From Sporocytophaga myxococcoides DSM 11118 (GTDB lineage: Bacteria > Bacteroidota > Bacteroidia > Cytophagales > Cytophagaceae), in NCBI RefSeq assembly GCF_000426725.1, contig NZ_AUFX01000009.1, forward strand, positions 1-64,000: a stretch of DNA of 64,000 nt. The letters run 5' to 3'. Below, one piece after another: positions 1-64,000 of the stretch; positions within the stretch are counted from its first letter, which is position 1; each line of letters begins with the position of its first letter. A model generated the notes under the pieces. That model was given only the letters and a program-made list of their open reading frames with translations, was not told the DNA's origin and did no database searches. Position numbers and translations under genes: made by a program.

Positions 1-19
1 ATTTCTTCGCTGAACGGTT

Positions 20-56
20 CCCTTCTCCTTCAGGAGAAGGGTTAGGGATGAGGTTT
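20..56. repeat. Short hairpin repeat, dispersed-repeat type
   Basis: A perfect 9-bp stem CCCTTCTCC / GGAGAAGGG (20-28 and 33-41) closes a TTCA loop and is followed by GTTAGGGATGAGG. This stem plus the GTTAGGGATGAGG tail is a pattern I recognise from intergenic repeats in many bacterial genomes; that recognition is from memory. No coding potential is seen in it. Confidence 0.5.
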
Positions 57-231
57 ATTGGCTTTGATACGAGAACTAAATAACTAATCCTTTATTTCTT
101 TAATAGCATACTCCTACTCCACAAGTGAAGCAAGGTATATCAATTAGGATAAAAACAAGGAGACTTCAATAGTAGCAATCAAAAGCTTCATCATCCGGCA
201 CAAAGTTTCTTAAGTATTTTGAGTTTTTGAT

Positions 232-311
232 AACCTGAGTATTGGCGGACCGCTGAAAGATAAGTCCATTACATTCGTGCACTTTTGTAATCGGACTTAT
301 CATCTCAGGTT
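232..311. other. Nested inverted repeat, possible structured RNA or remnant mobile repeat
   Basis: The outer arms AACCTGAG (232-239) and CTCAGGTT (304-311) pair perfectly over 8 bp. Inside, 259-272 (GATAAGTCCATTAC) pairs with 287-301 with one bulged C, around a 14-nt loop. Between outer and inner arms is a GCGG-A-CCGC palindrome (246-254). The folded unit is about 80 nt. It has no U-run, so it is not a typical terminator. It lies in the gene-poor 1-736 stretch, which otherwise holds only the hairpin repeat at 20-56 and two terminators. The function is unknown. Confidence 0.4.
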
Positions 312-565
312 TTATTAATCATATTCATTTTAACGATGCTTGAAATAACAGCATTACCAGATATTTGGTCATCCCTCTTTCCTGCCTGTGGTGAACCGGG
401 CTGAAGCTTTCCATAACCTTTTAACCAAAATATTGTCTTTAATCTTTCTTTTACAGAAGAGTGATTAAAGCAAATAAATGCTGGTGATATATAATACAAA
501 CCTTCTGAATCATTGATGGAATGCATTTATAACATAGCTAATTTTTTATTATTCTCCACATATAA

Positions 566-590
566 AAATAGCCCCGATATTGATCGGGGC
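566..590 (-). terminator. Intrinsic terminator, minus strand
   Basis: The stem GCCCCGAT / ATCGGGGC (571-578, 583-590) has an ATTG loop. Read on the minus strand it is followed by TATTTTTA. It probably backs up the terminator at 691-725, downstream of the secreted protein gene that ends at 737. Confidence 0.6.
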
Positions 591-683
591 TAATATTGAA
601 AACTTCTTGATTTTAAATTTGTCTGCCGTTCACAAACCTTTGATTGCTGCCAGGCCTTCGAGACCTTGTTAATTCTATTGGAC

Positions 684-725
684 TAAAAAAATTTACTACC
701 AGTCTGGTATAAACAGACTGGCAGT
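684..725 (-). terminator. Intrinsic terminator of the 737-3166 gene
   Basis: Arms 695-706 (ACTACCAGTCTG) and 714-725 (CAGACTGGCAGT) form an almost perfect stem. On the minus strand the stem is followed by AAATTTTTTT. It lies 12 bp after the stop codon of the minus-strand gene. Confidence 0.75.
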
Positions 726-736
726 AATTTATCAGG

Positions 737-3166
737 TTAATTATTTTTGATTAGTTTTTCTGTAACAACCTGGTTATTGAGCATCATTTTTACAATATAT
801 GTTCCCGCAGGTATTCCATCTGTTTTGAAAGAAACTGTTTCTTGTCCTGAACCAACATATTGTTGAATATCCTTTAGCAGTGTTCCTTCAATAGAATAGA
901 GTTGCACGTGTAAATTTCCAGCTTCATTAGCAGTAATATCTACATTAAGGTAAGAGTTAAATGGATTGGGAAATGCAATAGTTTTATATGTTATTGAGTT
1001 TCCTTCTGCTAAGTTTACCTTTGCTTCTCTTGCTGCACAATTTTCATTAGATTCTGATAATTTCACAAGCCAAGGACCTGGACCAGTCGACACATCTCCA
1101 TCATTAGAACCGGTATATGCCCCCAGAAGGTAACTTCCATCATTGTTATTAAATATTACATTTATACCTTCATAGCTGCTTCCACCAAGAGTGGTATTCC
1201 AAATTATATTACCAGCTTCATCAATATTATATATCCATATATCATAATCTCCTTTATTGTTATTTGGAATGTCCCCATCGGAAGATCTTGTATGTCCTCC
1301 AGCTATATAACCTCCTCCATAAGCAGGTATGACAGTAACGGGATAGTCAAAATTACTCCCTCCATAGATTTTATTCCACAATACATTTCCAAAAGCATCT
1401 GTTTTTATAATCCAATGGTCTCCATCTTGATATTGGATTGCATAAAGGAGAAATCCACCTTCTGGTGTCAGGACAAGGCTTTGAATCTGGTCCATGTAAG
1501 ATATATTATATTTTTTCTCCCAAAGTAAATCCCCAGAATTATCTACTCTTACAAGCCATGCACGCTGAGAAGTATCACCATAGACATAACCACCTAAAGC
1601 ATAACCACCCTCTGGAACAGCAATTGCGGAAATCAAAATTTCTTCATATGCTCCACCGTAGGTTCTGGACCAAAGCGTATTTCCGTTGTTATCCAATTTC
1701 AAAATCCAGAAATCAAATTTCATTCCCTGAGTATTGGATGTATATCCGGCCAGAAGTAAAGTACCATCGCTATTTTCTATGACGGATGAAACACCATTTT
1801 GATTACCATCCGCAGGTATATCAAGAGACCAGGATATACTTCCTGTTGAATCTATTTTATATACAAGAAGATTCAGTGTAATATTATCAGATCCGGCAAA
1901 AATATAGCCATTATCTTTAGTATTCTGGGTTACACTGTTTATAATAAGGCCATTTTTAAGTAAAGTTTGACTTGTAGCTGTAGCGTTTCCGGATGCGTCT
2001 GTTTTTGTTTTTCCCAAATAGGAGTTTCCTGAAGCATAAGAAAATCCTGCAAGTACATATGTACTATCCTGAGAACGTACAATATTATTGATGCTATGAG
2101 AAGCTGTTCTGTCCCATACTTTGGATATTTGTTTTCCAATATTCACTTGTACCGGAACCCTTTCGGAAGTACAATTTTTCAATGAAGCTTCCACATAATA
2201 GGTTTTAGAAGCATAGAGAGGAGGAGTTGAAAATGACGAGCCGGTTGCGATTACATTTCCTCCTGTAGCCTGATCAAACCAATTAAGGATAGAAGGTTGA
2301 TAAACAGAAGCAATAAGCGTTGTAGATTGTCCACTACAAATCAAACTATTACTTACCGTCGGATTTTCAGGTGAAGGCTTTATTTTAATAATAACAGGAG
2401 TCCTTTTAGCAGTTGTGCAACCATTCTGTATAGCTTCAACATAGTAGGTGGTTTCTGAAGTGATAGCAGGAGTTGTAAAGTCAGCTCCCGTATAGACAGA
2501 CACACCTCCATTCTGTTGAGAATACCATCTAAAGATTGCCCCAGAAGGTTTGGTAGCATGTAATACTGCAGTCTGACCTTTGCAGACAGTCACTTGTTCT
2601 TTTTGAACTACAGGTGGAGCAAGAAGTACTGTTGCGTAATGCAGGTTAACTGTTCTGACCTTATTAGTATTCTCTGCTTTAAGGTAAATTTCAACACCAT
2701 TAAAATTTTCATCAGGATTAAAAATAACGATGACATCCTGTAGAGAAGACCACAACAGCTTCACATCATTGTCATTGAAATTAACCCTCTCCGTGTTGAT
2801 ATTATTGCCCAGCACTGTAGAGATAAATATATTTGAAATTAATTTACGATCGTAAACCGGTTCTGAAAATGACAATTTGATTTTTATCTGATCATTCTTA
2901 CTCCCTTGCGACGAGAACTTGATCCTTTGAGCAACATACCCATAATAGATTTCCGGCGCCAGCTTAATAGTCGAGAATGAGTTGGTATCATCATCCACCG
3001 CAAGCAACGGTTGTATTACTGAACAATTCTGGCAATTTGTTCCTGAGATAGTTGTCTGAGAGGTTCCACTTCCACATGGTACGTTTGAATCTGCTTTAGT
3101 TGAAACTGAGACAAATGAAATAAGGCCTGTCAATAACAATTGACTCCACCATCTTCTTTTTTTCAT
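737..3166 (-). CDS. Secreted T9SS type A cargo protein with Ig-like domains
   Basis: This is an 809-residue exported protein of unknown function. It starts with a signal peptide (MKKRRWWSQLLLTGLISFVS..., cleavage near residue 25). Two Ig-like modules of the kind common in Cytophaga surface proteins lie at about 187-265 and 265-345, each with a paired-Cys pattern (VCKGQT... and ICSGQS...) and a TYYVEA strand. Residues about 350-715 are repeats with GGY, DGD and WSLDI/WSRTYGG motifs that look like propeller blades. The last 80 residues (FPNPFNSYLNVDI... to GTYIVKMMLNNQVVTEKLIKN) are a T9SS type A sorting domain. The start is the ATG in front of the signal peptide. It stands alone, with its own terminator. 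It is probably a surface adhesin or binding protein. Confidence 0.85.
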   Translation of the reverse strand: MKKRRWWSQLLLTGLISFVSVSTKADSNVPCGSGTSQTTISGTNCQNCSVIQPLLAVDDDTNSFSTIKLAPEIYYGYVAQRIKFSSQGSKNDQIKIKLSFSEPVYDRKLISNIFISTVLGNNINTERVNFNDNDVKLLWSSLQDVIVIFNPDENFNGVEIYLKAENTNKVRTVNLHYATVLLAPPVVQKEQVTVCKGQTAVLHATKPSGAIFRWYSQQNGGVSVYTGADFTTPAITSETTYYVEAIQNGCTTAKRTPVIIKIKPSPENPTVSNSLICSGQSTTLIASVYQPSILNWFDQATGGNVIATGSSFSTPPLYASKTYYVEASLKNCTSERVPVQVNIGKQISKVWDRTASHSINNIVRSQDSTYVLAGFSYASGNSYLGKTKTDASGNATATSQTLLKNGLIINSVTQNTKDNGYIFAGSDNITLNLLVYKIDSTGSISWSLDIPADGNQNGVSSVIENSDGTLLLAGYTSNTQGMKFDFWILKLDNNGNTLWSRTYGGAYEEILISAIAVPEGGYALGGYVYGDTSQRAWLVRVDNSGDLLWEKKYNISYMDQIQSLVLTPEGGFLLYAIQYQDGDHWIIKTDAFGNVLWNKIYGGSNFDYPVTVIPAYGGGYIAGGHTRSSDGDIPNNNKGDYDIWIYNIDEAGNIIWNTTLGGSSYEGINVIFNNNDGSYLLGAYTGSNDGDVSTGPGPWLVKLSESNENCAAREAKVNLAEGNSITYKTIAFPNPFNSYLNVDITANEAGNLHVQLYSIEGTLLKDIQQYVGSGQETVSFKTDGIPAGTYIVKMMLNNQVVTEKLIKNN

Positions 3167-3581
3167 AGTGATTTAGGTTAAAAGATTTAAATAATGATTA
3201 ATTAGTCCCTTTTTAGAAAAAATATATACTGTCTGAATTTAATATTGAGTAGATTAAAAGATTTAGAAATAAAAAACTTTTGCGACCTCAACCATTGAAT
3301 ATGAGCGTCATAACCTCTATTTATTCAGACCGGGAAGCATAACCAATCTGGATGAAAATTGTTTAGTTTTTTGAAAAAAAATTTCTTTTTTCTGATGCAA
3401 TCCAATTGGGAGTGTTTACCCTGGCCAATGTGTGCGCCGGACAGAATCTGTGATAATGATTTGCCCTCAATCACCTCTGCCCTTAATATCAAGACCTTTC
3501 GCAAGTTTGATCAACAAACAATAATACATTTATTAATTCCCTAATTATTAAACCTTCCTCAAAAATGACGAAAATTGGCTA

Positions 3582-3612
3582 TTGTCTTCAGTTGCATTCG
3601 GAGATACTTTTG
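3582..3612 (+). promoter_or_regulatory. Candidate Bacteroidota sigma-A promoter for the 3663 gene
   Basis: TTG at 3582-3584 (-33 box) is followed after 20 nt by TACTTTTG at 3605-3612, a full match to TAnnTTTG. The expected transcript start near 3618 gives a leader of about 45 nt before the ATG at 3663. The rest of the 3167-3581 gap shows no other feature I can support. Confidence 0.45.
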
Positions 3613-3662
3613 GGGTGAAAATTTCAACACCTATCTTTTCAAGGTTTCCTAAACACTTTCTT

Positions 3663-6600
3663 ATGAAAAAAAACAACTGCTTTTATTATTTAAAAGCATT
3701 ATTTTCTTTTTCCCTACTTCTATGGAGTGTAGCTGCATTTGCCCAGCCTAAAACCATAAATCTGTTGGGGACTACCCCTACTTCTGTAAACCCTAATCAA
3801 GAATATACTTTTTTAGTCGATGAAACAGGAATGAATATCTGTTATGGTACAGGCTCCTGGACTGTTGATGCTATTTCAGATCCACAGGCTTATGGAGTAG
3901 TAACCTCAATGAATAATGACAGACGAGCCAAGGTTATTTTTTACAATACTACCAACAGCCCCAAAACAGTAAGATTAAAATATACAGGACAAGCTTACAA
4001 TGGATATGGGCAGTGTGGAATCCAGCTATCGGGTAGCTGGACTATCACTATTGAAACATGTGCGTCAGAAATCAATCCGACTTCGGGTCTTCTGTGTCCT
4101 AATGGTGTACTGAGTGCGAATTATACAGGAACCGGCTATACTTATGAATGGCAGGATACACAAGGTACTCCGATAACTGGTGCAACCTCCAGTACTTTCC
4201 GTCCCGCGACACCTGGCTACTATCGTCTTAAAACAACGAATAGCCTAGGTTGCTCTTCCAATAATGTTATACAGGCTGCATTTCAGGATGCAACGATATC
4301 TTCTGTTACGCCGCAGGGCAATACCAGTATTTGTGAAGGAAAAAGTGTAGTCTTGAATGCTAATACCGGGGCAGGCTTGAGTTATCAATGGTTTAATTCA
4401 AGCGGAGCTATTGCAAATGAAACTAGGTCTTCATATACAGCAACAGCATCCGGAGACTACTATGTTCAAGTTAAAAAAAATGATGCGTGCCCAGCAAACT
4501 CAGCGTCGGTCCGCGTTGTTACCAATCCTGCACCAACTGCTTCTGTTCTCTCTCCTGCAAATATTTCATTTTGTAATGGACAAACCAGTATACTTACTAG
4601 TTCTCTCCAAAATTCCACCTTTCAATATAAATGGTTAAAAAATGGTTCACCTGTTTCTACTGCCATTAATCAAACAACTTATACAATATCTGAAAGTGGA
4701 ATTTACTCTGTAGAGATTAGCAGTACGAAGGGCTGCGGGGCAATTATTTCATCTACTTCAACTGCAACTGTTTCAAATGAAGCTCCGCTTGCAGTAATTA
4801 CACCTCCAGAGACGACAACAATTTGTGATGGCACATCACTAACGCTAACAGCTAACACTGGGCCTGGCTATACATACCAATGGTACAGAGATGATCACAT
4901 AAGTTACAAGCTATTTGATGATAAAGGGCCCACTACTACAATAACAAAAGGAGGGAAGTATTATGTTCATGTTAAAAATGCTGCTGGCTGTGTTACCCGT
5001 TCGGAGTTCGTAGGTATTAGGATGAATCTAAATCTTACTGCAAGCGCCGGCTACGCTATTAATTGTTATGATCCAATAATCAGTTCGCATCTCTATATGG
5101 AAAGAGAACAATATGGTGATCTTAGTTTTCAATGGTATAAAAATGGGGCATTAATACCCGGAGCTACTAATATTAGTTATACCCCCAGTAGAGATTACGA
5201 TACCATCTACTATACCGTCACGAATAATTCTGGATGCGGTGTACCTTCCGCAACTTCATATAAATTAATAGGGATAAAAGCAGAGCCGGAAAATCCCAAA
5301 ATTGTTAAATCTTTAAACAATGATTATAACTATTACTTTTGCAAAGGAGACAGCGTGCAATTAACTATAGTAAATACACCACCTCCAGGTATCGATGTGC
5401 AATGGTTTGAAAATTTAAATAGTAGTCCAATAGCACATGGTCTTACCTATACGACTAAAAAAGCTGGAACTTATTACGTCCAATTTGTTAATTTTAGCTG
5501 CAAAAGTTTTTTTATGTATGGCTCAGCGCCAGATGCTCAAGCAAATGTTTTTGAATATGACCTACCAACCGCAACAATTACCAATACAACTCCTCTTACT
5601 TTTTGCAAAGGAGGAAGCGTAACTCTTACAGCAAACGCAGGTAATGGTTTTACTTATCAATGGAAAAAAGATGAAGTTAATATTCCTGGAGCAACAGCGA
5701 GAACTTATGTAGCAACAGAAAGCGGAACCTACAAAGAAATTGTAAGCAGTAACGGACATTGCAATCCCCCAGCTACCTCCTCACCTATTGCTGTACAAGC
5801 AAATGGTCCAGCCGCTGTCATATCAATCCCATCCGGAGCAAGCACTACTTTTTGTGCAGGAGGAAGTATCACACTCCAAGCTAATACAGGAACTGGTCTA
5901 ACTTACCAATGGTACAAAAACGGTGCAGCTATTACCTCAGCTACTTCATCTTCGTATACTGCAATAACCTCAGGAATTTATTCTGTCAAGGTCACTCAAA
6001 ATGGTTGTTCAGCTATGGCACTTGCTGTTAAGGTTACTGTAAATGCAAACAGTCCTTCTGTATTAACTGCAAACACGCCTACCAGCAATACTGCGATCTG
6101 TGATGGCAATTCATTAAAACTTACTTCCTCTGCAATCGGAGATGGTTTTATTTATCAATGGAACAATTCAGACGGTCCTATTCTAGGAGCAAATGAATCT
6201 GAATATTCTGTTACAAAAAATGGAAGCTACTCAGTTACGGTAAGCACAACCAACTGCGGTATTACAAAAACTTCAGCAGCAGTACCGATTACTGTATATG
6301 CCAAACCGAACAGCACTATACAGGTTACCGCCACAGATGCTGATCCGACAATCAGAGCAGCCAACACCATTGCCTACAATACAGCGGTTGCTCAGGATAA
6401 AACGATTGAACTATGTAAGGGTTCTGTCATACTAAATGTACCTGCAGTTACCGGAAACACATATAGCTGGAGTATAAACGGATTTATTCAATCTGGCTCA
6501 ACCTCAACTTTCAATGTAACTGGGTCAGGCACTTACAATATTGAAGTAACCGATACACATGGTTGTGTATCGAAATCATTTATCAATAGTAAACCTGTAA

Positions 6601-8552
6601 AGATTACAATTAATGATGCTACTATAGGCGCACGAAACCTTGCATACTGTGTAGGTTCACAAACAGGAGCAGTATTGTCTGTTCCAAGCAATGTAATATC
6701 TGGCACTACATTTCAATGGTACCAGAATGAAATACCACTGGATGGAAAAGTAGGAAGAAGTATTTCTGTTCAAGATCCCGCGAGTTATACCGTGACGTTT
6801 TCAAATTCTTGCGGAACGTTTACATCACAACCTATGATCGTAAAAAAAGCAATATCATATCCAGGTCAATTTGTAGTATCGTGTCAACAAACATTCAAAC
6901 CCGGTCAAACTGCATTGATTTATTATACGGCATGTGGTGTGACAATAACGAATCCAAATCAATGGATTGTCGAATTATCAGACCCTAATGGAAGTTTTGC
7001 ATGTAACGCTACTACAATAGCAACTGTTACATCTGCACAGGATGCTGGCCAACTTACAAGTAGTATTATAGTGACTATTCCAACCAATGTATTACCTGGC
7101 AATAATTACCGGATACGTGTGCGTAGTACAGTTACACCAACAATATGGGCAGAAAATGGATTTGACATTTCCATACTGGACGATAAAGGAAATCAAGTAC
7201 CGGAGTCCCCTTATTACAATGACTTTCTTGTTCAATGGACAAATCACGGATCAAATATGTGGGGGCCTCGCTCAATGACCGGCCCGGAACTTTATTATGC
7301 AGGTGATTTTGACGCAGATGGAGTGGAAGAATTATTGATCGGATCTCCTTTAACTGAATCTGCTTCACTTATTATGCTAAAATACGATCCGGTTCGAAAG
7401 GATTGGACAACTATCTGGTCAAATACTAGCACAACAGGCATTATTAATTTAAGAGATCAACTGGTAGTAGGTAATTTTGACGGACTTATCGGAGATGAAA
7501 TTGTAGGCTATAAGAGTGGCTATGCAACTACCTTATTTAAATTCAACACTGCTACCAAATTATTTGAATCTAAATGGAGCGACAATCCAAGCCATCCGAT
7601 GCGTCCTTATATCAGTAAGATGTATGCTATTAATTTGAATGGTGATACCAAAGATGAAATTCTCGGGTGTGATTTTGGCAATGGAGGATGGACTACAACC
7701 TTCGAATGGACCGGATCTAATTTTGAGTGGCGCTGGTCTGATTATGGAGTTGTATCATCAAATCCATTCAAAGACTACAGAGACAACTTAAGGATTGCAG
7801 ACTTTGACGGAGATGGCGTTACAGAAATTATGATTTTTGGTTCATCTGCAATTATGTATCAACCTAATTACATTCCTTCTACTGGTAAATATACCTGGCA
7901 ACAAAAATGGAGCAGTGGTACAACCAATAGAATCGGAAACTGGACTTACCCACTGGTCTCCACAGACAAAATCAGAATTTGCAATCTGGACGGAGATGCT
8001 AAACAGGAAATTTTATTCTATTCCATTAGTAGCTCCAAAATAATGACTATGGATTACGATAATGCATTACAAAACTGGACGACACATTATCAGGTAAATT
8101 CATATATAGGCAACTGGCCTACCAATCCTAATACTGGAACAGATTCTAAATACTTACTTGTAAAAGCACAAACACCAGGCATAGACAACTTAATAGCTCT
8201 TAGGAAAAATTGTGGAAAATTTGATGTAGCTATGTACAAACCAACAACCAGTACATTCAATTTTCGCACAGCATCTTCTGCAGATCCTATGAATGAGTCA
8301 ATTTCTAAAATACAGGAACTAATGGTTTATCCTAACCCTACTGCCAATTCATTTAGCATAAATTTGAAAAATGGAAATTTAAAAACTGTATATATTTATA
8401 ACTCCATTGGAGATCTGGTATATACAGAGAACAACATACCAGATGGAAATCCTGGCATCCATATCAGTACGTTGGAAAACGGAATATATTTAGTGAAAGT
8501 GATTTCACAGGATAATAATGAATACAATTCTAAAGTTGTAATTACTAAATGA
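3663..8552 (+). CDS. Giant secreted T9SS cargo protein with Ig-like repeats and FG-GAP region
   Basis: This is a 1629-residue exported protein. I chose the ATG at 3663 because it opens a clear signal peptide (MKKNNCFYYLKALFSFSLLL...AFAQ). The in-frame upstream TTG at 3582 coincides with a promoter -33 box. About twelve Ig-like modules of 80-100 residues follow, each with a variant of ICDGxSLTLTANTGxGxTYQW and a later tyrosine-corner GxYxVxV strand. From about residue 1190 the chain contains FG-GAP/VCBS-type calcium-binding repeats (GDFDADGVEELLIGS, ADFDGDGVTEIMIFG, CNLDGDAKQEILF). It ends in a T9SS type A sorting domain (MVYPNPTANSFSI...). It is likely a cell-surface adhesin. The exact ligand cannot be told from the sequence. 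Confidence 0.87.
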   Translation: MKKNNCFYYLKALFSFSLLLWSVAAFAQPKTINLLGTTPTSVNPNQEYTFLVDETGMNICYGTGSWTVDAISDPQAYGVVTSMNNDRRAKVIFYNTTNSPKTVRLKYTGQAYNGYGQCGIQLSGSWTITIETCASEINPTSGLLCPNGVLSANYTGTGYTYEWQDTQGTPITGATSSTFRPATPGYYRLKTTNSLGCSSNNVIQAAFQDATISSVTPQGNTSICEGKSVVLNANTGAGLSYQWFNSSGAIANETRSSYTATASGDYYVQVKKNDACPANSASVRVVTNPAPTASVLSPANISFCNGQTSILTSSLQNSTFQYKWLKNGSPVSTAINQTTYTISESGIYSVEISSTKGCGAIISSTSTATVSNEAPLAVITPPETTTICDGTSLTLTANTGPGYTYQWYRDDHISYKLFDDKGPTTTITKGGKYYVHVKNAAGCVTRSEFVGIRMNLNLTASAGYAINCYDPIISSHLYMEREQYGDLSFQWYKNGALIPGATNISYTPSRDYDTIYYTVTNNSGCGVPSATSYKLIGIKAEPENPKIVKSLNNDYNYYFCKGDSVQLTIVNTPPPGIDVQWFENLNSSPIAHGLTYTTKKAGTYYVQFVNFSCKSFFMYGSAPDAQANVFEYDLPTATITNTTPLTFCKGGSVTLTANAGNGFTYQWKKDEVNIPGATARTYVATESGTYKEIVSSNGHCNPPATSSPIAVQANGPAAVISIPSGASTTFCAGGSITLQANTGTGLTYQWYKNGAAITSATSSSYTAITSGIYSVKVTQNGCSAMALAVKVTVNANSPSVLTANTPTSNTAICDGNSLKLTSSAIGDGFIYQWNNSDGPILGANESEYSVTKNGSYSVTVSTTNCGITKTSAAVPITVYAKPNSTIQVTATDADPTIRAANTIAYNTAVAQDKTIELCKGSVILNVPAVTGNTYSWSINGFIQSGSTSTFNVTGSGTYNIEVTDTHGCVSKSFINSKPVKITINDATIGARNLAYCVGSQTGAVLSVPSNVISGTTFQWYQNEIPLDGKVGRSISVQDPASYTVTFSNSCGTFTSQPMIVKKAISYPGQFVVSCQQTFKPGQTALIYYTACGVTITNPNQWIVELSDPNGSFACNATTIATVTSAQDAGQLTSSIIVTIPTNVLPGNNYRIRVRSTVTPTIWAENGFDISILDDKGNQVPESPYYNDFLVQWTNHGSNMWGPRSMTGPELYYAGDFDADGVEELLIGSPLTESASLIMLKYDPVRKDWTTIWSNTSTTGIINLRDQLVVGNFDGLIGDEIVGYKSGYATTLFKFNTATKLFESKWSDNPSHPMRPYISKMYAINLNGDTKDEILGCDFGNGGWTTTFEWTGSNFEWRWSDYGVVSSNPFKDYRDNLRIADFDGDGVTEIMIFGSSAIMYQPNYIPSTGKYTWQQKWSSGTTNRIGNWTYPLVSTDKIRICNLDGDAKQEILFYSISSSKIMTMDYDNALQNWTTHYQVNSYIGNWPTNPNTGTDSKYLLVKAQTPGIDNLIALRKNCGKFDVAMYKPTTSTFNFRTASSADPMNESISKIQELMVYPNPTANSFSINLKNGNLKTVYIYNSIGDLVYTENNIPDGNPGIHISTLENGIYLVKVISQDNNEYNSKVVITK

Positions 8553-8571
8553 TACAACTCAATTCTTCCAT

Positions 8572-8607
8572 AAAAAAACTCTGCTGAAACACGGCAGAGT
8601 TTTTTTT
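8572..8607 (+). terminator. Intrinsic terminator after the giant secreted protein
   Basis: The stem AAAAAAACTCTGC (8572-8584) / GCAGAGTTTTTTT (8595-8607) has a short loop and its right arm runs into a T tract. It lies 19 bp past the stop. Confidence 0.85.
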
Positions 8608-8660
8608 ATACTTTAACTTTCTCTGATTCAACACAAATCTCAACTGCTTTATTTTTTTAA

Positions 8661-8690
8661 TTTGACAATCTTGCAGAAATATATAAATTG
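8661..8690 (+). promoter_or_regulatory. Candidate promoter for the DinB/YfiT gene
   Basis: TTTG (8661-8664) and TATAAATTG (8682-8690) approximate the Bacteroidota -33/-7 pair with 17-19 nt spacing. The -7 element is imperfect. Confidence 0.3.
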
Positions 8691-8731
8691 AATGTACTGA
8701 TTTCAACCTCAATTAAAACAGAACTCCCAAA

Positions 8732-9277
8732 ATGATAAACGAAGCCCAACTAACCAAACTTAAATTCCCCATCGGTCCTTTTGTAGCCCCAGAGACCTTA
8801 AGCAATGCAGAATTTGAAGCATTAGTAAAAGCAATTGAAGAGGCGCCTGCTAAATACCGTGAATTATCCAAACGTCTATCTCCTTCTGATCTGACAAAAA
8901 CTTACCGTGATGGTTCCATGACTGTACAACAATTATACAATCACGTGGCCGACATGCAACTCCTGCATTTTTTCAGAATGAAAAAAGTTCTTACTGAAAA
9001 TGACTACAAGGAAATTACATTGGTGAATATTGATGCATGGGCCAATACATATGATGGAGTTCAGTCATCTATTGATGATTCACTGATGATGTTCGAAGGT
9101 ATAGCGAAAAGATATGCGGGGTTGATAAGATCTTTAACTCCTGAGCAACTTGAGTTATCCTATTATCATCCTGTCCGCAAGATCACGCTCAATCAGAAAC
9201 AAGCTATAGCTATGTCTGCATGGCACGTAAAGCATCATTATGCACATCTTCTGATAGCTACAGGATTGGAAGGATAA
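8732..9277 (+). CDS. DinB/YfiT-family putative metal-dependent hydrolase
   Basis: The protein is 181 residues long, the usual size for the family. Family features are the N-terminal FPIGPF motif, a helix with HVADMQLLHFFRMKK and the C-terminal HVKHHYAHL. The first His (NHVAD) and the two later histidines would form the three-His metal site of the DinB four-helix bundle. YfiT-like relatives have been described as metal-dependent hydrolases or thiol S-transferases; the actual substrate here is not visible. It is a monocistronic gene between two terminators. No signal peptide is seen, so it is cytoplasmic. Confidence 0.8.
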   Translation: MINEAQLTKLKFPIGPFVAPETLSNAEFEALVKAIEEAPAKYRELSKRLSPSDLTKTYRDGSMTVQQLYNHVADMQLLHFFRMKKVLTENDYKEITLVNIDAWANTYDGVQSSIDDSLMMFEGIAKRYAGLIRSLTPEQLELSYYHPVRKITLNQKQAIAMSAWHVKHHYAHLLIATGLEG

Positions 9278-9303
9278 TTAAACCTACTAAAAAATGTTAC
9301 AAT

Positions 9304-9329
9304 AAAAAGCCCTTAAATAAGGGCTTTTT
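9304..9329. terminator. Bidirectional intrinsic terminator
   Basis: The perfect stem AAAAAGCCCTT / AAGGGCTTTTT (9304-9314, 9319-9329) has an AAAT loop. It serves the plus-strand DinB-type gene and the converging sulfatase operon. Confidence 0.85.
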
Positions 9330-9366
9330 ATTGTAATAGGCTATCCTCCTGAAATTGCTTACAGCT

Positions 9367-10857
9367 TTATTTCTCAGAATTAAATGCTTGCGAAGTATGT
9401 CCAAGTATCTTTCTGTCTTTCTTATCGTTTTCAATCCTCTGATTGATTTGTGCTGTCAATGAAGCTACAACTGCTTTTAATGCAGGATTGCCAGCCACAT
9501 TTTTGTTCTCATCAGGATCAGAAGTATGGTCATAGAGTTCCAGAACGGTCTCGTTTCCTTTTTTCCACTGCACTAAACGATATCTTCCATCTGTCACGGA
9601 ATAACCATAATAACCACCTTTGAGATATTGACTAAAGGCATAGGTGTTCAGTTTCTTCTTAGGATTAGTTAGCAATGGTTTGAACGATTGACCATGACCC
9701 TGAGCTGGTTTGGGCAATCCTACAATATCTGAAAGCGTTGGATACAGATCAACGAATTGAACAATAGAAGCACTCTTCTGACCTTTAGCCTTCGTTTCCG
9801 GTGTTTTCACGATGAGTGTCACACGAGCAGAGGTTTCATAATTGGTGTGTTTGTTGCTCCACATACCATGCTGACCTAGTTGGTAACCATGGTCACCAAA
9901 AATAACAATGACAGTATTTTCATATACACCATTTTTCTTAAGCCCATCTATAAGCAAACCTATCTGTGCGTCCACATAGCTGGTTGCCGCCAGATACCCA
10001 TGGATCAATTCACGTTTAAAATCATCTGTCAAAGGTTTTGGAACATTATGATATCCGTTCAATTCGTCAAGACTTTGGAGTGCCCAGGCAGGTGCACCTT
10101 CCGGAGCATACTGGTTGTCGGGCAATTTGATCTGACTGCGATCATACAAATCCCAATACTTTTTAGGACTGATATAAGGAATATGCGGATTCGAAAAACC
10201 CACTGCCAGGAAGAATGTAGAATCCTTGATCTTTGCCAAAGCTTTCAGCGCGTTTTCTGTATTACCACCGTCGAGAAAATAGTTATCTGCGGCATCATAG
10301 GATTCAACAGGAGGTCCAAACACCCTGTTTTCTCTTAGTGTCAAATCTAAACCTTGCTTGATCTTTTCTTGTCTTTTGGTTTCAATGATTGCTTGACCTT
10401 CTGGTGCATAACGAGGATTCTTACCTTGATCATGAGGAACAGACCAGCTTCTTGGATCGTCTAAGCCGCCATGAAAGATCTTGCCAAAGCCTTGGGTGAA
10501 ATAGCCATTGTTTTTAAAATGCTGTGGAAGCGTCACTATATTCGGTAAGCTGTCTCTAAAGTGCGGACCAATGGTAATAATGCCCGTCACATCAGGATTC
10601 AGTCCTGTGAGCAAGGAAGTACGAGATGGACTGCACAATGCCTGTTGGCAATAAGCCTTTTCAAACACTACTCCTTCCGAGGCTACTTTGTCAATGTTAG
10701 GTGATTTGACATTAGAGAAACCATAGCACCCTAATTGAGGACGAAGGTTATCAATGGCAATAAAGAGAACATTGTACTTTTTCTTCTGGCTATAGGCCGA
10801 ATGACAAAGTGCAACCATCAACAGCAGTATAGCATTTTGTATAAATCTGAATTTCAT
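9367..10857 (-). CDS. Exported sulfatase, iduronate-2-sulfatase-like
   Basis: This 496-residue sulfatase has a signal peptide ending near residue 23 (CHSAYSQ). It hydrolyses sulfate esters. The active-site motif CSPSR has Cys75, which must be converted to formylglycine. FIAIDNLRPQLG supplies metal-binding Asp/Asn residues and FGDHGYQLGQHG supplies the C-terminal metal and catalytic residues. The NLRPQLGCYG segment and the overall length suit the iduronate-2-sulfatase/choline-sulfatase branch; the real substrate is unknown. It is the second gene of the operon, 74 bp after the other sulfatase, with a strong hairpin between them. The maturation enzyme is plausibly the formylglycine-generating enzyme at 34500-35489. 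Confidence 0.9.
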   Translation of the reverse strand: MKFRFIQNAILLLMVALCHSAYSQKKKYNVLFIAIDNLRPQLGCYGFSNVKSPNIDKVASEGVVFEKAYCQQALCSPSRTSLLTGLNPDVTGIITIGPHFRDSLPNIVTLPQHFKNNGYFTQGFGKIFHGGLDDPRSWSVPHDQGKNPRYAPEGQAIIETKRQEKIKQGLDLTLRENRVFGPPVESYDAADNYFLDGGNTENALKALAKIKDSTFFLAVGFSNPHIPYISPKKYWDLYDRSQIKLPDNQYAPEGAPAWALQSLDELNGYHNVPKPLTDDFKRELIHGYLAATSYVDAQIGLLIDGLKKNGVYENTVIVIFGDHGYQLGQHGMWSNKHTNYETSARVTLIVKTPETKAKGQKSASIVQFVDLYPTLSDIVGLPKPAQGHGQSFKPLLTNPKKKLNTYAFSQYLKGGYYGYSVTDGRYRLVQWKKGNETVLELYDHTSDPDENKNVAGNPALKAVVASLTAQINQRIENDKKDRKILGHTSQAFNSEK

Positions 10858-10884
10858 GGAGAATATTTTAAGTAGAGTAATAAC

Positions 10885-10911
10885 AACGGGCTACTCTAAG
10901 AGTAGCCCGTT
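10885..10911 (-). other. Strong hairpin between two co-directional sulfatase genes
   Basis: The 13-bp perfect arms AACGGGCTACTCT (10885-10897) and AGAGTAGCCCGTT (10899-10911) form a very stable hairpin. On the minus strand no U tract follows (GTTATTACTC), so full termination is not expected. A role in mRNA processing, 3'-end protection or graded expression of the two genes is my inference. Confidence 0.6.
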
Positions 10912-10931
10912 CAAAAAGACATTTGGAAATA

Positions 10932-13256
10932 TTACTTTTGATTATTTTCTGAAGTAATCGCAGGATTTAAATTAAGAACAACGTTTTTCAATTTGCCAGT
11001 AAAGGCATAAGGCGATGCATAGGTTTCAGATACAGGCGTAATGATATCCTTGCCAATACTGATCCCTTCATAGTAGGTTCCTTTGGCTTGCCTAGTTACC
11101 TTACCCTCTCCTACTTTGGTTCCGTTTACATACAAACTTCCGGTACCAGTAGGATTTTGGGCCGTGCCATCCAGTTGAAAGTCGTATCTCAGTTCTGCTT
11201 TTCCTGTAGGAAGTATTGCCTTACCGGAATTGATTACAATTTTTTCAAAGCCATAGTTATAAACCACCTGCAATTGTTTGTTTTGGATAAAAAAACTAAA
11301 CCCTGTTGCACGTCCTCCTAAAGCAAACAAGGCTCCTTCTGCACCTTTTGCTGGTATATCCACATTTGCTACAAGAGAAAAAGATTTATTGGTAAAGTTT
11401 GGTACTTCGGTAATCTGAGCGATGCCAGGATAAAAGATCAATTTATCTTTCCCATCAAAAGCAGATGGCGCATTTAAAGGATTATTTTCGGTACCATCCC
11501 GAAGAGGATAGATGTTGTATTTATAGGCTTCATTATCGAAGAGTTCTTTTAGCTCTTGCAGCTTCTCAGGATTTTTGGCTGCCAGATCGATGCGTTCGTT
11601 GTAGTCCTCCTGAAGATTGTAAAGTTCCCATCTGTCTTTGTCGAAGGATTGACCTTTGGGATGATAGGCACTGGCTTTCCAACCATCCTTGTAAATGGAA
11701 CGTGAGCCTGAGATTTCATAGTATTGCACTGTATGGCGAGAAGGGGCAGAAGCATTGGTTATCGAATAAGCCAAACTCGTTCCTTCAAATGGCTCTTGAG
11801 GATATCCATTGATCACAGTAGGAACCTTCGCATTAACCAATTCAATGGTTGTTGGAGTCAGGTCATTGATGTGGCTGTATTGATTACGCACACCTCTCTC
11901 CTTGATACCCTTTGGCCAGAATATAATAAGTGGATTGTGCGTACCACCTTCAGAGTTGGCATCAGCCTTAAAATAACGGAAAGGAGTATTGGTTGCCTGT
12001 GCCCATCCAAGAGGATAGTCCACATTAGAAAATTCAGTACCGATCAAATCTATGTCTTTTAGGTTTTGCTGCAGACGTTGAGCTTCGGTGGCTTTTGGAT
12101 CCACTTCTCTGATTCTGCCTCCTGCCTTGCTGGCTCCATTATCGCCAATGGATACATAGATAAGTGTATTATCCAGCTGGTTGATCTCCTTTAAGTAATT
12201 GATAAAACGGCCAATCTCATAATCAGTGTGAGCAAGAAAGCCTGCATAGATTTCAAAATGGCGGATGGCCAATTTCTTTTCCTCTGCAGGAAGGTCATCC
12301 CATCTCTTCACATTTGGATCGGAAGGTGGCAATGGAAGGTTCTGAGGCACCACGCCTAGCTTTTTCTGGAGTGCCAAAGCTTCATCGCGGTAAGCGTCCC
12401 AGCCTTTGTCGAACTTGCCCTTGAACTTATCACGCCATACCTTGTCGATCTGATGAGGTGAATGGGTGGCACCAGGTGCATAATACAAAAAGAAAGGTTT
12501 ATTGGGATCAATAGATTTTTGATTGTTGATGTATTCGATTGCCTTGTCAGTAATAAGTGTGGTGACGTGTGTTTTATTGTCATCAGCAAGTTCGATCTTT
12601 TTAGTATCATCCCATAACTGAGGATGGTATTGATCAGTAGCACCTGCTAAGAAGCCATAATAATGATCAAATCCTCTACCTGTAGGATAACGGTTAAAAG
12701 GTCCTATTTGTGTCAAATCGCTGGTTGGTGTAAGATGCCACTTTCCAACTGCATAGGTATTATAACCGTTTTCGCGCAGCACCTCAGCAATTGTCCCTTT
12801 TTCAAAAGGAATATAACGGTCATAGCCAGGGGTACCGGCAGGCTGGTTGCTTCCTATGTGGGCAGAATGAGAATTACGCCCTGTCAATAATGCAGTTCTG
12901 GTAGGTGAGCAAACACCAGTGGTGTGGAAATTGGTATAACGAAGTCCATTGTTGGCCAGGCTATCTAAAACGGGGGTCGGAATAAGTCCACCAAAAGCAG
13001 AGGAAGCAGCATATCCGATGTCATCGATAAGGATATAAACAACATTAGGCGCCCCGCTGGACTGCAAAGGCTTTCTCCTATCTGTATAGGATTGCTGTGT
13101 TTCACCAAGCGTCTTCCCTATTTTCCCTTGATATGGCTGCAATGGATCAGACTGCCCGTAGGCAAATTGTGTCAATGCAACAGGCACCAGAAGGCCTGCT
13201 GCCAATAGTCGGAGAAGCTTCCGACTTGTTCTGTTTTTTGTTTTCGTATTTTTCAT
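10932..13256 (-). CDS. Exported arylsulfatase with C-terminal LamG-like domain
   Basis: I start at the ATG at 13256, giving 774 residues; an upstream in-frame ATG at 13283 would add nine. The N-terminus is a signal peptide (KLLRLLAAGLLVPVALTQFAYG). The catalytic domain carries VYILIDDIGYAASSAFGG and the formylglycine motif CSPTRTALLTGR (Cys116), so the enzyme needs the same Cys-to-formylglycine activation as its partner. VGKWHLTP and SIGDNGAS are further sulfatase family motifs. Residues about 615-770 form a beta-rich extension (FSLVANVDIPAKGAEGALFALGG ... LYVNGTKVGEG) resembling a LamG/concanavalin-type carbohydrate-binding module. It is the first gene of the operon, preceded by a Cys-rich small ORF at 13418-13492. 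It is likely periplasmic or surface sulfate scavenging. Confidence 0.9.
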   Translation of the reverse strand: MKNTKTKNRTSRKLLRLLAAGLLVPVALTQFAYGQSDPLQPYQGKIGKTLGETQQSYTDRRKPLQSSGAPNVVYILIDDIGYAASSAFGGLIPTPVLDSLANNGLRYTNFHTTGVCSPTRTALLTGRNSHSAHIGSNQPAGTPGYDRYIPFEKGTIAEVLRENGYNTYAVGKWHLTPTSDLTQIGPFNRYPTGRGFDHYYGFLAGATDQYHPQLWDDTKKIELADDNKTHVTTLITDKAIEYINNQKSIDPNKPFFLYYAPGATHSPHQIDKVWRDKFKGKFDKGWDAYRDEALALQKKLGVVPQNLPLPPSDPNVKRWDDLPAEEKKLAIRHFEIYAGFLAHTDYEIGRFINYLKEINQLDNTLIYVSIGDNGASKAGGRIREVDPKATEAQRLQQNLKDIDLIGTEFSNVDYPLGWAQATNTPFRYFKADANSEGGTHNPLIIFWPKGIKERGVRNQYSHINDLTPTTIELVNAKVPTVINGYPQEPFEGTSLAYSITNASAPSRHTVQYYEISGSRSIYKDGWKASAYHPKGQSFDKDRWELYNLQEDYNERIDLAAKNPEKLQELKELFDNEAYKYNIYPLRDGTENNPLNAPSAFDGKDKLIFYPGIAQITEVPNFTNKSFSLVANVDIPAKGAEGALFALGGRATGFSFFIQNKQLQVVYNYGFEKIVINSGKAILPTGKAELRYDFQLDGTAQNPTGTGSLYVNGTKVGEGKVTRQAKGTYYEGISIGKDIITPVSETYASPYAFTGKLKNVVLNLNPAITSENNQK

Positions 13257-13417
13257 ATATGTTGGTTGTCTGGTAAATCTCATTCAGATCTGTCTATCGT
13301 AAATACCATGTCACATTATTGAACAACAGACACTTCATAGCAGATAAGATTATTGTTTGTTCTTAAATTTTGAAAGCTTGTTGTATACCTTACCACCAAA
13401 GAGCAAGGTCTATGAAT

Positions 13418-13492
13418 TCAGCAACAACAGCAGTTGTCACAAGGGCAAGCAACCGAATAAAAAGAAAAGTTGTGTTGATCTCTTAATTCCAT
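13418..13492 (-). CDS. Putative cysteine-responsive leader peptide (24 codons)
   Basis: The ATG at 13492 opens a 24-codon ORF. It contains six Cys codons and ends CPCDNCCCC-stop, with the last four codons before TGA all cysteine (TGC TGT TGT TGC). It lies 134 nt upstream of the first possible start of the arylsulfatase and in the same direction. A -7-like TAATTTTG lies 71 nt upstream. Its 3' end overlaps a potential hairpin (ACAAC-TGCT-GTTGT). Known biology: ribosome stalling on a run of codons for a limiting amino acid drives attenuation in amino-acid operons, and Cys-tract leader ORFs control sulfur genes in actinobacteria. My inference is that low cysteinyl-tRNA stalls the ribosome here and raises sulfatase expression. 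I see no clear terminator between this ORF and the sulfatase, so the switch may act on translation or mRNA stability. Confidence 0.55.
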   Translation of the reverse strand: MELRDQHNFSFYSVACPCDNCCCC

Positions 13493-13562
13493 AAACAAGA
13501 AGCGTTGATTATTATAAAGGTTGTCATCACTTCATATAGTGAGGAGTCAGGTGGGTCCGGAA

Positions 13563-13570
13563 CAAAATTA
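13563..13570 (-). promoter_or_regulatory. Candidate -7 promoter element of the sulfatase operon
   Basis: On the minus strand this reads TAATTTTG, a full match to TAnnTTTG. The expected transcript start is near 13557, giving about 65 nt before the leader ORF. That stretch contains a small hairpin TCACT/AGTGA (13524-13539 region). No clear -33 TTG is seen at the right spacing. Confidence 0.35.
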
Positions 13571-13859
13571 AGGATTAAATAAAATAATAAAATTTATTCT
13601 GAGAACGATACCCAAAAATAACTTTGTCAAATTTTATTAGGCAAAAGAAAATAAGATACTGAGGGCATTATTATTATCAACCTGAGTTTGATCAATGAAA
13701 ATAAAAAAAGTATCTAAACTAGTTTAAAGAATATGATAACTACTAAAATAAGTAAACTTAGTAAATCTTTAGTTTTGTTTATCCTGAACTTGTGGAGTAT
13801 CTGAGATTTCAAAAATAATGAAACATAGGAAAAACCGGCGATTAATAAGTCAAATTTAT

Positions 13860-13900
13860 TTGCAACTTTCAGATCCTTCGCTAGCTCAGGATGACAAAGC
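13860..13900. repeat. Dispersed short repeat (CCTTCGCT...CTCAGGATGACA type)
   Basis: The core GATCCTTCGCTAGCTCAGGATGAC matches a short intergenic repeat I recognise from many genomes; this is from memory. It lies in the 643-bp gap upstream of the sulfatase leader, just beyond the end of the transferase gene. A 62-codon minus-strand ORF at 13714-13902 starts in this repeat and is probably spurious. Confidence 0.5.
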
Positions 13901-13926
13901 AAAATTTAACTTTTACATTTACGCTT

Positions 13927-14991
13927 TTAGCTTTCAGCTTTCATATTGCTTCTGAATGCTGATGCAATCATGGTAGCCATTATTTCAGGATTATCAGAAG
14001 AGAATATAACCTGTTTTGGTTTCATCAGATGTGCTGAATACTCTGTTGACTGATCTTCTATCTTATCGGCCATGCCGACACTCATATTCCTGATCAGGTG
14101 ATAATGCTGATCGCGGAAATCATATACGATAACAGGATTGATTATTTCAGGAACAAATTCAAGACAATAGATAAATATAGGATAATCAAATAAATTGTAT
14201 CCATTAAAATCCGCCACCAGATTTGCATCAAAATATCTGTAGGTAAGTACCCTCGCTTCTATATCTACAGCATTAAGATGATCCACAAGATTTGACAGTT
14301 TCTCTCTCATCTCACTTATAGATCCTGCAACAGAATCAAATGTATTAATGTGCATCCATTGCTCATTGGCAGTTTCAAGATATTCCAATGCAGATCTTCC
14401 GATATCCAATTTGTAGTCAAAGGCGGGATATCCCGGAGCAAAATAACCTGGGTAAAAGTATTGCAATCCAAGATTTTTACAGTACATCATTTTACTGTAA
14501 ATGATATATCTTCCAAGACTATGCTTTTTGTATTCATGATCATAAAAGCTATTGATGCCTGCAGCGCTGTCCTTACCCATGTCAAAAAATCCGCAGGCTA
14601 TGAGTTTATCATTGTCATAAATACACACCTCGCGAGTATCATAAATTCTCTTTTTATCTGTCCCGAAAAGAAGAGCTTCCAGAGACTCTGAAACTTTAAA
14701 TGTAATTCCCTTTTTATATGACTGGAAAAGTGCCTCTTTCTCGGGCGTTATTGAAGCTTGTTGTATTTCCACCCTGAAGGAGGCATTCAGCTTTGAAAGC
14801 TTTTTAAAAGTCTTATCATCATTAAAATCCGAAAGGACAACTCTAAGCCAGATAGCCCTGTAAAACAGGCTATTAAAATTCAGAAAACTTGTAGTAAATA
14901 TGGATTGTCCCCAACGAAACCAACCATCTGCCAAATACAGATCCAGGTCTTCAGGCATTAAAATATCTGGATAATGAGCTTTAGAAAACAT
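13927..14991 (-). CDS. Arginyl-tRNA--protein transferase-like protein
   Basis: This 354-residue cytoplasmic protein resembles the C-terminal domain of arginyl/leucyl-tRNA--protein transferases (ATE/Bpt) and so has a GNAT-like fold. The segment at about 155-195 (KHSLGRYIIYSKMMYCKNLGLQYFYPGYFAPGYPAFDYKLDIG) matches the family signature of SLG, then a helix, then LGLxYxYxGY and YKxxxxP-like strands. The N-terminal FYRAIWLRV and SFRVEIQQASIT segments also suit the fold. These enzymes add Arg or Leu to acidic N-termini and feed the N-degron pathway. Whether this protein really uses aminoacyl-tRNA is unproven, because the N-terminal Cys-rich motif of eukaryotic ATE1 is absent. The gene stands alone. 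The terminal 160 residues are poorly conserved in my reading. Confidence 0.65.
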   Translation of the reverse strand: MFSKAHYPDILMPEDLDLYLADGWFRWGQSIFTTSFLNFNSLFYRAIWLRVVLSDFNDDKTFKKLSKLNASFRVEIQQASITPEKEALFQSYKKGITFKVSESLEALLFGTDKKRIYDTREVCIYDNDKLIACGFFDMGKDSAAGINSFYDHEYKKHSLGRYIIYSKMMYCKNLGLQYFYPGYFAPGYPAFDYKLDIGRSALEYLETANEQWMHINTFDSVAGSISEMREKLSNLVDHLNAVDIEARVLTYRYFDANLVADFNGYNLFDYPIFIYCLEFVPEIINPVIVYDFRDQHYHLIRNMSVGMADKIEDQSTEYSAHLMKPKQVIFSSDNPEIMATMIASAFRSNMKAES

Positions 14992-15135
14992 TGAATAATA
15001 AGCTGTCGAAGCCTACGAATATACTATATTTTCTAATAAGTTTTTAGCAAAAATAATTCAAAACTAAAACAACTGAAACTCAAACAATACCAACAATATG
15101 CTGATTTACAAAAACTTAAAAATCATTCCTTTTTT

Positions 15136-15224
15136 CTCTGGGCCTCTGTGATCACTCATTGCAAATCTGTGAAAAAATATTCATTACACAGAGAAACGCT
15201 GAGAAGACACAGAGAACCACAGAG
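15136..15224. repeat. Imperfect CACAGAG-type intergenic repeat
   Basis: CTCTGGGCCTCTGTG at 15136-15150 is roughly complementary to the run of CACAGAG units at 15187-15224 (ACACAGAGAAACGCTGAG, ACACAGAGAACCACAGAG). The arrangement could fold as a long imperfect hairpin. It occupies most of the 245-bp gap between the transferase and phosphatase genes. I recognise CACAGAG-type repeats from other genomes; this is from memory. Confidence 0.45.
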
Positions 15225-15236
15225 CCTTAAAAGCTA

Positions 15237-17576
15237 TTATTTCACAATACTGACTTTTTTCTGGATCTCCTTATCTCCAAAGACAAGCTTTAGCAAATAT
15301 ATACCTGTTGGAATAGCTAATTCTGATGCACGCAATGTAAAGGAATAATATCCTGCTTCTTTATTCTCTTTAACAATAACCTTATTAGACTCCCCATTAA
15401 GAGCCTGGATTGAAAGAATAACTTGTCCGGCATCAGGTATGGTATAATTTATAGTTGTTTTATCCTCAAATGGATTAGGGAAAACGTCTAATGCCGGAGC
15501 TAAAACTGAATCAGGTTCAAAATTAAGATCAGCTAGTCTTGCTGGAATTACTGTAACATTGAATACATCGGTCACGCAACTAAAATTATCTGTTACAGAA
15601 TACGTTGTGTTTGTTGCAGGACCTACGGTGATTGCCCGTGTAGAAGCTCCTGTTGTCCAGGCATAATTACCAACCCAGGAAGCATTTAACGTTGTATTTT
15701 GTCCTGATTGAATGGTTATATTAGTTGTTTTTCTCACATCTTTAAATACTGTGAACTGATCTCTTACTACTGCATCAGCACAAATCCATTTTGCATCCAG
15801 TCTGTTCTGATCGATCTCCAGAACAAGTGATCCGCCATTGGTAGCATTAGAATAGTGCATTGCTGCATGAGGGAATGAAGATTGTGTACCACCAAGCTGT
15901 CCAGAAGATCCTGAGACTACATATATTGTACCGTTATAGGATGAGGAAATATTTTTCTCATAAGGACAAGAGCTAGCTGAACCATCATACTTTGCGCTGC
16001 TACTGCTAAGATTATGAGTGCCTGCATTAAATGATGATTCATTTCCGTAATGACCTTTAATTAGTTTTGTTCTTTCATAAGAATGGCTATGTCCACAGAT
16101 AACCATATCCACCTTATACCTTTCAAGAATTCTTATAAAATTCTGTCTTACATTAATCAACTCCGTTTCTGAATCAGAATTATGAGAACCCATTGTATAA
16201 GGAGGATGATGCCAGTAAACAATTGTCCACTTTTGCGTATTCGCTGCCAGGTCTTGTTTAAGCCATGTTGCCTGAGGGCCCAGAGTATCATACAATCTAT
16301 AGGAGTTTGATTCCTTTCCATAAGAGTCAAGAGAGACAAAATGAATGTTGGCATAATTGAATGAATAAAAAGCTTCAGTATTCGAAGCTACTCCACCTGC
16401 TTCTGCATTTTTAGGTAATGTAAAATTACTGTAATAAGGAACGTTATGATCATTTTGTCTTGTTGCGTTATTAGCGTAATCGTGATTTCCGGGCGCTGGC
16501 CATAGAACGGTTTGCTTCAACATTTTATCTTTGTAAATATCAAAGAAATTAGTCTGATACTCTGTTTCCAGACCGCTGCTATAGGCATTATCACCAGCTA
16601 ATAACCAAACATCTGTATAATTAGATCCAAGATAAGAGATGTATTTATCACGTGAGTTTTTTTGATTGGTTGAGTTATTACCACAGTCTCCTGTAACCCA
16701 AACACGAGTTTTCTTTTCTGTACCTACTGCAGGCGCTGTGATAAAATAATTATCTGCATCACCTTGTAATGTTTGAGTTGAAGAACCTATTGAATAGTAA
16801 TATTTAGTATTTGAAGACAATCCAGAAAGTTTCACTTCATGATCGGTCACAGAAGCAGGATCACTTACTGAAGAAGTTAAGCTACCGGCTGCTGTACCAA
16901 AAGATACTTTACTATTTGATGCAATATCTGTTCTCCACTTTAAAATTACACTTGAGGATGTACCTAGCTGAAGATAAGGACCTCTTTGCAGGACAGCTGC
17001 AGCTGATGCAGAATTCCCCTTCAGTTCCAGATCAAAGCTTACATCGGAACTGGTAATATCAGACTGATGCACTTCTACTGCTATTACATTTGTTCCGGTT
17101 ACTAAAGCTCCGGAAGGTATTGCCCCTGTCTGAATTGTTCCACCATCATCAGAGCAGGTGGTCGATGCTAATGTATTATGTGCAATAGTACCAGTTGGCA
17201 TATTATTCCTGTAGCGCTCAGTTCCATTGATGTAAACGACTATCCCGTCATCCCTTTTTACATTGATTGTATATCCAGTAAAAAGAGAAGCATCCGCCAC
17301 AGTAATAGACTTCCTGAAATAAGTTGTGATATACTTTGAACTTGATGAGGAGCCATAACTCACAACAGTGGCTTCATCTCCATCACCATAACCTAACTGA
17401 GCATTTCCTGATGCCCATGAAGCATCACTAAATCCCGAACTTTTCCATGCAGTGCCCTGATTGGATCCATTATCAAGATATTTCCAGGAGGAACCTAAAG
17501 AGATAAGTGTTGTCTGCGCTGACAACCATGTCAATGTGCTTATCAATAAGCAAAATGTTGTAATGAATCTTTTCAT
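15237..17576 (-). CDS. Secreted purple-acid-phosphatase-like metallophosphoesterase, T9SS type A
   Basis: This 779-residue exported phosphoesterase starts at the ATG at 17576, which opens a signal peptide (MKRFITTFCLLISTLTWLSAQ). An N-terminal beta domain (about 25-190) resembles those that precede bacterial phosphatases. A fibronectin-like PAP N domain lies at about 205-290 (LQRGPYLQLGTSSSVILKWRT). The catalytic motifs come in order: TGDCGNN (about 295), GDNAYSSG (329), GNHDYANN (364), HHPPYTMGSHN (459) and GHSHSYER (494), supplying the two-metal site. An Ig-like segment and a T9SS type A sorting domain (DVFPNPFEDKTTINY...) finish the chain. It likely releases phosphate from organic esters at the cell surface. 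The gene is monocistronic. Confidence 0.9.
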   Translation of the reverse strand: MKRFITTFCLLISTLTWLSAQTTLISLGSSWKYLDNGSNQGTAWKSSGFSDASWASGNAQLGYGDGDEATVVSYGSSSSSKYITTYFRKSITVADASLFTGYTINVKRDDGIVVYINGTERYRNNMPTGTIAHNTLASTTCSDDGGTIQTGAIPSGALVTGTNVIAVEVHQSDITSSDVSFDLELKGNSASAAAVLQRGPYLQLGTSSSVILKWRTDIASNSKVSFGTAAGSLTSSVSDPASVTDHEVKLSGLSSNTKYYYSIGSSTQTLQGDADNYFITAPAVGTEKKTRVWVTGDCGNNSTNQKNSRDKYISYLGSNYTDVWLLAGDNAYSSGLETEYQTNFFDIYKDKMLKQTVLWPAPGNHDYANNATRQNDHNVPYYSNFTLPKNAEAGGVASNTEAFYSFNYANIHFVSLDSYGKESNSYRLYDTLGPQATWLKQDLAANTQKWTIVYWHHPPYTMGSHNSDSETELINVRQNFIRILERYKVDMVICGHSHSYERTKLIKGHYGNESSFNAGTHNLSSSSAKYDGSASSCPYEKNISSSYNGTIYVVSGSSGQLGGTQSSFPHAAMHYSNATNGGSLVLEIDQNRLDAKWICADAVVRDQFTVFKDVRKTTNITIQSGQNTTLNASWVGNYAWTTGASTRAITVGPATNTTYSVTDNFSCVTDVFNVTVIPARLADLNFEPDSVLAPALDVFPNPFEDKTTINYTIPDAGQVILSIQALNGESNKVIVKENKEAGYYSFTLRASELAIPTGIYLLKLVFGDKEIQKKVSIVK

Positions 17577-17701
17577 CTGGTTTCTAATTTGATTGAGCGT
17601 CAAAAGTAGCTCTTATAACTAAACAGCATTCATTACGATTATTATAATTCAGTAAAGTTCCTGTTAAGAGAATGTTACACAAAACCAGATCCATCACAAA
17701 T

Positions 17702-17733
17702 AAAAAGGCCAGCTATATCTAGCCGGCCTTTTT
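17702..17733 (-). terminator. Intrinsic terminator of the subtilase gene
   Basis: AAAAAGGCC-A-GCTA pairs with TAGC-C-GGCCTTTTT around a TATC loop, with one internal mismatch. It lies 24 bp after the protease stop on the minus strand, with T tracts on both strands. Confidence 0.8.
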
Positions 17734-17756
17734 ATCTTAGTAAAAAATTATATCTA

Positions 17757-20700
17757 TTATTTAATCTTAGATACCATGTATACTCGGTTATTAATGTTGA
17801 GATAATAAACTCCACTATTCAATTCCGATAGCTCTAATTCATTCTCTTTTCCTGTGAGTGTTACATTTTTCACCAACTGCCCTTTCGTATTAATAAGAGA
17901 AGCTTGTATAGGATAACTTTCATTACCAAGATCAATGGTGAGTTGATCTGCAAAAGGATTAGGAAATACAGATATGACAAAAGCACTAGTATTACCTTTT
18001 ATTGAAGAAGGATCACAATCTTTTGCTTTGATGCTTACTTTATCCAATGTAATACAACCTGTTATTTCGTCCGTAATTGTTAACGTGTAGTCTATATCAT
18101 TTTCAACTAATACATCTGTTCTTCCGCTTTGAGGATGTGACAGGCCGGTAACAGGATTCCATTTATAGGTATAAGTTGAAACACTGCTTGCTCCGATACT
18201 CGTGTAATTCAACTTACATGCCTCTACATTTCTTTGGATGTCTGATACTGGTTTTTCTAAAACTCTGACTTCTTTATAAACTGTATCTTTCCCGCACTGA
18301 TCTTCTACGATAAGCCTTGCTACATAAGCTCCCGGATTTTTATAAAAAACTTTTGCCGGTGTTACTCCTGAATATGCAGTTAGATTCTCTGCACCTTCAA
18401 AAGTCCACTTATACGATGCCGTTCCAGTTATATAAGATGTATTTGCAAACAGAACCGAATCACCTTTACAATAATAGCCTTTATCACTTTGAATTCCGGC
18501 CTGAGTTGAACAACAAGTCTGATCGACAGTTACAGCGATTGTCTTTGTTTTCTCTGCTCCAAAATAATCTTTAACAGAAACCTGATAACTCTGATCAGTC
18601 AATGGCCTGAATGTGATTTCATCTGAAGGCGATGCATTACCACTATTCCATTTAAAACTGAAAGGTGCTTGTCCGCAGACAATACCAGAAACGTTCAGAT
18701 GTACGCTATCTCCTTTGCAAACCTTTAACTTATCTGCCGAAAGCAGAAAATCAAGATCATTGCTAACTCTGATTACTTTTGTAATAGAGTCTTTGCAGAC
18801 AGGACTATTATCATTTTCTATCACAAGTTTGACCTGATAATCTCCAGGAGAAGCATAAAGATGTTTTGCAACATCAAGACCGCTTGACTTTTGTCCATCA
18901 CCGAAATACCAGGTCCTGGAAGTAATAGTATTCTTTAGGTCAACGGAAATATCTTTAAAACTTGTTTCTTGTCCTATGCAAACATTGGAGGTTTCAAAGG
19001 AAGCTTTGAGACCACTGCAAAAGTCAGGGCAGTTTGGCTGAAGATTTACAATGAATACAGCTCCCCTTCCATTTCCACCATCTTTATTACCAGGATATCC
19101 GGCAGCGAAATCAGGACCTCCGTCTCTATTGATATCTCCTAAATAAGAAAGTCCTAATCCAAAATTATCGTACATAACCAATGGAGCCTGGAAGTTACCG
19201 CTATTATAACCGATCTTTTGTTTCTTCTTCACTGTCCCATCCTGATTCAGCAAAAGCACCATTAAGGATCCTCTATAATTTCCATCTCTGTACATACTTA
19301 CAAGTAGATCGTCTGTTCCATCTCCGTCTATATCTCCATCTGAGGACATTGCAAAGCCAAAATTTGAGCCTAAAGTACTTGTATTAAGGTTTCCTTTCAG
19401 AGCATTTATCTTATATGATTTTTTAATAGTTCCATCTCTATTTAAAAGAGCCAGATAAACGGCACCAGCCCCATTGCCAGCTTCATAGTCATCCGGTGTA
19501 CCAAAGGCCATATCAGGAATTCCATCTTTATCAAGGTCGCCAATACCTTCAACGGACATACCAAATGTACTACTGTTTTCGATGTTTAGATTTATATTAG
19601 CAGAAGCATTATCAACTAGTTGATATTTTTTAACAGACCCGTTCTTATTTAAGTACAGAATAAATACAAAATGTTTTGCCATTACCTCTCCTCCCACTGC
19701 AATATCATTAGTTCCATCTTTATCCAGATCACCCAGACAAGTAATAGATTGACCAAGTTTTATAAAATCAAGTTCCGGATCTGCAGGATAAACAAACCCT
19801 TCATCTGCGCTTGATATCACATTTGAATTTTTAACACTTCCGTCCTTGTTCAAGAAAAGCACATGCACCGCGCCTCTCGGACCTCCGCTATAATTCCAGT
19901 AAAAGTTGTCTGCTATAGCTATATCAGGAACGCCATCTTTATCCAGATCTCCCAGCCCAGCTATACCTGATCCATACATGGAGCTTAAATCTTTTACACC
20001 AGAAATTTTAGTAAATTTCCTTACTGACCCATCAGCATTTAAGAATAAAATCCAGACTGCGCCTGTCGTGCTATTATGTATAGAAGCTACAGCAACCTCG
20101 GGGATATTATCTCCATCAAGGTCTCCAATGTTTTCAATTGATTCCCCAAATCTGTTATTATCTTCCAGTTGGCCTGAAAAATTTGGACTTGTACTTGATA
20201 TCAAAGTATGACTTATGACATTGTAACAAGGCAGAGGACTATTATTAACCTTTACAGATGCTGCCCCTGAAACCAAGGCACTGCAATCTTTATCTGATGC
20301 ATTCACCAGAGTATAGTTCGTATTTGCAGTCGGTTTAACAGGAAAGAAATAGTTACTGGAAGTTATTCCTGAAATGGTTGTATTGACACTACCATTTGAA
20401 TAAGTAAAATTAAATGGAGGAGTGCCAGAAAAATTAACTTCCAGATAAGCATTATAACCTGAATAAATTTCATGTATTCCGGAAAGTACAGCAGTTGGAC
20501 TTTCTACTTTAATATAATCTACCTTAACAATAGTATCACTTCCCTCCGCATTGCTCACAATTAACTTTACCTTATAACTTCCCGACGTTGTATACTTAAT
20601 TACAGGGTTTTGTAATGTAGAAGTTGATGGAGTTCCACCTTCGAATTCCCACTTCCAGTTTTTAGGATTGTTGTTTGACAGATCCTGGAAGGTTCTTGAC

Positions 20701-22052
20701 TGACCAGGACAGACAGTTGTAAAATCAGTTTTGAAGTTAGCAGTAATAGGTCTTGCGCAAGTGAGCGTTGCGTATACATTGATACAGCCAGCGCCCAGTT
20801 TACCTTCAAAGCCGGGATTCAACTGATCAACAGAGGTTGCATTATTCAGTAGACATATCCTCACCTGTTCTGGTGTTAATGCTTGATTTTTTGAAAGCAA
20901 AAGAGCCGCCAGACTGCTGACCATCGGACAAGCCATCGATGTTCCACTCTTATATCCATATGCCGAATGATACACTGTATTATAAATATCCACTCCCGGA
21001 GCCAATATATCTATCGTTGAGCCATAATTAGAAAAAGATGCTTTCTTATTTGACTGATCTATTGCCCCTACACTTATTACGCTTTCATAAGCTGCAGGAT
21101 ATAAAGGTAAATCGGTATTATTGTTTCCGGCTGCTGCAACAAGAATGATACCTTTCTGAGCTGCCAGATCAATAACACGTTTTAAAGTTTTGCTTTCTCC
21201 ATAACCACCAAAACTCATACTGATAATGTCTGCATTAGCAGCTATTGCATATTCTATGCCTTGAATTGCCGCATCTACAGACAAGCCTGTTGTAGTGCTC
21301 TTTTTAGTTTTTACCGCCATAATTTTAGCATTTCCAGAAATGGATGCTACTCCAATTCCATTATTACTTACAGCCGCTACGATACCTGCACAATGAGTTC
21401 CATGCGAAAAATTATTTTCATCAGCGTTGGCAGGAGGATTAGGATCATTATCAACGTCCGCTGCATCCCAACCATTGACATCATCTACATATCCGTTCTT
21501 ATCATCATCAATATTATTGCCAGCAATTTCTTTGTTATTAACCCAGATATTTCCTTTCAAATCTTCATGGGTCAAATCCACAGCATCGTCAACAACTGCA
21601 ACTACCACATTGCTTGTGTCACCGGACAATTGCCATCCTTCCTGTGCTTTTACATGCTGAAGATACCATTGTGATGCATGGACATCATTTGGAACTGCCG
21701 AAACTGAAAAAACAGGAACCTGCTCCACATATTCAATAAAAGGGATACTTTTCAGAAGGTTTATTAAACTCTGAGGTAAAATTGCAGGATCATATTCAAT
21801 GGTATAGACCTTGTTTAAATCACTGTTTTTAATTCTAAAGGTAGAAGCAATAGTTCGCACCTTCTGACTTTTCAAAGTTTTCTCCAGGACTTCTGAATTG
21901 GGAAATGAACGTAAAAAACGATTACCCGAAAAGTCCAATGGGATATCATAGGAGGCCTTGACCTTTATAAACAACTTCCCTTTCTCATATGATTGAGCGA
22001 AGCCGACATTGAAAAAGATCAAAAAAGTAAATAGCAAGAAACAGTTTTTCAT
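17757..22052 (-). CDS. Secreted subtilisin-like serine protease with PKD and FG-GAP repeats, T9SS type A
   Basis: This 1431-residue S8 protease starts at the ATG at 22052, which opens a signal peptide (MKNCFLLFTFLIFFNVGFAQ); an in-frame start 13 codons upstream lacks one. A prodomain covers about 20-125. The catalytic triad is visible: Asp in VVDDAVDLTHEDL (about 155), His in HGTHCAGIVAA (about 217) and Ser in GTSMACPMVSSLAALL (about 371), with the oxyanion Asn in AAGNNN. A PKD domain follows at about 455-530 (VCPGQSRTFQDLS ... WKWEFEGG). Seven or so FG-GAP/integrin-like repeats follow at about 620-1015 (GDLDGDNIPEVAVAS and variants), then two more PKD domains and a T9SS type A sorting domain (SVFPNPFADQLTIDLG). 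It is likely surface or secreted proteolysis. Confidence 0.92.
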   Translation of the reverse strand: MKNCFLLFTFLIFFNVGFAQSYEKGKLFIKVKASYDIPLDFSGNRFLRSFPNSEVLEKTLKSQKVRTIASTFRIKNSDLNKVYTIEYDPAILPQSLINLLKSIPFIEYVEQVPVFSVSAVPNDVHASQWYLQHVKAQEGWQLSGDTSNVVVAVVDDAVDLTHEDLKGNIWVNNKEIAGNNIDDDKNGYVDDVNGWDAADVDNDPNPPANADENNFSHGTHCAGIVAAVSNNGIGVASISGNAKIMAVKTKKSTTTGLSVDAAIQGIEYAIAANADIISMSFGGYGESKTLKRVIDLAAQKGIILVAAAGNNNTDLPLYPAAYESVISVGAIDQSNKKASFSNYGSTIDILAPGVDIYNTVYHSAYGYKSGTSMACPMVSSLAALLLSKNQALTPEQVRICLLNNATSVDQLNPGFEGKLGAGCINVYATLTCARPITANFKTDFTTVCPGQSRTFQDLSNNNPKNWKWEFEGGTPSTSTLQNPVIKYTTSGSYKVKLIVSNAEGSDTIVKVDYIKVESPTAVLSGIHEIYSGYNAYLEVNFSGTPPFNFTYSNGSVNTTISGITSSNYFFPVKPTANTNYTLVNASDKDCSALVSGAASVKVNNSPLPCYNVISHTLISSTSPNFSGQLEDNNRFGESIENIGDLDGDNIPEVAVASIHNSTTGAVWILFLNADGSVRKFTKISGVKDLSSMYGSGIAGLGDLDKDGVPDIAIADNFYWNYSGGPRGAVHVLFLNKDGSVKNSNVISSADEGFVYPADPELDFIKLGQSITCLGDLDKDGTNDIAVGGEVMAKHFVFILYLNKNGSVKKYQLVDNASANINLNIENSSTFGMSVEGIGDLDKDGIPDMAFGTPDDYEAGNGAGAVYLALLNRDGTIKKSYKINALKGNLNTSTLGSNFGFAMSSDGDIDGDGTDDLLVSMYRDGNYRGSLMVLLLNQDGTVKKKQKIGYNSGNFQAPLVMYDNFGLGLSYLGDINRDGGPDFAAGYPGNKDGGNGRGAVFIVNLQPNCPDFCSGLKASFETSNVCIGQETSFKDISVDLKNTITSRTWYFGDGQKSSGLDVAKHLYASPGDYQVKLVIENDNSPVCKDSITKVIRVSNDLDFLLSADKLKVCKGDSVHLNVSGIVCGQAPFSFKWNSGNASPSDEITFRPLTDQSYQVSVKDYFGAEKTKTIAVTVDQTCCSTQAGIQSDKGYYCKGDSVLFANTSYITGTASYKWTFEGAENLTAYSGVTPAKVFYKNPGAYVARLIVEDQCGKDTVYKEVRVLEKPVSDIQRNVEACKLNYTSIGASSVSTYTYKWNPVTGLSHPQSGRTDVLVENDIDYTLTITDEITGCITLDKVSIKAKDCDPSSIKGNTSAFVISVFPNPFADQLTIDLGNESYPIQASLINTKGQLVKNVTLTGKENELELSELNSGVYYLNINNRVYMVSKIK

Positions 22053-22206
22053 AAAAATAGAGATATGATTTTCAAATAGTTTTATATCCAAAAATAAGGA
22101 TAAAACTGATTGAACAAATCTCTGAAAGTATATATTCGATGTCTGATAGTAAAAACCTACTCAAAAACCTACCTTTTTAATTCTAAAAAATGTGTTTCAA
22201 TAGATT

Positions 22207-23250
22207 TTACGACCCTTTAAAGGTAGGGCAAGGAAGCTTTCTATATGGCTTTCTTCTTTTTGGGGGCCAATGGTACACGTATGTGATATTGAGCTCATGA
22301 GCACCTCTTGTTCCGGCTCTTGTGAGGTCAGAAACCGTGCAGTCATAGCTATATGAAATGCTTATAGGATGTACTTTGTAACCTATCAGCAGCACAACAG
22401 ATTCATTGTTCTGGATGCCAGCTCTATAATGTTTTAATAAAGGAATTCCTCTGTACCAGCCACCAACAAGTAACCTATGATATAACCCATATACACCAAG
22501 ATCCAACTGATCGGATTTTCCTTGCGACTTGTAATGTATAGTGGGGGTAATATATACATCTTTATCAGAAGGTGCATCTCCCTTGGTTTTTCCTTTCTCA
22601 AGCATAAACTTATACCCACCTATCAGGGCAAACTTTGCAGGCAAATCAGATCCGTTTCCGTAAAAAGACTGATTAGGAGTATTTACATGATGGGCAGAAA
22701 AACCTACCCAAAAATATTCGGAATACAGCATAGTTCCGACTCCAATATCAAAAAAACCCTTTTGAGTAGCTCCGAAAGGTTCTTTTGTTAGAGTATTAGT
22801 AAACCCGTCATCATTGAACTGGTCGGGAAATGTTAAATAGGAATAATTAAGATATCTGTTAATGTAATTTATCTCAGCACCTGCACGTGCAGAAAGTTTG
22901 GGAGACAGGTTAATCTCTTGCGCATATTGCATGCGGATTTCAGTTGAACTGATCCTTTTCGTCCCCTGCCAGTCCTTCAAAAACATAAGACCTACACCTC
23001 CACCAGTTCTGTTAAAAAAGTTATCAATTGAAACACATGAGGTGGTATATCTGGCTTCCAGACCTGGCCACTGCAACCTCTGATGTGCTATAGCTCTTAC
23101 GCTGTGAGCACTTCCGGCAAAGGCAGGGTTTAGGTATAAGACATTTGCATAAAATTGGGAAAACTGAATATCCTGGGCATAGGAAAATCTTATACCTGAA
23201 AACAGGATAAGCATCCATAAAACCTTATTTAAACACCTACTGTACTTCAT
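22207..23250 (-). CDS. PorP/SprF family T9SS outer-membrane protein
   Basis: The protein is 347 residues, the usual size for the PorP/SprF family. It has a signal peptide (MLILFSGIRFSYAQDIQFSQFY) and the family hallmark DIQFSQFYANVLYLNPAFAGS, followed by alternating beta strands of an outer-membrane barrel. SprF-type members are needed for secretion of a partner adhesin with a type B sorting domain, and are usually encoded next to it. Here the partner is the 1479-residue type-B protein two genes upstream. The lipoprotein gene ends 3 bp before this start, so the three genes form one operon. Confidence 0.92.
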   Translation of the reverse strand: MKYSRCLNKVLWMLILFSGIRFSYAQDIQFSQFYANVLYLNPAFAGSAHSVRAIAHQRLQWPGLEARYTTSCVSIDNFFNRTGGGVGLMFLKDWQGTKRISSTEIRMQYAQEINLSPKLSARAGAEINYINRYLNYSYLTFPDQFNDDGFTNTLTKEPFGATQKGFFDIGVGTMLYSEYFWVGFSAHHVNTPNQSFYGNGSDLPAKFALIGGYKFMLEKGKTKGDAPSDKDVYITPTIHYKSQGKSDQLDLGVYGLYHRLLVGGWYRGIPLLKHYRAGIQNNESVVLLIGYKVHPISISYSYDCTVSDLTRAGTRGAHELNITYVYHWPPKRRKPYRKLPCPTFKGS

Positions 23251-23253
23251 ATT

Positions 23254-23547
23254 TTAATACAGATTAAATCTACCTGTATGTCTTCTGGTTGTTTTGGCAA
23301 CCTTCTTAGGAGCATTCAGTTCATTGAGCTGATCCTGAATTTTCTCCTTTCTTTTATTTGTTTTTCGCTCTGTTTTATCCTTACGATCAATATTCCTTTG
23401 AGTAAAATTTACTGCCTGCTTGGCATGAAAATCACTTGCGAGATCTGCTTTGTCGGTTAAGCGATTGGCCTTATCCTTTCTGTACCTTTCTGGTGCACAT
23501 GACAACAACAGTATTCCTGCAAATATGATTAAAACAAATTTACTCAT
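23254..23547 (-). CDS. Small basic lipoprotein between adhesin and PorP/SprF-like gene
   Basis: This 97-residue protein has a lipoprotein signal (MSKFVLIIFAGILLLSC; lipobox LLSC, Cys17). The mature part is highly charged and rich in Lys, Arg and Asp (NIDRKDKTERKTNKRKEKIQDQ) and probably helical. No known domain is recognised. It sits 6 bp after the adhesin gene and 3 bp before the PorP/SprF-like gene, so translation is probably coupled. I infer a role in assembly or anchoring of the adhesin at the outer membrane. Confidence 0.75.
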   Translation of the reverse strand: MSKFVLIIFAGILLLSCAPERYRKDKANRLTDKADLASDFHAKQAVNFTQRNIDRKDKTERKTNKRKEKIQDQLNELNAPKKVAKTTRRHTGRFNLY

Positions 23548-23553
23548 AAACTA

Positions 23554-26500
23554 TTATCTGACTACTGTTACACTACCTGTCATTGTATAAGGACCTTTGT
23601 ATTCTTCTGAATCCCCTTCATAAATGATTGTCCAGGGATATACGCCTTCTACCATTGGTTCTCCTTTATATATCCCATCCCAGAATACATACCTGTCGTT
23701 GCTCTCAAATATCACCTCTCCCCATCTGTTGAATATCAGCATTCGGAATTTGCCTATATGTGCCCCGAATACATCATACAAATCGTTGACAGCATCTGCG
23801 TTAGGACTAAATGAATTTGATATAAAAAGTCTTGGAGGGCAAACTGCATCTACTTCAACTTTATCCATTCCTAGACAATTGAACTCATTCGTAATCTCCA
23901 CACTATAAGTACCAGGCATGGTCACTAGTATCTTCTGTGTTGTTTCTCCAGAAGGATCCCATAAATAAGATTTCCCCATGCCTGCATTCAGCTCCAAGTC
24001 TTTTCCGGTTTCAAAACAATGTTTGATCTTATCCGGCAAGGCACCTATAGGCAAAGGATTTATATTAACCAAAGCCTGAGCAGTGCCAGAACAAGCTCCA
24101 AGACTTGCAGTTACGGAATATAGACCTGGCTCAGACACAGATAACAGAGGACTATTATTATCATTTATATTAACCCCGTCTTTGTACCACGTAAATAAAG
24201 GATTAAGAGCAACATTATTAACTATATTTAAAGGTTTTGAATCAAGCACTAAAACACTACCTAAGCACACTGAAGTATCAGCAAGACTTACTTTAGGTTC
24301 AGGAATTCCTATAACATTAATGCTGTCTGTTGCATCACAACCAAGTCTGTCTTTTCCTTTGACCACATAAGTTACTTTCCCATCTTTAACAGAAACAGAT
24401 ATTGTACCTGAGGTATCCGGAAGCAGAATACCAGATTCTTCCCAAATATATTTAAGTTTCATAGTATTAACAGCAGTGATAGACAATGCACTTCCATCAC
24501 AGCCAACCAAATCCTTCCCCAGATCGACTGAAGGTAGTGGTTCAATTTTAATTTCCAGAGTATCAGATACAGGAAGGCAATTACCATTTTGGTCGGAGGT
24601 TAATATCAGGATAGCAATTCCTGATGCTAATTCTTTATCTGTAGGTGTATATTCCAGCGAAGAAGCACCTGCACCAAAAGTACCTTCACCAGACCATATA
24701 GCACTGCCTGTAGAAGAAACTCCACTTAACTGAACTTGAGGCAAACCTATACAGATGGTATCATTTGGGCCAGCATTCACAATAGGTTCAGGAGTAATTG
24801 AAATCTGAACTGTATCTGTCACGGGCGGACAAACTTTGGAACCTTCAGATGAAATCGCCAGCTTAATTTTACCGGATTCAATTTCTTCTTTTGTAGGCTG
24901 ATAAGCTATTTCAAGATTTTTAACAGAAGGATCATAAGAACCTTTTCCTCCATTCCAGATTCCGCCAGTGGCATTTTTAACGCTTGCCTTAAGTGGGATA
25001 GTAATGTTATTTGCACATATACTGATATCCTGACCTGCATTGATTTCAGGTACTTTTTCAAAATTATAAACCACAATGCTTTGTGATTGAGGGCAAACTT
25101 TAGTTCCAGTACTGCTTAATATAAAAGCAATAGCACCATCATTGATTTCCGTCGCTGTTGGTACATAATCTGTAGTAAGGCTTAATGGTGAAACAAATCC
25201 GCTTGGTGTACCTCCTTCCCAGATTACTCCAGGACTATGGGAAGACGTCCCGGAAAGTTTGATAACAGGATTACTTTCACATAAAGTGTTTCCAGTACCT
25301 GCATTTACTTCAGGTAGCCTTTCAAAATGATAAATGACCGTATCTTTTGCGGGAGGACATAATGTATTTCCGGTACTTGTTATTAGTATCGGAAGACTGT
25401 CAAAGGTTTTGTCTTTAGAAGAAATTGTATAAACAGCATCAGTTTTTGTACGATCATCAATATGTTGACTTCCACCCGACCATATTATTCCAGTTGCATT
25501 GGTATAATTTCCGCTTAGCTTGATATTGGAAGCAGTTTCGCATATCAAACTCCCGATTCCAGCATCTACTGTTGGAAGTTTTTCGTATGTAAAAGTTACA
25601 TCAGATTCACTTAGCGGACATTTATCCTGGCCTTTAGTCTTAAGCTTTAGCGTTACAGTACCTGCACTTATTTCTGATGCATGAGGAATATAAGTAGCAT
25701 TCAGCGTATTTCTGTCTGGCTGGAAAGTACCAATGCCTCCTTCCCATATTCCGGAAAGAACATTGGTAACTTTTCCGCTGAGGGTTACAGAAGGTGTATT
25801 TTCACAAAAGCTTTGAGGACTTCCTGCATTAGCGACTGGCATTTTTTCAAAAGTAATAAGAACCTGATCAGTAGCAGGAGGACAAATACCTGTTGAGCTA
25901 GTTAAGGTAAATAGAACAGAACCGGCATTTCTGTCTGCATTGGTTACGGAATATGAAGAAATCAGCCCAACAGGACTAAACCCTCCACCTGCCCCACCTT
26001 TCCATGATCCACCGGTAGCATTGGTAACGGAACCGCTTAAATTAATGGTTGATGCATTTTCACACAAAACCTGAGGAGGTCCTGCTTCCGCTGTAGGCTT
26101 AGGTTCGACTATGATAGGTTTAGTCACAGAAAATTTACAAGAATTTTTGTCGGTGAATGTATATTTCAAATCAAAACTACCGACGGTATTAGGTGTAAAT
26201 GTACCTGCAGCATTTATACCTGTTCCAGAAAATACGCCACCTGCACCTGCAGGCAAAACACCTGGAATTTTAAAGGCGGGACTTCCCACACAAACAGGAT
26301 TTATATCAGGGAATGTAATATCAGGAAGACTGTTAACAGTGAATGTGATAGAAACAGTATCTTTTCTGGTTGGTAAAGCTGTGACTGCATAATAAACATC
26401 ACCATCAGAAATGGTAATACCTGTCACTGCAGACATCAAATAGCTATTTGCCAATGTTGGCTTTTGGGTATGCCAGGACTGGACTGTCCCCCATGCTCCT

Positions 26501-27993
26501 GCTTCAGTGACTTTACTATTATAGAAACTCAGATCAACACCTTCAGCCTTACCTGATCCTTTCACTGTTTCACATAAACTATCCTTATAGGCCCTGGGAG
26601 TACATTTATCTTTTACTGTATAAGTCAAATTGACAACACAAGGATTATCTGAAACAGTAGTAAGTTTCAAGGTATACACACCAGCTCTATCAATAGTAAT
26701 AGACTGATTGGTAGCTGACCCCTGAAAACTGCCAGCGGGGCCCCATTCATAAGATTTAAAACCTGCAGGACCGGTAAGGATTTTTGTCTCTTTGAAAGAA
26801 CATATGGTTAAACTCTGAGGAGTTGTCAAAGAACTACATTCTGTATCTATGTAAGCATAACCTAAATGACCACTTGGCTGGCAATCTGAAGCTATGAATT
26901 CAACAGTAACAGTCTGCCCGATATAATCTTTTAAAGCAATAGCAACAGTAGTCCAGTTTCTGTAATACAAATCCATTCTGTTATTATCACATTCATTATT
27001 GGCATTAGGGTTTGAAATAGAATTTGCCGGAGCTGCCTTTGTATTACCACATCCTGAATTCGCTGTAATTTGCACTAATTCAGAATTTCCACTTGAGCAG
27101 ATATGGGTGTAAGAGGAAAGATTTGAACCTAAAACAGATACAGTATAATCGCCACAGGTTATTTCATTACCATCCTTGTCATAAAGTTTCGTCTGAAAAT
27201 GTGGGCTGGCCATCCCCTGGTGTCTTAGATCATTTTCCGGCGACTCAAGCACAACAGCATATCGATAAGTAAGAATGGAATTGCTCGAATCAACTGTAAA
27301 TGATTGTGTCATTTTGGCTATATGCCCACCGGCTTCTGTATTACCAAGTCGTACCGAATAATTTCCACCAGGTGCTACCACAGAAAGATTGGGTATATAA
27401 GGATCCCTTTGTGTTTTTGTCATGATACAATGCTGGCCAAATCCTGGATTGGTGATAATAGGATCTGTACCATTAATACCACCCCTACTCTGCACCTGGC
27501 CTTTCCAGCCATTAAAATTTCCATCCTCGAAATCCATGTTAACACATTTGCCGGTAGCATCCATTACATGATTTTCAATAGCAGCAATTTCTTTTGCAAA
27601 GTCAATTTTCACTAAAGCAAATGAGGCATACAATGAAACATAGCGTGACTTTAAGTCTTTGAGGTAATGAGTAAAATTTGAGCTATTAATTTCTCCAGCT
27701 ATAACTTTTCTAAAAAAGAAAACCTTGTCTTTGTCCCACTCCGGTTCGAGGTATCGAAAGAAAAGATTAACATCAGATTTACTAACCTTAGCCTCTTCAG
27801 CTATTTCATTTTTTAACTGGCCAATGTTGATAGAAGACCAGAGTCTTTCGGCTTCTAGCTTTAGCTCCTGATTGGATTCAATTGGATGCTGACCGAATGC
27901 AGGATTGAGGAATAGAATAGGGAATATCGAAATGAAAAACAAACCACCTGCTGAAGCTTTTATTGTTCTTAGTGCAATTGTAATCACTTTCAT
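23554..27993 (-). CDS. Giant adhesin with T9SS type B (gliding-motility-associated) C-terminal domain
   Basis: This 1479-residue exported protein has a signal peptide (GGLFFISIFPILFLNPAFGQ). Residues 150-400 form a jelly-roll-like region (MDFEDGNFNGWKGQVQSRGGIN, YIDTECSSL). Residues about 630-1155 contain six tandem modules of about 87 residues, each with a variant of NAGxxxxxCExxxxxxLSGxxxNATGxxWxGG, then YxPTxxEIxxG and CPPxxDTV. The last 95 residues (NSFSPNADAVNDLYDVFG ... FNRWGEVIFESND ... GVYPWTIIY) are a type B sorting domain (CHU_C). It is the first gene of the three-gene unit with the lipoprotein and PorP/SprF-like protein. It is probably an SprB-like or other adhesin; the ligand is unknown. 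Confidence 0.92.
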   Translation of the reverse strand: MKVITIALRTIKASAGGLFFISIFPILFLNPAFGQHPIESNQELKLEAERLWSSINIGQLKNEIAEEAKVSKSDVNLFFRYLEPEWDKDKVFFFRKVIAGEINSSNFTHYLKDLKSRYVSLYASFALVKIDFAKEIAAIENHVMDATGKCVNMDFEDGNFNGWKGQVQSRGGINGTDPIITNPGFGQHCIMTKTQRDPYIPNLSVVAPGGNYSVRLGNTEAGGHIAKMTQSFTVDSSNSILTYRYAVVLESPENDLRHQGMASPHFQTKLYDKDGNEITCGDYTVSVLGSNLSSYTHICSSGNSELVQITANSGCGNTKAAPANSISNPNANNECDNNRMDLYYRNWTTVAIALKDYIGQTVTVEFIASDCQPSGHLGYAYIDTECSSLTTPQSLTICSFKETKILTGPAGFKSYEWGPAGSFQGSATNQSITIDRAGVYTLKLTTVSDNPCVVNLTYTVKDKCTPRAYKDSLCETVKGSGKAEGVDLSFYNSKVTEAGAWGTVQSWHTQKPTLANSYLMSAVTGITISDGDVYYAVTALPTRKDTVSITFTVNSLPDITFPDINPVCVGSPAFKIPGVLPAGAGGVFSGTGINAAGTFTPNTVGSFDLKYTFTDKNSCKFSVTKPIIVEPKPTAEAGPPQVLCENASTINLSGSVTNATGGSWKGGAGGGFSPVGLISSYSVTNADRNAGSVLFTLTSSTGICPPATDQVLITFEKMPVANAGSPQSFCENTPSVTLSGKVTNVLSGIWEGGIGTFQPDRNTLNATYIPHASEISAGTVTLKLKTKGQDKCPLSESDVTFTYEKLPTVDAGIGSLICETASNIKLSGNYTNATGIIWSGGSQHIDDRTKTDAVYTISSKDKTFDSLPILITSTGNTLCPPAKDTVIYHFERLPEVNAGTGNTLCESNPVIKLSGTSSHSPGVIWEGGTPSGFVSPLSLTTDYVPTATEINDGAIAFILSSTGTKVCPQSQSIVVYNFEKVPEINAGQDISICANNITIPLKASVKNATGGIWNGGKGSYDPSVKNLEIAYQPTKEEIESGKIKLAISSEGSKVCPPVTDTVQISITPEPIVNAGPNDTICIGLPQVQLSGVSSTGSAIWSGEGTFGAGASSLEYTPTDKELASGIAILILTSDQNGNCLPVSDTLEIKIEPLPSVDLGKDLVGCDGSALSITAVNTMKLKYIWEESGILLPDTSGTISVSVKDGKVTYVVKGKDRLGCDATDSINVIGIPEPKVSLADTSVCLGSVLVLDSKPLNIVNNVALNPLFTWYKDGVNINDNNSPLLSVSEPGLYSVTASLGACSGTAQALVNINPLPIGALPDKIKHCFETGKDLELNAGMGKSYLWDPSGETTQKILVTMPGTYSVEITNEFNCLGMDKVEVDAVCPPRLFISNSFSPNADAVNDLYDVFGAHIGKFRMLIFNRWGEVIFESNDRYVFWDGIYKGEPMVEGVYPWTIIYEGDSEEYKGPYTMTGSVTVVR

Positions 27994-28024
27994 AATGACA
28001 AATTTACAAGATTACGCCACTTTA

Positions 28025-28032
28025 CAAAATTA
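28025..28032 (-). promoter_or_regulatory. Candidate -7 element of the adhesin operon
   Basis: On the minus strand this reads TAATTTTG, a full TAnnTTTG match, 31 nt upstream of the adhesin ATG. No TTG is found at the expected -33 position, so support is limited. Confidence 0.3.
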
Positions 28033-28203
28033 TATTTTTTCCAATATAAATACCATTATTGCTTTAAAGTAGGATTTCTGTTTACTCAGAGACTTAAATA
28101 GGGAAAAAAATGAAGCCTGAAGAGATAATTAAATTCAAAGATGTGGATAACTTTTTCAAGCTATTAATTTCAAGTTATATACCATCAAAAAATGAATTTT
28201 ACC

Positions 28204-28236
28204 AATAAAAAAAGCTGCTATTGGCATAGCAGCTTT
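28204..28236 (-). terminator. Intrinsic terminator of the CUB-like secreted protein
   Basis: Arms 28211-28220 (AAAGCTGCTA) and 28227-28236 (TAGCAGCTTT) form a perfect stem. On the minus strand the stem is followed by TTTTATTGG. It lies 44 bp after the stop. Confidence 0.8.
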
Positions 28237-28280
28237 GTATAAAATTGGATTATATAAATTTTATAAAGAGAATCTCTAAT

Positions 28281-30101
28281 CTATCTCTTTATAAATTTTC
28301 TTGTCTCAACAGCACCGTCAGGCAACGTTAACAATAATAAATAATTTCCAGATCCAAAATCAGCAAGGTCCAAAATTGATTCATTAGAAAATGCTCTCAT
28401 CAATTTTCCATCATTAGAATAAACCTTTCCTGTAAATTGACTTACACCTTGAGGCATATTAATCTGAAGGAAAGAACTTGCAGGATTAGGACCAATTGTA
28501 AGCTCTTCAGCAAGCCTATTTCTTGTTGAAGCAATTGCAGGGCAAGAAATTTCAGCTTCAAATCCATTATTCATAAACGAAAATGAGCTAGTAGAATTTA
28601 ATTCAATGGTCAATGGCTTACCAGGCCCGGATGCAGTAAATGTCTTTTTATCCTCTTCAGTAAAATCATCAGTAATCTCTTCCAGAAGTTTTGAAGAAGA
28701 TCCTCCATCACCATCATAAATCTTTAAATCATCAAAGATACCAAGGCTCACATTGTTTAAAGTAATTACAACAAGTTTATCAGGACTGCCAGGATAAATT
28801 GTCATACTTCCATCAGTAGGCACTTCATAGATAGCATCAGGACCTCCGTTATCATAAACCAGCCCGTTACATGCATGAATAACTGTATTACCGGTTACTG
28901 GTAGCAATAATGTTTTTGCTATGCTATTATCAACTTTAAAGGAATCTATTAAAATACTCTCGCCCTCCAGAGATAGCTCCCCTTTTGGGTCTAACTGAAG
29001 GAAAATATAGTATGTTCCATTTTGAGTAAAACCATGTTCAGAAGGAATAAATGACCCTACATATGGATCATACATATAGCTATCTACATCAGTGAATGTT
29101 CCTGCGTCTAGTTGTACAGAGGCATTTTTAATGTCTTTTGTAGTACCTGCTTTTACTACAAAGTCAATACTTGGAATAGTTTGTAACTCTCCGTCAGATT
29201 CAACTTTAAATTCAAAACTAAACTTATTATCTGCATTATTAGCTTCCGGGGCCAACTCCCAGTCTTCTATTGACGCAGAGATAGCAGGCTCTACAACATA
29301 AATACTATCTAAGGAAAAGTTATTAGTTTCATCTGACTCAGGGAATAGATTATCATAATCCATTACTGTGAAAAAATAATACTTCCCTACAGGAACCTCT
29401 AATGGAATTTGTAAAATTCCTTCATTGATATATGTAAATGTTCCTTTATAGATAGAAGTGTAAACATCTTCATAAACCTTTTGATCATTTGCATCAAGCA
29501 CTTTATCCTTTGAAATAAAATAGCTCATTTTAAAAGGACCGGTAGGAGTTTCTGATGCATTTTGAGGAGATGATTCTGTTCCAAGATTTACTCCCTTCGG
29601 CACAGTATCTGAAATCATTCCTGATCCATCGCTAAGATAAAAATCATAAGAGGGATATTCATCTATACATTCAATTGTAAAATCCAGACCAGATGCTTCA
29701 TATCCTGTTTTAAATCTTAAAGTAATGGCACCATTTACAGGTGATCCATAGAACACATCATAAGGCCCGGAGCTTGGCACCAGAAAGCTTTCAAAAGTCA
29801 TCGACTTTGCGCTTGTATTATCACCGAAATAAATTTCAAGCTCAGAAAAATAAGCATTGTAATCATTTAGTGTAAGTTTAACAACCTTGCCATTTTCAGG
29901 AAGTATCGTCACTATACCTTCAGAGTCGGGAGTATAATTTCCATCAGCCCCACCATCGTCATACAAATGACCTGAGCAGGTGGTAATAGTAGTGCTCCCG
30001 GAAGTCGGGAATTTAAATGTCTGGGCGGCCGCGTCAAGATTAAAAAAAAGACAGCCAACAAGCATTATGGATGCTAATTGTTTAGATAAAAGTTTTTTCA
30101 T
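28281..30101 (-). CDS. Secreted T9SS type A protein with two CUB-like domains
   Basis: This is a 606-residue exported protein. The signal peptide is MKKLLSKQLASIMLVGCLFFNLDAAAQ. Two CUB-like domains flank the core: residues about 35-145 (TTCSGHLYDDGGADGNYTPDSEGIVTI) and about 385-515 (NGLVYDNGGPDAIYEVPTDG). Between them is a CARDB-like beta domain (about 150-265, ending DYDNLFPESDETNNFSL) and a second beta domain. The C-terminus (IGPNPASSFLQINM ... NYLLLLTLPDGAVETRKFIK) is a T9SS type A sorting domain. The paired YDxGGxDxxY motifs are typical of bacterial CUB domains. No catalytic domain is visible, so a binding or adhesive role is likely. Confidence 0.85.
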   Translation of the reverse strand: MKKLLSKQLASIMLVGCLFFNLDAAAQTFKFPTSGSTTITTCSGHLYDDGGADGNYTPDSEGIVTILPENGKVVKLTLNDYNAYFSELEIYFGDNTSAKSMTFESFLVPSSGPYDVFYGSPVNGAITLRFKTGYEASGLDFTIECIDEYPSYDFYLSDGSGMISDTVPKGVNLGTESSPQNASETPTGPFKMSYFISKDKVLDANDQKVYEDVYTSIYKGTFTYINEGILQIPLEVPVGKYYFFTVMDYDNLFPESDETNNFSLDSIYVVEPAISASIEDWELAPEANNADNKFSFEFKVESDGELQTIPSIDFVVKAGTTKDIKNASVQLDAGTFTDVDSYMYDPYVGSFIPSEHGFTQNGTYYIFLQLDPKGELSLEGESILIDSFKVDNSIAKTLLLPVTGNTVIHACNGLVYDNGGPDAIYEVPTDGSMTIYPGSPDKLVVITLNNVSLGIFDDLKIYDGDGGSSSKLLEEITDDFTEEDKKTFTASGPGKPLTIELNSTSSFSFMNNGFEAEISCPAIASTRNRLAEELTIGPNPASSFLQINMPQGVSQFTGKVYSNDGKLMRAFSNESILDLADFGSGNYLLLLTLPDGAVETRKFIKR

Positions 30102-30304
30102 AGAAAATATATTAATAAAAATTAAAATTTTAATAAAGATAATAGATTATTGGAATTTTGCATGATTCAGAAAATGAGCATACTATGCAAAAATGAAAAA
30201 TTATTCAAAGATAAAACCTAATCAACTCTATCTTTTGGAGTTAACATTTTTTTAACATTTCCCTGAACCCCCTGTTTAAACATTATAATCTTCTCTTCGA
30301 CAAC

Positions 30305-32893
30305 GTGAAATTGATATATAAATATTTTTATTATATAACATTGTTGCTTTGGTTTTTCGGGGTACACCAAGGCATTGCACAAGAGAACCAACAGCCAAAA
30401 GGAATTCTGATTACAACTATTCCTAACAAAAATTATAAAGCAGGATTTGTAAAAAGAATACTTCTCGGTACTCACTACAGAAAAGAGTGGACGACACCTA
30501 TTCAGGTAAAGGTATTCAAAGCAGACACTGCATTTGGAGGCCTTACTCCGATAAAGCAAGGCGGCAGCAGACAGACAACCAACCTGCACCTCAAAGATTC
30601 TATTGGTCGACAATATGTAATCAGATCCATCAACAAAACTCCAACACGTGTTCTTGAAGATGAATTTCAGAAAACTGTGATTGCAAAAATCCTGCAAGAT
30701 CAGGCCTCTTCAGAAAACCCTTATGGCCAATTGGTGATTCCACCACTTGCGAGAGCTGCAAAAGTTTTTTATACAACACCCAGGCTTATCTATATTCCCT
30801 ATGATTCTTCATTAGGAAAATTTGCCCCCACCTTTGCAAACATGCTTGCCTTTATTGAAGAACGACCTGATGAAGACATGTCTCACCTTGCCAGTTCAGG
30901 AAATTCAAAGAATGTAGTAAGCACAAGGAAAATGTTCGAGAAAAAATTCAAGGACAATGATAACATTGTTGACTATCGATTATTTGCCAGAACCAGACTT
31001 TTTGATATGCTCATTGGTGATTGGGGAAGACATGACGATCAGTGGAGATGGGCAACTTATGATTATGGCAAAGGAACATTATTCAAACCTATTCCCAGAG
31101 ATAGAGACCATGTGTTTTATAAAGCCGATGGAGTAATCCCTTTTATTGCCAGCCAGAAATGGGCTATTCGTAACAATGAAAATTTCACTTATAAATACAA
31201 TGATATTGTAGGGCTCAACATGAGCGCAAAATCCCTGGACAGGCCATTGCTCGCATCACTGACAAAACAAGACTGGCTTGATATAGCTGATAGTCTTAAA
31301 ACTGAATTAACCGATCAAATTATAGAAGAAGCTGTTAAACATATGCCTGAAAATATTTATCCTCTCCACGGAAGTGAGATTACTGCAAAGTTAAAATCAC
31401 GCAGGGATAAGCTTGGTAAGGCAGCACTAAAATACTATAAACTATTGGCAAAAGATATAGATGTAGTAGGCTCATCAAAAAAGGAAACTTTTATCGTCAA
31501 CAGACTGGATGGTCATAATACAGAAGTTACAGTACTAAACAGTGACTCCGACACTATATTTCACAGATTGGTATTCGGAAAAGAAACCAGGGAAATAAGA
31601 CTATATGGATTAGGCGGAGATGATGTATACAATATCACTGGAAGACACAGCAGGCACTCTCAAGTCCGGGTTATAAAAGACGAAAATGTGAGGGAGCTTA
31701 ATGACAGCATCAATGAAGCAACTTTCTTTAATCAATACTCATATGTCACGGGAAACTTGGGGAACCAGTTAATGAATAATACCAAAATCATCTTCATGAG
31801 GGCAGATGCAGAAAATACGAAATCATCTGCATACGATAGATCTGATTATGATTACAATCTTACCACAATCAGACCCTCACTTCAATACAACGTTGATGAC
31901 GGAATATTTTTGGGGATAGGTGTATTAAGAAAATCGTTCGGATTCCGTAAGTATCCATATGCATCATACCACTCAGGAACCATCAACTATTCGACCCGCA
32001 CACAGGCTTTTTCAATCAACTATTTCGGAGATTTTAAGAAAGTAGCAGGAAAGTGGAACCTGATGCTGGATGCATTAGTATTCGGTCCCAAATATGCGCT
32101 CAATTATTTTGGAATGGGCAATGAAACCCAGATCGCATCAGACACCTCTATAGATTACTACAGAGTAAAAGCACATAATTTCAGGTTTGCACCTCTCTTT
32201 TATAAGAATTTAAATACCAAAATGATCTTGGGAATAGGTCCTCAATTTCAATATGTAGAAATTGAAGATACACCTGGTCGATTTATTTCCACTCCTCAGG
32301 CAGAAACTACACCTGCTGATTTTGACAGGAACAATTACCTTGGAGTGAAAATATTCTATCAGTTCAATACCCTTGACAATAATATCTTTCCTAAAAAAGG
32401 TATCAGATTCAATACTCAGATCACTTATTATAAAGAAATAAGCAAGACACAGCAGTTTGTAAACATAGCCCCTGATATTTCATTTTTCTACACACCCAAA
32501 TTCATGAAGTTTACAACTTTCGCCACAAGAATCGGGGGAGGAACTAATCTTGGCTCGTTTAAATTCTTCCAGTCCAATACCCTGGGCGGTACTACAAACT
32601 TGAGGGGATACAGAAGAACCAGGTACTATGGACGGTCAAGTTTCTACCAAAACACTGAAGCCAGGATAAAATTAGCTGATGTCAACTTTTACCTCTTCCC
32701 GGGTAAAATCGGATTGATATTATTCTTCGACTATGGCCGTGTATGGGCTGATAACGAAAAGTCACACGAACTACACTACGGATATGGGCCTGGACTTTAC
32801 CTTCAGATCCATAACCGATTAGCCTTTACCGGAACCTATGGTTTAAGTACAGACAAGAGCTACTTCAACCTCCAATTAGGATTTTTATTCTAA
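30305..32893 (+). CDS. Outer-membrane BamA/TamA-like barrel with kinase-like N-terminal region
   Basis: This 862-residue protein starts at a GTG, chosen because it opens a signal peptide (KYFYYITLLLWFFGVHQGIAQ). The C-terminal third is a surface-antigen (D15/BamA/TamA-like) beta barrel with FFQSNTLGGTTNLRGYRRTRYYG (about 755-780) and an aromatic last residue. The N-terminal half is unlike POTRA domains. Residues about 82-110 (KQGGSRQTTNLHLKDSIGRQYVIRS) look like a nucleotide-binding N-lobe. Residues about 228-245 (RLFDMLIGDWGRHDDQWRW) and 264-268 (PRDRD) look like the catalytic and metal-binding loops of HipA/CotH/FAM20-type kinases. The usual Asp of a DRH loop is Gly here (GRH). It is monocistronic and divergent from the CUB-like gene. 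The barrel call is strong and the kinase-like call is an inference. Confidence 0.75.
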   Translation: MKLIYKYFYYITLLLWFFGVHQGIAQENQQPKGILITTIPNKNYKAGFVKRILLGTHYRKEWTTPIQVKVFKADTAFGGLTPIKQGGSRQTTNLHLKDSIGRQYVIRSINKTPTRVLEDEFQKTVIAKILQDQASSENPYGQLVIPPLARAAKVFYTTPRLIYIPYDSSLGKFAPTFANMLAFIEERPDEDMSHLASSGNSKNVVSTRKMFEKKFKDNDNIVDYRLFARTRLFDMLIGDWGRHDDQWRWATYDYGKGTLFKPIPRDRDHVFYKADGVIPFIASQKWAIRNNENFTYKYNDIVGLNMSAKSLDRPLLASLTKQDWLDIADSLKTELTDQIIEEAVKHMPENIYPLHGSEITAKLKSRRDKLGKAALKYYKLLAKDIDVVGSSKKETFIVNRLDGHNTEVTVLNSDSDTIFHRLVFGKETREIRLYGLGGDDVYNITGRHSRHSQVRVIKDENVRELNDSINEATFFNQYSYVTGNLGNQLMNNTKIIFMRADAENTKSSAYDRSDYDYNLTTIRPSLQYNVDDGIFLGIGVLRKSFGFRKYPYASYHSGTINYSTRTQAFSINYFGDFKKVAGKWNLMLDALVFGPKYALNYFGMGNETQIASDTSIDYYRVKAHNFRFAPLFYKNLNTKMILGIGPQFQYVEIEDTPGRFISTPQAETTPADFDRNNYLGVKIFYQFNTLDNNIFPKKGIRFNTQITYYKEISKTQQFVNIAPDISFFYTPKFMKFTTFATRIGGGTNLGSFKFFQSNTLGGTTNLRGYRRTRYYGRSSFYQNTEARIKLADVNFYLFPGKIGLILFFDYGRVWADNEKSHELHYGYGPGLYLQIHNRLAFTGTYGLSTDKSYFNLQLGFLF

Positions 32894-33019
32894 AAAATTG
32901 TATTATTTATAAAAATACCTATTTACGGTATTGAAAAATACTATAATAAATTAGAATATTGCAACGTTAAATTGTAAATTCAAGTAAAAGAGGCAATTAA
33001 CCTTCTAAAACTTTCAATT

Positions 33020-33433
33020 ATGGCTAAAATGTTAATGGAGCTCAAAAGTCACAAAGAAAATTATCTTATGATTAACAATGATGCTTCAGACCTCGGAATT
33101 CTAGAATTCTATGGAAATCATACCGATTTAACAAAGCCTTATTATATTCAGATAAGATCGGTTAAAAATCCGGTTATAAAAGGGGAATTTATTAAAAATG
33201 ATAGTCAGGCAGAGACAGAAGCCAAGGTTTACCTTTATTTTGATGAATTTACTTTTGGAAAAATCTGGACCATTGTAAGCAGTAACTCCTCCATTTTTTT
33301 AGATCTTTCCGTAAGTGAAAGCGAACATTTCCGGTTTGACAGACATGGAGAACTTATTTATACCAAAAGATATACTTTCAAAGAAGCTTCACTAAAACTT
33401 AATTCATTTCATCAGAAGGAATGGGTGTATTAA
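33020..33433 (+). CDS. Hypothetical protein
   Basis: This is a 137-residue protein of unknown function. It is soluble, with no signal or membrane segment, and mixed alpha/beta with a beta-rich look (YYIQIRSVKNPVIKGEF, AKVYLYFDEFTFG). It lies between the barrel gene and the converging HAD operon, and its ATG at 33020 is not preceded by a Shine-Dalgarno sequence. I recognise no family. Confidence 0.6.
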   Translation: MAKMLMELKSHKENYLMINNDASDLGILEFYGNHTDLTKPYYIQIRSVKNPVIKGEFIKNDSQAETEAKVYLYFDEFTFGKIWTIVSSNSSIFLDLSVSESEHFRFDRHGELIYTKRYTFKEASLKLNSFHQKEWVY

Positions 33434-33475
33434 TATACGAATCCATTTTACCTGTAATAATAAAAATATTCAGGA

Positions 33476-34468
33476 TTACTTATTTTTAAAAACTGTTTTC
33501 CAATCATCTTTAATACTTATCACATTCCAGCCATTGGCAGCGGCTGCCTGGAGAGAAACATTGTCTTTTTCCTGATAGCTGAATTCTCTTACTGCATCAT
33601 TGTGGTTGATTAAAAGTTGAAATGAAGGTCCTTTTCTTTCATCTGAATAAGTAAGCATAGCAATATCTCCTCCTGACTTTTCATTACCTGCAACAAACAC
33701 GGGGATCTTTCCTATATGATAGCTTATATTGACAGGCTTTTCTTCTTTATCATTAAAACTCTGCATTATAGTATCTCTCCATAATGCGTGTTTTCCGTCA
33801 ACTCTTTTAAACTCCAGTTTCAATGTACTACCAATTACCTGCTGCACAGGTATTCCATAAATATCATCTGAAAAAGCTCTGATAAATTCTGCATTACCTC
33901 CGGAGCAGATCCATGTCTCAAACCCTTTATCTCTTAAGAAAGCCAAAAGTTCCAGCATAGGTTGATATCCTAGTGAAGTAAATGGGACATTGAATCTGGG
34001 ATGTTTTTCATTATTCAAAAAGGTTGCAATGTCTTTTTCAAATGTTCCTTCGGTTCTATTGCCATATGCAGCTAATGCCAACTCCATAACTCCTTTGTGG
34101 TTATTCATTTCAAAGAAGGCAGTATCTTTTTCGACTACAGCTTTAAATGGTTCTTTTGTTTTCAAGGAAGGATCTTTAGCAATCATTGCTTTGATAGTCT
34201 TAAGTAAGAACACCCCCTCTATCAAAGGCTGTTCCGGCCATAAAGTTCCATCATTATCGAATACTGCTATACGTTTTTCAGACTCAATATAGTCATTGCT
34301 CCCTTCCCTCGTGACCTTCTCCACAAATTCAAGGATTGCTTTTTTATTCATCCCCTCTTTCCATGAAGGAAGAGGGTCAATGCTTTTTACATAATTAACA
34401 GAGGAAAATAAAATTGCTGTTGTTACCGAAAGAAGCAATACAGAAGCCCTTCTAAACACTACATTCAT
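33476..34468 (-). CDS. HAD-superfamily hydrolase with N-terminal signal or anchor
   Basis: This is a 330-residue HAD hydrolase. The N-terminus (RRASVLLLSVTTAILFSSVNY) looks like a signal peptide or anchor, suggesting periplasmic location. The catalytic motif I is IAVFDNDGTLW, with the nucleophile and general acid Asp of the DxDGT type. Motif II is ICSGGNAEF and motif III/IV is VFVAGNEKSGGDIAML. It resembles the phosphoserine-phosphatase-like subfamily, but the substrate is unknown. It is the last gene of the operon, 31 bp after the formylglycine-generating enzyme. HAD proteins of this type are often found next to sulfatase genes, which fits a sulfate or sulfatase-linked role; this is from memory. 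Confidence 0.8.
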   Translation of the reverse strand: MNVVFRRASVLLLSVTTAILFSSVNYVKSIDPLPSWKEGMNKKAILEFVEKVTREGSNDYIESEKRIAVFDNDGTLWPEQPLIEGVFLLKTIKAMIAKDPSLKTKEPFKAVVEKDTAFFEMNNHKGVMELALAAYGNRTEGTFEKDIATFLNNEKHPRFNVPFTSLGYQPMLELLAFLRDKGFETWICSGGNAEFIRAFSDDIYGIPVQQVIGSTLKLEFKRVDGKHALWRDTIMQSFNDKEEKPVNISYHIGKIPVFVAGNEKSGGDIAMLTYSDERKGPSFQLLINHNDAVREFSYQEKDNVSLQAAAANGWNVISIKDDWKTVFKNK

Positions 34469-34499
34469 GTTGATTTAGGGTAAACCTTTTTCTTAAAAC

Positions 34500-35489
34500 T
34501 TATAACTTATTACTTAAAACTCTTACAATGCATCTGAACCCTATATGGCAGGATCCTGAATCAATCATTTGAGGAGAGCGGGCAGCTGGCCTGAAACGGA
34601 AACAGTAATTCGGGGCACAGAGATGACTTCCTCCTTTAAGAACCTTTCGGGGTATTTTTATATCAGGCTGGTGAGGATCAAAACTTGCGTCTCTTTCTCC
34701 TCCCCGAGGATTAGATGGAATGCAACATGCTTTTGATTTATCTGCCTTATGTCTTGAGACATACCAGTCTTGGGTCCATTCCCAAACATTGCCGCACATA
34801 TCGTGCAAACCATAACCATTTGCTGGGTATACTCCTACAGGAGAAGTTCCTTCATACCCGTCCAAGTTAAAGTTCTGCCAAGGGAATTCTCCCTGCCAGA
34901 AATTAGCCATCATCTTTTTGTTTGGAGTCATCTCATCTCCCCACTCAAAAACTTTACCTTCGTGTCCACCTCTCGATGCAAACTCCCATTCCGCTTCCGT
35001 AGGAAGTTCTTTACCTATCCATTTTGCATAAGCTTCCACATCTTCCCATGCTACATGTGTTACAGGATGTTCCCATCTTTCTTTCAGATCACTTCCTGGG
35101 CCTTCAGGATGTCTCCAGTTTGCACCGTGAATAAATGCCCACCAATTCATATAATTATTCAGATCAACTCTTTTAGATGGTTTTTGAAAAACAAGGGAAC
35201 CGGGAAGAAGCATAGCAGGATCAGCACCCGGATAGTCTTCAGCATTTAGAGGCCTCTCCGCTATGGTAACATAGGAAGTCTCTTGTACAAATCTTTCAAA
35301 TTCCTGATTGGTAACATTGAATTTATCCATCCAGAACCCTTCTACCTGCACTTCATGAGCAGGGCTTTCCTCTGGGTAATGCGTATCCGAACCCATCCTA
35401 AATTTTCCACCTGGTATCCAAACCATACATGGGTGTGGTGCTTCATTAACTATATCAGATTTATCTGGACGAATAGTAATATCTTTCAT
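34500..35489 (-). CDS. Formylglycine-generating enzyme (SUMF1/FGE family)
   Basis: This 329-residue enzyme is predicted to oxidise the active-site Cys of sulfatases to formylglycine. Family features are WIPGGKFRMGS near the start, TEAEWEFASRGG, the calcium-site region, GNVWEWTQDW and the active-site strand VLKGGSHLCAPNYCFRFRPAARSP. The two Cys in CAPNYC align with Cys336 and Cys341 of human FGE, so this looks like a true FGE rather than a non-catalytic family member. No signal peptide is seen, which fits cytoplasmic modification before export. It sits between the SulP genes (59 bp) and the HAD gene (31 bp). Its probable clients are the two sulfatases at 9367-13256. Confidence 0.9.
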   Translation of the reverse strand: MKDITIRPDKSDIVNEAPHPCMVWIPGGKFRMGSDTHYPEESPAHEVQVEGFWMDKFNVTNQEFERFVQETSYVTIAERPLNAEDYPGADPAMLLPGSLVFQKPSKRVDLNNYMNWWAFIHGANWRHPEGPGSDLKERWEHPVTHVAWEDVEAYAKWIGKELPTEAEWEFASRGGHEGKVFEWGDEMTPNKKMMANFWQGEFPWQNFNLDGYEGTSPVGVYPANGYGLHDMCGNVWEWTQDWYVSRHKADKSKACCIPSNPRGGERDASFDPHQPDIKIPRKVLKGGSHLCAPNYCFRFRPAARSPQMIDSGSCHIGFRCIVRVLSNKL

Positions 35490-35548
35490 AGGTATGCATC
35501 TGTTGTAACCAATGATACAAACCTCCGGTAAAAATATATGTTTAAAAG

Positions 35549-37213
35549 TTACTGCTGCTCTTTAATCCACTGATATCCATCTTTGCGGGCATGCATTAAT
35601 GGTCTTCCCAATTCAGAATCAAAACGATAGACATTTTCTTTTCCAATCTCTTCCAACAAATCTGTTCTGTCAAGCTGATGGTAGACTAACTGTCCCACTC
35701 CCACCAATTTTAAAATGCATTTATGTTCTTTGAGGTGTTCCAGATATTCTTTAATAACGGTAACAAATGTACTTCCAATCTCTTTTCTGCCGCGAAGTCC
35801 TATAATTACTACAGAATGTTCTGCGTTATCCGCATTCGGAAGAAGGTCTTTCAGCACATATGCTCCTGCAAAAAAGAGGCTACCTGATGGATGGAGCATG
35901 ATTACTTCATTGCTTTTAATTTCCGTTGGAGGAGGTATTTCTTTCAGAAAACCATCATCTGCCACTATCACTGCTTTTAACTTAACCCTGTTAGAAGCCT
36001 CCACTATTTGCAAGATAAAAGTAAGAACCACTGAACCGAGCACGGCAAACTGAATAGGTACTGCAAGTGTAGCTATAAAAGTAAACCCCATAATACATCG
36101 GGCTTGAATGCTTGTTTCCCATATTGTAAAAATCCCTTCCCGGTTGAGGGATGAAAACCCTGAAATGATCAAAATGCCTCCTAAGGCTGCCATTGGCAAT
36201 TGCTCAATGAATCCACTCATTGTGAATACAAGTATTCCAATCATAATAGCTGATATGAAACTTGCCCATCTGGAATAGGCTCCAGCTGAAGTCAAGACAG
36301 AGGTATGACTTACTGACCCACAAACCGGTATGCCTGTAAAAAAACCTGAAACTACGTTAGCAAGACCTTCACCTCTCAAGTCTTTATTTGTGTCCGGATA
36401 TTTTCCGCTGGGGTTTGGTCTCATATGACTCACACCTGCACTTTGTATGAATCCTATTAGAGCAATGGCTAAAGATGATATAAAAACATCTGGAATATTT
36501 TCATATTGAGGTAATACAAATGTAGGCAACTCATCAGGGATTTTATTGTCATTCCCTACAAGTTTGAGGGTTGATATTTTTATAAAAAAAGTTGTAAGTG
36601 TCGCTACTGTTAAAGAAAAAAACATAGAAAAATTTTTGAGTTTAGTTTTTTCCAGATAGAGAATAAGAATGATTGTCAGCATTGCTATGCCTATTGCATA
36701 TAGATTAAATTCTTTGTAATGTAAAATAACATCCAGTGCCTTCAGTACTTTATTACTATGCTTACTTTCATAATACCCGAATATATCTGCAAACTGACTA
36801 AGAACAATAGTTATAGCTACAGCACTCAAAAAGCCTCTCATCACAGAGTTTGAAACAAACCTCATTAGAAAACCAAGTTTAAACATACCCATAAGAATCT
36901 GGATAAGACCTGCAAGTACGGTAATCAACACCAACACAGATATCTTCTCATCCTCACTGATGCCATGCAATGCACCCCTTGTTGCCAAAGCAAGTGCCCC
37001 GGTGGTAGACACAACCATGTATACAGAACTAGTAGTCCATGATCCAATAAAAGGACCAATGATAGATGCATACAAACCATGAATAGGATTCATACCAGCC
37101 ATAGCACCAAGAGCCATACCTTCAGGCAGTGCCGCAATGCTTCCGATAGCTGCCGCTATCATATCCTGGGGGAACTTCAGTTTTTTGCCACTATGTCTCT
37201 TCTTCTCACTCAT
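35549..37213 (-). CDS. SulP family anion transporter with STAS domain (downstream copy)
   Basis: This 554-residue membrane protein has about ten to twelve hydrophobic segments, the SulP signature region (GSWTTSSVYMVVSTTGALALATRG) and a cytoplasmic STAS domain from about residue 430 (EVIMLHPSGSLFFAGAYVLKD ... HSVVIIGLRGRKEIGSTFV). SulP proteins move sulfate, bicarbonate or similar anions; the exact anion cannot be told. It is very similar over its whole length to the neighbouring SulP at 37291-38961, and the pair arose by tandem duplication. The repeat unit includes the preceding gene's tail. It lies in an operon with formylglycine-generating enzyme, so sulfate is the likeliest substrate. Confidence 0.9.
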   Translation of the reverse strand: MSEKKRHSGKKLKFPQDMIAAAIGSIAALPEGMALGAMAGMNPIHGLYASIIGPFIGSWTTSSVYMVVSTTGALALATRGALHGISEDEKISVLVLITVLAGLIQILMGMFKLGFLMRFVSNSVMRGFLSAVAITIVLSQFADIFGYYESKHSNKVLKALDVILHYKEFNLYAIGIAMLTIILILYLEKTKLKNFSMFFSLTVATLTTFFIKISTLKLVGNDNKIPDELPTFVLPQYENIPDVFISSLAIALIGFIQSAGVSHMRPNPSGKYPDTNKDLRGEGLANVVSGFFTGIPVCGSVSHTSVLTSAGAYSRWASFISAIMIGILVFTMSGFIEQLPMAALGGILIISGFSSLNREGIFTIWETSIQARCIMGFTFIATLAVPIQFAVLGSVVLTFILQIVEASNRVKLKAVIVADDGFLKEIPPPTEIKSNEVIMLHPSGSLFFAGAYVLKDLLPNADNAEHSVVIIGLRGRKEIGSTFVTVIKEYLEHLKEHKCILKLVGVGQLVYHQLDRTDLLEEIGKENVYRFDSELGRPLMHARKDGYQWIKEQQ

Positions 37214-37270
37214 TTTTAGGGTAAAAAGATTTTATATTTCTGAGCGGTATTCCTTTTATAAAATACAGGT
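37205..37270. repeat. Duplicated 3' tail of the YihY/BrkB gene, marking the SulP duplication
   Basis: This stretch upstream of the downstream SulP copy is nearly the same as 38950-39018, which encodes the end of the YihY/BrkB gene. Both contain CACTCATTTTTAGGGTAAAAAG and a TTTTATAAAA block. Read on the minus strand, VFYKRNT is still encoded here, then the frame is broken by a short deletion. Confidence 0.7.
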
Positions 37271-37290
37271 ATGTCTTTATATTATAATGT

Positions 37291-38961
37291 TTAAAAGCTA
37301 TTGTTGCTCTTTATCCAATTATATCCGTCATTCCGAGCCTGAATCAAACTTTTTCCGATTTCAGAATCAAACCTATAAATATTCTCTCTTCCTATATCTT
37401 CTTCAAGGTCTGTCCTGTCAAGCTGTTCATGAACACCTTTGTCTACACCTACCAATTTTAATATACATTTATGTTCTTTCAGGTGTTTCTGATATTTTCT
37501 GATAACAGAAATAAATGTACTTCCGACTTCTTTTCTTCCTCTCAAAACTATTATCACTACAGAATTTTGAGCATTGTCTGCCGATGGTAAAAGATCTTCC
37601 AAGACATAGGCTCCGGCAAAAAAAAGGCTTCCGGAAGGATTGAGCACAATAACATCATTACTTTTAACTTCTTTAGGAGAAGGTATTTCCTTCAGAAAAC
37701 CATCTTCAGATAACACCAAAGAATTTAAGGTTACTCTATTAGAGGACCTCACTATCTGCAGAATAAATGTAAGGACCACAGAACCCACCATGGCAAACTG
37801 AACAGGTAAAACGAGGGTTGCAATAAAAGAAAATCCCATCATGCACCTTGCCTGAATACTCGTATCCCATATAGTGGCAATGTCATCCCATTTAATAGAA
37901 GAGAATCCTGAAATAATAAGAATTCCTCCAAGAGTTGCCATTGGTATTTGCTCAATGAATTTGCCCATTGTGAATACGCTTATCGCAATGATGATAGCTG
38001 ATATAAAATTAGCCCATCTTGAATAAGCTCCTGCAGATATCATTAAGGACGTTTGACCAACTGACCCACATATAGGGATTCCCGTACATATTCCTGAAGC
38101 AATATTTGCAAGCCCCTCTCCCCTAAGATCCTTATTCTCATCCGGATATTTCCCATCAGGATTTGTTTTCAAATGACTCACTCCTGCTCCTTGAATAAAT
38201 CCAATCAATGCTATGGCTAAAGAGGGAATTATTAAATCGGCAATATTTCCATACTCTGGTATAACAAACTTCGGCAATTCGTTTGGTATTTGATTTTCAT
38301 TCCCAACAAGCTTGAGAGATGGAAATTTCATCGCATAGCAAAGCAATGATACTACTATCAAAGAAAAAAACATTGAAAAGTTCTTCAGTTTGGTTCTATC
38401 AAGAAAAAGTACCAGTACTATTGTCAGCCCTGCTACTCCCATTGCTGCCAGGTTAAAATCTTTATAGTGTAAGGCGATATCCAGAGTCTGTAATATTTTA
38501 TTACTATGCTCACTTTTATAATAACCAAAGACATCTGCAAACTGACTAAGAACAATAGATATCGCAACAGCACTTAAAAATCCTCTCATGACAGAGTTTG
38601 ATACAAACCTCATTAGGAAACCCAGTTTAAAGACTCCCATCAGAAACTGGATTATTCCGGCGAGTACCGTAATCAGAATTAAAGCAGAAAGTTTATCATT
38701 TTCCTCAAAGCTGTTCAATGAACCTCTGACAGCAAGAGCCAGGGCACCGGTTGTGGATATTGCCATATATACCGAGCCTGTAGTCCAGGCACCTACGAAG
38801 GGACCAATAATTGCTGCATATAAACCATGTACCGGATTTACACCTGCCATTGCTCCGGTAGCCATCCCATCAGGAAGGGCCGCAATCCCTCCCGTAGCTG
38901 CCGCTATAATATCCTCCGGGAACTTCAGCTTTTGGCCGCTATGTTTCTTCTTCTCACTCAT
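37291..38961 (-). CDS. SulP family anion transporter with STAS domain (upstream copy)
   Basis: This 556-residue protein has the same domain order as its neighbour: a SulP membrane domain (GAWTTGSVYMAISTTGALALAVRG) and a C-terminal STAS domain (DVIVLNPSGSLFFAGAYVLED). It overlaps the upstream YihY/BrkB gene by 8 bp (ATGAGTGA), so translation is likely coupled. The two copies differ most at the C-terminus and in scattered loops, suggesting some divergence in affinity or regulation. Substrate uncertain; sulfate is favoured by the formylglycine-generating enzyme in the same operon. Confidence 0.9.
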   Translation of the reverse strand: MSEKKKHSGQKLKFPEDIIAAATGGIAALPDGMATGAMAGVNPVHGLYAAIIGPFVGAWTTGSVYMAISTTGALALAVRGSLNSFEENDKLSALILITVLAGIIQFLMGVFKLGFLMRFVSNSVMRGFLSAVAISIVLSQFADVFGYYKSEHSNKILQTLDIALHYKDFNLAAMGVAGLTIVLVLFLDRTKLKNFSMFFSLIVVSLLCYAMKFPSLKLVGNENQIPNELPKFVIPEYGNIADLIIPSLAIALIGFIQGAGVSHLKTNPDGKYPDENKDLRGEGLANIASGICTGIPICGSVGQTSLMISAGAYSRWANFISAIIIAISVFTMGKFIEQIPMATLGGILIISGFSSIKWDDIATIWDTSIQARCMMGFSFIATLVLPVQFAMVGSVVLTFILQIVRSSNRVTLNSLVLSEDGFLKEIPSPKEVKSNDVIVLNPSGSLFFAGAYVLEDLLPSADNAQNSVVIIVLRGRKEVGSTFISVIRKYQKHLKEHKCILKLVGVDKGVHEQLDRTDLEEDIGRENIYRFDSEIGKSLIQARNDGYNWIKSNNSF

Positions 38962-39862
38962 TTTTAGGGTAAAAAGATTTTATATTTTTCAATGTGGTAT
39001 TTCTTTTATAAAACACGTATACTTTAGAAAATTCAGCCGAATACATAAGCACACAATTGCTGTAAAAGAACCAAAGTTGAAACGCTAATAAAGATGCAGT
39101 GATACTGGTATCTGTTTCTTTTCCTACGATTACAATCATAATTTCTCTCCCTATTTCCTGCAATACTCCTCCAAGAATTCCAGCAGGAAGAGCTTCCCTT
39201 ATACTCACTGAATGGGGAGGCATGGATTTGAAAAAAAAAGTATAAAGAACAGATGTAAAAAATATTTGTATGGCAACTTTCAATAAGTCAATCCCAAAAT
39301 CCTTATAAAGGGAAATCACTAAGGAATGGCCTAAATAAGGACGGGGTAATATGCCATTTATTATTACAAAGGCGGTAATAACAAGTAATGAAGACACAGT
39401 AGTTTTAAGATCATCATAGTTTCTTTTGATTGCTTCGACAACCCCAAATCGATCGCGGATATCTCCCCATATGAGTTCTATGGAATCTTTGAGCTGTGCA
39501 AAATAATTAACCGTCCCCAATATAAATGTTATAATAGTAACCCCTGCAAAGGTTGATTTATCAGAAGGTGGAAAGCCCTTCTCTCTTGTCAGCAAAAACT
39601 TTATTACTTCTATAAAATTGGGAGGAAAAAAATCGGCAATTAATGGAAGAATTACCTCTTTTGTTTTCTGCAGACCAAATGTCTTTAAAGAAAAGAGATA
39701 TACAAATGCCACCAATGGAGCTATTGATAAAGATTGATAAAAAGCCAAACCCGTAGCAAGATTGGTACCTTTATCTTTAACCCACTCCTTGTAAGCCTCA
39801 AAAATCAGTTTCCCCAGAATGGCAAATTTCCTTGTAATTGAAAGCAATATTCTCCGGAACAT
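38954..39862 (-). CDS. YihY/BrkB family inner-membrane protein
   Basis: This is a 302-residue polytopic membrane protein. Family features are the amphipathic start, GLAFYQSLSIAPLVAFVYLFSLK, TVNYFAQLKDSIELIWGD and the C-terminal LAFQLWFFYSNCVLMYSAEFSKVY. The family is named for a putative virulence factor/RNase BN; the biochemical role is not settled. It is the first gene of the minus-strand operon with SulP, SulP, formylglycine-generating enzyme and HAD hydrolase. The start is supported by a strong Shine-Dalgarno (GGAGG, 6-nt spacer). The last 20 codons lie in the region that was copied in the SulP duplication. Confidence 0.85.
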   Translation of the reverse strand: MFRRILLSITRKFAILGKLIFEAYKEWVKDKGTNLATGLAFYQSLSIAPLVAFVYLFSLKTFGLQKTKEVILPLIADFFPPNFIEVIKFLLTREKGFPPSDKSTFAGVTIITFILGTVNYFAQLKDSIELIWGDIRDRFGVVEAIKRNYDDLKTTVSSLLVITAFVIINGILPRPYLGHSLVISLYKDFGIDLLKVAIQIFFTSVLYTFFFKSMPPHSVSIREALPAGILGGVLQEIGREIMIVIVGKETDTSITASLLAFQLWFFYSNCVLMYSAEFSKVYVFYKRNTTLKNIKSFYPKNE

Positions 39863-39868
39863 TGATAT

Positions 39869-39873
39869 CCTCC
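39869..39873 (-). promoter_or_regulatory. Strong Shine-Dalgarno for the YihY/BrkB operon
   Basis: On the minus strand CGGAGGATATCAATG places GGAGG 6 nt before the ATG at 39862. Most starts in this window lack such a site, so it fixes this start and suggests strong initiation for the operon. Confidence 0.6.
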
Positions 39874-40074
39874 GTTTTCATGCACGATGCTTCCAACATA
39901 AAAGGCTTTTTCCTCTTTTTGTTTTTATTCTTCAGATAAAATAAAGGGATATATTCTTCAGATAAGGAAAAAAACAATTTGAATATTATAAGAATTATAT
40001 TAAAATTATATCATTACATAAAAGACTGACTTTACCAAAGGCTATAATTTTAATATCACTAGGGAATTATATTT

Positions 40075-40311
40075 ATGAAAAATATCCAGATCGTTACTAA
40101 AAGAATCGAATTAAAATTTGACACAAATGGAATTGCGATAACAGACGTAGAACCTGTTATTGAAGAACTTTCGAAGGAATATAACATTGTAGACAATTTT
40201 CCTTCCATTACCATCCAGGAAAATTATCTATATGTTACATTTAAAGCATCAAAGAAAAATGCCAATAAGTCAAATATCGGATTCAGCTTTGGCTCTAAGG
40301 GAAATATTTAA
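40075..40311 (+). CDS. Small hypothetical protein
   Basis: This 78-residue acidic-to-neutral protein has alternating strands and one helix (MKNIQIVTKRIELKFDTNG, VEPVIEELSKEYN, YLYVTFKA). There is no signal or membrane segment. It lies alone between the SulP operon and the converging Usp gene. No family is recognised, but the composition and the ATG after an AT-rich leader look real. Confidence 0.5.
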   Translation: MKNIQIVTKRIELKFDTNGIAITDVEPVIEELSKEYNIVDNFPSITIQENYLYVTFKASKKNANKSNIGFSFGSKGNI

Positions 40312-40364
40312 TTCATATTTGTTTTGATACAAATTAAGTTAGATCAAGTTCTTTGTGTGTTGTT

Positions 40365-41216
40365 CTATTTGGCTGATACATGTTCTTCCACCTTATGCAC
40401 AGCCAGTATAGGTAATTGTGGGTTATATATAATTTCTTTTGTCTGACTGCGGGAAAATATTTTCTTGAGAAAACTTCTTTCATGTGTAGCAAGCACCAGT
40501 ACATCAGCATTCTTCTGTTTCGCATAAGAATTAATACCGGCTTCAATATCATCACCTTCATTCAGATCAAAACTCATGTTCTTATATGATTGATTGAAAA
40601 GCAATTTATCTAAAGCATATTTTATAAATTCTTCTTCCTCATTATAATTATGTTTTTTCTGAATACTGAAAAAAGAAATCTGCGCATCAAATAACTGGGC
40701 AAGGTCAATTACAAAAGAAATACCATCTGTTTCATTTCCTTTTAGATCCGTTGCATAAACTATTTGTTTAATAGGATGATATTCTACATTGGATGGTACA
40801 ACTAATACAGGACATCCGGATTCTTCAGCAACCGTTGCAGTTACGGAACCCATAAATATTTTTTTCAAACCTTCTGCACCTTCAGTTCCCATTACGATCA
40901 TGTCAACATTTTCTCTTCTTGCAAAATAAGGTATTTCATCTTCTGGAATTCCATATTTTACGACATAATCATAAATTACATTGTCACCTTTGGATAAACC
41001 ATTGATGATATCCTGCAATCCTCGCCTTGCTTCTTCCTCAGCTTCTGTAACAATATCACTTGACAGATAGCTTGCAGTACCTGGCTCTATAGGAGTAATG
41101 TGATATAAATTAATTAAGATAAGCGACCCACCAGTAAGTTTAATCATTTCATTGGCAAAATTTACTCCTCTATAAGAGACATCAGAGAAATCTACCGGAC
41201 AAAGAATCTTTTTCAT
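40365..41216 (-). CDS. Universal stress protein, tandem-domain
   Basis: This is a 283-residue UspA-family protein with two Usp domains (about 1-140 and 145-283). I use the ATG at 41216 (MKKILCPVDFSDVSYRGVNFA); an upstream in-frame GTG adds two residues. The first domain has the ATP-binding-type motif VIVMGTEGAEGLKKIFMGSVTATVAEESGCPVLVVP. The second ends LVLATHERSFLKKIFSRSQTKEIIYNPQLPILAVH. Tandem Usps bind nucleotides and act in stress survival. It is 48 bp downstream of a hypothetical gene and in a neighbourhood with a DnaJ-type protein, suggesting a stress cluster. Confidence 0.9.
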   Translation of the reverse strand: MKKILCPVDFSDVSYRGVNFANEMIKLTGGSLILINLYHITPIEPGTASYLSSDIVTEAEEEARRGLQDIINGLSKGDNVIYDYVVKYGIPEDEIPYFARRENVDMIVMGTEGAEGLKKIFMGSVTATVAEESGCPVLVVPSNVEYHPIKQIVYATDLKGNETDGISFVIDLAQLFDAQISFFSIQKKHNYNEEEEFIKYALDKLLFNQSYKNMSFDLNEGDDIEAGINSYAKQKNADVLVLATHERSFLKKIFSRSQTKEIIYNPQLPILAVHKVEEHVSAK

Positions 41217-41264
41217 AACCACCTAAACTTTAAATTCCCTCTTGTAATCACAACAATCAAACAC

Positions 41265-41645
41265 TTACATATAGTTTTCCTTTCCGGCGTTGAAAAAACG
41301 TTGTATCAGATGCAACTGAAAGCCTGCTGTCATCTTCTGGGAAGGATTCCCGTTCATCAGAATCAAATAACTACCTAGCTCAGATATTTTATAATCAGCA
41401 AGTATCGTATGACCATCATAGCTTCTGAATATTTTTTTAAAATTAAGTTCTTCAGGAATATGAAGCGACTGAAGAATCATTTTAGCCCTGCACACGGCCT
41501 CTTCAAAGTCATCCTCATCATGACCTATAGTTCTCCATAAATGACTCAAATACTCTGATGGTTCAGGCAAAGAAGCTACCATCCTGTCTAAATTATCTTC
41601 CTCTTCAAAGGGAGCATAATTGTATAATTGAATTTCAAATACCAT
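41265..41645 (-). CDS. Hypothetical protein next to Usp and DnaJ genes
   Basis: This 126-residue protein has an acidic N-terminal half (PFEEEDNLDRM) and a compact alpha/beta C-terminal half (HIPEELNFKKIFRSYDGHTILADYKISELGSYLILMNGNPS). It has no signal peptide. It lies between the DnaJ-type gene and the Usp gene on the same strand, so it may be co-regulated with them. No family recognised. Confidence 0.6.
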   Translation of the reverse strand: MVFEIQLYNYAPFEEEDNLDRMVASLPEPSEYLSHLWRTIGHDEDDFEEAVCRAKMILQSLHIPEELNFKKIFRSYDGHTILADYKISELGSYLILMNGNPSQKMTAGFQLHLIQRFFNAGKENYM

Positions 41646-41764
41646 AAATCAAATTCAAAATGAATTAGCAATTGAAAAATCCTGTTAATCATCATAATCC
41701 ATCACTTGATTATAAGGTCTAATGAGCTGATTAACACTGACTCTTTTAAAATGCTTAATCCCGG

Positions 41765-42691
41765 TTAAACTTTAGCATATTCTCTTAAAGTGGCCAGCTG
41801 TTTAAATAAAGCTTCCTCTTTTTCTGATAAATTTTTAGGTAACTGAACAAGTACCTTTGCATATAGATCACCATTCTTACCGGATTCATTATAAACCGGC
41901 ATTCCTAGATTTTTCAATCTGAGCACTTTACCATTATCTGTTCCTTTCGGTATATCTACCTTTATCATTCCTTTTAAAGTATTTACTTCTGCTTTCCCAC
42001 CCAAAACCAAGGTATAGAGATCAACAGGAACATCAACGTAAAGATTGTCACCTATGCGCTCATATTTATGATGCTTTACGACTCTTATAGTAATATACAG
42101 GTCTCCAGGTCTACCTCCACCTGTGCCCTGGCCACCTTTTTCTTTGAGCTTTATAATTTGTTCATCAGCGATTCCAGGTTTCAGTTTTATCCTTAAAGGC
42201 TGATCTTTAACATTTACAATTCTTTCTGTACCTCTGTAAGCTTCTTCCAAAGTTATTTCAAGTTCTGCCTGAAAATCATTTCCTTTGTAAGATCGGCCTG
42301 CAGTAGAGTATCCTCCTTTGCTTCTTCCGGAACGGCTGAATATACTTTCAAAAAAATCAGCAAAACTTTCCGCATCAAAGCCTCCTGAACTGCTGTATTC
42401 ATAGGAACCTCCTCCACCGAAAGGATTATAAGTACCACCTCCGCCTTGGTTTTTCATTTGCTCATAATACTTCCAGTTATCTCCCATCTCATCGTACTGT
42501 TTCCTTTTTTCAGGGTCGCTAAGAACACTGTTGGCTTCATTAGCTTCCTTGAACTTAGTTTCAGCTTCCTTATCTCCGGGATTTTTATCTGGATGATATT
42601 TCACCGCCAGCTTTTTAAAGGCTTTCTTAATCTCATTCTGCGAAGCAGTTTTGGAGACACCAAGTATTTTATAATAATCTTTATACTCCAT
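41765..42691 (-). CDS. DnaJ/CbpA-type co-chaperone (type II J protein)
   Basis: I use the ATG at 42691, giving 308 residues; longer upstream frames add a segment unlike J proteins. The J domain (1-70) has HPD in [22 protein letters not shown] Gly/Phe/Ser-rich linker follows (about 80-130, [22 protein letters not shown]). Two beta-sandwich substrate-binding domains of the DnaJ C-terminal type follow ([44 protein letters not shown]). No Cys-rich zinc finger is present, so it is a CbpA-like type II protein. It stimulates DnaK ATPase and delivers unfolded clients. It belongs with the neighbouring stress genes. Confidence 0.92.
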
Positions 42692-42797
42692 ACCATATGA
42701 TCCTAATAGATAAACAAGTGTTGAACAAAGCTTGTTCTTTGAAGTGCGTAACACAATGCAGAAAAAGGAGTTGCTTCGTTGCAAAATAAATGGTTCC

Positions 42798-42827
42798 ATT
42801 GCGAGTTATTTATTTTCTGTACCTTTA
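42798..42827 (+). promoter_or_regulatory. Candidate promoter for the 42847 gene
   Basis: ATTG (42798-42801) and TACCTTTA (42820-42827) approximate a Bacteroidota -33/-7 pair with 18 nt between. It lies in the gap between the divergent DnaJ-type gene and the 42847 gene. The short distance to the ATG would give a leader of about 12 nt. Confidence 0.3.
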
Positions 42828-42846
42828 ATTAAATAACAGATTAGTA

Positions 42847-43644
42847 ATGTTTGAAATATCAATATCTATTTTCCTTGTATTTATAGTATTTATTATTGTA
42901 AGAGGATTTATGAAAAATTCTAAAGAAGCAAAGGAATACCATCAACATTTAGAAGAAGGCCTTAAAGATGAATACATAACTGATCCGGAAACAGGAGCAA
43001 AATACACTTTAGAAGAAGTAGAGGCTGAACAGTGGGTTAAACTTGAACCTGAGTTAATTTCGACTGCTAAAACTGATATTAACAAGCTATTTAATGAAGA
43101 AGAAATAGAGACAGAAAAAGCACTAAATCATTTTAGAGATAATCCTCAATATCGAAAAGTTATGTTAACTGAGGATCAAATAAAAATACTTGGACTCACA
43201 AAAATTCTAAGCAAATATAAAGAATGGACATATTTCAGTCCGTTTCAAATAGAATATTGTTCTGGCATATTATTTTTCCCCACTATAACAGTATCATCAG
43301 GACCTAGATCTTTCTCTTATATGACACAATGTATGGTTTGGATAAAGCTAGATAAAAGTTATGGTCATTATTATTTAAGAGAAAAAACAACGACTGAAAG
43401 GCTTTTGGATTTAATAAGGGAGGACGATGAAATTAAACTTACTAACTACGAATCCTTTACAATCAATAAAACAGAAAGTTCTTCCCAACTAAATAAAATC
43501 ATTGAAAAACTCGAAGGAATAGAAGGTTTAGAAATTGAATTGATAGAAAATAATCTCTTTATAAAAAACACCATGCAGATAGATATTAATGAAGTTACAA
43601 AAATTGAGAAAATAATAAAAAATGTAAGTCTATCATGCAAATGA
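42847..43644 (+). CDS. Hypothetical membrane-anchored protein
   Basis: This 265-residue protein has one N-terminal membrane helix (MFEISISIFLVFIVFIIVRGF), then an acidic, helical linker (EAKEYHQHLEEGLKDEYITDPETGAKYTLEEVEAEQWVKLEPE) and a mixed alpha/beta C-terminal domain. It is AT-rich, like the next gene. Its family is not recognised. It lies on the strand opposite to the stress genes. Confidence 0.6.
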   Translation: MFEISISIFLVFIVFIIVRGFMKNSKEAKEYHQHLEEGLKDEYITDPETGAKYTLEEVEAEQWVKLEPELISTAKTDINKLFNEEEIETEKALNHFRDNPQYRKVMLTEDQIKILGLTKILSKYKEWTYFSPFQIEYCSGILFFPTITVSSGPRSFSYMTQCMVWIKLDKSYGHYYLREKTTTERLLDLIREDDEIKLTNYESFTINKTESSSQLNKIIEKLEGIEGLEIELIENNLFIKNTMQIDINEVTKIEKIIKNVSLSCK

Positions 43645-43759
43645 CATTGAATTAAGATTTTCAGAAAAAAACGATAAACCAATATAAAAAATTGTTATAC
43701 TCAATTAGATGAATTGAAACAAGGAAAAACGTCAACACATTTTATTCAATTTTTTACTA

Positions 43760-44320
43760 ATGAAATTTAAAAGATTATTTCTTTCAATTTTAATATTAGT
43801 GACTATTTTATGCTTTTTCCGAGGTTGGCTTTATAGAAATATTGTTACCTACAAATCAATCGGACAAAGGCAAAGTTACTTGCCAAGGGATAAAAACCTT
43901 ATATCCTCTATTGAAGCAAATGTTGATGGTAAGAAAAAAATTGATATTAAGAGCATAATAGAACTTGGACTTTCTACTACAGCAAAACATTTGCATTATT
44001 CAGTTAACCCAACGACCAATGATCCCAACAAACTTATATACACTAAAGCAGCACATTGTGTAGGTTATTCCACCTTCTTTGCCGCAACCTGTAACTACCT
44101 TTTGAAAAAATATAATCTGGATAAAAATTGGAAGGCCCGACCACAAATTGCTCAACTTTATATATTTAAAACAAATATTCATCAATTTTTCAGTACCCCA
44201 TTTTTTAAAGACCATGATATTGTTATAATAGAGAATCAAAAGACGGGTGAACTATTTGCCGTTGATCCAACATTAAATGATTATTTCTATATTGATTTCA
44301 TTTCCTTCAAGAGCAACTGA
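43760..44320 (+). CDS. Exported or anchored transglutaminase-like (Cys-His-Asp) protein
   Basis: This is a 186-residue protein with an N-terminal membrane or signal segment (MKFKRLFLSILILVTILCFFRGWLY). Cys in AAHCVGYSTFFAATCNYLL, His in FKDHDIVIIE and Asp in AVDPTLNDYFY occur in the order and rough spacing of a transglutaminase-like/papain-fold triad. The role could be peptidase, amidase or crosslinking; nothing decides this. It is AT-rich and lies 115 bp after the previous hypothetical gene. Confidence 0.55.
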   Translation: MKFKRLFLSILILVTILCFFRGWLYRNIVTYKSIGQRQSYLPRDKNLISSIEANVDGKKKIDIKSIIELGLSTTAKHLHYSVNPTTNDPNKLIYTKAAHCVGYSTFFAATCNYLLKKYNLDKNWKARPQIAQLYIFKTNIHQFFSTPFFKDHDIVIIENQKTGELFAVDPTLNDYFYIDFISFKSN

Positions 44321-44383
44321 AAGATAAATATCTTAAATTCAATTAACCTTTTAGATAACCCTTAAATCTTCATACTTTGAACT

Positions 44384-45058
44384 TTAAGCTTTGTGCTTTT
44401 TTAAAAGATCAACGATCTCATCAGACTCAAACACATGCTTTTCTCCGCTCATATTAGCGATATAAACCATTGCTTCTGCTACAGAATGAGCTTCTATAGC
44501 TCTGTATTTTTTCATTTTACCACGAAATAACGGACCCACCAGTTTCATTAAAAACTTTCCGGCTTGCTCTCCTGGTCGCGATTCGCTTCTATTCCCGAGA
44601 AGAAACGATGGACGTAAAAAATAAACTTTGTCTTTTAAAATTTCATTAAGTGCTTCTTCCATTTCACCTTTAGTCTTTAAATAAAAATTGGAAGTATGGG
44701 AACTAGCACCTATAGAAGAAATAACTATCATCTTTGAAATGTTCTTTGCAGAGGCCACCTCAGCTATAAGCTTTGGAAACCCTAGATCTACTTTTCTAAA
44801 TGCTTCTTTTGTTCTCGCTTTTTTAATAGTAGTACCAAGACAGCAATAAATATCGTCTCCTGTCATTTCGGTTACCAACAAAGACTTATTGCTTAACTCA
44901 GTGATTATCTCCTTTACTTTTCCATCTGCAAAACCAGAAGAATGTCTTCCGAAAATTTTTATTTCATTATAGCGATCATCCTTGTTTAAAACTTTAACAA
45001 GTTCAGTCCCCACAAGTCCTGTTGCACCAAATACCAATGCTGTTTTTTGACTTTTCAT
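44384..45058 (-). CDS. NAD(P)-binding atypical short-chain dehydrogenase-like protein
   Basis: This 224-residue Rossmann-fold protein starts with ALVFGATGLVGTELVKVL, the nucleotide-binding GxxGxxG motif. DIYCCLGTT, VSSIGASSHTSNFYLKTKGEMEEAL and the late FLRPSFLLGNRSESRPGE give the HTATIP2/NmrA-like atypical SDR pattern. The Ser and YxxxK of classical SDR enzymes is here represented by YLKTK. Substrate unknown. It is monocistronic and ends 64 bp from the converging gene. Confidence 0.85.
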   Translation of the reverse strand: MKSQKTALVFGATGLVGTELVKVLNKDDRYNEIKIFGRHSSGFADGKVKEIITELSNKSLLVTEMTGDDIYCCLGTTIKKARTKEAFRKVDLGFPKLIAEVASAKNISKMIVISSIGASSHTSNFYLKTKGEMEEALNEILKDKVYFLRPSFLLGNRSESRPGEQAGKFLMKLVGPLFRGKMKKYRAIEAHSVAEAMVYIANMSGEKHVFESDEIVDLLKKHKA

Positions 45059-45150
45059 TGTTGTCGATTGTTTTCCTGAAGCAATCTAGTAAATTTTGCT
45101 TGATTCACCGCGATCAACTATTCTTTAACTAAGACGGGGAAAGATAGTAT

Positions 45151-45182
45151 AAAAATAGCCTGGCAGTTAATCTTGCCAGGCT
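45151..45182 (-). terminator. Intrinsic terminator of the 45197-47851 gene
   Basis: AGCCTGGCA (45157-45165) pairs with TGCCAGGCT (45174-45182). On the minus strand the stem is followed by ATTTTTAT. It lies 14 bp after the stop. Confidence 0.8.
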
Positions 45183-45196
45183 TTGACACTCAATTA

Positions 45197-47851
45197 TTAT
45201 TGTACAGAAAGCTTAAATACTTTAATTCCATTCGGGTTGTGAATGTTCAATATATATAATCCGGTTTTCAATGAAGTTATATCTACTTGTCCATTCTTTA
45301 AAGGAAGCTCGCCTGCGAAAATCCCTGAAGATGAATAAGCCTCTACTTTATATACATCTTCCATTCCGAAAACAGAGATTACATTTCCTGATACTGGATT
45401 TGGATATACTCCTGCTGATAGATGCATTTCAGAGAAGATACTTTCCTCCTCAACACCTTCTCTAGCACCACCAATCTGATAGAAATACATAATATAAGCT
45501 TCTCCTGCTGTTCCATTATTGGTAACATCTCCCAAAATCACATTGTCACCATTGATTGCTACATCTATTGAATTATAGTTTACAACTCCTCCAACAGAAA
45601 ATGCCCCTGTCTTGGTCCAATTGCTATATCTTTCATAGCGGTAAACTTTTCCCTCCAACGGAGATCCTACTAATAAACGTGTGCCATCTAAAGCAACATC
45701 ATCTCCAAATGATAACCCGGCCGTACTTTCATTTAATACTTGCTCTGAAGCCCAGGTTTGGTTAGTTCTTTTGAATATGGTAACATAACTCTGATTGGTA
45801 GAGAATTTTTTATGAGAAACGGCAAGATAATCAGCACCCATAGAAACATATTGTCCAAAAATCTGATTTAGGCCAAAGCTTGCAGGAATTAGTTTTTGTG
45901 AATAATAAAATGACCCACTATTTAATTTATATATATAGACAGCCCCTGCGTCAGTTCCATTGGCATTATCGTCCCCTTGAGCTCCTATTGCCAGATAATC
46001 ACCTTTAAGGCTAAGCGATGCTCCAAAGCCTTGATAAGAACTAAAAGATGCAGGAAGAATTTTCTGTATAAAGTTCCAATAACTACCATTCCAGTTAAAA
46101 ATATATACAGCACCACTTTCACTTCCTTGTGAATCATCTCCTGTTGCGCTTACAGCCAAATAGTTTCCATCAGTTGCCACAACATCTCCAAAATAATTAT
46201 TAGCAACTTCATCCGGAGCCGAAACAAATATATAAGGCGCATCTTCAATCTTAACTCCTGAAGAAGATAAAATTTGATAGGTATGAACAATACCTTTGTT
46301 GTTATTAATTCCTTTGGCTCCTATAGCAGCAAAGTTACTGCTTAAGGCTACACTGCTACCATAATATTCATTAACGTCAGAAATAGCACTATAGAATTTT
46401 TTCTCAAAATACCATTGACCGTTGATCTTTTTCAGCAAGGAAACAGCACCGGCATTAACATCTGCGTCATCTGATCCAGGATGACTAACCAAAGCATAAT
46501 TGCCATGGATGGCAACTTTAGAACCTGTTTCATCTCCTAATTCAGGGAATACATTTGCAGATATTCTCGATCCGTTTGATCCATTCACAACAGGAGCGTT
46601 GAGATCATACACATACACCGCTCCGGATGCATTTTTTCTGTCGCATGGTGTTGTGCCTGAATCAAAATTGGTACGATCTGTAAAGTCTCCTATAAATATC
46701 TGAGAGCCAGAAAGTGCTACAGAACTTCCCCATGAAGACATTATATTATCATATTCAGAAGGGGACTCCAGTATATCTGTTTGTCTATATTGCCCATCAA
46801 TATAGTTCAGCAAAACTACCCTTGTGCGCGTTGTCGCCTGGTAACCTTTAGAAACAGAAATGGCTATTGAGGAATTTTCCTTTATATATAAATCCTCAAT
46901 ATATGGGTTTTGGTCAATTACGGCAGAAGTATCTATTCTATAAGTTAAGCCTAATGGAAACCTGATATCGGAAACGCTTTCCACTGCATTATAACCTAGC
47001 TTTGCCACTCTTATGTATGCAGAGCTGGTGCCTGAGGAAAAATTTGTAGCTGCACTAAATACAATTGAATTGCCATTCACAAAAGCAAGTCCGGCCAACA
47101 CCTGAGTTCCTGTTGGAATAAGTGAAGAACTATTTATCTCTGTAAACAAATTGCCATCAATTCTGAAAAGTCTTACAGCATTTCCATTCTGGATAACAAC
47201 GATGTTATTATCTGTAATACCCTGAATTTCTCCAGCAGCATTGCCAATATTTAAAGCAGTTGCATAGGATACACTTGAACCGGAAACGTTATAAAGATTA
47301 AGCAGTGACTGTGCGCTATTATAAACCACTATTTTACTTCCGTTCGTAGCTACTCCAGCCCCGGTAAACTCTCCACTGTTTATAGGAGAAGGAGCAAAAA
47401 CTTTTGCGATCCTCGTAAAATTGGAACTTTCATTTGGTCTGGAGTAAACATAAAATGCCCCTGATCTTGTAACAGTAGCCGAATAATCTTCTCTTTCAGC
47501 AGAAAGAACAAGGATATTATTTTTATAGGAAAATTTCCTTCCCAGTTTATTTTCAAAAGAAGTATTATAGTCCGGCAAAAGTGATTGACTCAATGTCCAG
47601 TTAGCTCCGTTTTGCTTGTATATGTGCATAGCTCCATAACCAATATTACACCCCCTGCTAACATTAGTGGTCTTATGTTCCGGATCAGACACAAACAGTG
47701 AATTTCCTGAATGAAGAGAATTCCATCCAAAAAAAGCAGCTTTCTGCAAGTCACCTGGATATATTTTTTGCTTGGGGACCAGAGCAAAAACATCTTGAAA
47801 GGTAAAGCTTAACCATAGCATGGTCAGCAAAGAAATAGTTGTTTTTTTCAT
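45197..47851 (-). CDS. Secreted T9SS type A protein with FG-GAP/integrin-like repeats
   Basis: This 884-residue exported protein starts at the ATG at 47851, which opens a signal peptide (MKKTTISLLTMLWLSFTFQDVFA); the upstream ATG at 47887 lacks one. It has about twelve repeats with variants of LGAVYVYKLNSGSFYYSQKLIPASF and FGxxVAxxGxxLxVGxxGDD, typical of FG-GAP beta-propeller surface proteins. DDSQGSESGAVYIF, DDNANGTDAGAVYIY and DDADVNAGAVSLL are three of the repeats. The C-terminus (GVYPNPVSGNVISVFGMEDVYKVEAYSS ... YILNIHNPNG) is a T9SS type A sorting domain. No catalytic motif is seen. Confidence 0.85.
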   Translation of the reverse strand: MKKTTISLLTMLWLSFTFQDVFALVPKQKIYPGDLQKAAFFGWNSLHSGNSLFVSDPEHKTTNVSRGCNIGYGAMHIYKQNGANWTLSQSLLPDYNTSFENKLGRKFSYKNNILVLSAEREDYSATVTRSGAFYVYSRPNESSNFTRIAKVFAPSPINSGEFTGAGVATNGSKIVVYNSAQSLLNLYNVSGSSVSYATALNIGNAAGEIQGITDNNIVVIQNGNAVRLFRIDGNLFTEINSSSLIPTGTQVLAGLAFVNGNSIVFSAATNFSSGTSSAYIRVAKLGYNAVESVSDIRFPLGLTYRIDTSAVIDQNPYIEDLYIKENSSIAISVSKGYQATTRTRVVLLNYIDGQYRQTDILESPSEYDNIMSSWGSSVALSGSQIFIGDFTDRTNFDSGTTPCDRKNASGAVYVYDLNAPVVNGSNGSRISANVFPELGDETGSKVAIHGNYALVSHPGSDDADVNAGAVSLLKKINGQWYFEKKFYSAISDVNEYYGSSVALSSNFAAIGAKGINNNKGIVHTYQILSSSGVKIEDAPYIFVSAPDEVANNYFGDVVATDGNYLAVSATGDDSQGSESGAVYIFNWNGSYWNFIQKILPASFSSYQGFGASLSLKGDYLAIGAQGDDNANGTDAGAVYIYKLNSGSFYYSQKLIPASFGLNQIFGQYVSMGADYLAVSHKKFSTNQSYVTIFKRTNQTWASEQVLNESTAGLSFGDDVALDGTRLLVGSPLEGKVYRYERYSNWTKTGAFSVGGVVNYNSIDVAINGDNVILGDVTNNGTAGEAYIMYFYQIGGAREGVEEESIFSEMHLSAGVYPNPVSGNVISVFGMEDVYKVEAYSSSGIFAGELPLKNGQVDITSLKTGLYILNIHNPNGIKVFKLSVQ

Positions 47852-48025
47852 TATGTGTTGTTTTTTTAGGTTGATTGATGTAGCCACTGAATATCTGCAG
47901 CTATCCGAGGGGCAACCTAAAGATTAATGAAAAATGAGTCAATTTCACAAGCAGTTTATAAACAGTCAATTTGAGTTAACCAAAACTACTTATTGATCCA
48001 GATATGAAGGCAAGTGGTAGCACCC

Positions 48026-48076
48026 AAAAAAATAAGGTGTTAAAATAAAAGATTTACATTCATTTATTTTAACACC
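48026..48076 (-). terminator. AT-rich intrinsic terminator of the 48100 gene
   Basis: A 14-bp perfect stem (GGTGTTAAAATAAA 48036-48049 / TTTATTTTAACACC 48063-48076) has a 13-nt loop. On the minus strand it is followed by a T tract (TTATTTTTTTGGG). It lies 24 bp past the stop. Confidence 0.65.
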
Positions 48077-48099
48077 AATTAAACGCACTTAAAAAAGGT

Positions 48100-48639
48100 C
48101 TACTCGAGTATCTCTTCAATAGATTCCATCTTCTCGTCAGTATATTTACCGCTTAAAGACAGAACAATATTACCTTCCGGATCAAGGACAAAAAAATAAG
48201 GAACGTCTTTATCCTTCAATTGCAGAGGATCTTTATAATTATCCATATCACCTTTGTAAAAAACTACGTGCTGATGAAGTCTCTTATCCAATGATTCTTT
48301 TGCCTTTTTCATGGCTGTTGCTGCAGCAGCTTTATTTAATCCGGTAAACATCGGCACAAAATACATATTCACATCATATTCAGGAATCAGAACATTCGTC
48401 TTCTTGGTTCCAGGACGAAAAGTATTCATCATAGGATCCATCCAGCTTGTAAGATCCTCTTCTGCCTTTTTGGAAAAAGCAATACCTACTAATGTATACT
48501 TACCTTTGCTGGTTGCTGGTAAGGTTACAGCTTTACCCTCTACAGTTATACCGGATAATTCAGGAAAAGCTTTATTTTTCTGAGCGAAAGAACAAAGAGC
48601 GAAACATATCGCCAATATTGTCAACAAAGGCCTATTCAT
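48100..48639 (-). CDS. Exported thioredoxin-fold-like protein lacking CxxC
   Basis: This 179-residue protein starts at the ATG at 48639, which opens a signal peptide (MNRPLLTILAICFALCSFAQ); the upstream TTG at 48660 is not preferred. The mature part (LSGITVEGKAVTLPATSKGKYTLVGIAFSKKAEEDLTSWM ... DVPYFFVLDPEGNIVLSLSGKYTDEKMESIEEIL) resembles a thioredoxin/AhpC-like fold with the C-terminal FVLDPEGNI strand but no redox CxxC. It is likely a structural or metal-handling protein, or a degenerate thioredoxin. It has no operon partner. Confidence 0.65.
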   Translation of the reverse strand: MNRPLLTILAICFALCSFAQKNKAFPELSGITVEGKAVTLPATSKGKYTLVGIAFSKKAEEDLTSWMDPMMNTFRPGTKKTNVLIPEYDVNMYFVPMFTGLNKAAAATAMKKAKESLDKRLHQHVVFYKGDMDNYKDPLQLKDKDVPYFFVLDPEGNIVLSLSGKYTDEKMESIEEILE

Positions 48640-48754
48640 ATATTTATTATTTTGTATCAAATTTAGAATTTTTTGGACAAGAATAACAAGAGAACGATCA
48701 TATGTTCACAGATGTTGAATTTTAAAGGTGGTATTTATTAAAAGTTGTAAGATT

Positions 48755-49135
48755 ATGATTCGAGGAGGAGAAGGTTCAAGATTAGTTCCCGCCGGGGATT
48801 TGATAGGAACCAAAGTAAAAAATTTTGAAAATGAGGACCTGGGCCGCATTAAAGATGTTATTATTGATATGGAATATGGAGCGGCCTCTTATGCGATACT
48901 AACACACGGAGGCTTCCTCGGTATGGGCGAAAAGTTGTATGCAGTCCCTTTTCAGGCCCTTGAACTGAATTCTGAGAGAGATTCTTTAATGCTTGATGTA
49001 TCGATGCAAAGATTGCATGATGCCCCAGGATTCGTGACAGAAAATTGGCCTGAAACGCCTAGTTATGAATACCTTACCGATGTCTATAACTATTTTGGTT
49101 ATGAACTTTACTGGCTGGAACCCAGAGAAAAATAA
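48755..49135 (+). CDS. PRC-barrel domain protein
   Basis: I use the ATG at 48755 (MIRGGEGSRLVPAGDLIGTKVKNF); an upstream in-frame GTG at 48728 adds nine non-homologous residues. The 126-residue protein has a PRC-barrel domain (residues about 10-85): GTKVKNFENEDLGRIKDVIIDMEYGAASYAILTHGGFLGMGEKLYAVPF is the family's YxxxGxxxGxVxDxxxD and P(A/F) pattern. PRC barrels occur in photosynthetic reaction centres, RimM and stress-associated small proteins. The exact role here is unknown. Cytoplasmic. Confidence 0.85.
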   Translation: MIRGGEGSRLVPAGDLIGTKVKNFENEDLGRIKDVIIDMEYGAASYAILTHGGFLGMGEKLYAVPFQALELNSERDSLMLDVSMQRLHDAPGFVTENWPETPSYEYLTDVYNYFGYELYWLEPREK

Positions 49136-49147
49136 AAATTTGTGAAT

Positions 49148-49176
49148 AACCGGAGAACCAAGTTTTCCGGTTTTTT
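49148..49176 (+). terminator. Intrinsic terminator after the PRC-barrel gene
   Basis: AACCGGAGAA (49148-49157) pairs with TTTTCCGGTT (49163-49172), with one G-U pair, and continues into TTTT. It lies 12 bp past the stop. Confidence 0.75.
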
Positions 49177-49188
49177 CCATTATTAATG

Positions 49189-49196
49189 TATCTTTG
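49189..49196 (+). promoter_or_regulatory. Candidate -7 element for the DUF3127-arfB-FKBP unit
   Basis: TATCTTTG is a full match to TAnnTTTG, 14 nt upstream of the DUF3127 ATG. It follows directly after the terminator. No strong TTG is found at -33 (TTTTCC is present instead). Confidence 0.35.
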
Positions 49197-49210
49197 GCAA
49201 AATTTTAATT

Positions 49211-49573
49211 ATGGCGTTAGAATTAACAGGAAAAGTTGTTAAAATCCTTCCGGAACAAACCGGTTCTGGGAAAAACGGAAATTGGGTAAAACAAGAATTT
49301 GTAATTGAGACTACCAACGAGCAATATCCTAAGAAGGTTTGCTGCTCGGCCTGGGGTGACAAAGCAGGGATTGTAAAAAATCTTAAATCCGGAGATGAAG
49401 TGAAAGTTGGCATCAACATTGAGTCCAGGGAATATAATGAGCGTTGGTATACAGATGTAAGGGCCTGGAAAATAGACACTGTAGGTGGTGGTGGTCAATC
49501 TTCAGATGAGCCATCAGGAGGTTATGCATTTGGTGCAGATTCTGGGGAATCCGCAGATGACCTACCTTTTTAA
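49211..49573 (+). CDS. DUF3127-family OB-fold-like protein with SSB-like acidic tip
   Basis: This is a 120-residue DUF3127 protein, a family common in Bacteroidota. The N-terminal 85 residues are beta-rich and SSB/OB-fold-like (LELTGKVVKILPEQTGSGKNGNWVKQEFVIETTNEQYPKKVCCSAWGDKA ... GDEVKVGINIESREYNERWYTDVRAWKID). A Gly/Ser-rich linker leads to the end ADDLPF, which resembles the DDxPF tip with which SSB recruits partner proteins. It may therefore bind single-stranded nucleic acid or docking partners. It is followed 9 bp later by arfB. Confidence 0.75.
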   Translation: MALELTGKVVKILPEQTGSGKNGNWVKQEFVIETTNEQYPKKVCCSAWGDKAGIVKNLKSGDEVKVGINIESREYNERWYTDVRAWKIDTVGGGGQSSDEPSGGYAFGADSGESADDLPF

Positions 49574-49582
49574 AACGATAAA

Positions 49583-49996
49583 ATGATTACGGAAAAAATC
49601 AGTAATCTGCTTCGTGAAGTTACCTTTCATGCTAGCAGAAGCAGCGGCCCAGGAGGACAAAATGTCAATAAAGTCAACTCCAAAATCGAATTGATTTTTT
49701 CCGTAACCCATTCATCTCATTTTACAGAGGAAGAAAAACAGTTACTTTTTAAAAAACTTGGCCACAAAATTAATTCCGAAGGAGAGCTAAGAGTGGTTGC
49801 ACAAGCGGAAAGAACTCAGACAGGTAACAAAAGACTGGCTGAAGTAAAATTTATTCAACTTATTGAAAATGCTTTAAAAAAGCCCAAGAAGCGAATAAAC
49901 ACCAAGCCTACACTCTCCTCTGTTGCTGACCGAAAGAATCTGAAGAAAAAACTTTCCGAAAAGAAATCACTCCGGAGAACAAAATTCTTTGATTAA
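49583..49996 (+). CDS. arfB: Alternative ribosome-rescue factor B (peptidyl-tRNA hydrolase ArfB)
   Basis: This 137-residue protein has the GGQ-containing catalytic loop SSGPGGQNVNKVNSKIEL at about residue 20-37. It has the basic C-terminal tail of the ArfB/YaeJ and ICT1 family (KPKKRINTKPTLSSVADRKNLKKKLSEKKSLRRTKF). The tail inserts in the empty mRNA channel of a stalled ribosome, and the GGQ releases the peptide. The length is typical. It is 9 bp after the DUF3127 gene and 31 bp before the FKBP gene, so the three are probably one transcript. Confidence 0.95.
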   Translation: MITEKISNLLREVTFHASRSSGPGGQNVNKVNSKIELIFSVTHSSHFTEEEKQLLFKKLGHKINSEGELRVVAQAERTQTGNKRLAEVKFIQLIENALKKPKKRINTKPTLSSVADRKNLKKKLSEKKSLRRTKFFD

Positions 49997-50027
49997 GCTT
50001 AAATATTAACTTTTTAAACCATTAAAA

Positions 50028-50738
50028 ATGAAACTAGTCAATGTATTTGCTGCGGCAGGATTGGGAATATTAGCCTTGTCTACTCCCTCTTTGGCGCAGA
50101 AAAAATCTAAAAAAGGAATGGAACAACAAACTTTTACATTAAAAACCAAAATCGACACTGTTAGCTATGCTCTTGGTGCCAATATCGCAGAAAATCTTAA
50201 ACAACAAGGTTTTGAAAATTTAAACGTTGATGCGTTTGCTCAGGCATTCAAAGACTTAGCTGCTAAAAAACAGCCTCTTGTGACTTCAGAGCAGGCAAGA
50301 ACTATTTTGAATGAATATTTTGCTCAGCTTCAGCAAGAAAAAGCAAATAAAAACTTGGTTGAAGGACAAAAATTCCTTGAAGAAAACAAGAAGAAGCCAG
50401 GTGTAGTAACATTGCCAAGCGGATTACAATATCAGGTAATCAAAGAAGGTGATGGACCAACCCCTAAAGCTACAGATAAAGTGACTACACACTATCATGG
50501 CACTTTAATAGATGGAACTGTATTTGACAGCTCTGTAGAAAGAGGTCAACCTGCAACTTTCCCTGTAAATGGCGTTATTCAAGGTTGGGTAGAAGCTCTT
50601 CAACTTATGAAAGTAGGTTCAAAATGGAGACTGTTTGTACCTTCTAACCTGGCTTACGGAGAAAGAGGTGCCGGCGAATCTATCGGACCAAACACTGCAC
50701 TGATTTTTGAAGTAGAATTAATTTCTATTAGTCAATAA
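50028..50738 (+). CDS. FKBP-type peptidyl-prolyl cis-trans isomerase, Mip/FkpA-like
   Basis: This is a 236-residue protein. It has a signal peptide (MKLVNVFAAAGLGILALSTPSLAQ), an N-terminal dimerisation region (ISYALGANIAENL-like: VSYALGANIAENLKQQGFENLNVDAFAQAFKDLAAKK) and a C-terminal FKBP domain (about 125-235) with VTTHYHGTLIDGTVFDSS, PVNGVIQGWVEALQLMKVGSKWRLFVPSNLAYGERG and a final beta strand. These are the Mip/FkpA hallmarks. It folds exported proteins in the periplasm. It is the last gene before a terminator. Confidence 0.93.
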   Translation: MKLVNVFAAAGLGILALSTPSLAQKKSKKGMEQQTFTLKTKIDTVSYALGANIAENLKQQGFENLNVDAFAQAFKDLAAKKQPLVTSEQARTILNEYFAQLQQEKANKNLVEGQKFLEENKKKPGVVTLPSGLQYQVIKEGDGPTPKATDKVTTHYHGTLIDGTVFDSSVERGQPATFPVNGVIQGWVEALQLMKVGSKWRLFVPSNLAYGERGAGESIGPNTALIFEVELISISQ

Positions 50739-50745
50739 AAAAATT

Positions 50746-50776
50746 AAATCCCTGCATCCCGCAGGGATTTTTATTT
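50746..50776 (+). terminator. Intrinsic terminator after the FKBP gene
   Basis: A perfect 10-bp stem AAATCCCTGC / GCAGGGATTT (50746-50755, 50761-50770) with an ATCCC loop runs into TTATTTT. Confidence 0.85.
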
Positions 50777-50797
50777 TAAACTTAACTCATCATTATC

Positions 50798-52036
50798 TTG
50801 ACATTTGAAGAACTTAACCTGGATGACGCAGTTCAACAGGCTCTAAAAGACATTGGATTTAAAACCCCCTCTCCTGTTCAGGAACTAGCCATCCCTGCCA
50901 TCCTGGACAATAAAGATGTTATAGCCTGTGCTCAGACAGGTACAGGGAAAACAGCAGCTTATCTGCTTCCTATTATCCATAGAAACCATCTGAATCCACA
51001 CCCCGGTATAGATACATTGATACTTGCTCCTACAAGGGAACTTGCAGTACAAATAGACCAGCAGGTAGACGGATTCAGCTTTTACACATCCGTTAGTAGC
51101 ATTGCCGTCTATGGAGGTAATGACGGAAGTGTCTGGGAACAGCAAAAAAATGCACTGAAACAAGGCTCTCCTATAGTCATTGCTACACCCGGGAGACTTA
51201 TAGCCCATCTTACATCTGCTCAGATCTCCTTTGCTGATCTGAAACATCTGATTCTCGATGAAGCAGATCGTATGCTTGAAATGGGTTTTTATGATGATAT
51301 TGTTAAGATCATCAATTATCTTCCAAGACAAAGACAGAACATACTTTTTTCAGCCACAATGCCTTCTAAAATCAGGCAGTTGGCAGATAAAATATTATTC
51401 AGACCTGTACAGATCAATATAGCAATATCAAAACCGGCTGAAGGGATTGATCAGAGAGCATACATGACTTACGATGGTCAAAAGCTTCCATTAATCAAAG
51501 AACTACTACAAGGAAAGGAGGTTGAGCTTCCATCTATTGTAATTTTCTGCTCTACCAAGCAAAATGTAAAAATACTTGAGAAAGAACTTAAGAAACTAAA
51601 CTTCTCTGTTAAAGGATTTCACTCCGACCTTGAGCAATCTGAACGCGAGCAGATCATGAACCTTTTCAGAAACAGAGAGGTGCAGATTCTGGTAGCTACA
51701 GATATTCTTTCAAGAGGTATAGATATTGAAAATATTAACCTTGTTGTGAACTACGACGTGCCTCATGATGCAGAAGATTATGTACACCGGATAGGCAGAA
51801 CAGCAAGAGCTTCCAGCACAGGTATTGCAATGACCTTTATCAATGAAAAAGAGGTGAGAAAATTCAACAGAATAGAACAACTCATTGAGAAAGAAATACC
51901 CAAATTAGCGCTTCCTGATTTTTTGGGCGAAGGTCCAGCGTATGATGTAAAAGCTAAGCCCAAGTCATCTTCACCAGGCCAAAAGAAAAAGTTCTTTAAA
52001 AAGAAAAAAACAAATAATACCAACAACAAATCATGA
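50798..52036 (+). CDS. DEAD-box RNA helicase (RhlE-type)
   Basis: The protein is 412 residues with all helicase motifs: Q motif FKTPSPVQ (about 22-29), Walker A AQTGTGKT, PTRELA, VIATPGR, DEAD (LDEADRM), SAT, then VATDILSRGIDIE and HRIGRTAR. It ends in a basic tail (SSPGQKKKFFKKKKTNN). The start must be the TTG at 50798: a stop lies at 50783-50785 and the aromatic and Q-motif residues begin only a few codons in. It unwinds RNA in ribosome assembly or decay. It overlaps the following thioredoxin-like gene by 4 bp. Confidence 0.93.
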   Translation: MTFEELNLDDAVQQALKDIGFKTPSPVQELAIPAILDNKDVIACAQTGTGKTAAYLLPIIHRNHLNPHPGIDTLILAPTRELAVQIDQQVDGFSFYTSVSSIAVYGGNDGSVWEQQKNALKQGSPIVIATPGRLIAHLTSAQISFADLKHLILDEADRMLEMGFYDDIVKIINYLPRQRQNILFSATMPSKIRQLADKILFRPVQINIAISKPAEGIDQRAYMTYDGQKLPLIKELLQGKEVELPSIVIFCSTKQNVKILEKELKKLNFSVKGFHSDLEQSEREQIMNLFRNREVQILVATDILSRGIDIENINLVVNYDVPHDAEDYVHRIGRTARASSTGIAMTFINEKEVRKFNRIEQLIEKEIPKLALPDFLGEGPAYDVKAKPKSSSPGQKKKFFKKKKTNNTNNKS

Positions 52037-52524
52037 GACAACTCTTTGTAGTTACTTTCGCAATCCTCTTAACAATTACATTTAGAGGCTATAGTCAGCA
52101 ACAGATTCAGGTTGTAAACTATGATCAATTGGATAAGATAGTAAAAAGTACAAAGGACTCCGTTGTAGTGGTAAACTTTTGGGCTACATACTGCAAACCT
52201 TGCCTTGAAGAACTTCCATATTTTAGCGAAGCCGGAAAGTTGAATAAAAACGAACCTGTTAAGTTTATTTTTGTGTCGATGGATTTTACCTCCAAAAAAG
52301 ATAAAGCTGCAGAAGTATTTAACAAATATAACCTGCCAGGAAAATGTGTATTGCTAAACGAGGATCCAAATATCTGGATCAATAAGTTAAATCCTCAGTG
52401 GGGAGGTGATATCCCTTACACTTTTCTGCAGGATAAAAAAGGAAATCGTACCCATTACCCAAAAACCTTTGCAACTTCTGAAGAACTTATTAATTTGATC
52501 AAAAAAGAATTAATCAAACAATAA
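52033..52524 (+). CDS. Exported TlpA/ResA-like thioredoxin
   Basis: This 163-residue protein has a signal peptide (MRQLFVVTFAILLTITFRGYSQQ) and a thioredoxin fold with the redox motif FWATYCKPCLEELPYF (CKPC, about residue 55). GDIPYTFLQDKKGNRTHYPKTF supplies the cis-Pro strand. It reduces or isomerises disulfides in the periplasm. It overlaps the helicase stop by 4 bp and is 11 bp before the next thioredoxin-family gene, so the two are likely co-translated. Confidence 0.9.
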   Translation: MRQLFVVTFAILLTITFRGYSQQQIQVVNYDQLDKIVKSTKDSVVVVNFWATYCKPCLEELPYFSEAGKLNKNEPVKFIFVSMDFTSKKDKAAEVFNKYNLPGKCVLLNEDPNIWINKLNPQWGGDIPYTFLQDKKGNRTHYPKTFATSEELINLIKKELIKQ

Positions 52525-52535
52525 ACTTATTAGTT

Positions 52536-53138
52536 ATGAAACACATTTTAGCGATCCTGTTTTTATTCACAGTTTCAATATCCATAGCTCAGACCTCTGG
52601 ATATAAACCTGGTGATAAGGCAATCGATTTTTCATTAAAAAATATTGACGGTAAAAACGTTGCTTTAAAAAATTATACTGATGCAAAAGGCTATATAGTG
52701 GTTTTCACATGCAACCACTGTCCTTATGCAAAAGCATATGAAAGCAGAATAGAAGAATTAAATAAGAAATATGCTTCAAAAGGATATCCTGTGATAGCTA
52801 TAAATCCTAACGATCCTGTTGCTTACCCTGAAGACTCTTATGAAAACATGCAAAAGAATGCTGCGGAAAAACATTTTACTTTTCCATACCTTTTTGATGA
52901 AACACAAAATATAGCAAAAACATATGGTGCTCTTAAAACTCCACATGTTTATATTCTTAAAAAGGTAAACAATGAACTTATAGTTAAGTATGTTGGTGCT
53001 ATTGATGACAATTCGGAAAGTGCAAAAGACGTGAAGAAGAAATATGCTGAGAATGCCCTTAACGAATTGCTTCAGGACAAAACAGTTAAAGAGCCTGAAA
53101 CAAAAGCCATAGGATGTGGCATTAAATGGAAAAAATAA
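52536..53138 (+). CDS. Exported thioredoxin/peroxiredoxin-like protein
   Basis: This 200-residue protein has a signal peptide (MKHILAILFLFTVSISIAQ). The redoxin-type fold has FTCNHCPYAKAY (CNHC, about residues 58-61) and the downstream NPNDPVAYPEDSYENMQKNAAEKHFTFPYLFDETQNIAKTYGALKTPHVYILKK. This pattern is a known AhpC/TSA-related family whose members often follow thioredoxin-like genes. It is likely periplasmic redox chemistry. It is 11 bp after the TlpA-like gene. Confidence 0.88.
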   Translation: MKHILAILFLFTVSISIAQTSGYKPGDKAIDFSLKNIDGKNVALKNYTDAKGYIVVFTCNHCPYAKAYESRIEELNKKYASKGYPVIAINPNDPVAYPEDSYENMQKNAAEKHFTFPYLFDETQNIAKTYGALKTPHVYILKKVNNELIVKYVGAIDDNSESAKDVKKKYAENALNELLQDKTVKEPETKAIGCGIKWKK

Positions 53139-53144
53139 CTTTAA

Positions 53145-53183
53145 TAATAAAGAGCCCCGCATTATATGCGGGGTTCTTTATTA
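53145..53183. terminator. Bidirectional intrinsic terminator
   Basis: A long stem TAATAAAGAGCCCCGCA (53145-53161) / TGCGGGGTTCTTTATTA (53167-53183), with one wobble, has a TTATA loop. The right arm overlaps the last codons of the converging small ORF at 53162-53431. Confidence 0.85.
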
Positions 53184-53431
53184 TAGGCTGACCTATACCT
53201 TTTTTTGTTTCTTTCCGGAAGCCTGATTATCTGACCAGTCTCAGTAACTGCATACTTGTTAGGAGGTGTAAGTATAAAATCGTCCTGAATTTCTTCCTCC
53301 CTTATTTTTTCCAGCCTCTTTTCAGGTTGTTCTTCGTAGTCTTTCCTCCGTTTATTATGACCATTACCAGAGTTAAAAATTCCAGATAGTCTTTCAGACA
53401 AATCATGTATTATTTGCTTCCACCCTTTCAT
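53162..53431 (-). CDS. Small basic hypothetical protein
   Basis: I use the ATG at 53431 (MKGWKQIIHDLSERLSGIFN), giving 89 residues; the longer frame starts with a GTG at 53479. The chain is strongly charged (KRRKDYEEQPEKRLEKIREEEIQDD) and has a beta-like C-terminal half (YAVTETGQIIRLPERNKKRYR). There is no signal peptide or known family. Its last seven codons lie inside the terminator stem, which is unusual. It may be real, but the evidence is moderate. Confidence 0.4.
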   Translation of the reverse strand: MKGWKQIIHDLSERLSGIFNSGNGHNKRRKDYEEQPEKRLEKIREEEIQDDFILTPPNKYAVTETGQIIRLPERNKKRYRSAYNKEPRI

Positions 53432-53586
53432 CACAATGCTCTTTAAAAAAGAACAACGATTATTCTTGCCTGGTTTCACTTAAACTTTTTGATAAAAGTA
53501 TTTTTTGTCATAGTTTTTATTCAATTAATCATAGTATCCTTTCTTATATTAGCGATATACTATATTAACCTTTACTAAATATCATT

Positions 53587-55014
53587 GTGGCAGATTACTT
53601 ACTGGATGACTTCTTTTACCTTTCGGAAGAATGTATGTGCATTACAAGTGGCGACGGATACTTCCAAAAAGTAAATCCCGCTTTTGCAAAAACACTGGGT
53701 TATAATGAAGAAGAAATTTGTACGATGCATTTTTCCTGCTTCATATATCCTGAAGATTTAAAAATCACTTCTAAAATCTATAAAAGCTTCGGACAAGAAG
53801 TTTTCCCTAAAGACCCGCTTGAAATCAGATACCTTGCTAAAAACGGAAGTGTCAAATGGATAAAGTGGAACAAAGTAATAAAGGTCAATGATAATACAGT
53901 TTATGGTATAGGCAGGGATATCACTGAAACTAAAAAGTTTGAATCTGAAATTGAAGACAACAGAAACAAACTATATGAGATCATTGAGTTAGTTCCTCAT
54001 CCCATTTTCCTCAAAGACAATCAAGGCAGGTATATTCTGGTAAACAAGGCCCAGGCTGAACTCTTCTGCACCACCATCCATAACTTACTTGGGAAAGACG
54101 ACAGCCATTTCATCAAGGATGATAACGAGCTGAGAGGCATTCAGGAAAGTGATATTAAAGTAACCCTGCTTAAAGAAATAGTAACACTCCCCGAACAAAA
54201 TATCACCCACCTTGATGGTACTAACAGAATTCTTCATACTACCAAAGTTCCCTTTATCAGTAATTTTGATAAGGAAGTCAATATACTTGGTGTTTCCATT
54301 GATTTAACAGAAGTAAAAAATGCAGAACAAGAGCTTAGAAAAATCAATTTTGAACTGGACAGTTTCGTTTACAGAGCATCTCATGATTTAAGAGCTCCAC
54401 TATGCAGTATTACAGGATTATTAAATCTTATCAAAAGAGAAAAAGATCCTATGATCATCAATGAATGCATCGAACAAGCTAAAAGCAGCGTTAAAAGACT
54501 AGACTCTTTCATTGCAGACCTAACAAATTTCTCTAGGAACAATCGTCTCAGAATCATTTCCTCTCAAATCAACTTTACAGATATTGTTAACGAATGTCTG
54601 GAAAGTCTGAAATTTATGGACAACGCAGACAGGATTAAAATTGAGCTGAGCACTGAAGAATACTACGAATTCTATAATGACGAAAACAGATTGAAAATCA
54701 TTTTTATGAACCTGATATCCAATGCTATCAAATACCATACACTGGAGCAACATAATCCCTTTCTAAAAATTCGGATATCAACTTCTAAAACTGGCGCATC
54801 GATTGAGATAGAAGATAACGGATCAGGAATAGAGCCTTCCTATCATCAGAAAATATTCGAAATGTTTTTCAGAGCTTCAGAAAAATCCTTTGGCAGTGGC
54901 CTTGGTTTATATATAGTAAAGCAAGTTGTAGATAGGCTTAATGGCAAGATATCATTAAAGTCAGAAGTAAACTCCGGAACGACATTCAGCATTATCTTAC
55001 CTAATCAGGATTAA
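53587..55014 (+). CDS. PAS-domain sensor histidine kinase
   Basis: This 475-residue cytoplasmic histidine kinase starts at a GTG. It has two PAS domains (about 10-120 and 125-245). The second ends with a PAC-like segment (FISNFDKEVNILGVSIDLTEVKNAE). The HisKA helix holds RASHDLRAPLCSI with His at about 266. The ATPase domain has the N box (FMNLISNAIKYH), G1 (IEDNGSGI) and G2 (GSGLGLYIVKQV). No membrane segment or receiver is seen, so it senses a cytoplasmic signal and passes phosphate to an unlinked response regulator. It is monocistronic; its stop lies 4 bp from that of the convergent pump gene. Confidence 0.92.
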   Translation: MADYLLDDFFYLSEECMCITSGDGYFQKVNPAFAKTLGYNEEEICTMHFSCFIYPEDLKITSKIYKSFGQEVFPKDPLEIRYLAKNGSVKWIKWNKVIKVNDNTVYGIGRDITETKKFESEIEDNRNKLYEIIELVPHPIFLKDNQGRYILVNKAQAELFCTTIHNLLGKDDSHFIKDDNELRGIQESDIKVTLLKEIVTLPEQNITHLDGTNRILHTTKVPFISNFDKEVNILGVSIDLTEVKNAEQELRKINFELDSFVYRASHDLRAPLCSITGLLNLIKREKDPMIINECIEQAKSSVKRLDSFIADLTNFSRNNRLRIISSQINFTDIVNECLESLKFMDNADRIKIELSTEEYYEFYNDENRLKIIFMNLISNAIKYHTLEQHNPFLKIRISTSKTGASIEIEDNGSGIEPSYHQKIFEMFFRASEKSFGSGLGLYIVKQVVDRLNGKISLKSEVNSGTTFSIILPNQD

Positions 55015-55024
55015 AATTTTAATC
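55009..55024. other. Palindrome holding both converging stop codons
   Basis: GATTAAAATTTTAATC is a perfect 16-bp palindrome. It contains the TAA of the histidine kinase (55012-55014) and the stop of the pump (55019-55021). It is too AT-rich and short of a U-run tail to be a standard terminator. Confidence 0.5.
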
Positions 55025-57709
55025 GATTATTCTTAATAGTCTTTTTAAGAGTTGAATTAAAACTACGGGCACCAGGCTTATCAGAATTATCCCTCCCCAT
55101 ATCTCAATTGAGAGCGGCTTCACTTGTAATATCCTTTGAGCTGCAGGAAGTATTCCAGTAATTGCCAGCATTGAAATACAAAAAAAAAGCGCCATCCATA
55201 CAAATTTATTTCTTGTTATTTCATTCATAAAGAATGAACTCATAGCTGGTGATAAATTAAAGACATGCCAGAGTTGAGACAGGGCCAGTGAATAAAATAC
55301 CATATCCTGTATTATTGCAGGTTCATTTGCATAGTGTTTTTCAAAAAACAATACTCCACAGAGAATAGAACCTGAAATGCATATGCAATAAGCAATAAGA
55401 GATTTCCAGTCCTTACCATCGAGCATTGGAGCTTCAGGATTTCTTGGGGGAAGTTTCATCACATTTCTGTCCCCCTTACCCAGGCCCAGAGCTAATGCGG
55501 GAAATACATCGGTAATTATATTAAGGAACAAAATCTGAAGGGGTAACAATACAATCCTTGGATCTATAAATCCTGAAGCTACCACCAGAACTATTTCACT
55601 GAGATTACATGATAAAAGGAAAATTATAAACTCCCTTATATTCTGAAAAATAACTCTTCCCTGAAAAATAGCTTCAACAATAGAAACAAATGAATCGTCT
55701 TTTAAAACCACATCAGCCGTATCTTTGGCTACCTGAGTACCTCTTGTTCCCATCGCAATTCCAATATCAGCTTTTTTTAATGCAGGAGTATCATTGATGC
55801 CATCTCCAGTCATGGCTACAATATTACCCTCATCCTGATAAAGGCTTACCAGATCAAATTTCTGGGCAGGAGTCACTCTGGCAAATACACGAGTATTCAT
55901 TACACGTTCTTTGTCACGGCCATATATATCAAGTTCATGAAGTTGAGCACCTGTCATAAGTGAATTTGCTTCTTCCTCATCCTCTACGATGCCAATTTTT
56001 CGGGCTATGGTAAAACCTGTTTTAGGATGGTCACCGGTAACCATAATGACTTTTACTCCTGCAGTCTTACAACTCTCCATTGCAAAACCTATATCATGCC
56101 TGGGTGGATCCAGAAAACCAACCAAGCCGATAAAAGTAAGATCCTTAAGATACTCTTGCTCCTCCTCCGTCTGATGTTTTATTGCAAAAGCAAGTACCCT
56201 CAACCCCATCGATGAGATCCTTTCAGCCTCCTTATGCACGAGCTTGACAAAAGAACCATCCAAAGGCAACACTTCGGACTCTTTACGATATCTGCTGCAT
56301 TTGGAAAGGATTGCTTCAACAGAGCCTTTTGAAGCTACGATAAACTCATCCCTGAATCTGACCATTACAGCCATCATCTTTGTATCTGAGCTAAAAGGTT
56401 TTTCATCAACTCTTATATATTCATCTTTCAGATTATGAGTATCAATTCCGCCGGAATATGCCAATTTCAGCAAAGCTATTTCTATAGGGTCACCAATAGC
56501 TTTTCCGGTAGACAAGCCAAGCGTAGCATTATTACACAGTGCTGAGATTAAATACAACTCATGCAAAGCATTTTCAACATCTGTTACATCATTATTAAGA
56601 AAAATATTTTTACGTTTATCAAAATCACTTTTCAATTCAAAAGTCTTGTGGGGAAAAGCTATTAAATTTACCTCCATCACATTCTCAGTAAGCGTACCTG
56701 TCTTGTCGGTGAATATGATATTTGTTCCACCTAACGTTTCAACTGAATAAAGTTTTTTTATTATAGCATTTCTTTTTGCCAGTCTAAGCATTCCATAGGC
56801 AAGAGCGATTGTAGAAACAATTGGAAGCCCTTCAGGAATAGCAGCAACTGCAAGAGCAATAGCAGTTTCCACAATTGTATAAATTTCCTGCTTTCTTAAA
56901 AGGCCAGCTATGATAAAGATACAAGCCATAGCTGCTGTAATCCAGATAAGAGTTTTAGTAAGTTTTCCCAGCTTCTCATCAAGTGGAGTTGATACATTTT
57001 CTGCACTCTGAGTCATCGTTGAAATTTTACCAAGCTCGGTATGCAAACCAGTAGCAGTCACTAAAAAATAACCGTTTCCTTTTATAACAGAAGTGCCTTT
57101 ATAGACCATGTTAGTTCTGTCAGCCAGAGTAGTTGATTCGGGAAGAGATTCACATATCTTATCCACCGGAAGAGATTCACCGGTAAGCGGAGATTCGTTA
57201 ATTTCTAAATTGTTAAGATTTACGAGTCTTCCATCGGCAGGGACCATATCCCCTGCTTTAATATAAACAAGATCACCAATCGCGAGTAAAGCTGAATCAA
57301 TTTCGGTTAATTCAGCTCCCCTGATAACCTTAGCAAGAGAGATTTCAAGACTCCTCAACCCTTCCATTGATTTCCGTGCCTGCAATTCAATAAAAAAACC
57401 AATAAGAGCATTAATAAGGATCACACCACCAATGGCGATAGAGTTGGTGACATCGTGAAAAAAAAGAGAAATGATTGCAGCTCCGGCCAGAAGGTAAGTA
57501 ATTGCATTCTGAAACTGTTCCAGTAAAATTTTTACGGCCGACTTTTCTTTTACATCTGCTAGCTTGTTAGGACCATATTGAACAATTCTGCTATTAGCTT
57601 CATCAGCAGTTAATCCATTCTTAGGATCAGATAATAAAAAATCCATAACCTTTTCTTCAGAAAGGGCATGGAATAAAAGTTCGAATGAAAATCCTGATTT
57701 ATCAAGCAC
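55019..57709 (-). CDS. P-type cation ATPase, Ca2+-ATPase-like
   Basis: This 896-residue P-type ATPase starts at GTG (57709), fitting the family N-terminus (FELLFHALSEEKVMDFLLSDPKNGLT). The A-domain has SPLTGESLPVDK. M4 holds VAAIPEGLPIVSTIALAYG. The phosphorylation site is FTDKTGTLTENVMEV (Asp near residue 334). The N-domain KPFSSDTKMMAV and the hinge TGDGINDTPALKKADIGIAMG are present. M6 has NIITDVFPALALG. PEGLP and NxxTD point to the SERCA/PMR1-type Ca2+ pumps, with Mg2+ or Mn2+ as alternatives. It exports or sequesters the ion across the inner membrane. It is downstream of the small coiled-coil and Usp genes on the same strand. Confidence 0.9.
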   Translation of the reverse strand: MLDKSGFSFELLFHALSEEKVMDFLLSDPKNGLTADEANSRIVQYGPNKLADVKEKSAVKILLEQFQNAITYLLAGAAIISLFFHDVTNSIAIGGVILINALIGFFIELQARKSMEGLRSLEISLAKVIRGAELTEIDSALLAIGDLVYIKAGDMVPADGRLVNLNNLEINESPLTGESLPVDKICESLPESTTLADRTNMVYKGTSVIKGNGYFLVTATGLHTELGKISTMTQSAENVSTPLDEKLGKLTKTLIWITAAMACIFIIAGLLRKQEIYTIVETAIALAVAAIPEGLPIVSTIALAYGMLRLAKRNAIIKKLYSVETLGGTNIIFTDKTGTLTENVMEVNLIAFPHKTFELKSDFDKRKNIFLNNDVTDVENALHELYLISALCNNATLGLSTGKAIGDPIEIALLKLAYSGGIDTHNLKDEYIRVDEKPFSSDTKMMAVMVRFRDEFIVASKGSVEAILSKCSRYRKESEVLPLDGSFVKLVHKEAERISSMGLRVLAFAIKHQTEEEQEYLKDLTFIGLVGFLDPPRHDIGFAMESCKTAGVKVIMVTGDHPKTGFTIARKIGIVEDEEEANSLMTGAQLHELDIYGRDKERVMNTRVFARVTPAQKFDLVSLYQDEGNIVAMTGDGINDTPALKKADIGIAMGTRGTQVAKDTADVVLKDDSFVSIVEAIFQGRVIFQNIREFIIFLLSCNLSEIVLVVASGFIDPRIVLLPLQILFLNIITDVFPALALGLGKGDRNVMKLPPRNPEAPMLDGKDWKSLIAYCICISGSILCGVLFFEKHYANEPAIIQDMVFYSLALSQLWHVFNLSPAMSSFFMNEITRNKFVWMALFFCISMLAITGILPAAQRILQVKPLSIEIWGGIILISLVPVVLIQLLKRLLRIID

Positions 57710-57783
57710 AAGAAAATATATACAAACTTAAGTTAAAATCAAAAACCTAAGTTTTGTAAACCTTAAAAAGGCATAATATGTTT

Positions 57784-58176
57784 TTACATGTATTTTTCAA
57801 GGAAAGCTCTGAAATCTGCTTTAAGATCATCAAATATTTCATTAAAGCTATCCATTCTCTCTTCCAGATTATAATGTTCATTTGCTGTTCTTTCATCAAC
57901 TGCATTGCTGAAGTCCTTTTCAAATTCAGCCATAACTCTTCCCATGCGATTGATATCATGTTTTAATTTTATAATTTCATCATGTTGTATAAAAAACTTA
58001 TTTTGAAATTGTTCTATCTGAATTTTAACATCAATATCACTATAGTCTGAGGCAATCTCTTCAAGATGTTCCTGAAAAATTTTCAGTTCATCATTGCAAA
58101 ACTCCAGCTTATTCAACCATAACTTTTCGTCAAAATGAAGCCAGGAAACCAATCTTCTTTTTTCGTCCGCTATCAT
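57784..58176 (-). CDS. Hypothetical coiled-coil protein
   Basis: This is a 130-residue protein, almost entirely helical and acidic, with heptad-like patterns (LEFCNDELKIFQEHLEEIASDY, IQIEQFQNKFFIQHDEIIKLKHDIN). No membrane segment is seen. It lies between the Usp gene (5 bp spacing) and the P-type ATPase (74 bp), so all three may form one transcript. No family is recognised. Confidence 0.7.
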   Translation of the reverse strand: MIADEKRRLVSWLHFDEKLWLNKLEFCNDELKIFQEHLEEIASDYSDIDVKIQIEQFQNKFFIQHDEIIKLKHDINRMGRVMAEFEKDFSNAVDERTANEHYNLEERMDSFNEIFDDLKADFRAFLEKYM

Positions 58177-58181
58177 ATTAT

Positions 58182-59036
58182 TTAACCTTTATAATTTTTT
58201 TCATTCAATAAAAACATAGGAACCTCTACTCTATATAAGCTTTTATCAATCATACTTTTGTAAAAAAGCCTTCTAAAGAAAGAAGTGCTGTGTTTCATTA
58301 ATGCAATCATATCCACATCTTCATCCGAAAGAAAGTTTTCAATTGCATCATATCGTTGCTCCGATACAAGCATTTCAAACTTTACCTTTCCGAATTCGTC
58401 AGTTGCTTTTATTTTTTTTCTTAACCTGTCAAAAAGGACAACATCAAGTCTTAAGCTAATGGGATCAGCAACATGAAGCACTGTTACTTTAGCATTAAAG
58501 ATCTTTGCAAAATTCACGACCTCATCAATTGCCAGATGGTCAAAATCACGCAGACCACATGCATATACAATATGGCTGAATCCCTGGAAGGACGCATCTG
58601 CAGGTACAGCAAGTACCGGGCATCTCACATGATCGAGTGTTGAAATTGTAGTACTTCCAATCCATTTTGAAGTAATAGAATTGTCATAAGCTCCCATTAC
58701 TACCAATTCAACATTTTCTCTATGAGCAACTTCTGCTATTTCATTCACAGCTATTCCTGATGAAAACTTATAATCGCATCCTACTCTGCTTCCGTCAAGA
58801 TATTTTTCTGAACTCACGATGTCACATGCTTGACGTAATTTTCCCTTTGCAGAATCCTCCTGATCTTCCAGTATTTCCTCCACCATAAATGTAGGAATAG
58901 TAGGCTCCATAACTGGCAAGGGCGCTGAATTGAATATAATAACCTCTGATACTGCTTTCCTAGCTATACCTTTGGCAAAATATAATGCATTATTTGAACT
59001 GTCTGAAAAGTCCGAAGCTAGTAGCAACTTATCCAT
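58182..59036 (-). CDS. Universal stress protein, tandem-domain (second in window)
   Basis: This 284-residue protein has two Usp-like halves. The first begins MDKLLLASDFSDSSNNALYFA and has VELVVMGAYDNSITSKWIGSTTISTLDHVRCPVLAVPA. The second half (VYACGLRDFDHLAIDEVVNFAKIF; MIALMKHSTSFFRRLFYKS) is more divergent. It is a paralogue of the Usp at 40365-41216. It is the first gene of the probable operon with the coiled-coil protein and the P-type ATPase, suggesting ion or stress coupling. Confidence 0.9.
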   Translation of the reverse strand: MDKLLLASDFSDSSNNALYFAKGIARKAVSEVIIFNSAPLPVMEPTIPTFMVEEILEDQEDSAKGKLRQACDIVSSEKYLDGSRVGCDYKFSSGIAVNEIAEVAHRENVELVVMGAYDNSITSKWIGSTTISTLDHVRCPVLAVPADASFQGFSHIVYACGLRDFDHLAIDEVVNFAKIFNAKVTVLHVADPISLRLDVVLFDRLRKKIKATDEFGKVKFEMLVSEQRYDAIENFLSDEDVDMIALMKHSTSFFRRLFYKSMIDKSLYRVEVPMFLLNEKNYKG

Positions 59037-59108
59037 ATCTTCTACCTTTATTTGATAACATTAAAAGACAGAAGATTAATTCGAATGATTGTAAATGAGA
59101 ATTTGACT

Positions 59109-60056
59109 TCAGTTTTTCAACTCGATGTTCTGAAAATATTCCGCAATTAAGTCGCAGACGATTTTGAAATTCATTGGCAGTAGTTTCTCAATATATGGAT
59201 GCTTACCTCCAAAAGTATGATCCGCATTTTCAATAACTTTTAATTCAGCAATGGGATTGCTATTTTTTAAAGCAAAAGCATGATCGATAGGCACAGTTAA
59301 ATCAGATGTTCCGTGAATAATTAGGAGATGTTTTAATTTTGAAGCAGCAGATATAACATCAAGTCTTGATTTATTTGCAAGATAAGATTCCAGAAACTGA
59401 GGGTAAAGAGGCATTTTTTGACCCGTTCTTGCATTGTCTACAAATACCGTTTCTCCTTTTTTCCATACATCAATATCCCTATCATGGAGAAATTTCTTTA
59501 GATCAGCAACTCCTGCCAGTGATATCACAGCCTGTACTCTCTTATCTTCTGATCCTTTCAAAATTGCTATTGACCCACCTCTGCTATGCCCTATCAGTAT
59601 CAGTTTCCGCTTATCCCACTCTCTTGAAGGAATAATTTCATCTTCAAAGATCTGATCTATCATAGCCTGAACATCTTCAAGTTCAATGATAAAATTATTC
59701 CTTCCAAACCTATCAAGGTCATTAAATTCCAATGGACTATCAAGGGTTGTTCCATTATGTGAAAAATTCATTTTGATAAATACATAATTCAATTGAGTAA
59801 AATACTCCATCATCAGATCAAAATTTCCCCAATCCTTAAACCCTTTAAACCCATGTAAAAATATAATCAGAGGTTTTTCAATTCCATCTGCAGTATAGGA
59901 TAGATCATATAATAGCTTTCTGTTATGACTTTCCAAAGCCAATTGTCTGTTTTTAAGTAAAATATGTTTTGCCATAATTGCTTCGTCTAAACCTCGTGAT
60001 AAACTACTGAAAACCAATACCGATAAAATCAATAAAAACCTCTGTATTATAAACAT
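59109..60056 (-). CDS. Alpha/beta hydrolase
   Basis: This 315-residue alpha/beta hydrolase may start at the ATG at 60056, which opens a signal-like hydrophobic segment (RFLLILSVLVFSSLSRG). The ATG at 59975 (MAKHILLKNRQLALESHN) would give a cytoplasmic protein; I cannot decide. HGFKGFKDWGNF is the oxyanion region. GHSRGGSIAI holds the nucleophile Ser, HGTSDLTVP the acid Asp and NADHTFGGKHPY the His. The order and spacing fit a serine esterase or lipase-type hydrolase of the dienelactone-hydrolase/prolyl-oligopeptidase-like group. It is divergent from the polyprenyl synthase gene. Confidence 0.85.
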   Translation of the reverse strand: MFIIQRFLLILSVLVFSSLSRGLDEAIMAKHILLKNRQLALESHNRKLLYDLSYTADGIEKPLIIFLHGFKGFKDWGNFDLMMEYFTQLNYVFIKMNFSHNGTTLDSPLEFNDLDRFGRNNFIIELEDVQAMIDQIFEDEIIPSREWDKRKLILIGHSRGGSIAILKGSEDKRVQAVISLAGVADLKKFLHDRDIDVWKKGETVFVDNARTGQKMPLYPQFLESYLANKSRLDVISAASKLKHLLIIHGTSDLTVPIDHAFALKNSNPIAELKVIENADHTFGGKHPYIEKLLPMNFKIVCDLIAEYFQNIELKN

Positions 60057-60096
60057 ATTTTTAAATGAATAAAATAAGATTTTTAAAGGTCAGCCC

Positions 60097-60128
60097 TTTG
60101 GAAACAGTATAAATAGATTGTAATATTG
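60097..60128 (+). promoter_or_regulatory. Candidate promoter for the polyprenyl synthase gene
   Basis: TTTG (60097-60100), then 20 nt, then TAATATTG (60121-60128; one mismatch to TAnnTTTG). The ATG follows at 60133, so a start at the usual distance would give a leaderless or near-leaderless mRNA. The match is imperfect. Confidence 0.3.
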
Positions 60129-60132
60129 TACC

Positions 60133-61110
60133 ATGGCTGTCAGTATTAAAGAAATACAAGCTCCGATTGAAGACGAAATAAAGGATTTTGAAAAGAAATT
60201 CAGAGATTCTATGAAAAGCAATGTAGTGTTGCTCGACAGAATCATGACTTATATCGTTAAAAGAAAGGGGAAACAACTTAGGCCGATGTTTGTATTTCTA
60301 ATGGCCAAAACATGTGGAGGAATAAGTGAATCTACCTATAGGGGTGCAGCACTAATTGAACTGCTCCATACTGCCACACTTGTTCATGACGACGTGGTGG
60401 ACGATGCTAACTATAGACGCGGATTCTTTTCCATAAATGCCCTTTGGAAAAACAAAATAGCAGTTCTCGTCGGTGACTACCTGCTTTCCAAAGGACTGCT
60501 CCTCTCTCTTCAGAATGATGATTTCAGCATACTTAAAATAGTTTCCAATGCAGTAAAGGAAATGAGTGAAGGTGAGTTGCTTCAAATAGAAAAAGCAAGA
60601 AATCTTGACATTACAGAAGAAGTATACTTTGAAATTATCCGTCAGAAAACTGCATCTCTTATAGCTTCCTGTTGTGCTGTTGGCGCCGCCTCTTCTGGTA
60701 TAGATACAGGTGCTATAGAAAATGCCAGACTTTTTGGAGAAAAAGTTGGAATGGCATTTCAGATAAAAGACGATCTCTTTGACTATAATACCGAAGCTGT
60801 TATAGGTAAACCTATAGGCATTGATATAAAAGAAAGAAAAATGACCCTTCCTCTCATCTTTGCTCTCAACAAAGCCAGCTGGTGGGAAAAAAGGAAAATC
60901 ATTAACATCGTTAAAAATCAAAACGATAATCCTAAAAAAGTTGCTGAAGTAATTCAATTTGTGAAAAATTCCGGAGGTATTGCCTATGCCACGGAAATTA
61001 TGAATTCTTATATGAATCAGGCAAACTCCATCCTAGAGACATTTCCTTCCTCTCCTTACAAACAATCCCTTCTACAGTTGGTTAAATATACAATAGAGAG
61101 AGACAAATAA
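60133..61110 (+). CDS. Long-chain polyprenyl diphosphate synthase (trans-isoprenyl)
   Basis: This 325-residue enzyme has both Asp-rich motifs of trans-isoprenyl diphosphate synthases: LLHTATLVHDDVVDDANYRRG (DDxxD, about residues 84-89) and FQIKDDLFDYN. KGKQLRPMFVFLMAK is the upstream substrate-binding region. It condenses IPP onto an allylic diphosphate to make the side chain of quinones (octaprenyl or heptaprenyl length cannot be read). Cytoplasmic. It is 37 bp before the basic small protein. Confidence 0.93.
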   Translation: MAVSIKEIQAPIEDEIKDFEKKFRDSMKSNVVLLDRIMTYIVKRKGKQLRPMFVFLMAKTCGGISESTYRGAALIELLHTATLVHDDVVDDANYRRGFFSINALWKNKIAVLVGDYLLSKGLLLSLQNDDFSILKIVSNAVKEMSEGELLQIEKARNLDITEEVYFEIIRQKTASLIASCCAVGAASSGIDTGAIENARLFGEKVGMAFQIKDDLFDYNTEAVIGKPIGIDIKERKMTLPLIFALNKASWWEKRKIINIVKNQNDNPKKVAEVIQFVKNSGGIAYATEIMNSYMNQANSILETFPSSPYKQSLLQLVKYTIERDK

Positions 61111-61147
61111 TTTCTCTTATTGAATTTAAACTAATTGGGAAGAAATC

Positions 61148-61642
61148 ATGAGAAGTAGTGCATTAACTTTAAAATCTGTCAGAAAGAATGCTTACAGGTA
61201 TACAGAAAGCATAGGAGATTCAGCAAAAAAATTTGCTAAATCAGTGAAAAAATCTTTCGCCAAAATTGATTGGGAAGGAATGGGGAAGGAAACCAAAAAG
61301 CAAGTAAATTTCCTTTCTAAAAGAGGGCAAAGATTAATACTTCAGGCTAAAAAGTCAGTGAGATTAACCGCCAGAAAATTAAGAAGAAAAGCGTGGTATA
61401 GAGAATTTAAGAGAGGAGTATTCTTTCCTAAAAGAGCCAGAATCCTAAGAAACCTGGCAATTTTAAACGGAAGATATCTTCAACTTTTAATAAATCAAAA
61501 AATCAGAAGAGTAAATAATTCGTTTACTTCTGACTATCCTGCTTTAAGAAACTTTGCGGATGACACTTTAGCCATCACAAAGTTTTTCTTTGGAACACAA
61601 ATTCCAAGATATACAGGACTAGCCCTGGAGAGAGTGAGATAA
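61148..61642 (+). CDS. Very basic hypothetical protein
   Basis: This 164-residue protein has about 41 Lys or Arg and only about 10 Asp or Glu. No signal or membrane segment is seen. The middle (RGQRLILQAKKSVRLTARKLRRKAWYREFKRGVFFPKRARILRNL) is helical and positively charged, suggesting nucleic-acid or acidic-membrane binding. No family recognised. It is downstream of the polyprenyl synthase by 37 bp and may be in the same transcript. Confidence 0.75.
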   Translation: MRSSALTLKSVRKNAYRYTESIGDSAKKFAKSVKKSFAKIDWEGMGKETKKQVNFLSKRGQRLILQAKKSVRLTARKLRRKAWYREFKRGVFFPKRARILRNLAILNGRYLQLLINQKIRRVNNSFTSDYPALRNFADDTLAITKFFFGTQIPRYTGLALERVR

Positions 61643-61665
61643 AACCTAAGCAGCATTTGTGTCTG

Positions 61666-61695
61666 AAAGAGGCTATTAAATATAGCCTCTTTTTT
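61666..61695 (+). terminator. Intrinsic terminator after the basic protein gene
   Basis: A perfect 11-bp stem AAAGAGGCTAT / ATAGCCTCTTT (61666-61676, 61682-61692) with a TAAAT loop runs straight into TTTATTTTC, the first unit of the 12-bp tandem repeat. Confidence 0.8.
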
Positions 61696-61737
61696 ATTTT
61701 CTTTTTTATTTTCTTTTTTATTTTCTTTTTTATTTAC
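61690..61737. repeat. Tandem 12-bp repeat (TTTTTTATTTTC, four copies)
   Basis: Units lie at 61690-61701, 61702-61713, 61714-61725 and 61726-61737. The first three are identical and the last ends TTTAC. The run starts inside the U tract of the terminator and lies 85 bp upstream of the sialate esterase start. Twelve is a multiple of three, so copy-number change keeps any reading frame. Confidence 0.8.
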
Positions 61738-61821
61738 TGTAATTATTCAGTTACCGACGCTAATTTCCTTACAGACTTTTTTATATATTTAAAATCCTAC
61801 AAATCAACCAGTTTTTTATCA

Positions 61822-64000: not shown

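Follow-up and report, generated by a model that had tools for sequence, protein, structure and literature searches.

Sulfatase operons in several genera of Cytophagales are headed by short open reading frames (ORFs) that end in a run of Cys codons, and one such ORF, in Sporocytophaga myxococcoides DSM 11118, probably belongs, as an atypical case, to a kind of switch that senses cysteine in the service of sulfur scavenging and is apparently undescribed. The evidence is stronger for the class of Cys-tail leaders than for this one copy, which lies in the 64,000-nt stretch of contig NZ_AUFX01000009.1 analysed here (positions 1 to 64,000; hereafter the window). On balance, comparison of the sequences leads us to favour a reading of the window ORF as a divergent member of the class and a cysteine-responsive attenuator.

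A Cys-ending ORF precedes a sulfatase operon in Sporocytophaga

Reading the minus strand from 13492 to 13418 confirms what the earlier note had described, a 24-codon ORF (MELRDQHNFSFYSVACPCDNCCCC) with six Cys codons, the final four of them consecutive and followed directly by TGA (Table 1). That note had also placed the ORF between the octamer TAATTTTG and the first sulfatase gene, in the same direction, and this is correct: the octamer occupies 13570-13563 and the sulfatase starts at 13283 or 13256, the former lying 134 nt past the leader stop on the same strand and the latter being the more likely start. The C-terminus of this sulfatase gives a weak Laminin_G_3-like match, below the Pfam cut-off, and the second sulfatase gene (9367..10857) probably shares its operon. 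The closest relative, Sporocytophaga sp. BIN9 (a MAG), shares without any change the segment GATAGACAGATCTGAATGAGATTT (window 13275-13298, minus strand), which spans the upstream one of the two possible sulfatase starts.

Table 1 Features of the leader and sulfatase region of the window
Feature	Position	Strand	Remarks
Possible Bacteroidota -7 promoter element, TAATTTTG	13563..13570	-	Within block 13590-13546, 43/45 identical to BIN9
CCACC box	13550..13554	-	62 nt before leader ATG
24-codon leader ORF, MELRDQHNFSFYSVACPCDNCCCC	complement(13418-13492)	-	ATG...TGC TGT TGT TGC TGA
Cys tail, TGC TGT TGT TGC + TGA	13418..13432	-	Reduced to YSC in BIN9
GGTGG, possible CCACC partner in an unusual place	13393..13397	-	20 nt past leader stop; absent in BIN9
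First sulfatase, CSPTR motif, Pfam Sulfatase (E 1e-60)	10932..13283	-	Second possible start 13256
Second sulfatase	9367..10857	-	Downstream of first sulfatase

The octamer is read as a possible promoter element on the basis of TAnnTTTG, which we take to be the Bacteroidota -7 consensus; it is common in the window, with 11 occurrences (seven on the minus strand and four on the plus strand). The tail itself is rare. Four TGY codons followed by TRR are found once in the window (shuffle mean 0.01) and five times in the 6.34-Mb genome, the window ORF included; of the other matches, two are antisense inside genes and one lies in repeat-like DNA, so that none of these three is a leader, and the fourth has TGG in place of a stop. 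In 284 kb of the same genome, window included, there are 236 intergenic ORFs that start with ATG and have 15-45 codons; their last six codons hold no Cys in 204 cases, one in 29, two in two and four in a single case, the window ORF.

The Cys tail is not kept in the closest relative

BIN9 has an orthologous sulfatase (743/783 amino acids, 95% identical) with an alignable upstream region, in which the leader, MELRDQPIFSFYSGTFLCDNYSC, keeps the start, frame and stop of the ORF and ends in CDNYSC, with two Cys against six in the window. The two sequences are identical at 43/45 positions over 13590-13546, at 36/39 in the first 13 codons and at 25/33 in the last 12 codons, and therefore the promoter and the 5' part are conserved, unlike the Cys tail. 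At 25/33 the tail half is conserved no better than the neutral level set by the fourfold sites of the sulfatase (211/318 identical), and the codon changes over the whole ORF, two synonymous and eight nonsynonymous, follow the neutral expectation of 1.8 and 7.5, so that no selection on the leader peptide is seen between the window and BIN9. The pattern expected of an actinobacterial-type leader, a region alignable in close relatives with its Cys run included, was not found in this comparison, the run reading YSC in BIN9. When the window region is aligned locally with the DNA upstream of a Chryseolinea sulfatase, the best match covers the Cys run (25/33 columns, shuffle p 0.038); BIN9 gives no significant match to the Chryseolinea region (p 0.63).

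On the minus strand of 13390-13560, other frames contain a hydrophobic reading (PDPPDSSLYEVMTTFIIINA, FLFIRLLALVTTAVVAEFIDLALWW) that is common to BIN9 and broken by frameshifts. A decayed membrane-protein gene with an out-of-frame Cys run was considered and gave no Pfam match; no intact parent protein of the hydrophobic frame was found in searches of 19, 19 and 291 genomes, and the seven weak pseudogene-parent matches that we inspected looked spurious. The pseudogene was dropped as the main reading because Cys-tail leaders appeared elsewhere, and it is kept here within a broader explanation by chance, according to which the conserved block would consist of a promoter with the 5' end of its RNA, while the Cys run would be an accident made of out-of-frame hydrophobic codons resembling GCT GTT GTT GCT GAA or of random DNA. 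The hydrophobic frame shared with BIN9 fits such an origin, as does a survey of 390 Cytophagales genomes for the pattern N-x-CCC-stop, which occurs at 93 places in 76 genomes: the 30 loci that were read comprised 23 true stops and seven TGG codons, which are no stop, and 21 of the 23 true-stop sites lay inside long ORFs in another frame, leaving outside long ORFs the window and one site without an ATG. Against this origin stand the lack of an intact parent, the uniqueness of such a tail among the 236 intergenic ATG ORFs in 284 kb and the presence of Cys-tail leaders before homologues of the sulfatase in two other genera, and we regard chance as an improbable source of the window ORF.

Cys-tail leaders recur before sulfatase operons in other genera

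An initial survey, which required at least three Cys in the last eight codons, yielded two ORFs in 128 sulfatase upstream regions, as compared with three in the reverse-complement control. In a second survey of 128 distinct upstream regions, a set that differs from the first (loci L010-L039 and L040-L119 plus 24 from the 390-genome search), at least three Cys were required in the last six codons, and three ORFs were recovered, from the window, Chryseolinea serpens and genome G325, with one in the control. All three belong to a subset of 32 regions, defined by a sulfatase with 50% or more identity to that of the window; the other 29 of these have no Cys-tail ORF, and none is found upstream of the 74% homologue (L012, the same as L041). 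Nor was a Cys-tail leader found in 20 further sulfatase upstream stretches (18 from the genome of the window, two from BIN9), and the two PF01507 (cysD/cysH-like) loci in the genome of the window likewise have no Cys-run leader immediately in front of them.

The Chryseolinea serpens leader, MKTKTDLPGTIVHAPHLLHSYSNYCCC, ends in SNYCCC and precedes a 71% homologue of the sulfatase, and that of G325, MKNCELLSRPERTSEVVFSYPDPSYQPCCCC, ends in QPCCCC before a 62% homologue. Two more Chryseolinea loci, located through upstream DNA that they have in common with the first, carry MKMKMFSKDPLGPGAIVKKMTDRLRCCCC (ending RLRCCCC) and MKMKMFPKDLLGPEAIAKNMTDGFRCCCCC (ending GFRCCCCC) before another sulfatase. 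Further leaders end in PCCCCTCL (G041 and G056), QPCCCC (G331), QPCCC (G188), KCCRRYC (G247) and AACCSCC (G316). The class is taken to comprise ATG ORFs with at least three Cys among the last six codons that head a sulfatase operon, and the window leader has each of these features.

These loci formed part of a 1.65-Mb scan consisting of 0.4 Mb of Chryseolinea sp. G293 taken blind from a contig start, 0.4 Mb of the same genome (7.2-7.6 Mb) picked because it contains a known leader and 0.85 Mb from the neighbourhood of sulfatases, of leaders already known and of a cysD-like locus. Outside long ORFs the scan returned 12 ORFs with a Cys tail; the blind part contributed none, and ten head sulfatase or SusC/SusD-sulfatase operons (G325, G291 twice, G293, G041, G056, G331, G188, G247 and G316; in G056 and G188 reading stopped at the first gene, but the stretch is known to contain a sulfatase). 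For G316, G331 and G188 the scan gives a longer TTG-start form, and the endings quoted above are those of the ATG forms. The two remaining ORFs are one in L253 without a gene behind it and a TTG-start ORF at L237:15331, which ends in SDCCC near the Chryseolinea sulfatase locus and stands before another gene, presumably YceI-like. A separate blind 400 kb of G331 contained no promoter dyad of the kind described below and one Cys-tail ORF, with no gene behind it.

The first operon gene encodes a fatty-acid-hydroxylase-like membrane protein in G331 and a protein without a Pfam or NCBIfam match in G041, and SusC, SusD and sulfatases lie behind both; one SusC and one SusD were run against Pfam, the others being named by sequence. 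At locus L284, a small hydrophobic ORF (beginning MTLSDVLLLVKKIAVGIFLTL) sits between the leader and the fatty-acid-hydroxylase-like gene and, by eye, differs from G188 in apparent third-position changes; the operon may thus encode a small membrane protein.

Three species pairs permit the tail to be compared with the rest of the peptide. The tail Cys codons are kept in 4/4 cases between G291 and G293, in 5/5 between G041 and G056 (two by silent change) and in 3/3 between G331 and G188, counts from which an indel adding one tail Cys codon to one member of the first and third pairs was excluded beforehand. Fourfold sites are identical at 233/358, 107/124 and 82/144 positions in these pairs, and the nonsynonymous changes in the ORFs number 7, 5 and 6 against neutral expectations of 7.9, 6.4 and 7.5. 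In these small samples, the retention of the tail in a peptide that is otherwise free to change is what a codon-counting leader predicts, and in the other genera it is the tail that appears conserved, not the body of the peptide. The conservation of a Cys-ending ORF that the earlier note had suggested looking for is thus seen before sulfatases in other Cytophagales genera; BIN9 has lost the run.

A promoter dyad accompanies the other leaders

The dyad TTTG[CT]CTAT-N8-TAG[AG] lies upstream of all ten other leaders with at least three tail Cys, the best case being GTCTAT-CGATTAT-ATAGAC (type GTCTAT-N7-ATAGAC). Within 1.71 Mb (the 1.65-Mb scan and the window), 13 sites match the dyad exactly, seven with one mismatch (at least three of which are the same dyads on the opposite strand), 72 with two and 707 with three. 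All 13 exact dyads head sulfatase-type operons (two judged from the first gene only) and ten are then followed by a Cys tail, a perfect score that is partly the result of selection because most of the 1.71 Mb was chosen around sulfatases; 0.8 Mb of blind DNA (0.4 Mb each of G293 and G331) contains no exact dyad. One of the three exact dyads without a Cys tail is in G256 (L294). The other two are in the genome of the window, at L300:3161 (contig C3) before an FGE-sulfatase operon and at L303:15703 (contig C5) before a SusC/SusD-sulfatase operon, in both cases with no Cys leader. A further exact dyad in Dyadobacter bucti (L042) is followed by a leader ending in PCRSC and then by a sulfatase.

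In the window the dyad is absent, the nearest candidate by the ORF having four mismatches. A degenerate site of this kind at 13499, where it overlaps the start of the ORF, has the second-best score in the window, yet with four mismatches it was rejected because the background is high (707 places with three mismatches in 1.71 Mb). A search of four genomes of the genus for the 21-nt promoter box, with at most three mismatches, returned its two known sites only.

At one Chryseolinea serpens locus (L043:2029-2481) an Rrf2-family gene lies directly upstream of the dyad, a SAM riboswitch and the Cys-tail leader. Its product matches the Pfam family at 3.6e-32, with named kinds including CymR and IscR below their cut-offs, and it is a candidate for the protein that binds the dyad. 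No similar Rrf2 gene was found in the flanking DNA examined beside other leaders.

A SAM riboswitch or a possible CCACC/GGTGG pairing in most leaders

The SAM riboswitch RF00162 stands directly before three Chryseolinea leaders (68.4, 69.5 and 55.8 bits; cut-off 44.4), so that riboswitch and Cys-tail leader are combined in one leader there, whereas the window, like the leader loci of G325, BIN9, G041, G316, G331, G188, G056, G247, G256 and Dyadobacter, has no RF00162 match. No Rfam family matches the window at its gathering score, and a riboswitch there was rejected; the weak matches (E up to 5) are snoRNA-like, with one folP, and fall far below the cut-offs. A further SAM riboswitch in Chryseolinea serpens (L237:8426-8530) precedes an operon whose first gene is presumably a Glu/Leu dehydrogenase, and no Cys tail appeared there in the scan.

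A CCACC box is common to the leaders and, in the others without the riboswitch, lies 26-75 nt before the ATG; it is a motif present within 80 nt upstream of 11 of the 236 intergenic ORFs in the genome of the window. In six of the eight non-SAM leaders outside Sporocytophaga (G325, G331, G188, G247, G316 and Dyadobacter), a GGTGG located 52-65 nt ahead of the leader stop could base-pair with this box, forming 5-8 pairs; G041 and G056 have no such partner. The close relationship of G331 and G188 means that not all six cases are independent, and this CCACC/GGTGG subtype was defined after the data had been seen. Flanking positions of the two arms change in paired fashion (TACCACCA/TGGTGGTA, AACCACCA/TGGTGGTT and CCACCCG/CGGGTGG), and a GGTGG follows CCACC at 20-150 nt in 18/212 cases in seven stretches of leader genomes (leaders included) and in 2/192 in the genome of the window. 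The pairing is part of the minimum-energy fold in G188, G247 and Dyadobacter, and not in G325, G331 and G316. In other genera, then, a dyad and RNA elements appear to be common to the leaders.

The window leader has no GGTGG at 52-65 nt before its stop. The possible hairpin in the Cys run that the earlier note had proposed does appear in the predicted fold, with eight pairs, but the leader as a whole folds no better than shuffled sequences (z -0.78). With its Cys tail, its sulfatase and its CCACC box, and without the dyad, the riboswitch or the usual GGTGG, the window ORF is therefore a divergent relative of the class, not a canonical member.

The same gaps can be read as decay of a leader that once worked at this operon in the ancestor of Sporocytophaga, of which the tail remains in the window with its regulation gone, the dyad and stem having been lost and, in BIN9, the tail too. 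The neutral divergence of the tail from BIN9 agrees with this, as do the missing dyad and canonical stem in the window and the retention of leaders with dyad and full tail by the Chryseolinea and G325 homologues. Decay does not explain as readily why the promoter block (43/45) and the first 13 codons (36/39) are conserved, or why start, frame and stop survive in both the window species and BIN9, and we hold such a relic to be an unlikely, though by no means negligible, account of the window copy.

Proposed mechanism

For a divergent but working leader, as for the class, we propose the following scheme. When charged Cys-tRNA is plentiful, a ribosome would complete the leader and drop off, and transcription, with no ribosome on the RNA, would end ahead of the sulfatase gene, probably by the action of Rho. 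Under a shortage of Cys-tRNA, the ribosome would stall on the Cys tail and shield the RNA, the sulfatases would be made and sulfate would be released. Translation of the leaders, stalling, the part of Rho and the response to sulfur are what we infer from the arrangement read in the DNA, namely the ORF, its recurrence before sulfatase operons and the apparent lack of a terminator.

Rho is proposed because no intrinsic terminator is seen. There is none on the minus strand after the window leader, which thereby differs from a classical transcription attenuator, where an intrinsic terminator follows the leader, and 11 of 12 leaders have none within 300 nt of the stop; the sole candidate, found in G316 at 187 nt past the stop, is located downstream of the point, at 168 nt, where the gene probably starts. 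Over the 110 nt that follow the stop, six of seven independent leaders (all but L043) have more C than G, an excess with a Mann-Whitney p of 0.023 against 254 background regions; in the window this stretch has 17 C and 18 G (C/G 0.94).

The lack of a terminator in 11 of 12 leaders would also suit control of translation, in which the stalled ribosome refolds the RNA and exposes the sulfatase start, or protects the RNA from decay, and in six leaders the leader start lies within the possible CCACC/GGTGG stem. The distance from leader stop to likely gene start, 118-322 nt in the 11 leaders measured, and a window fold no stronger than that of shuffled sequences both tell against it, and we consider translational control very improbable.

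Comparison with known leader peptides

Cys-run leader peptides have been described for the cys operons of Actinobacteria, among them Mycobacterium and Propionibacterium acnes, and for cbs of Bifidobacterium longum (PMC1262725, as far as the part consulted goes), as the earlier note had rightly stated. In that account they resemble the leaders described here in being short ORFs with a Cys run near the stop, upstream of sulfur genes, and in having no conserved terminator; the suggestion of Rho made there, taken with the lack of a terminator here, leads us to favour Rho-dependent attenuation. They differ in belonging to Actinobacteria and cysteine biosynthesis, as against Bacteroidota and sulfatase and SusC/SusD operons, a contrast that holds for the window leader as well, which has the Cys run near its stop and sulfatases, not cysteine biosynthesis genes, behind it. 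The dyad, CCACC box, CCACC/GGTGG pairing and SAM riboswitch of the Cytophagales leaders go unmentioned in section 6 of PMC1262725. Conserved Cys-rich regulatory sORFs are reported in M. tuberculosis (PMC9094748, in the part consulted, citing Canestrari 2020), and the polycysteine sORFs presented by Canestrari 2020 as mycobacterial cysteine-responsive attenuators are said to sense cysteine through their Cys codons, as proposed here; the mycobacterial sORFs are leaderless according to the title of that work, whereas the ATG of the present ORFs lies tens of nucleotides after the presumed RNA start. Within the same phylum, leader-peptide attenuation has been proposed upstream of amino-acid biosynthesis operons in Flavobacterium psychrophilum (PMC9723704), with no Cys run or sulfatase mentioned in the part consulted. 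The titles and abstract openings listed in searches of the open-licence literature contained no Cys-run leader in Bacteroidota; the published Cys-run leaders encountered there are all from Actinobacteria, and the Bacteroidota class is apparently undescribed.

Implications for sulfur scavenging in Cytophagales

The cysteine-sensing idea put forward in the earlier note gains ground for the class, through its recurrence, the tail kept in three species pairs and the SAM riboswitch of Chryseolinea, but less so for the window copy, given the run lost in BIN9 and the lack of a dyad and of the usual stem. Taken more broadly, these elements could form a layered sulfur-scavenging regulon of Cytophagales, with an Rrf2-type dyad, a SAM riboswitch or CCACC/GGTGG stem and a Cys-tRNA-sensing leader set before SusC/SusD-sulfatase operons, a proposal to which we give an even chance. 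If it is true, such sulfatase loci would serve sulfur supply, and not glycan feeding alone. Dyad, CCACC and Cys tail together offer a sequence rule for locating such loci, and Cys-run leaders in Bacteroidota, set before sulfatases and SusC/SusD transporters and, in Chryseolinea, behind a SAM riboswitch, would point to a shortage of sulfur as what governs many sulfatase loci.
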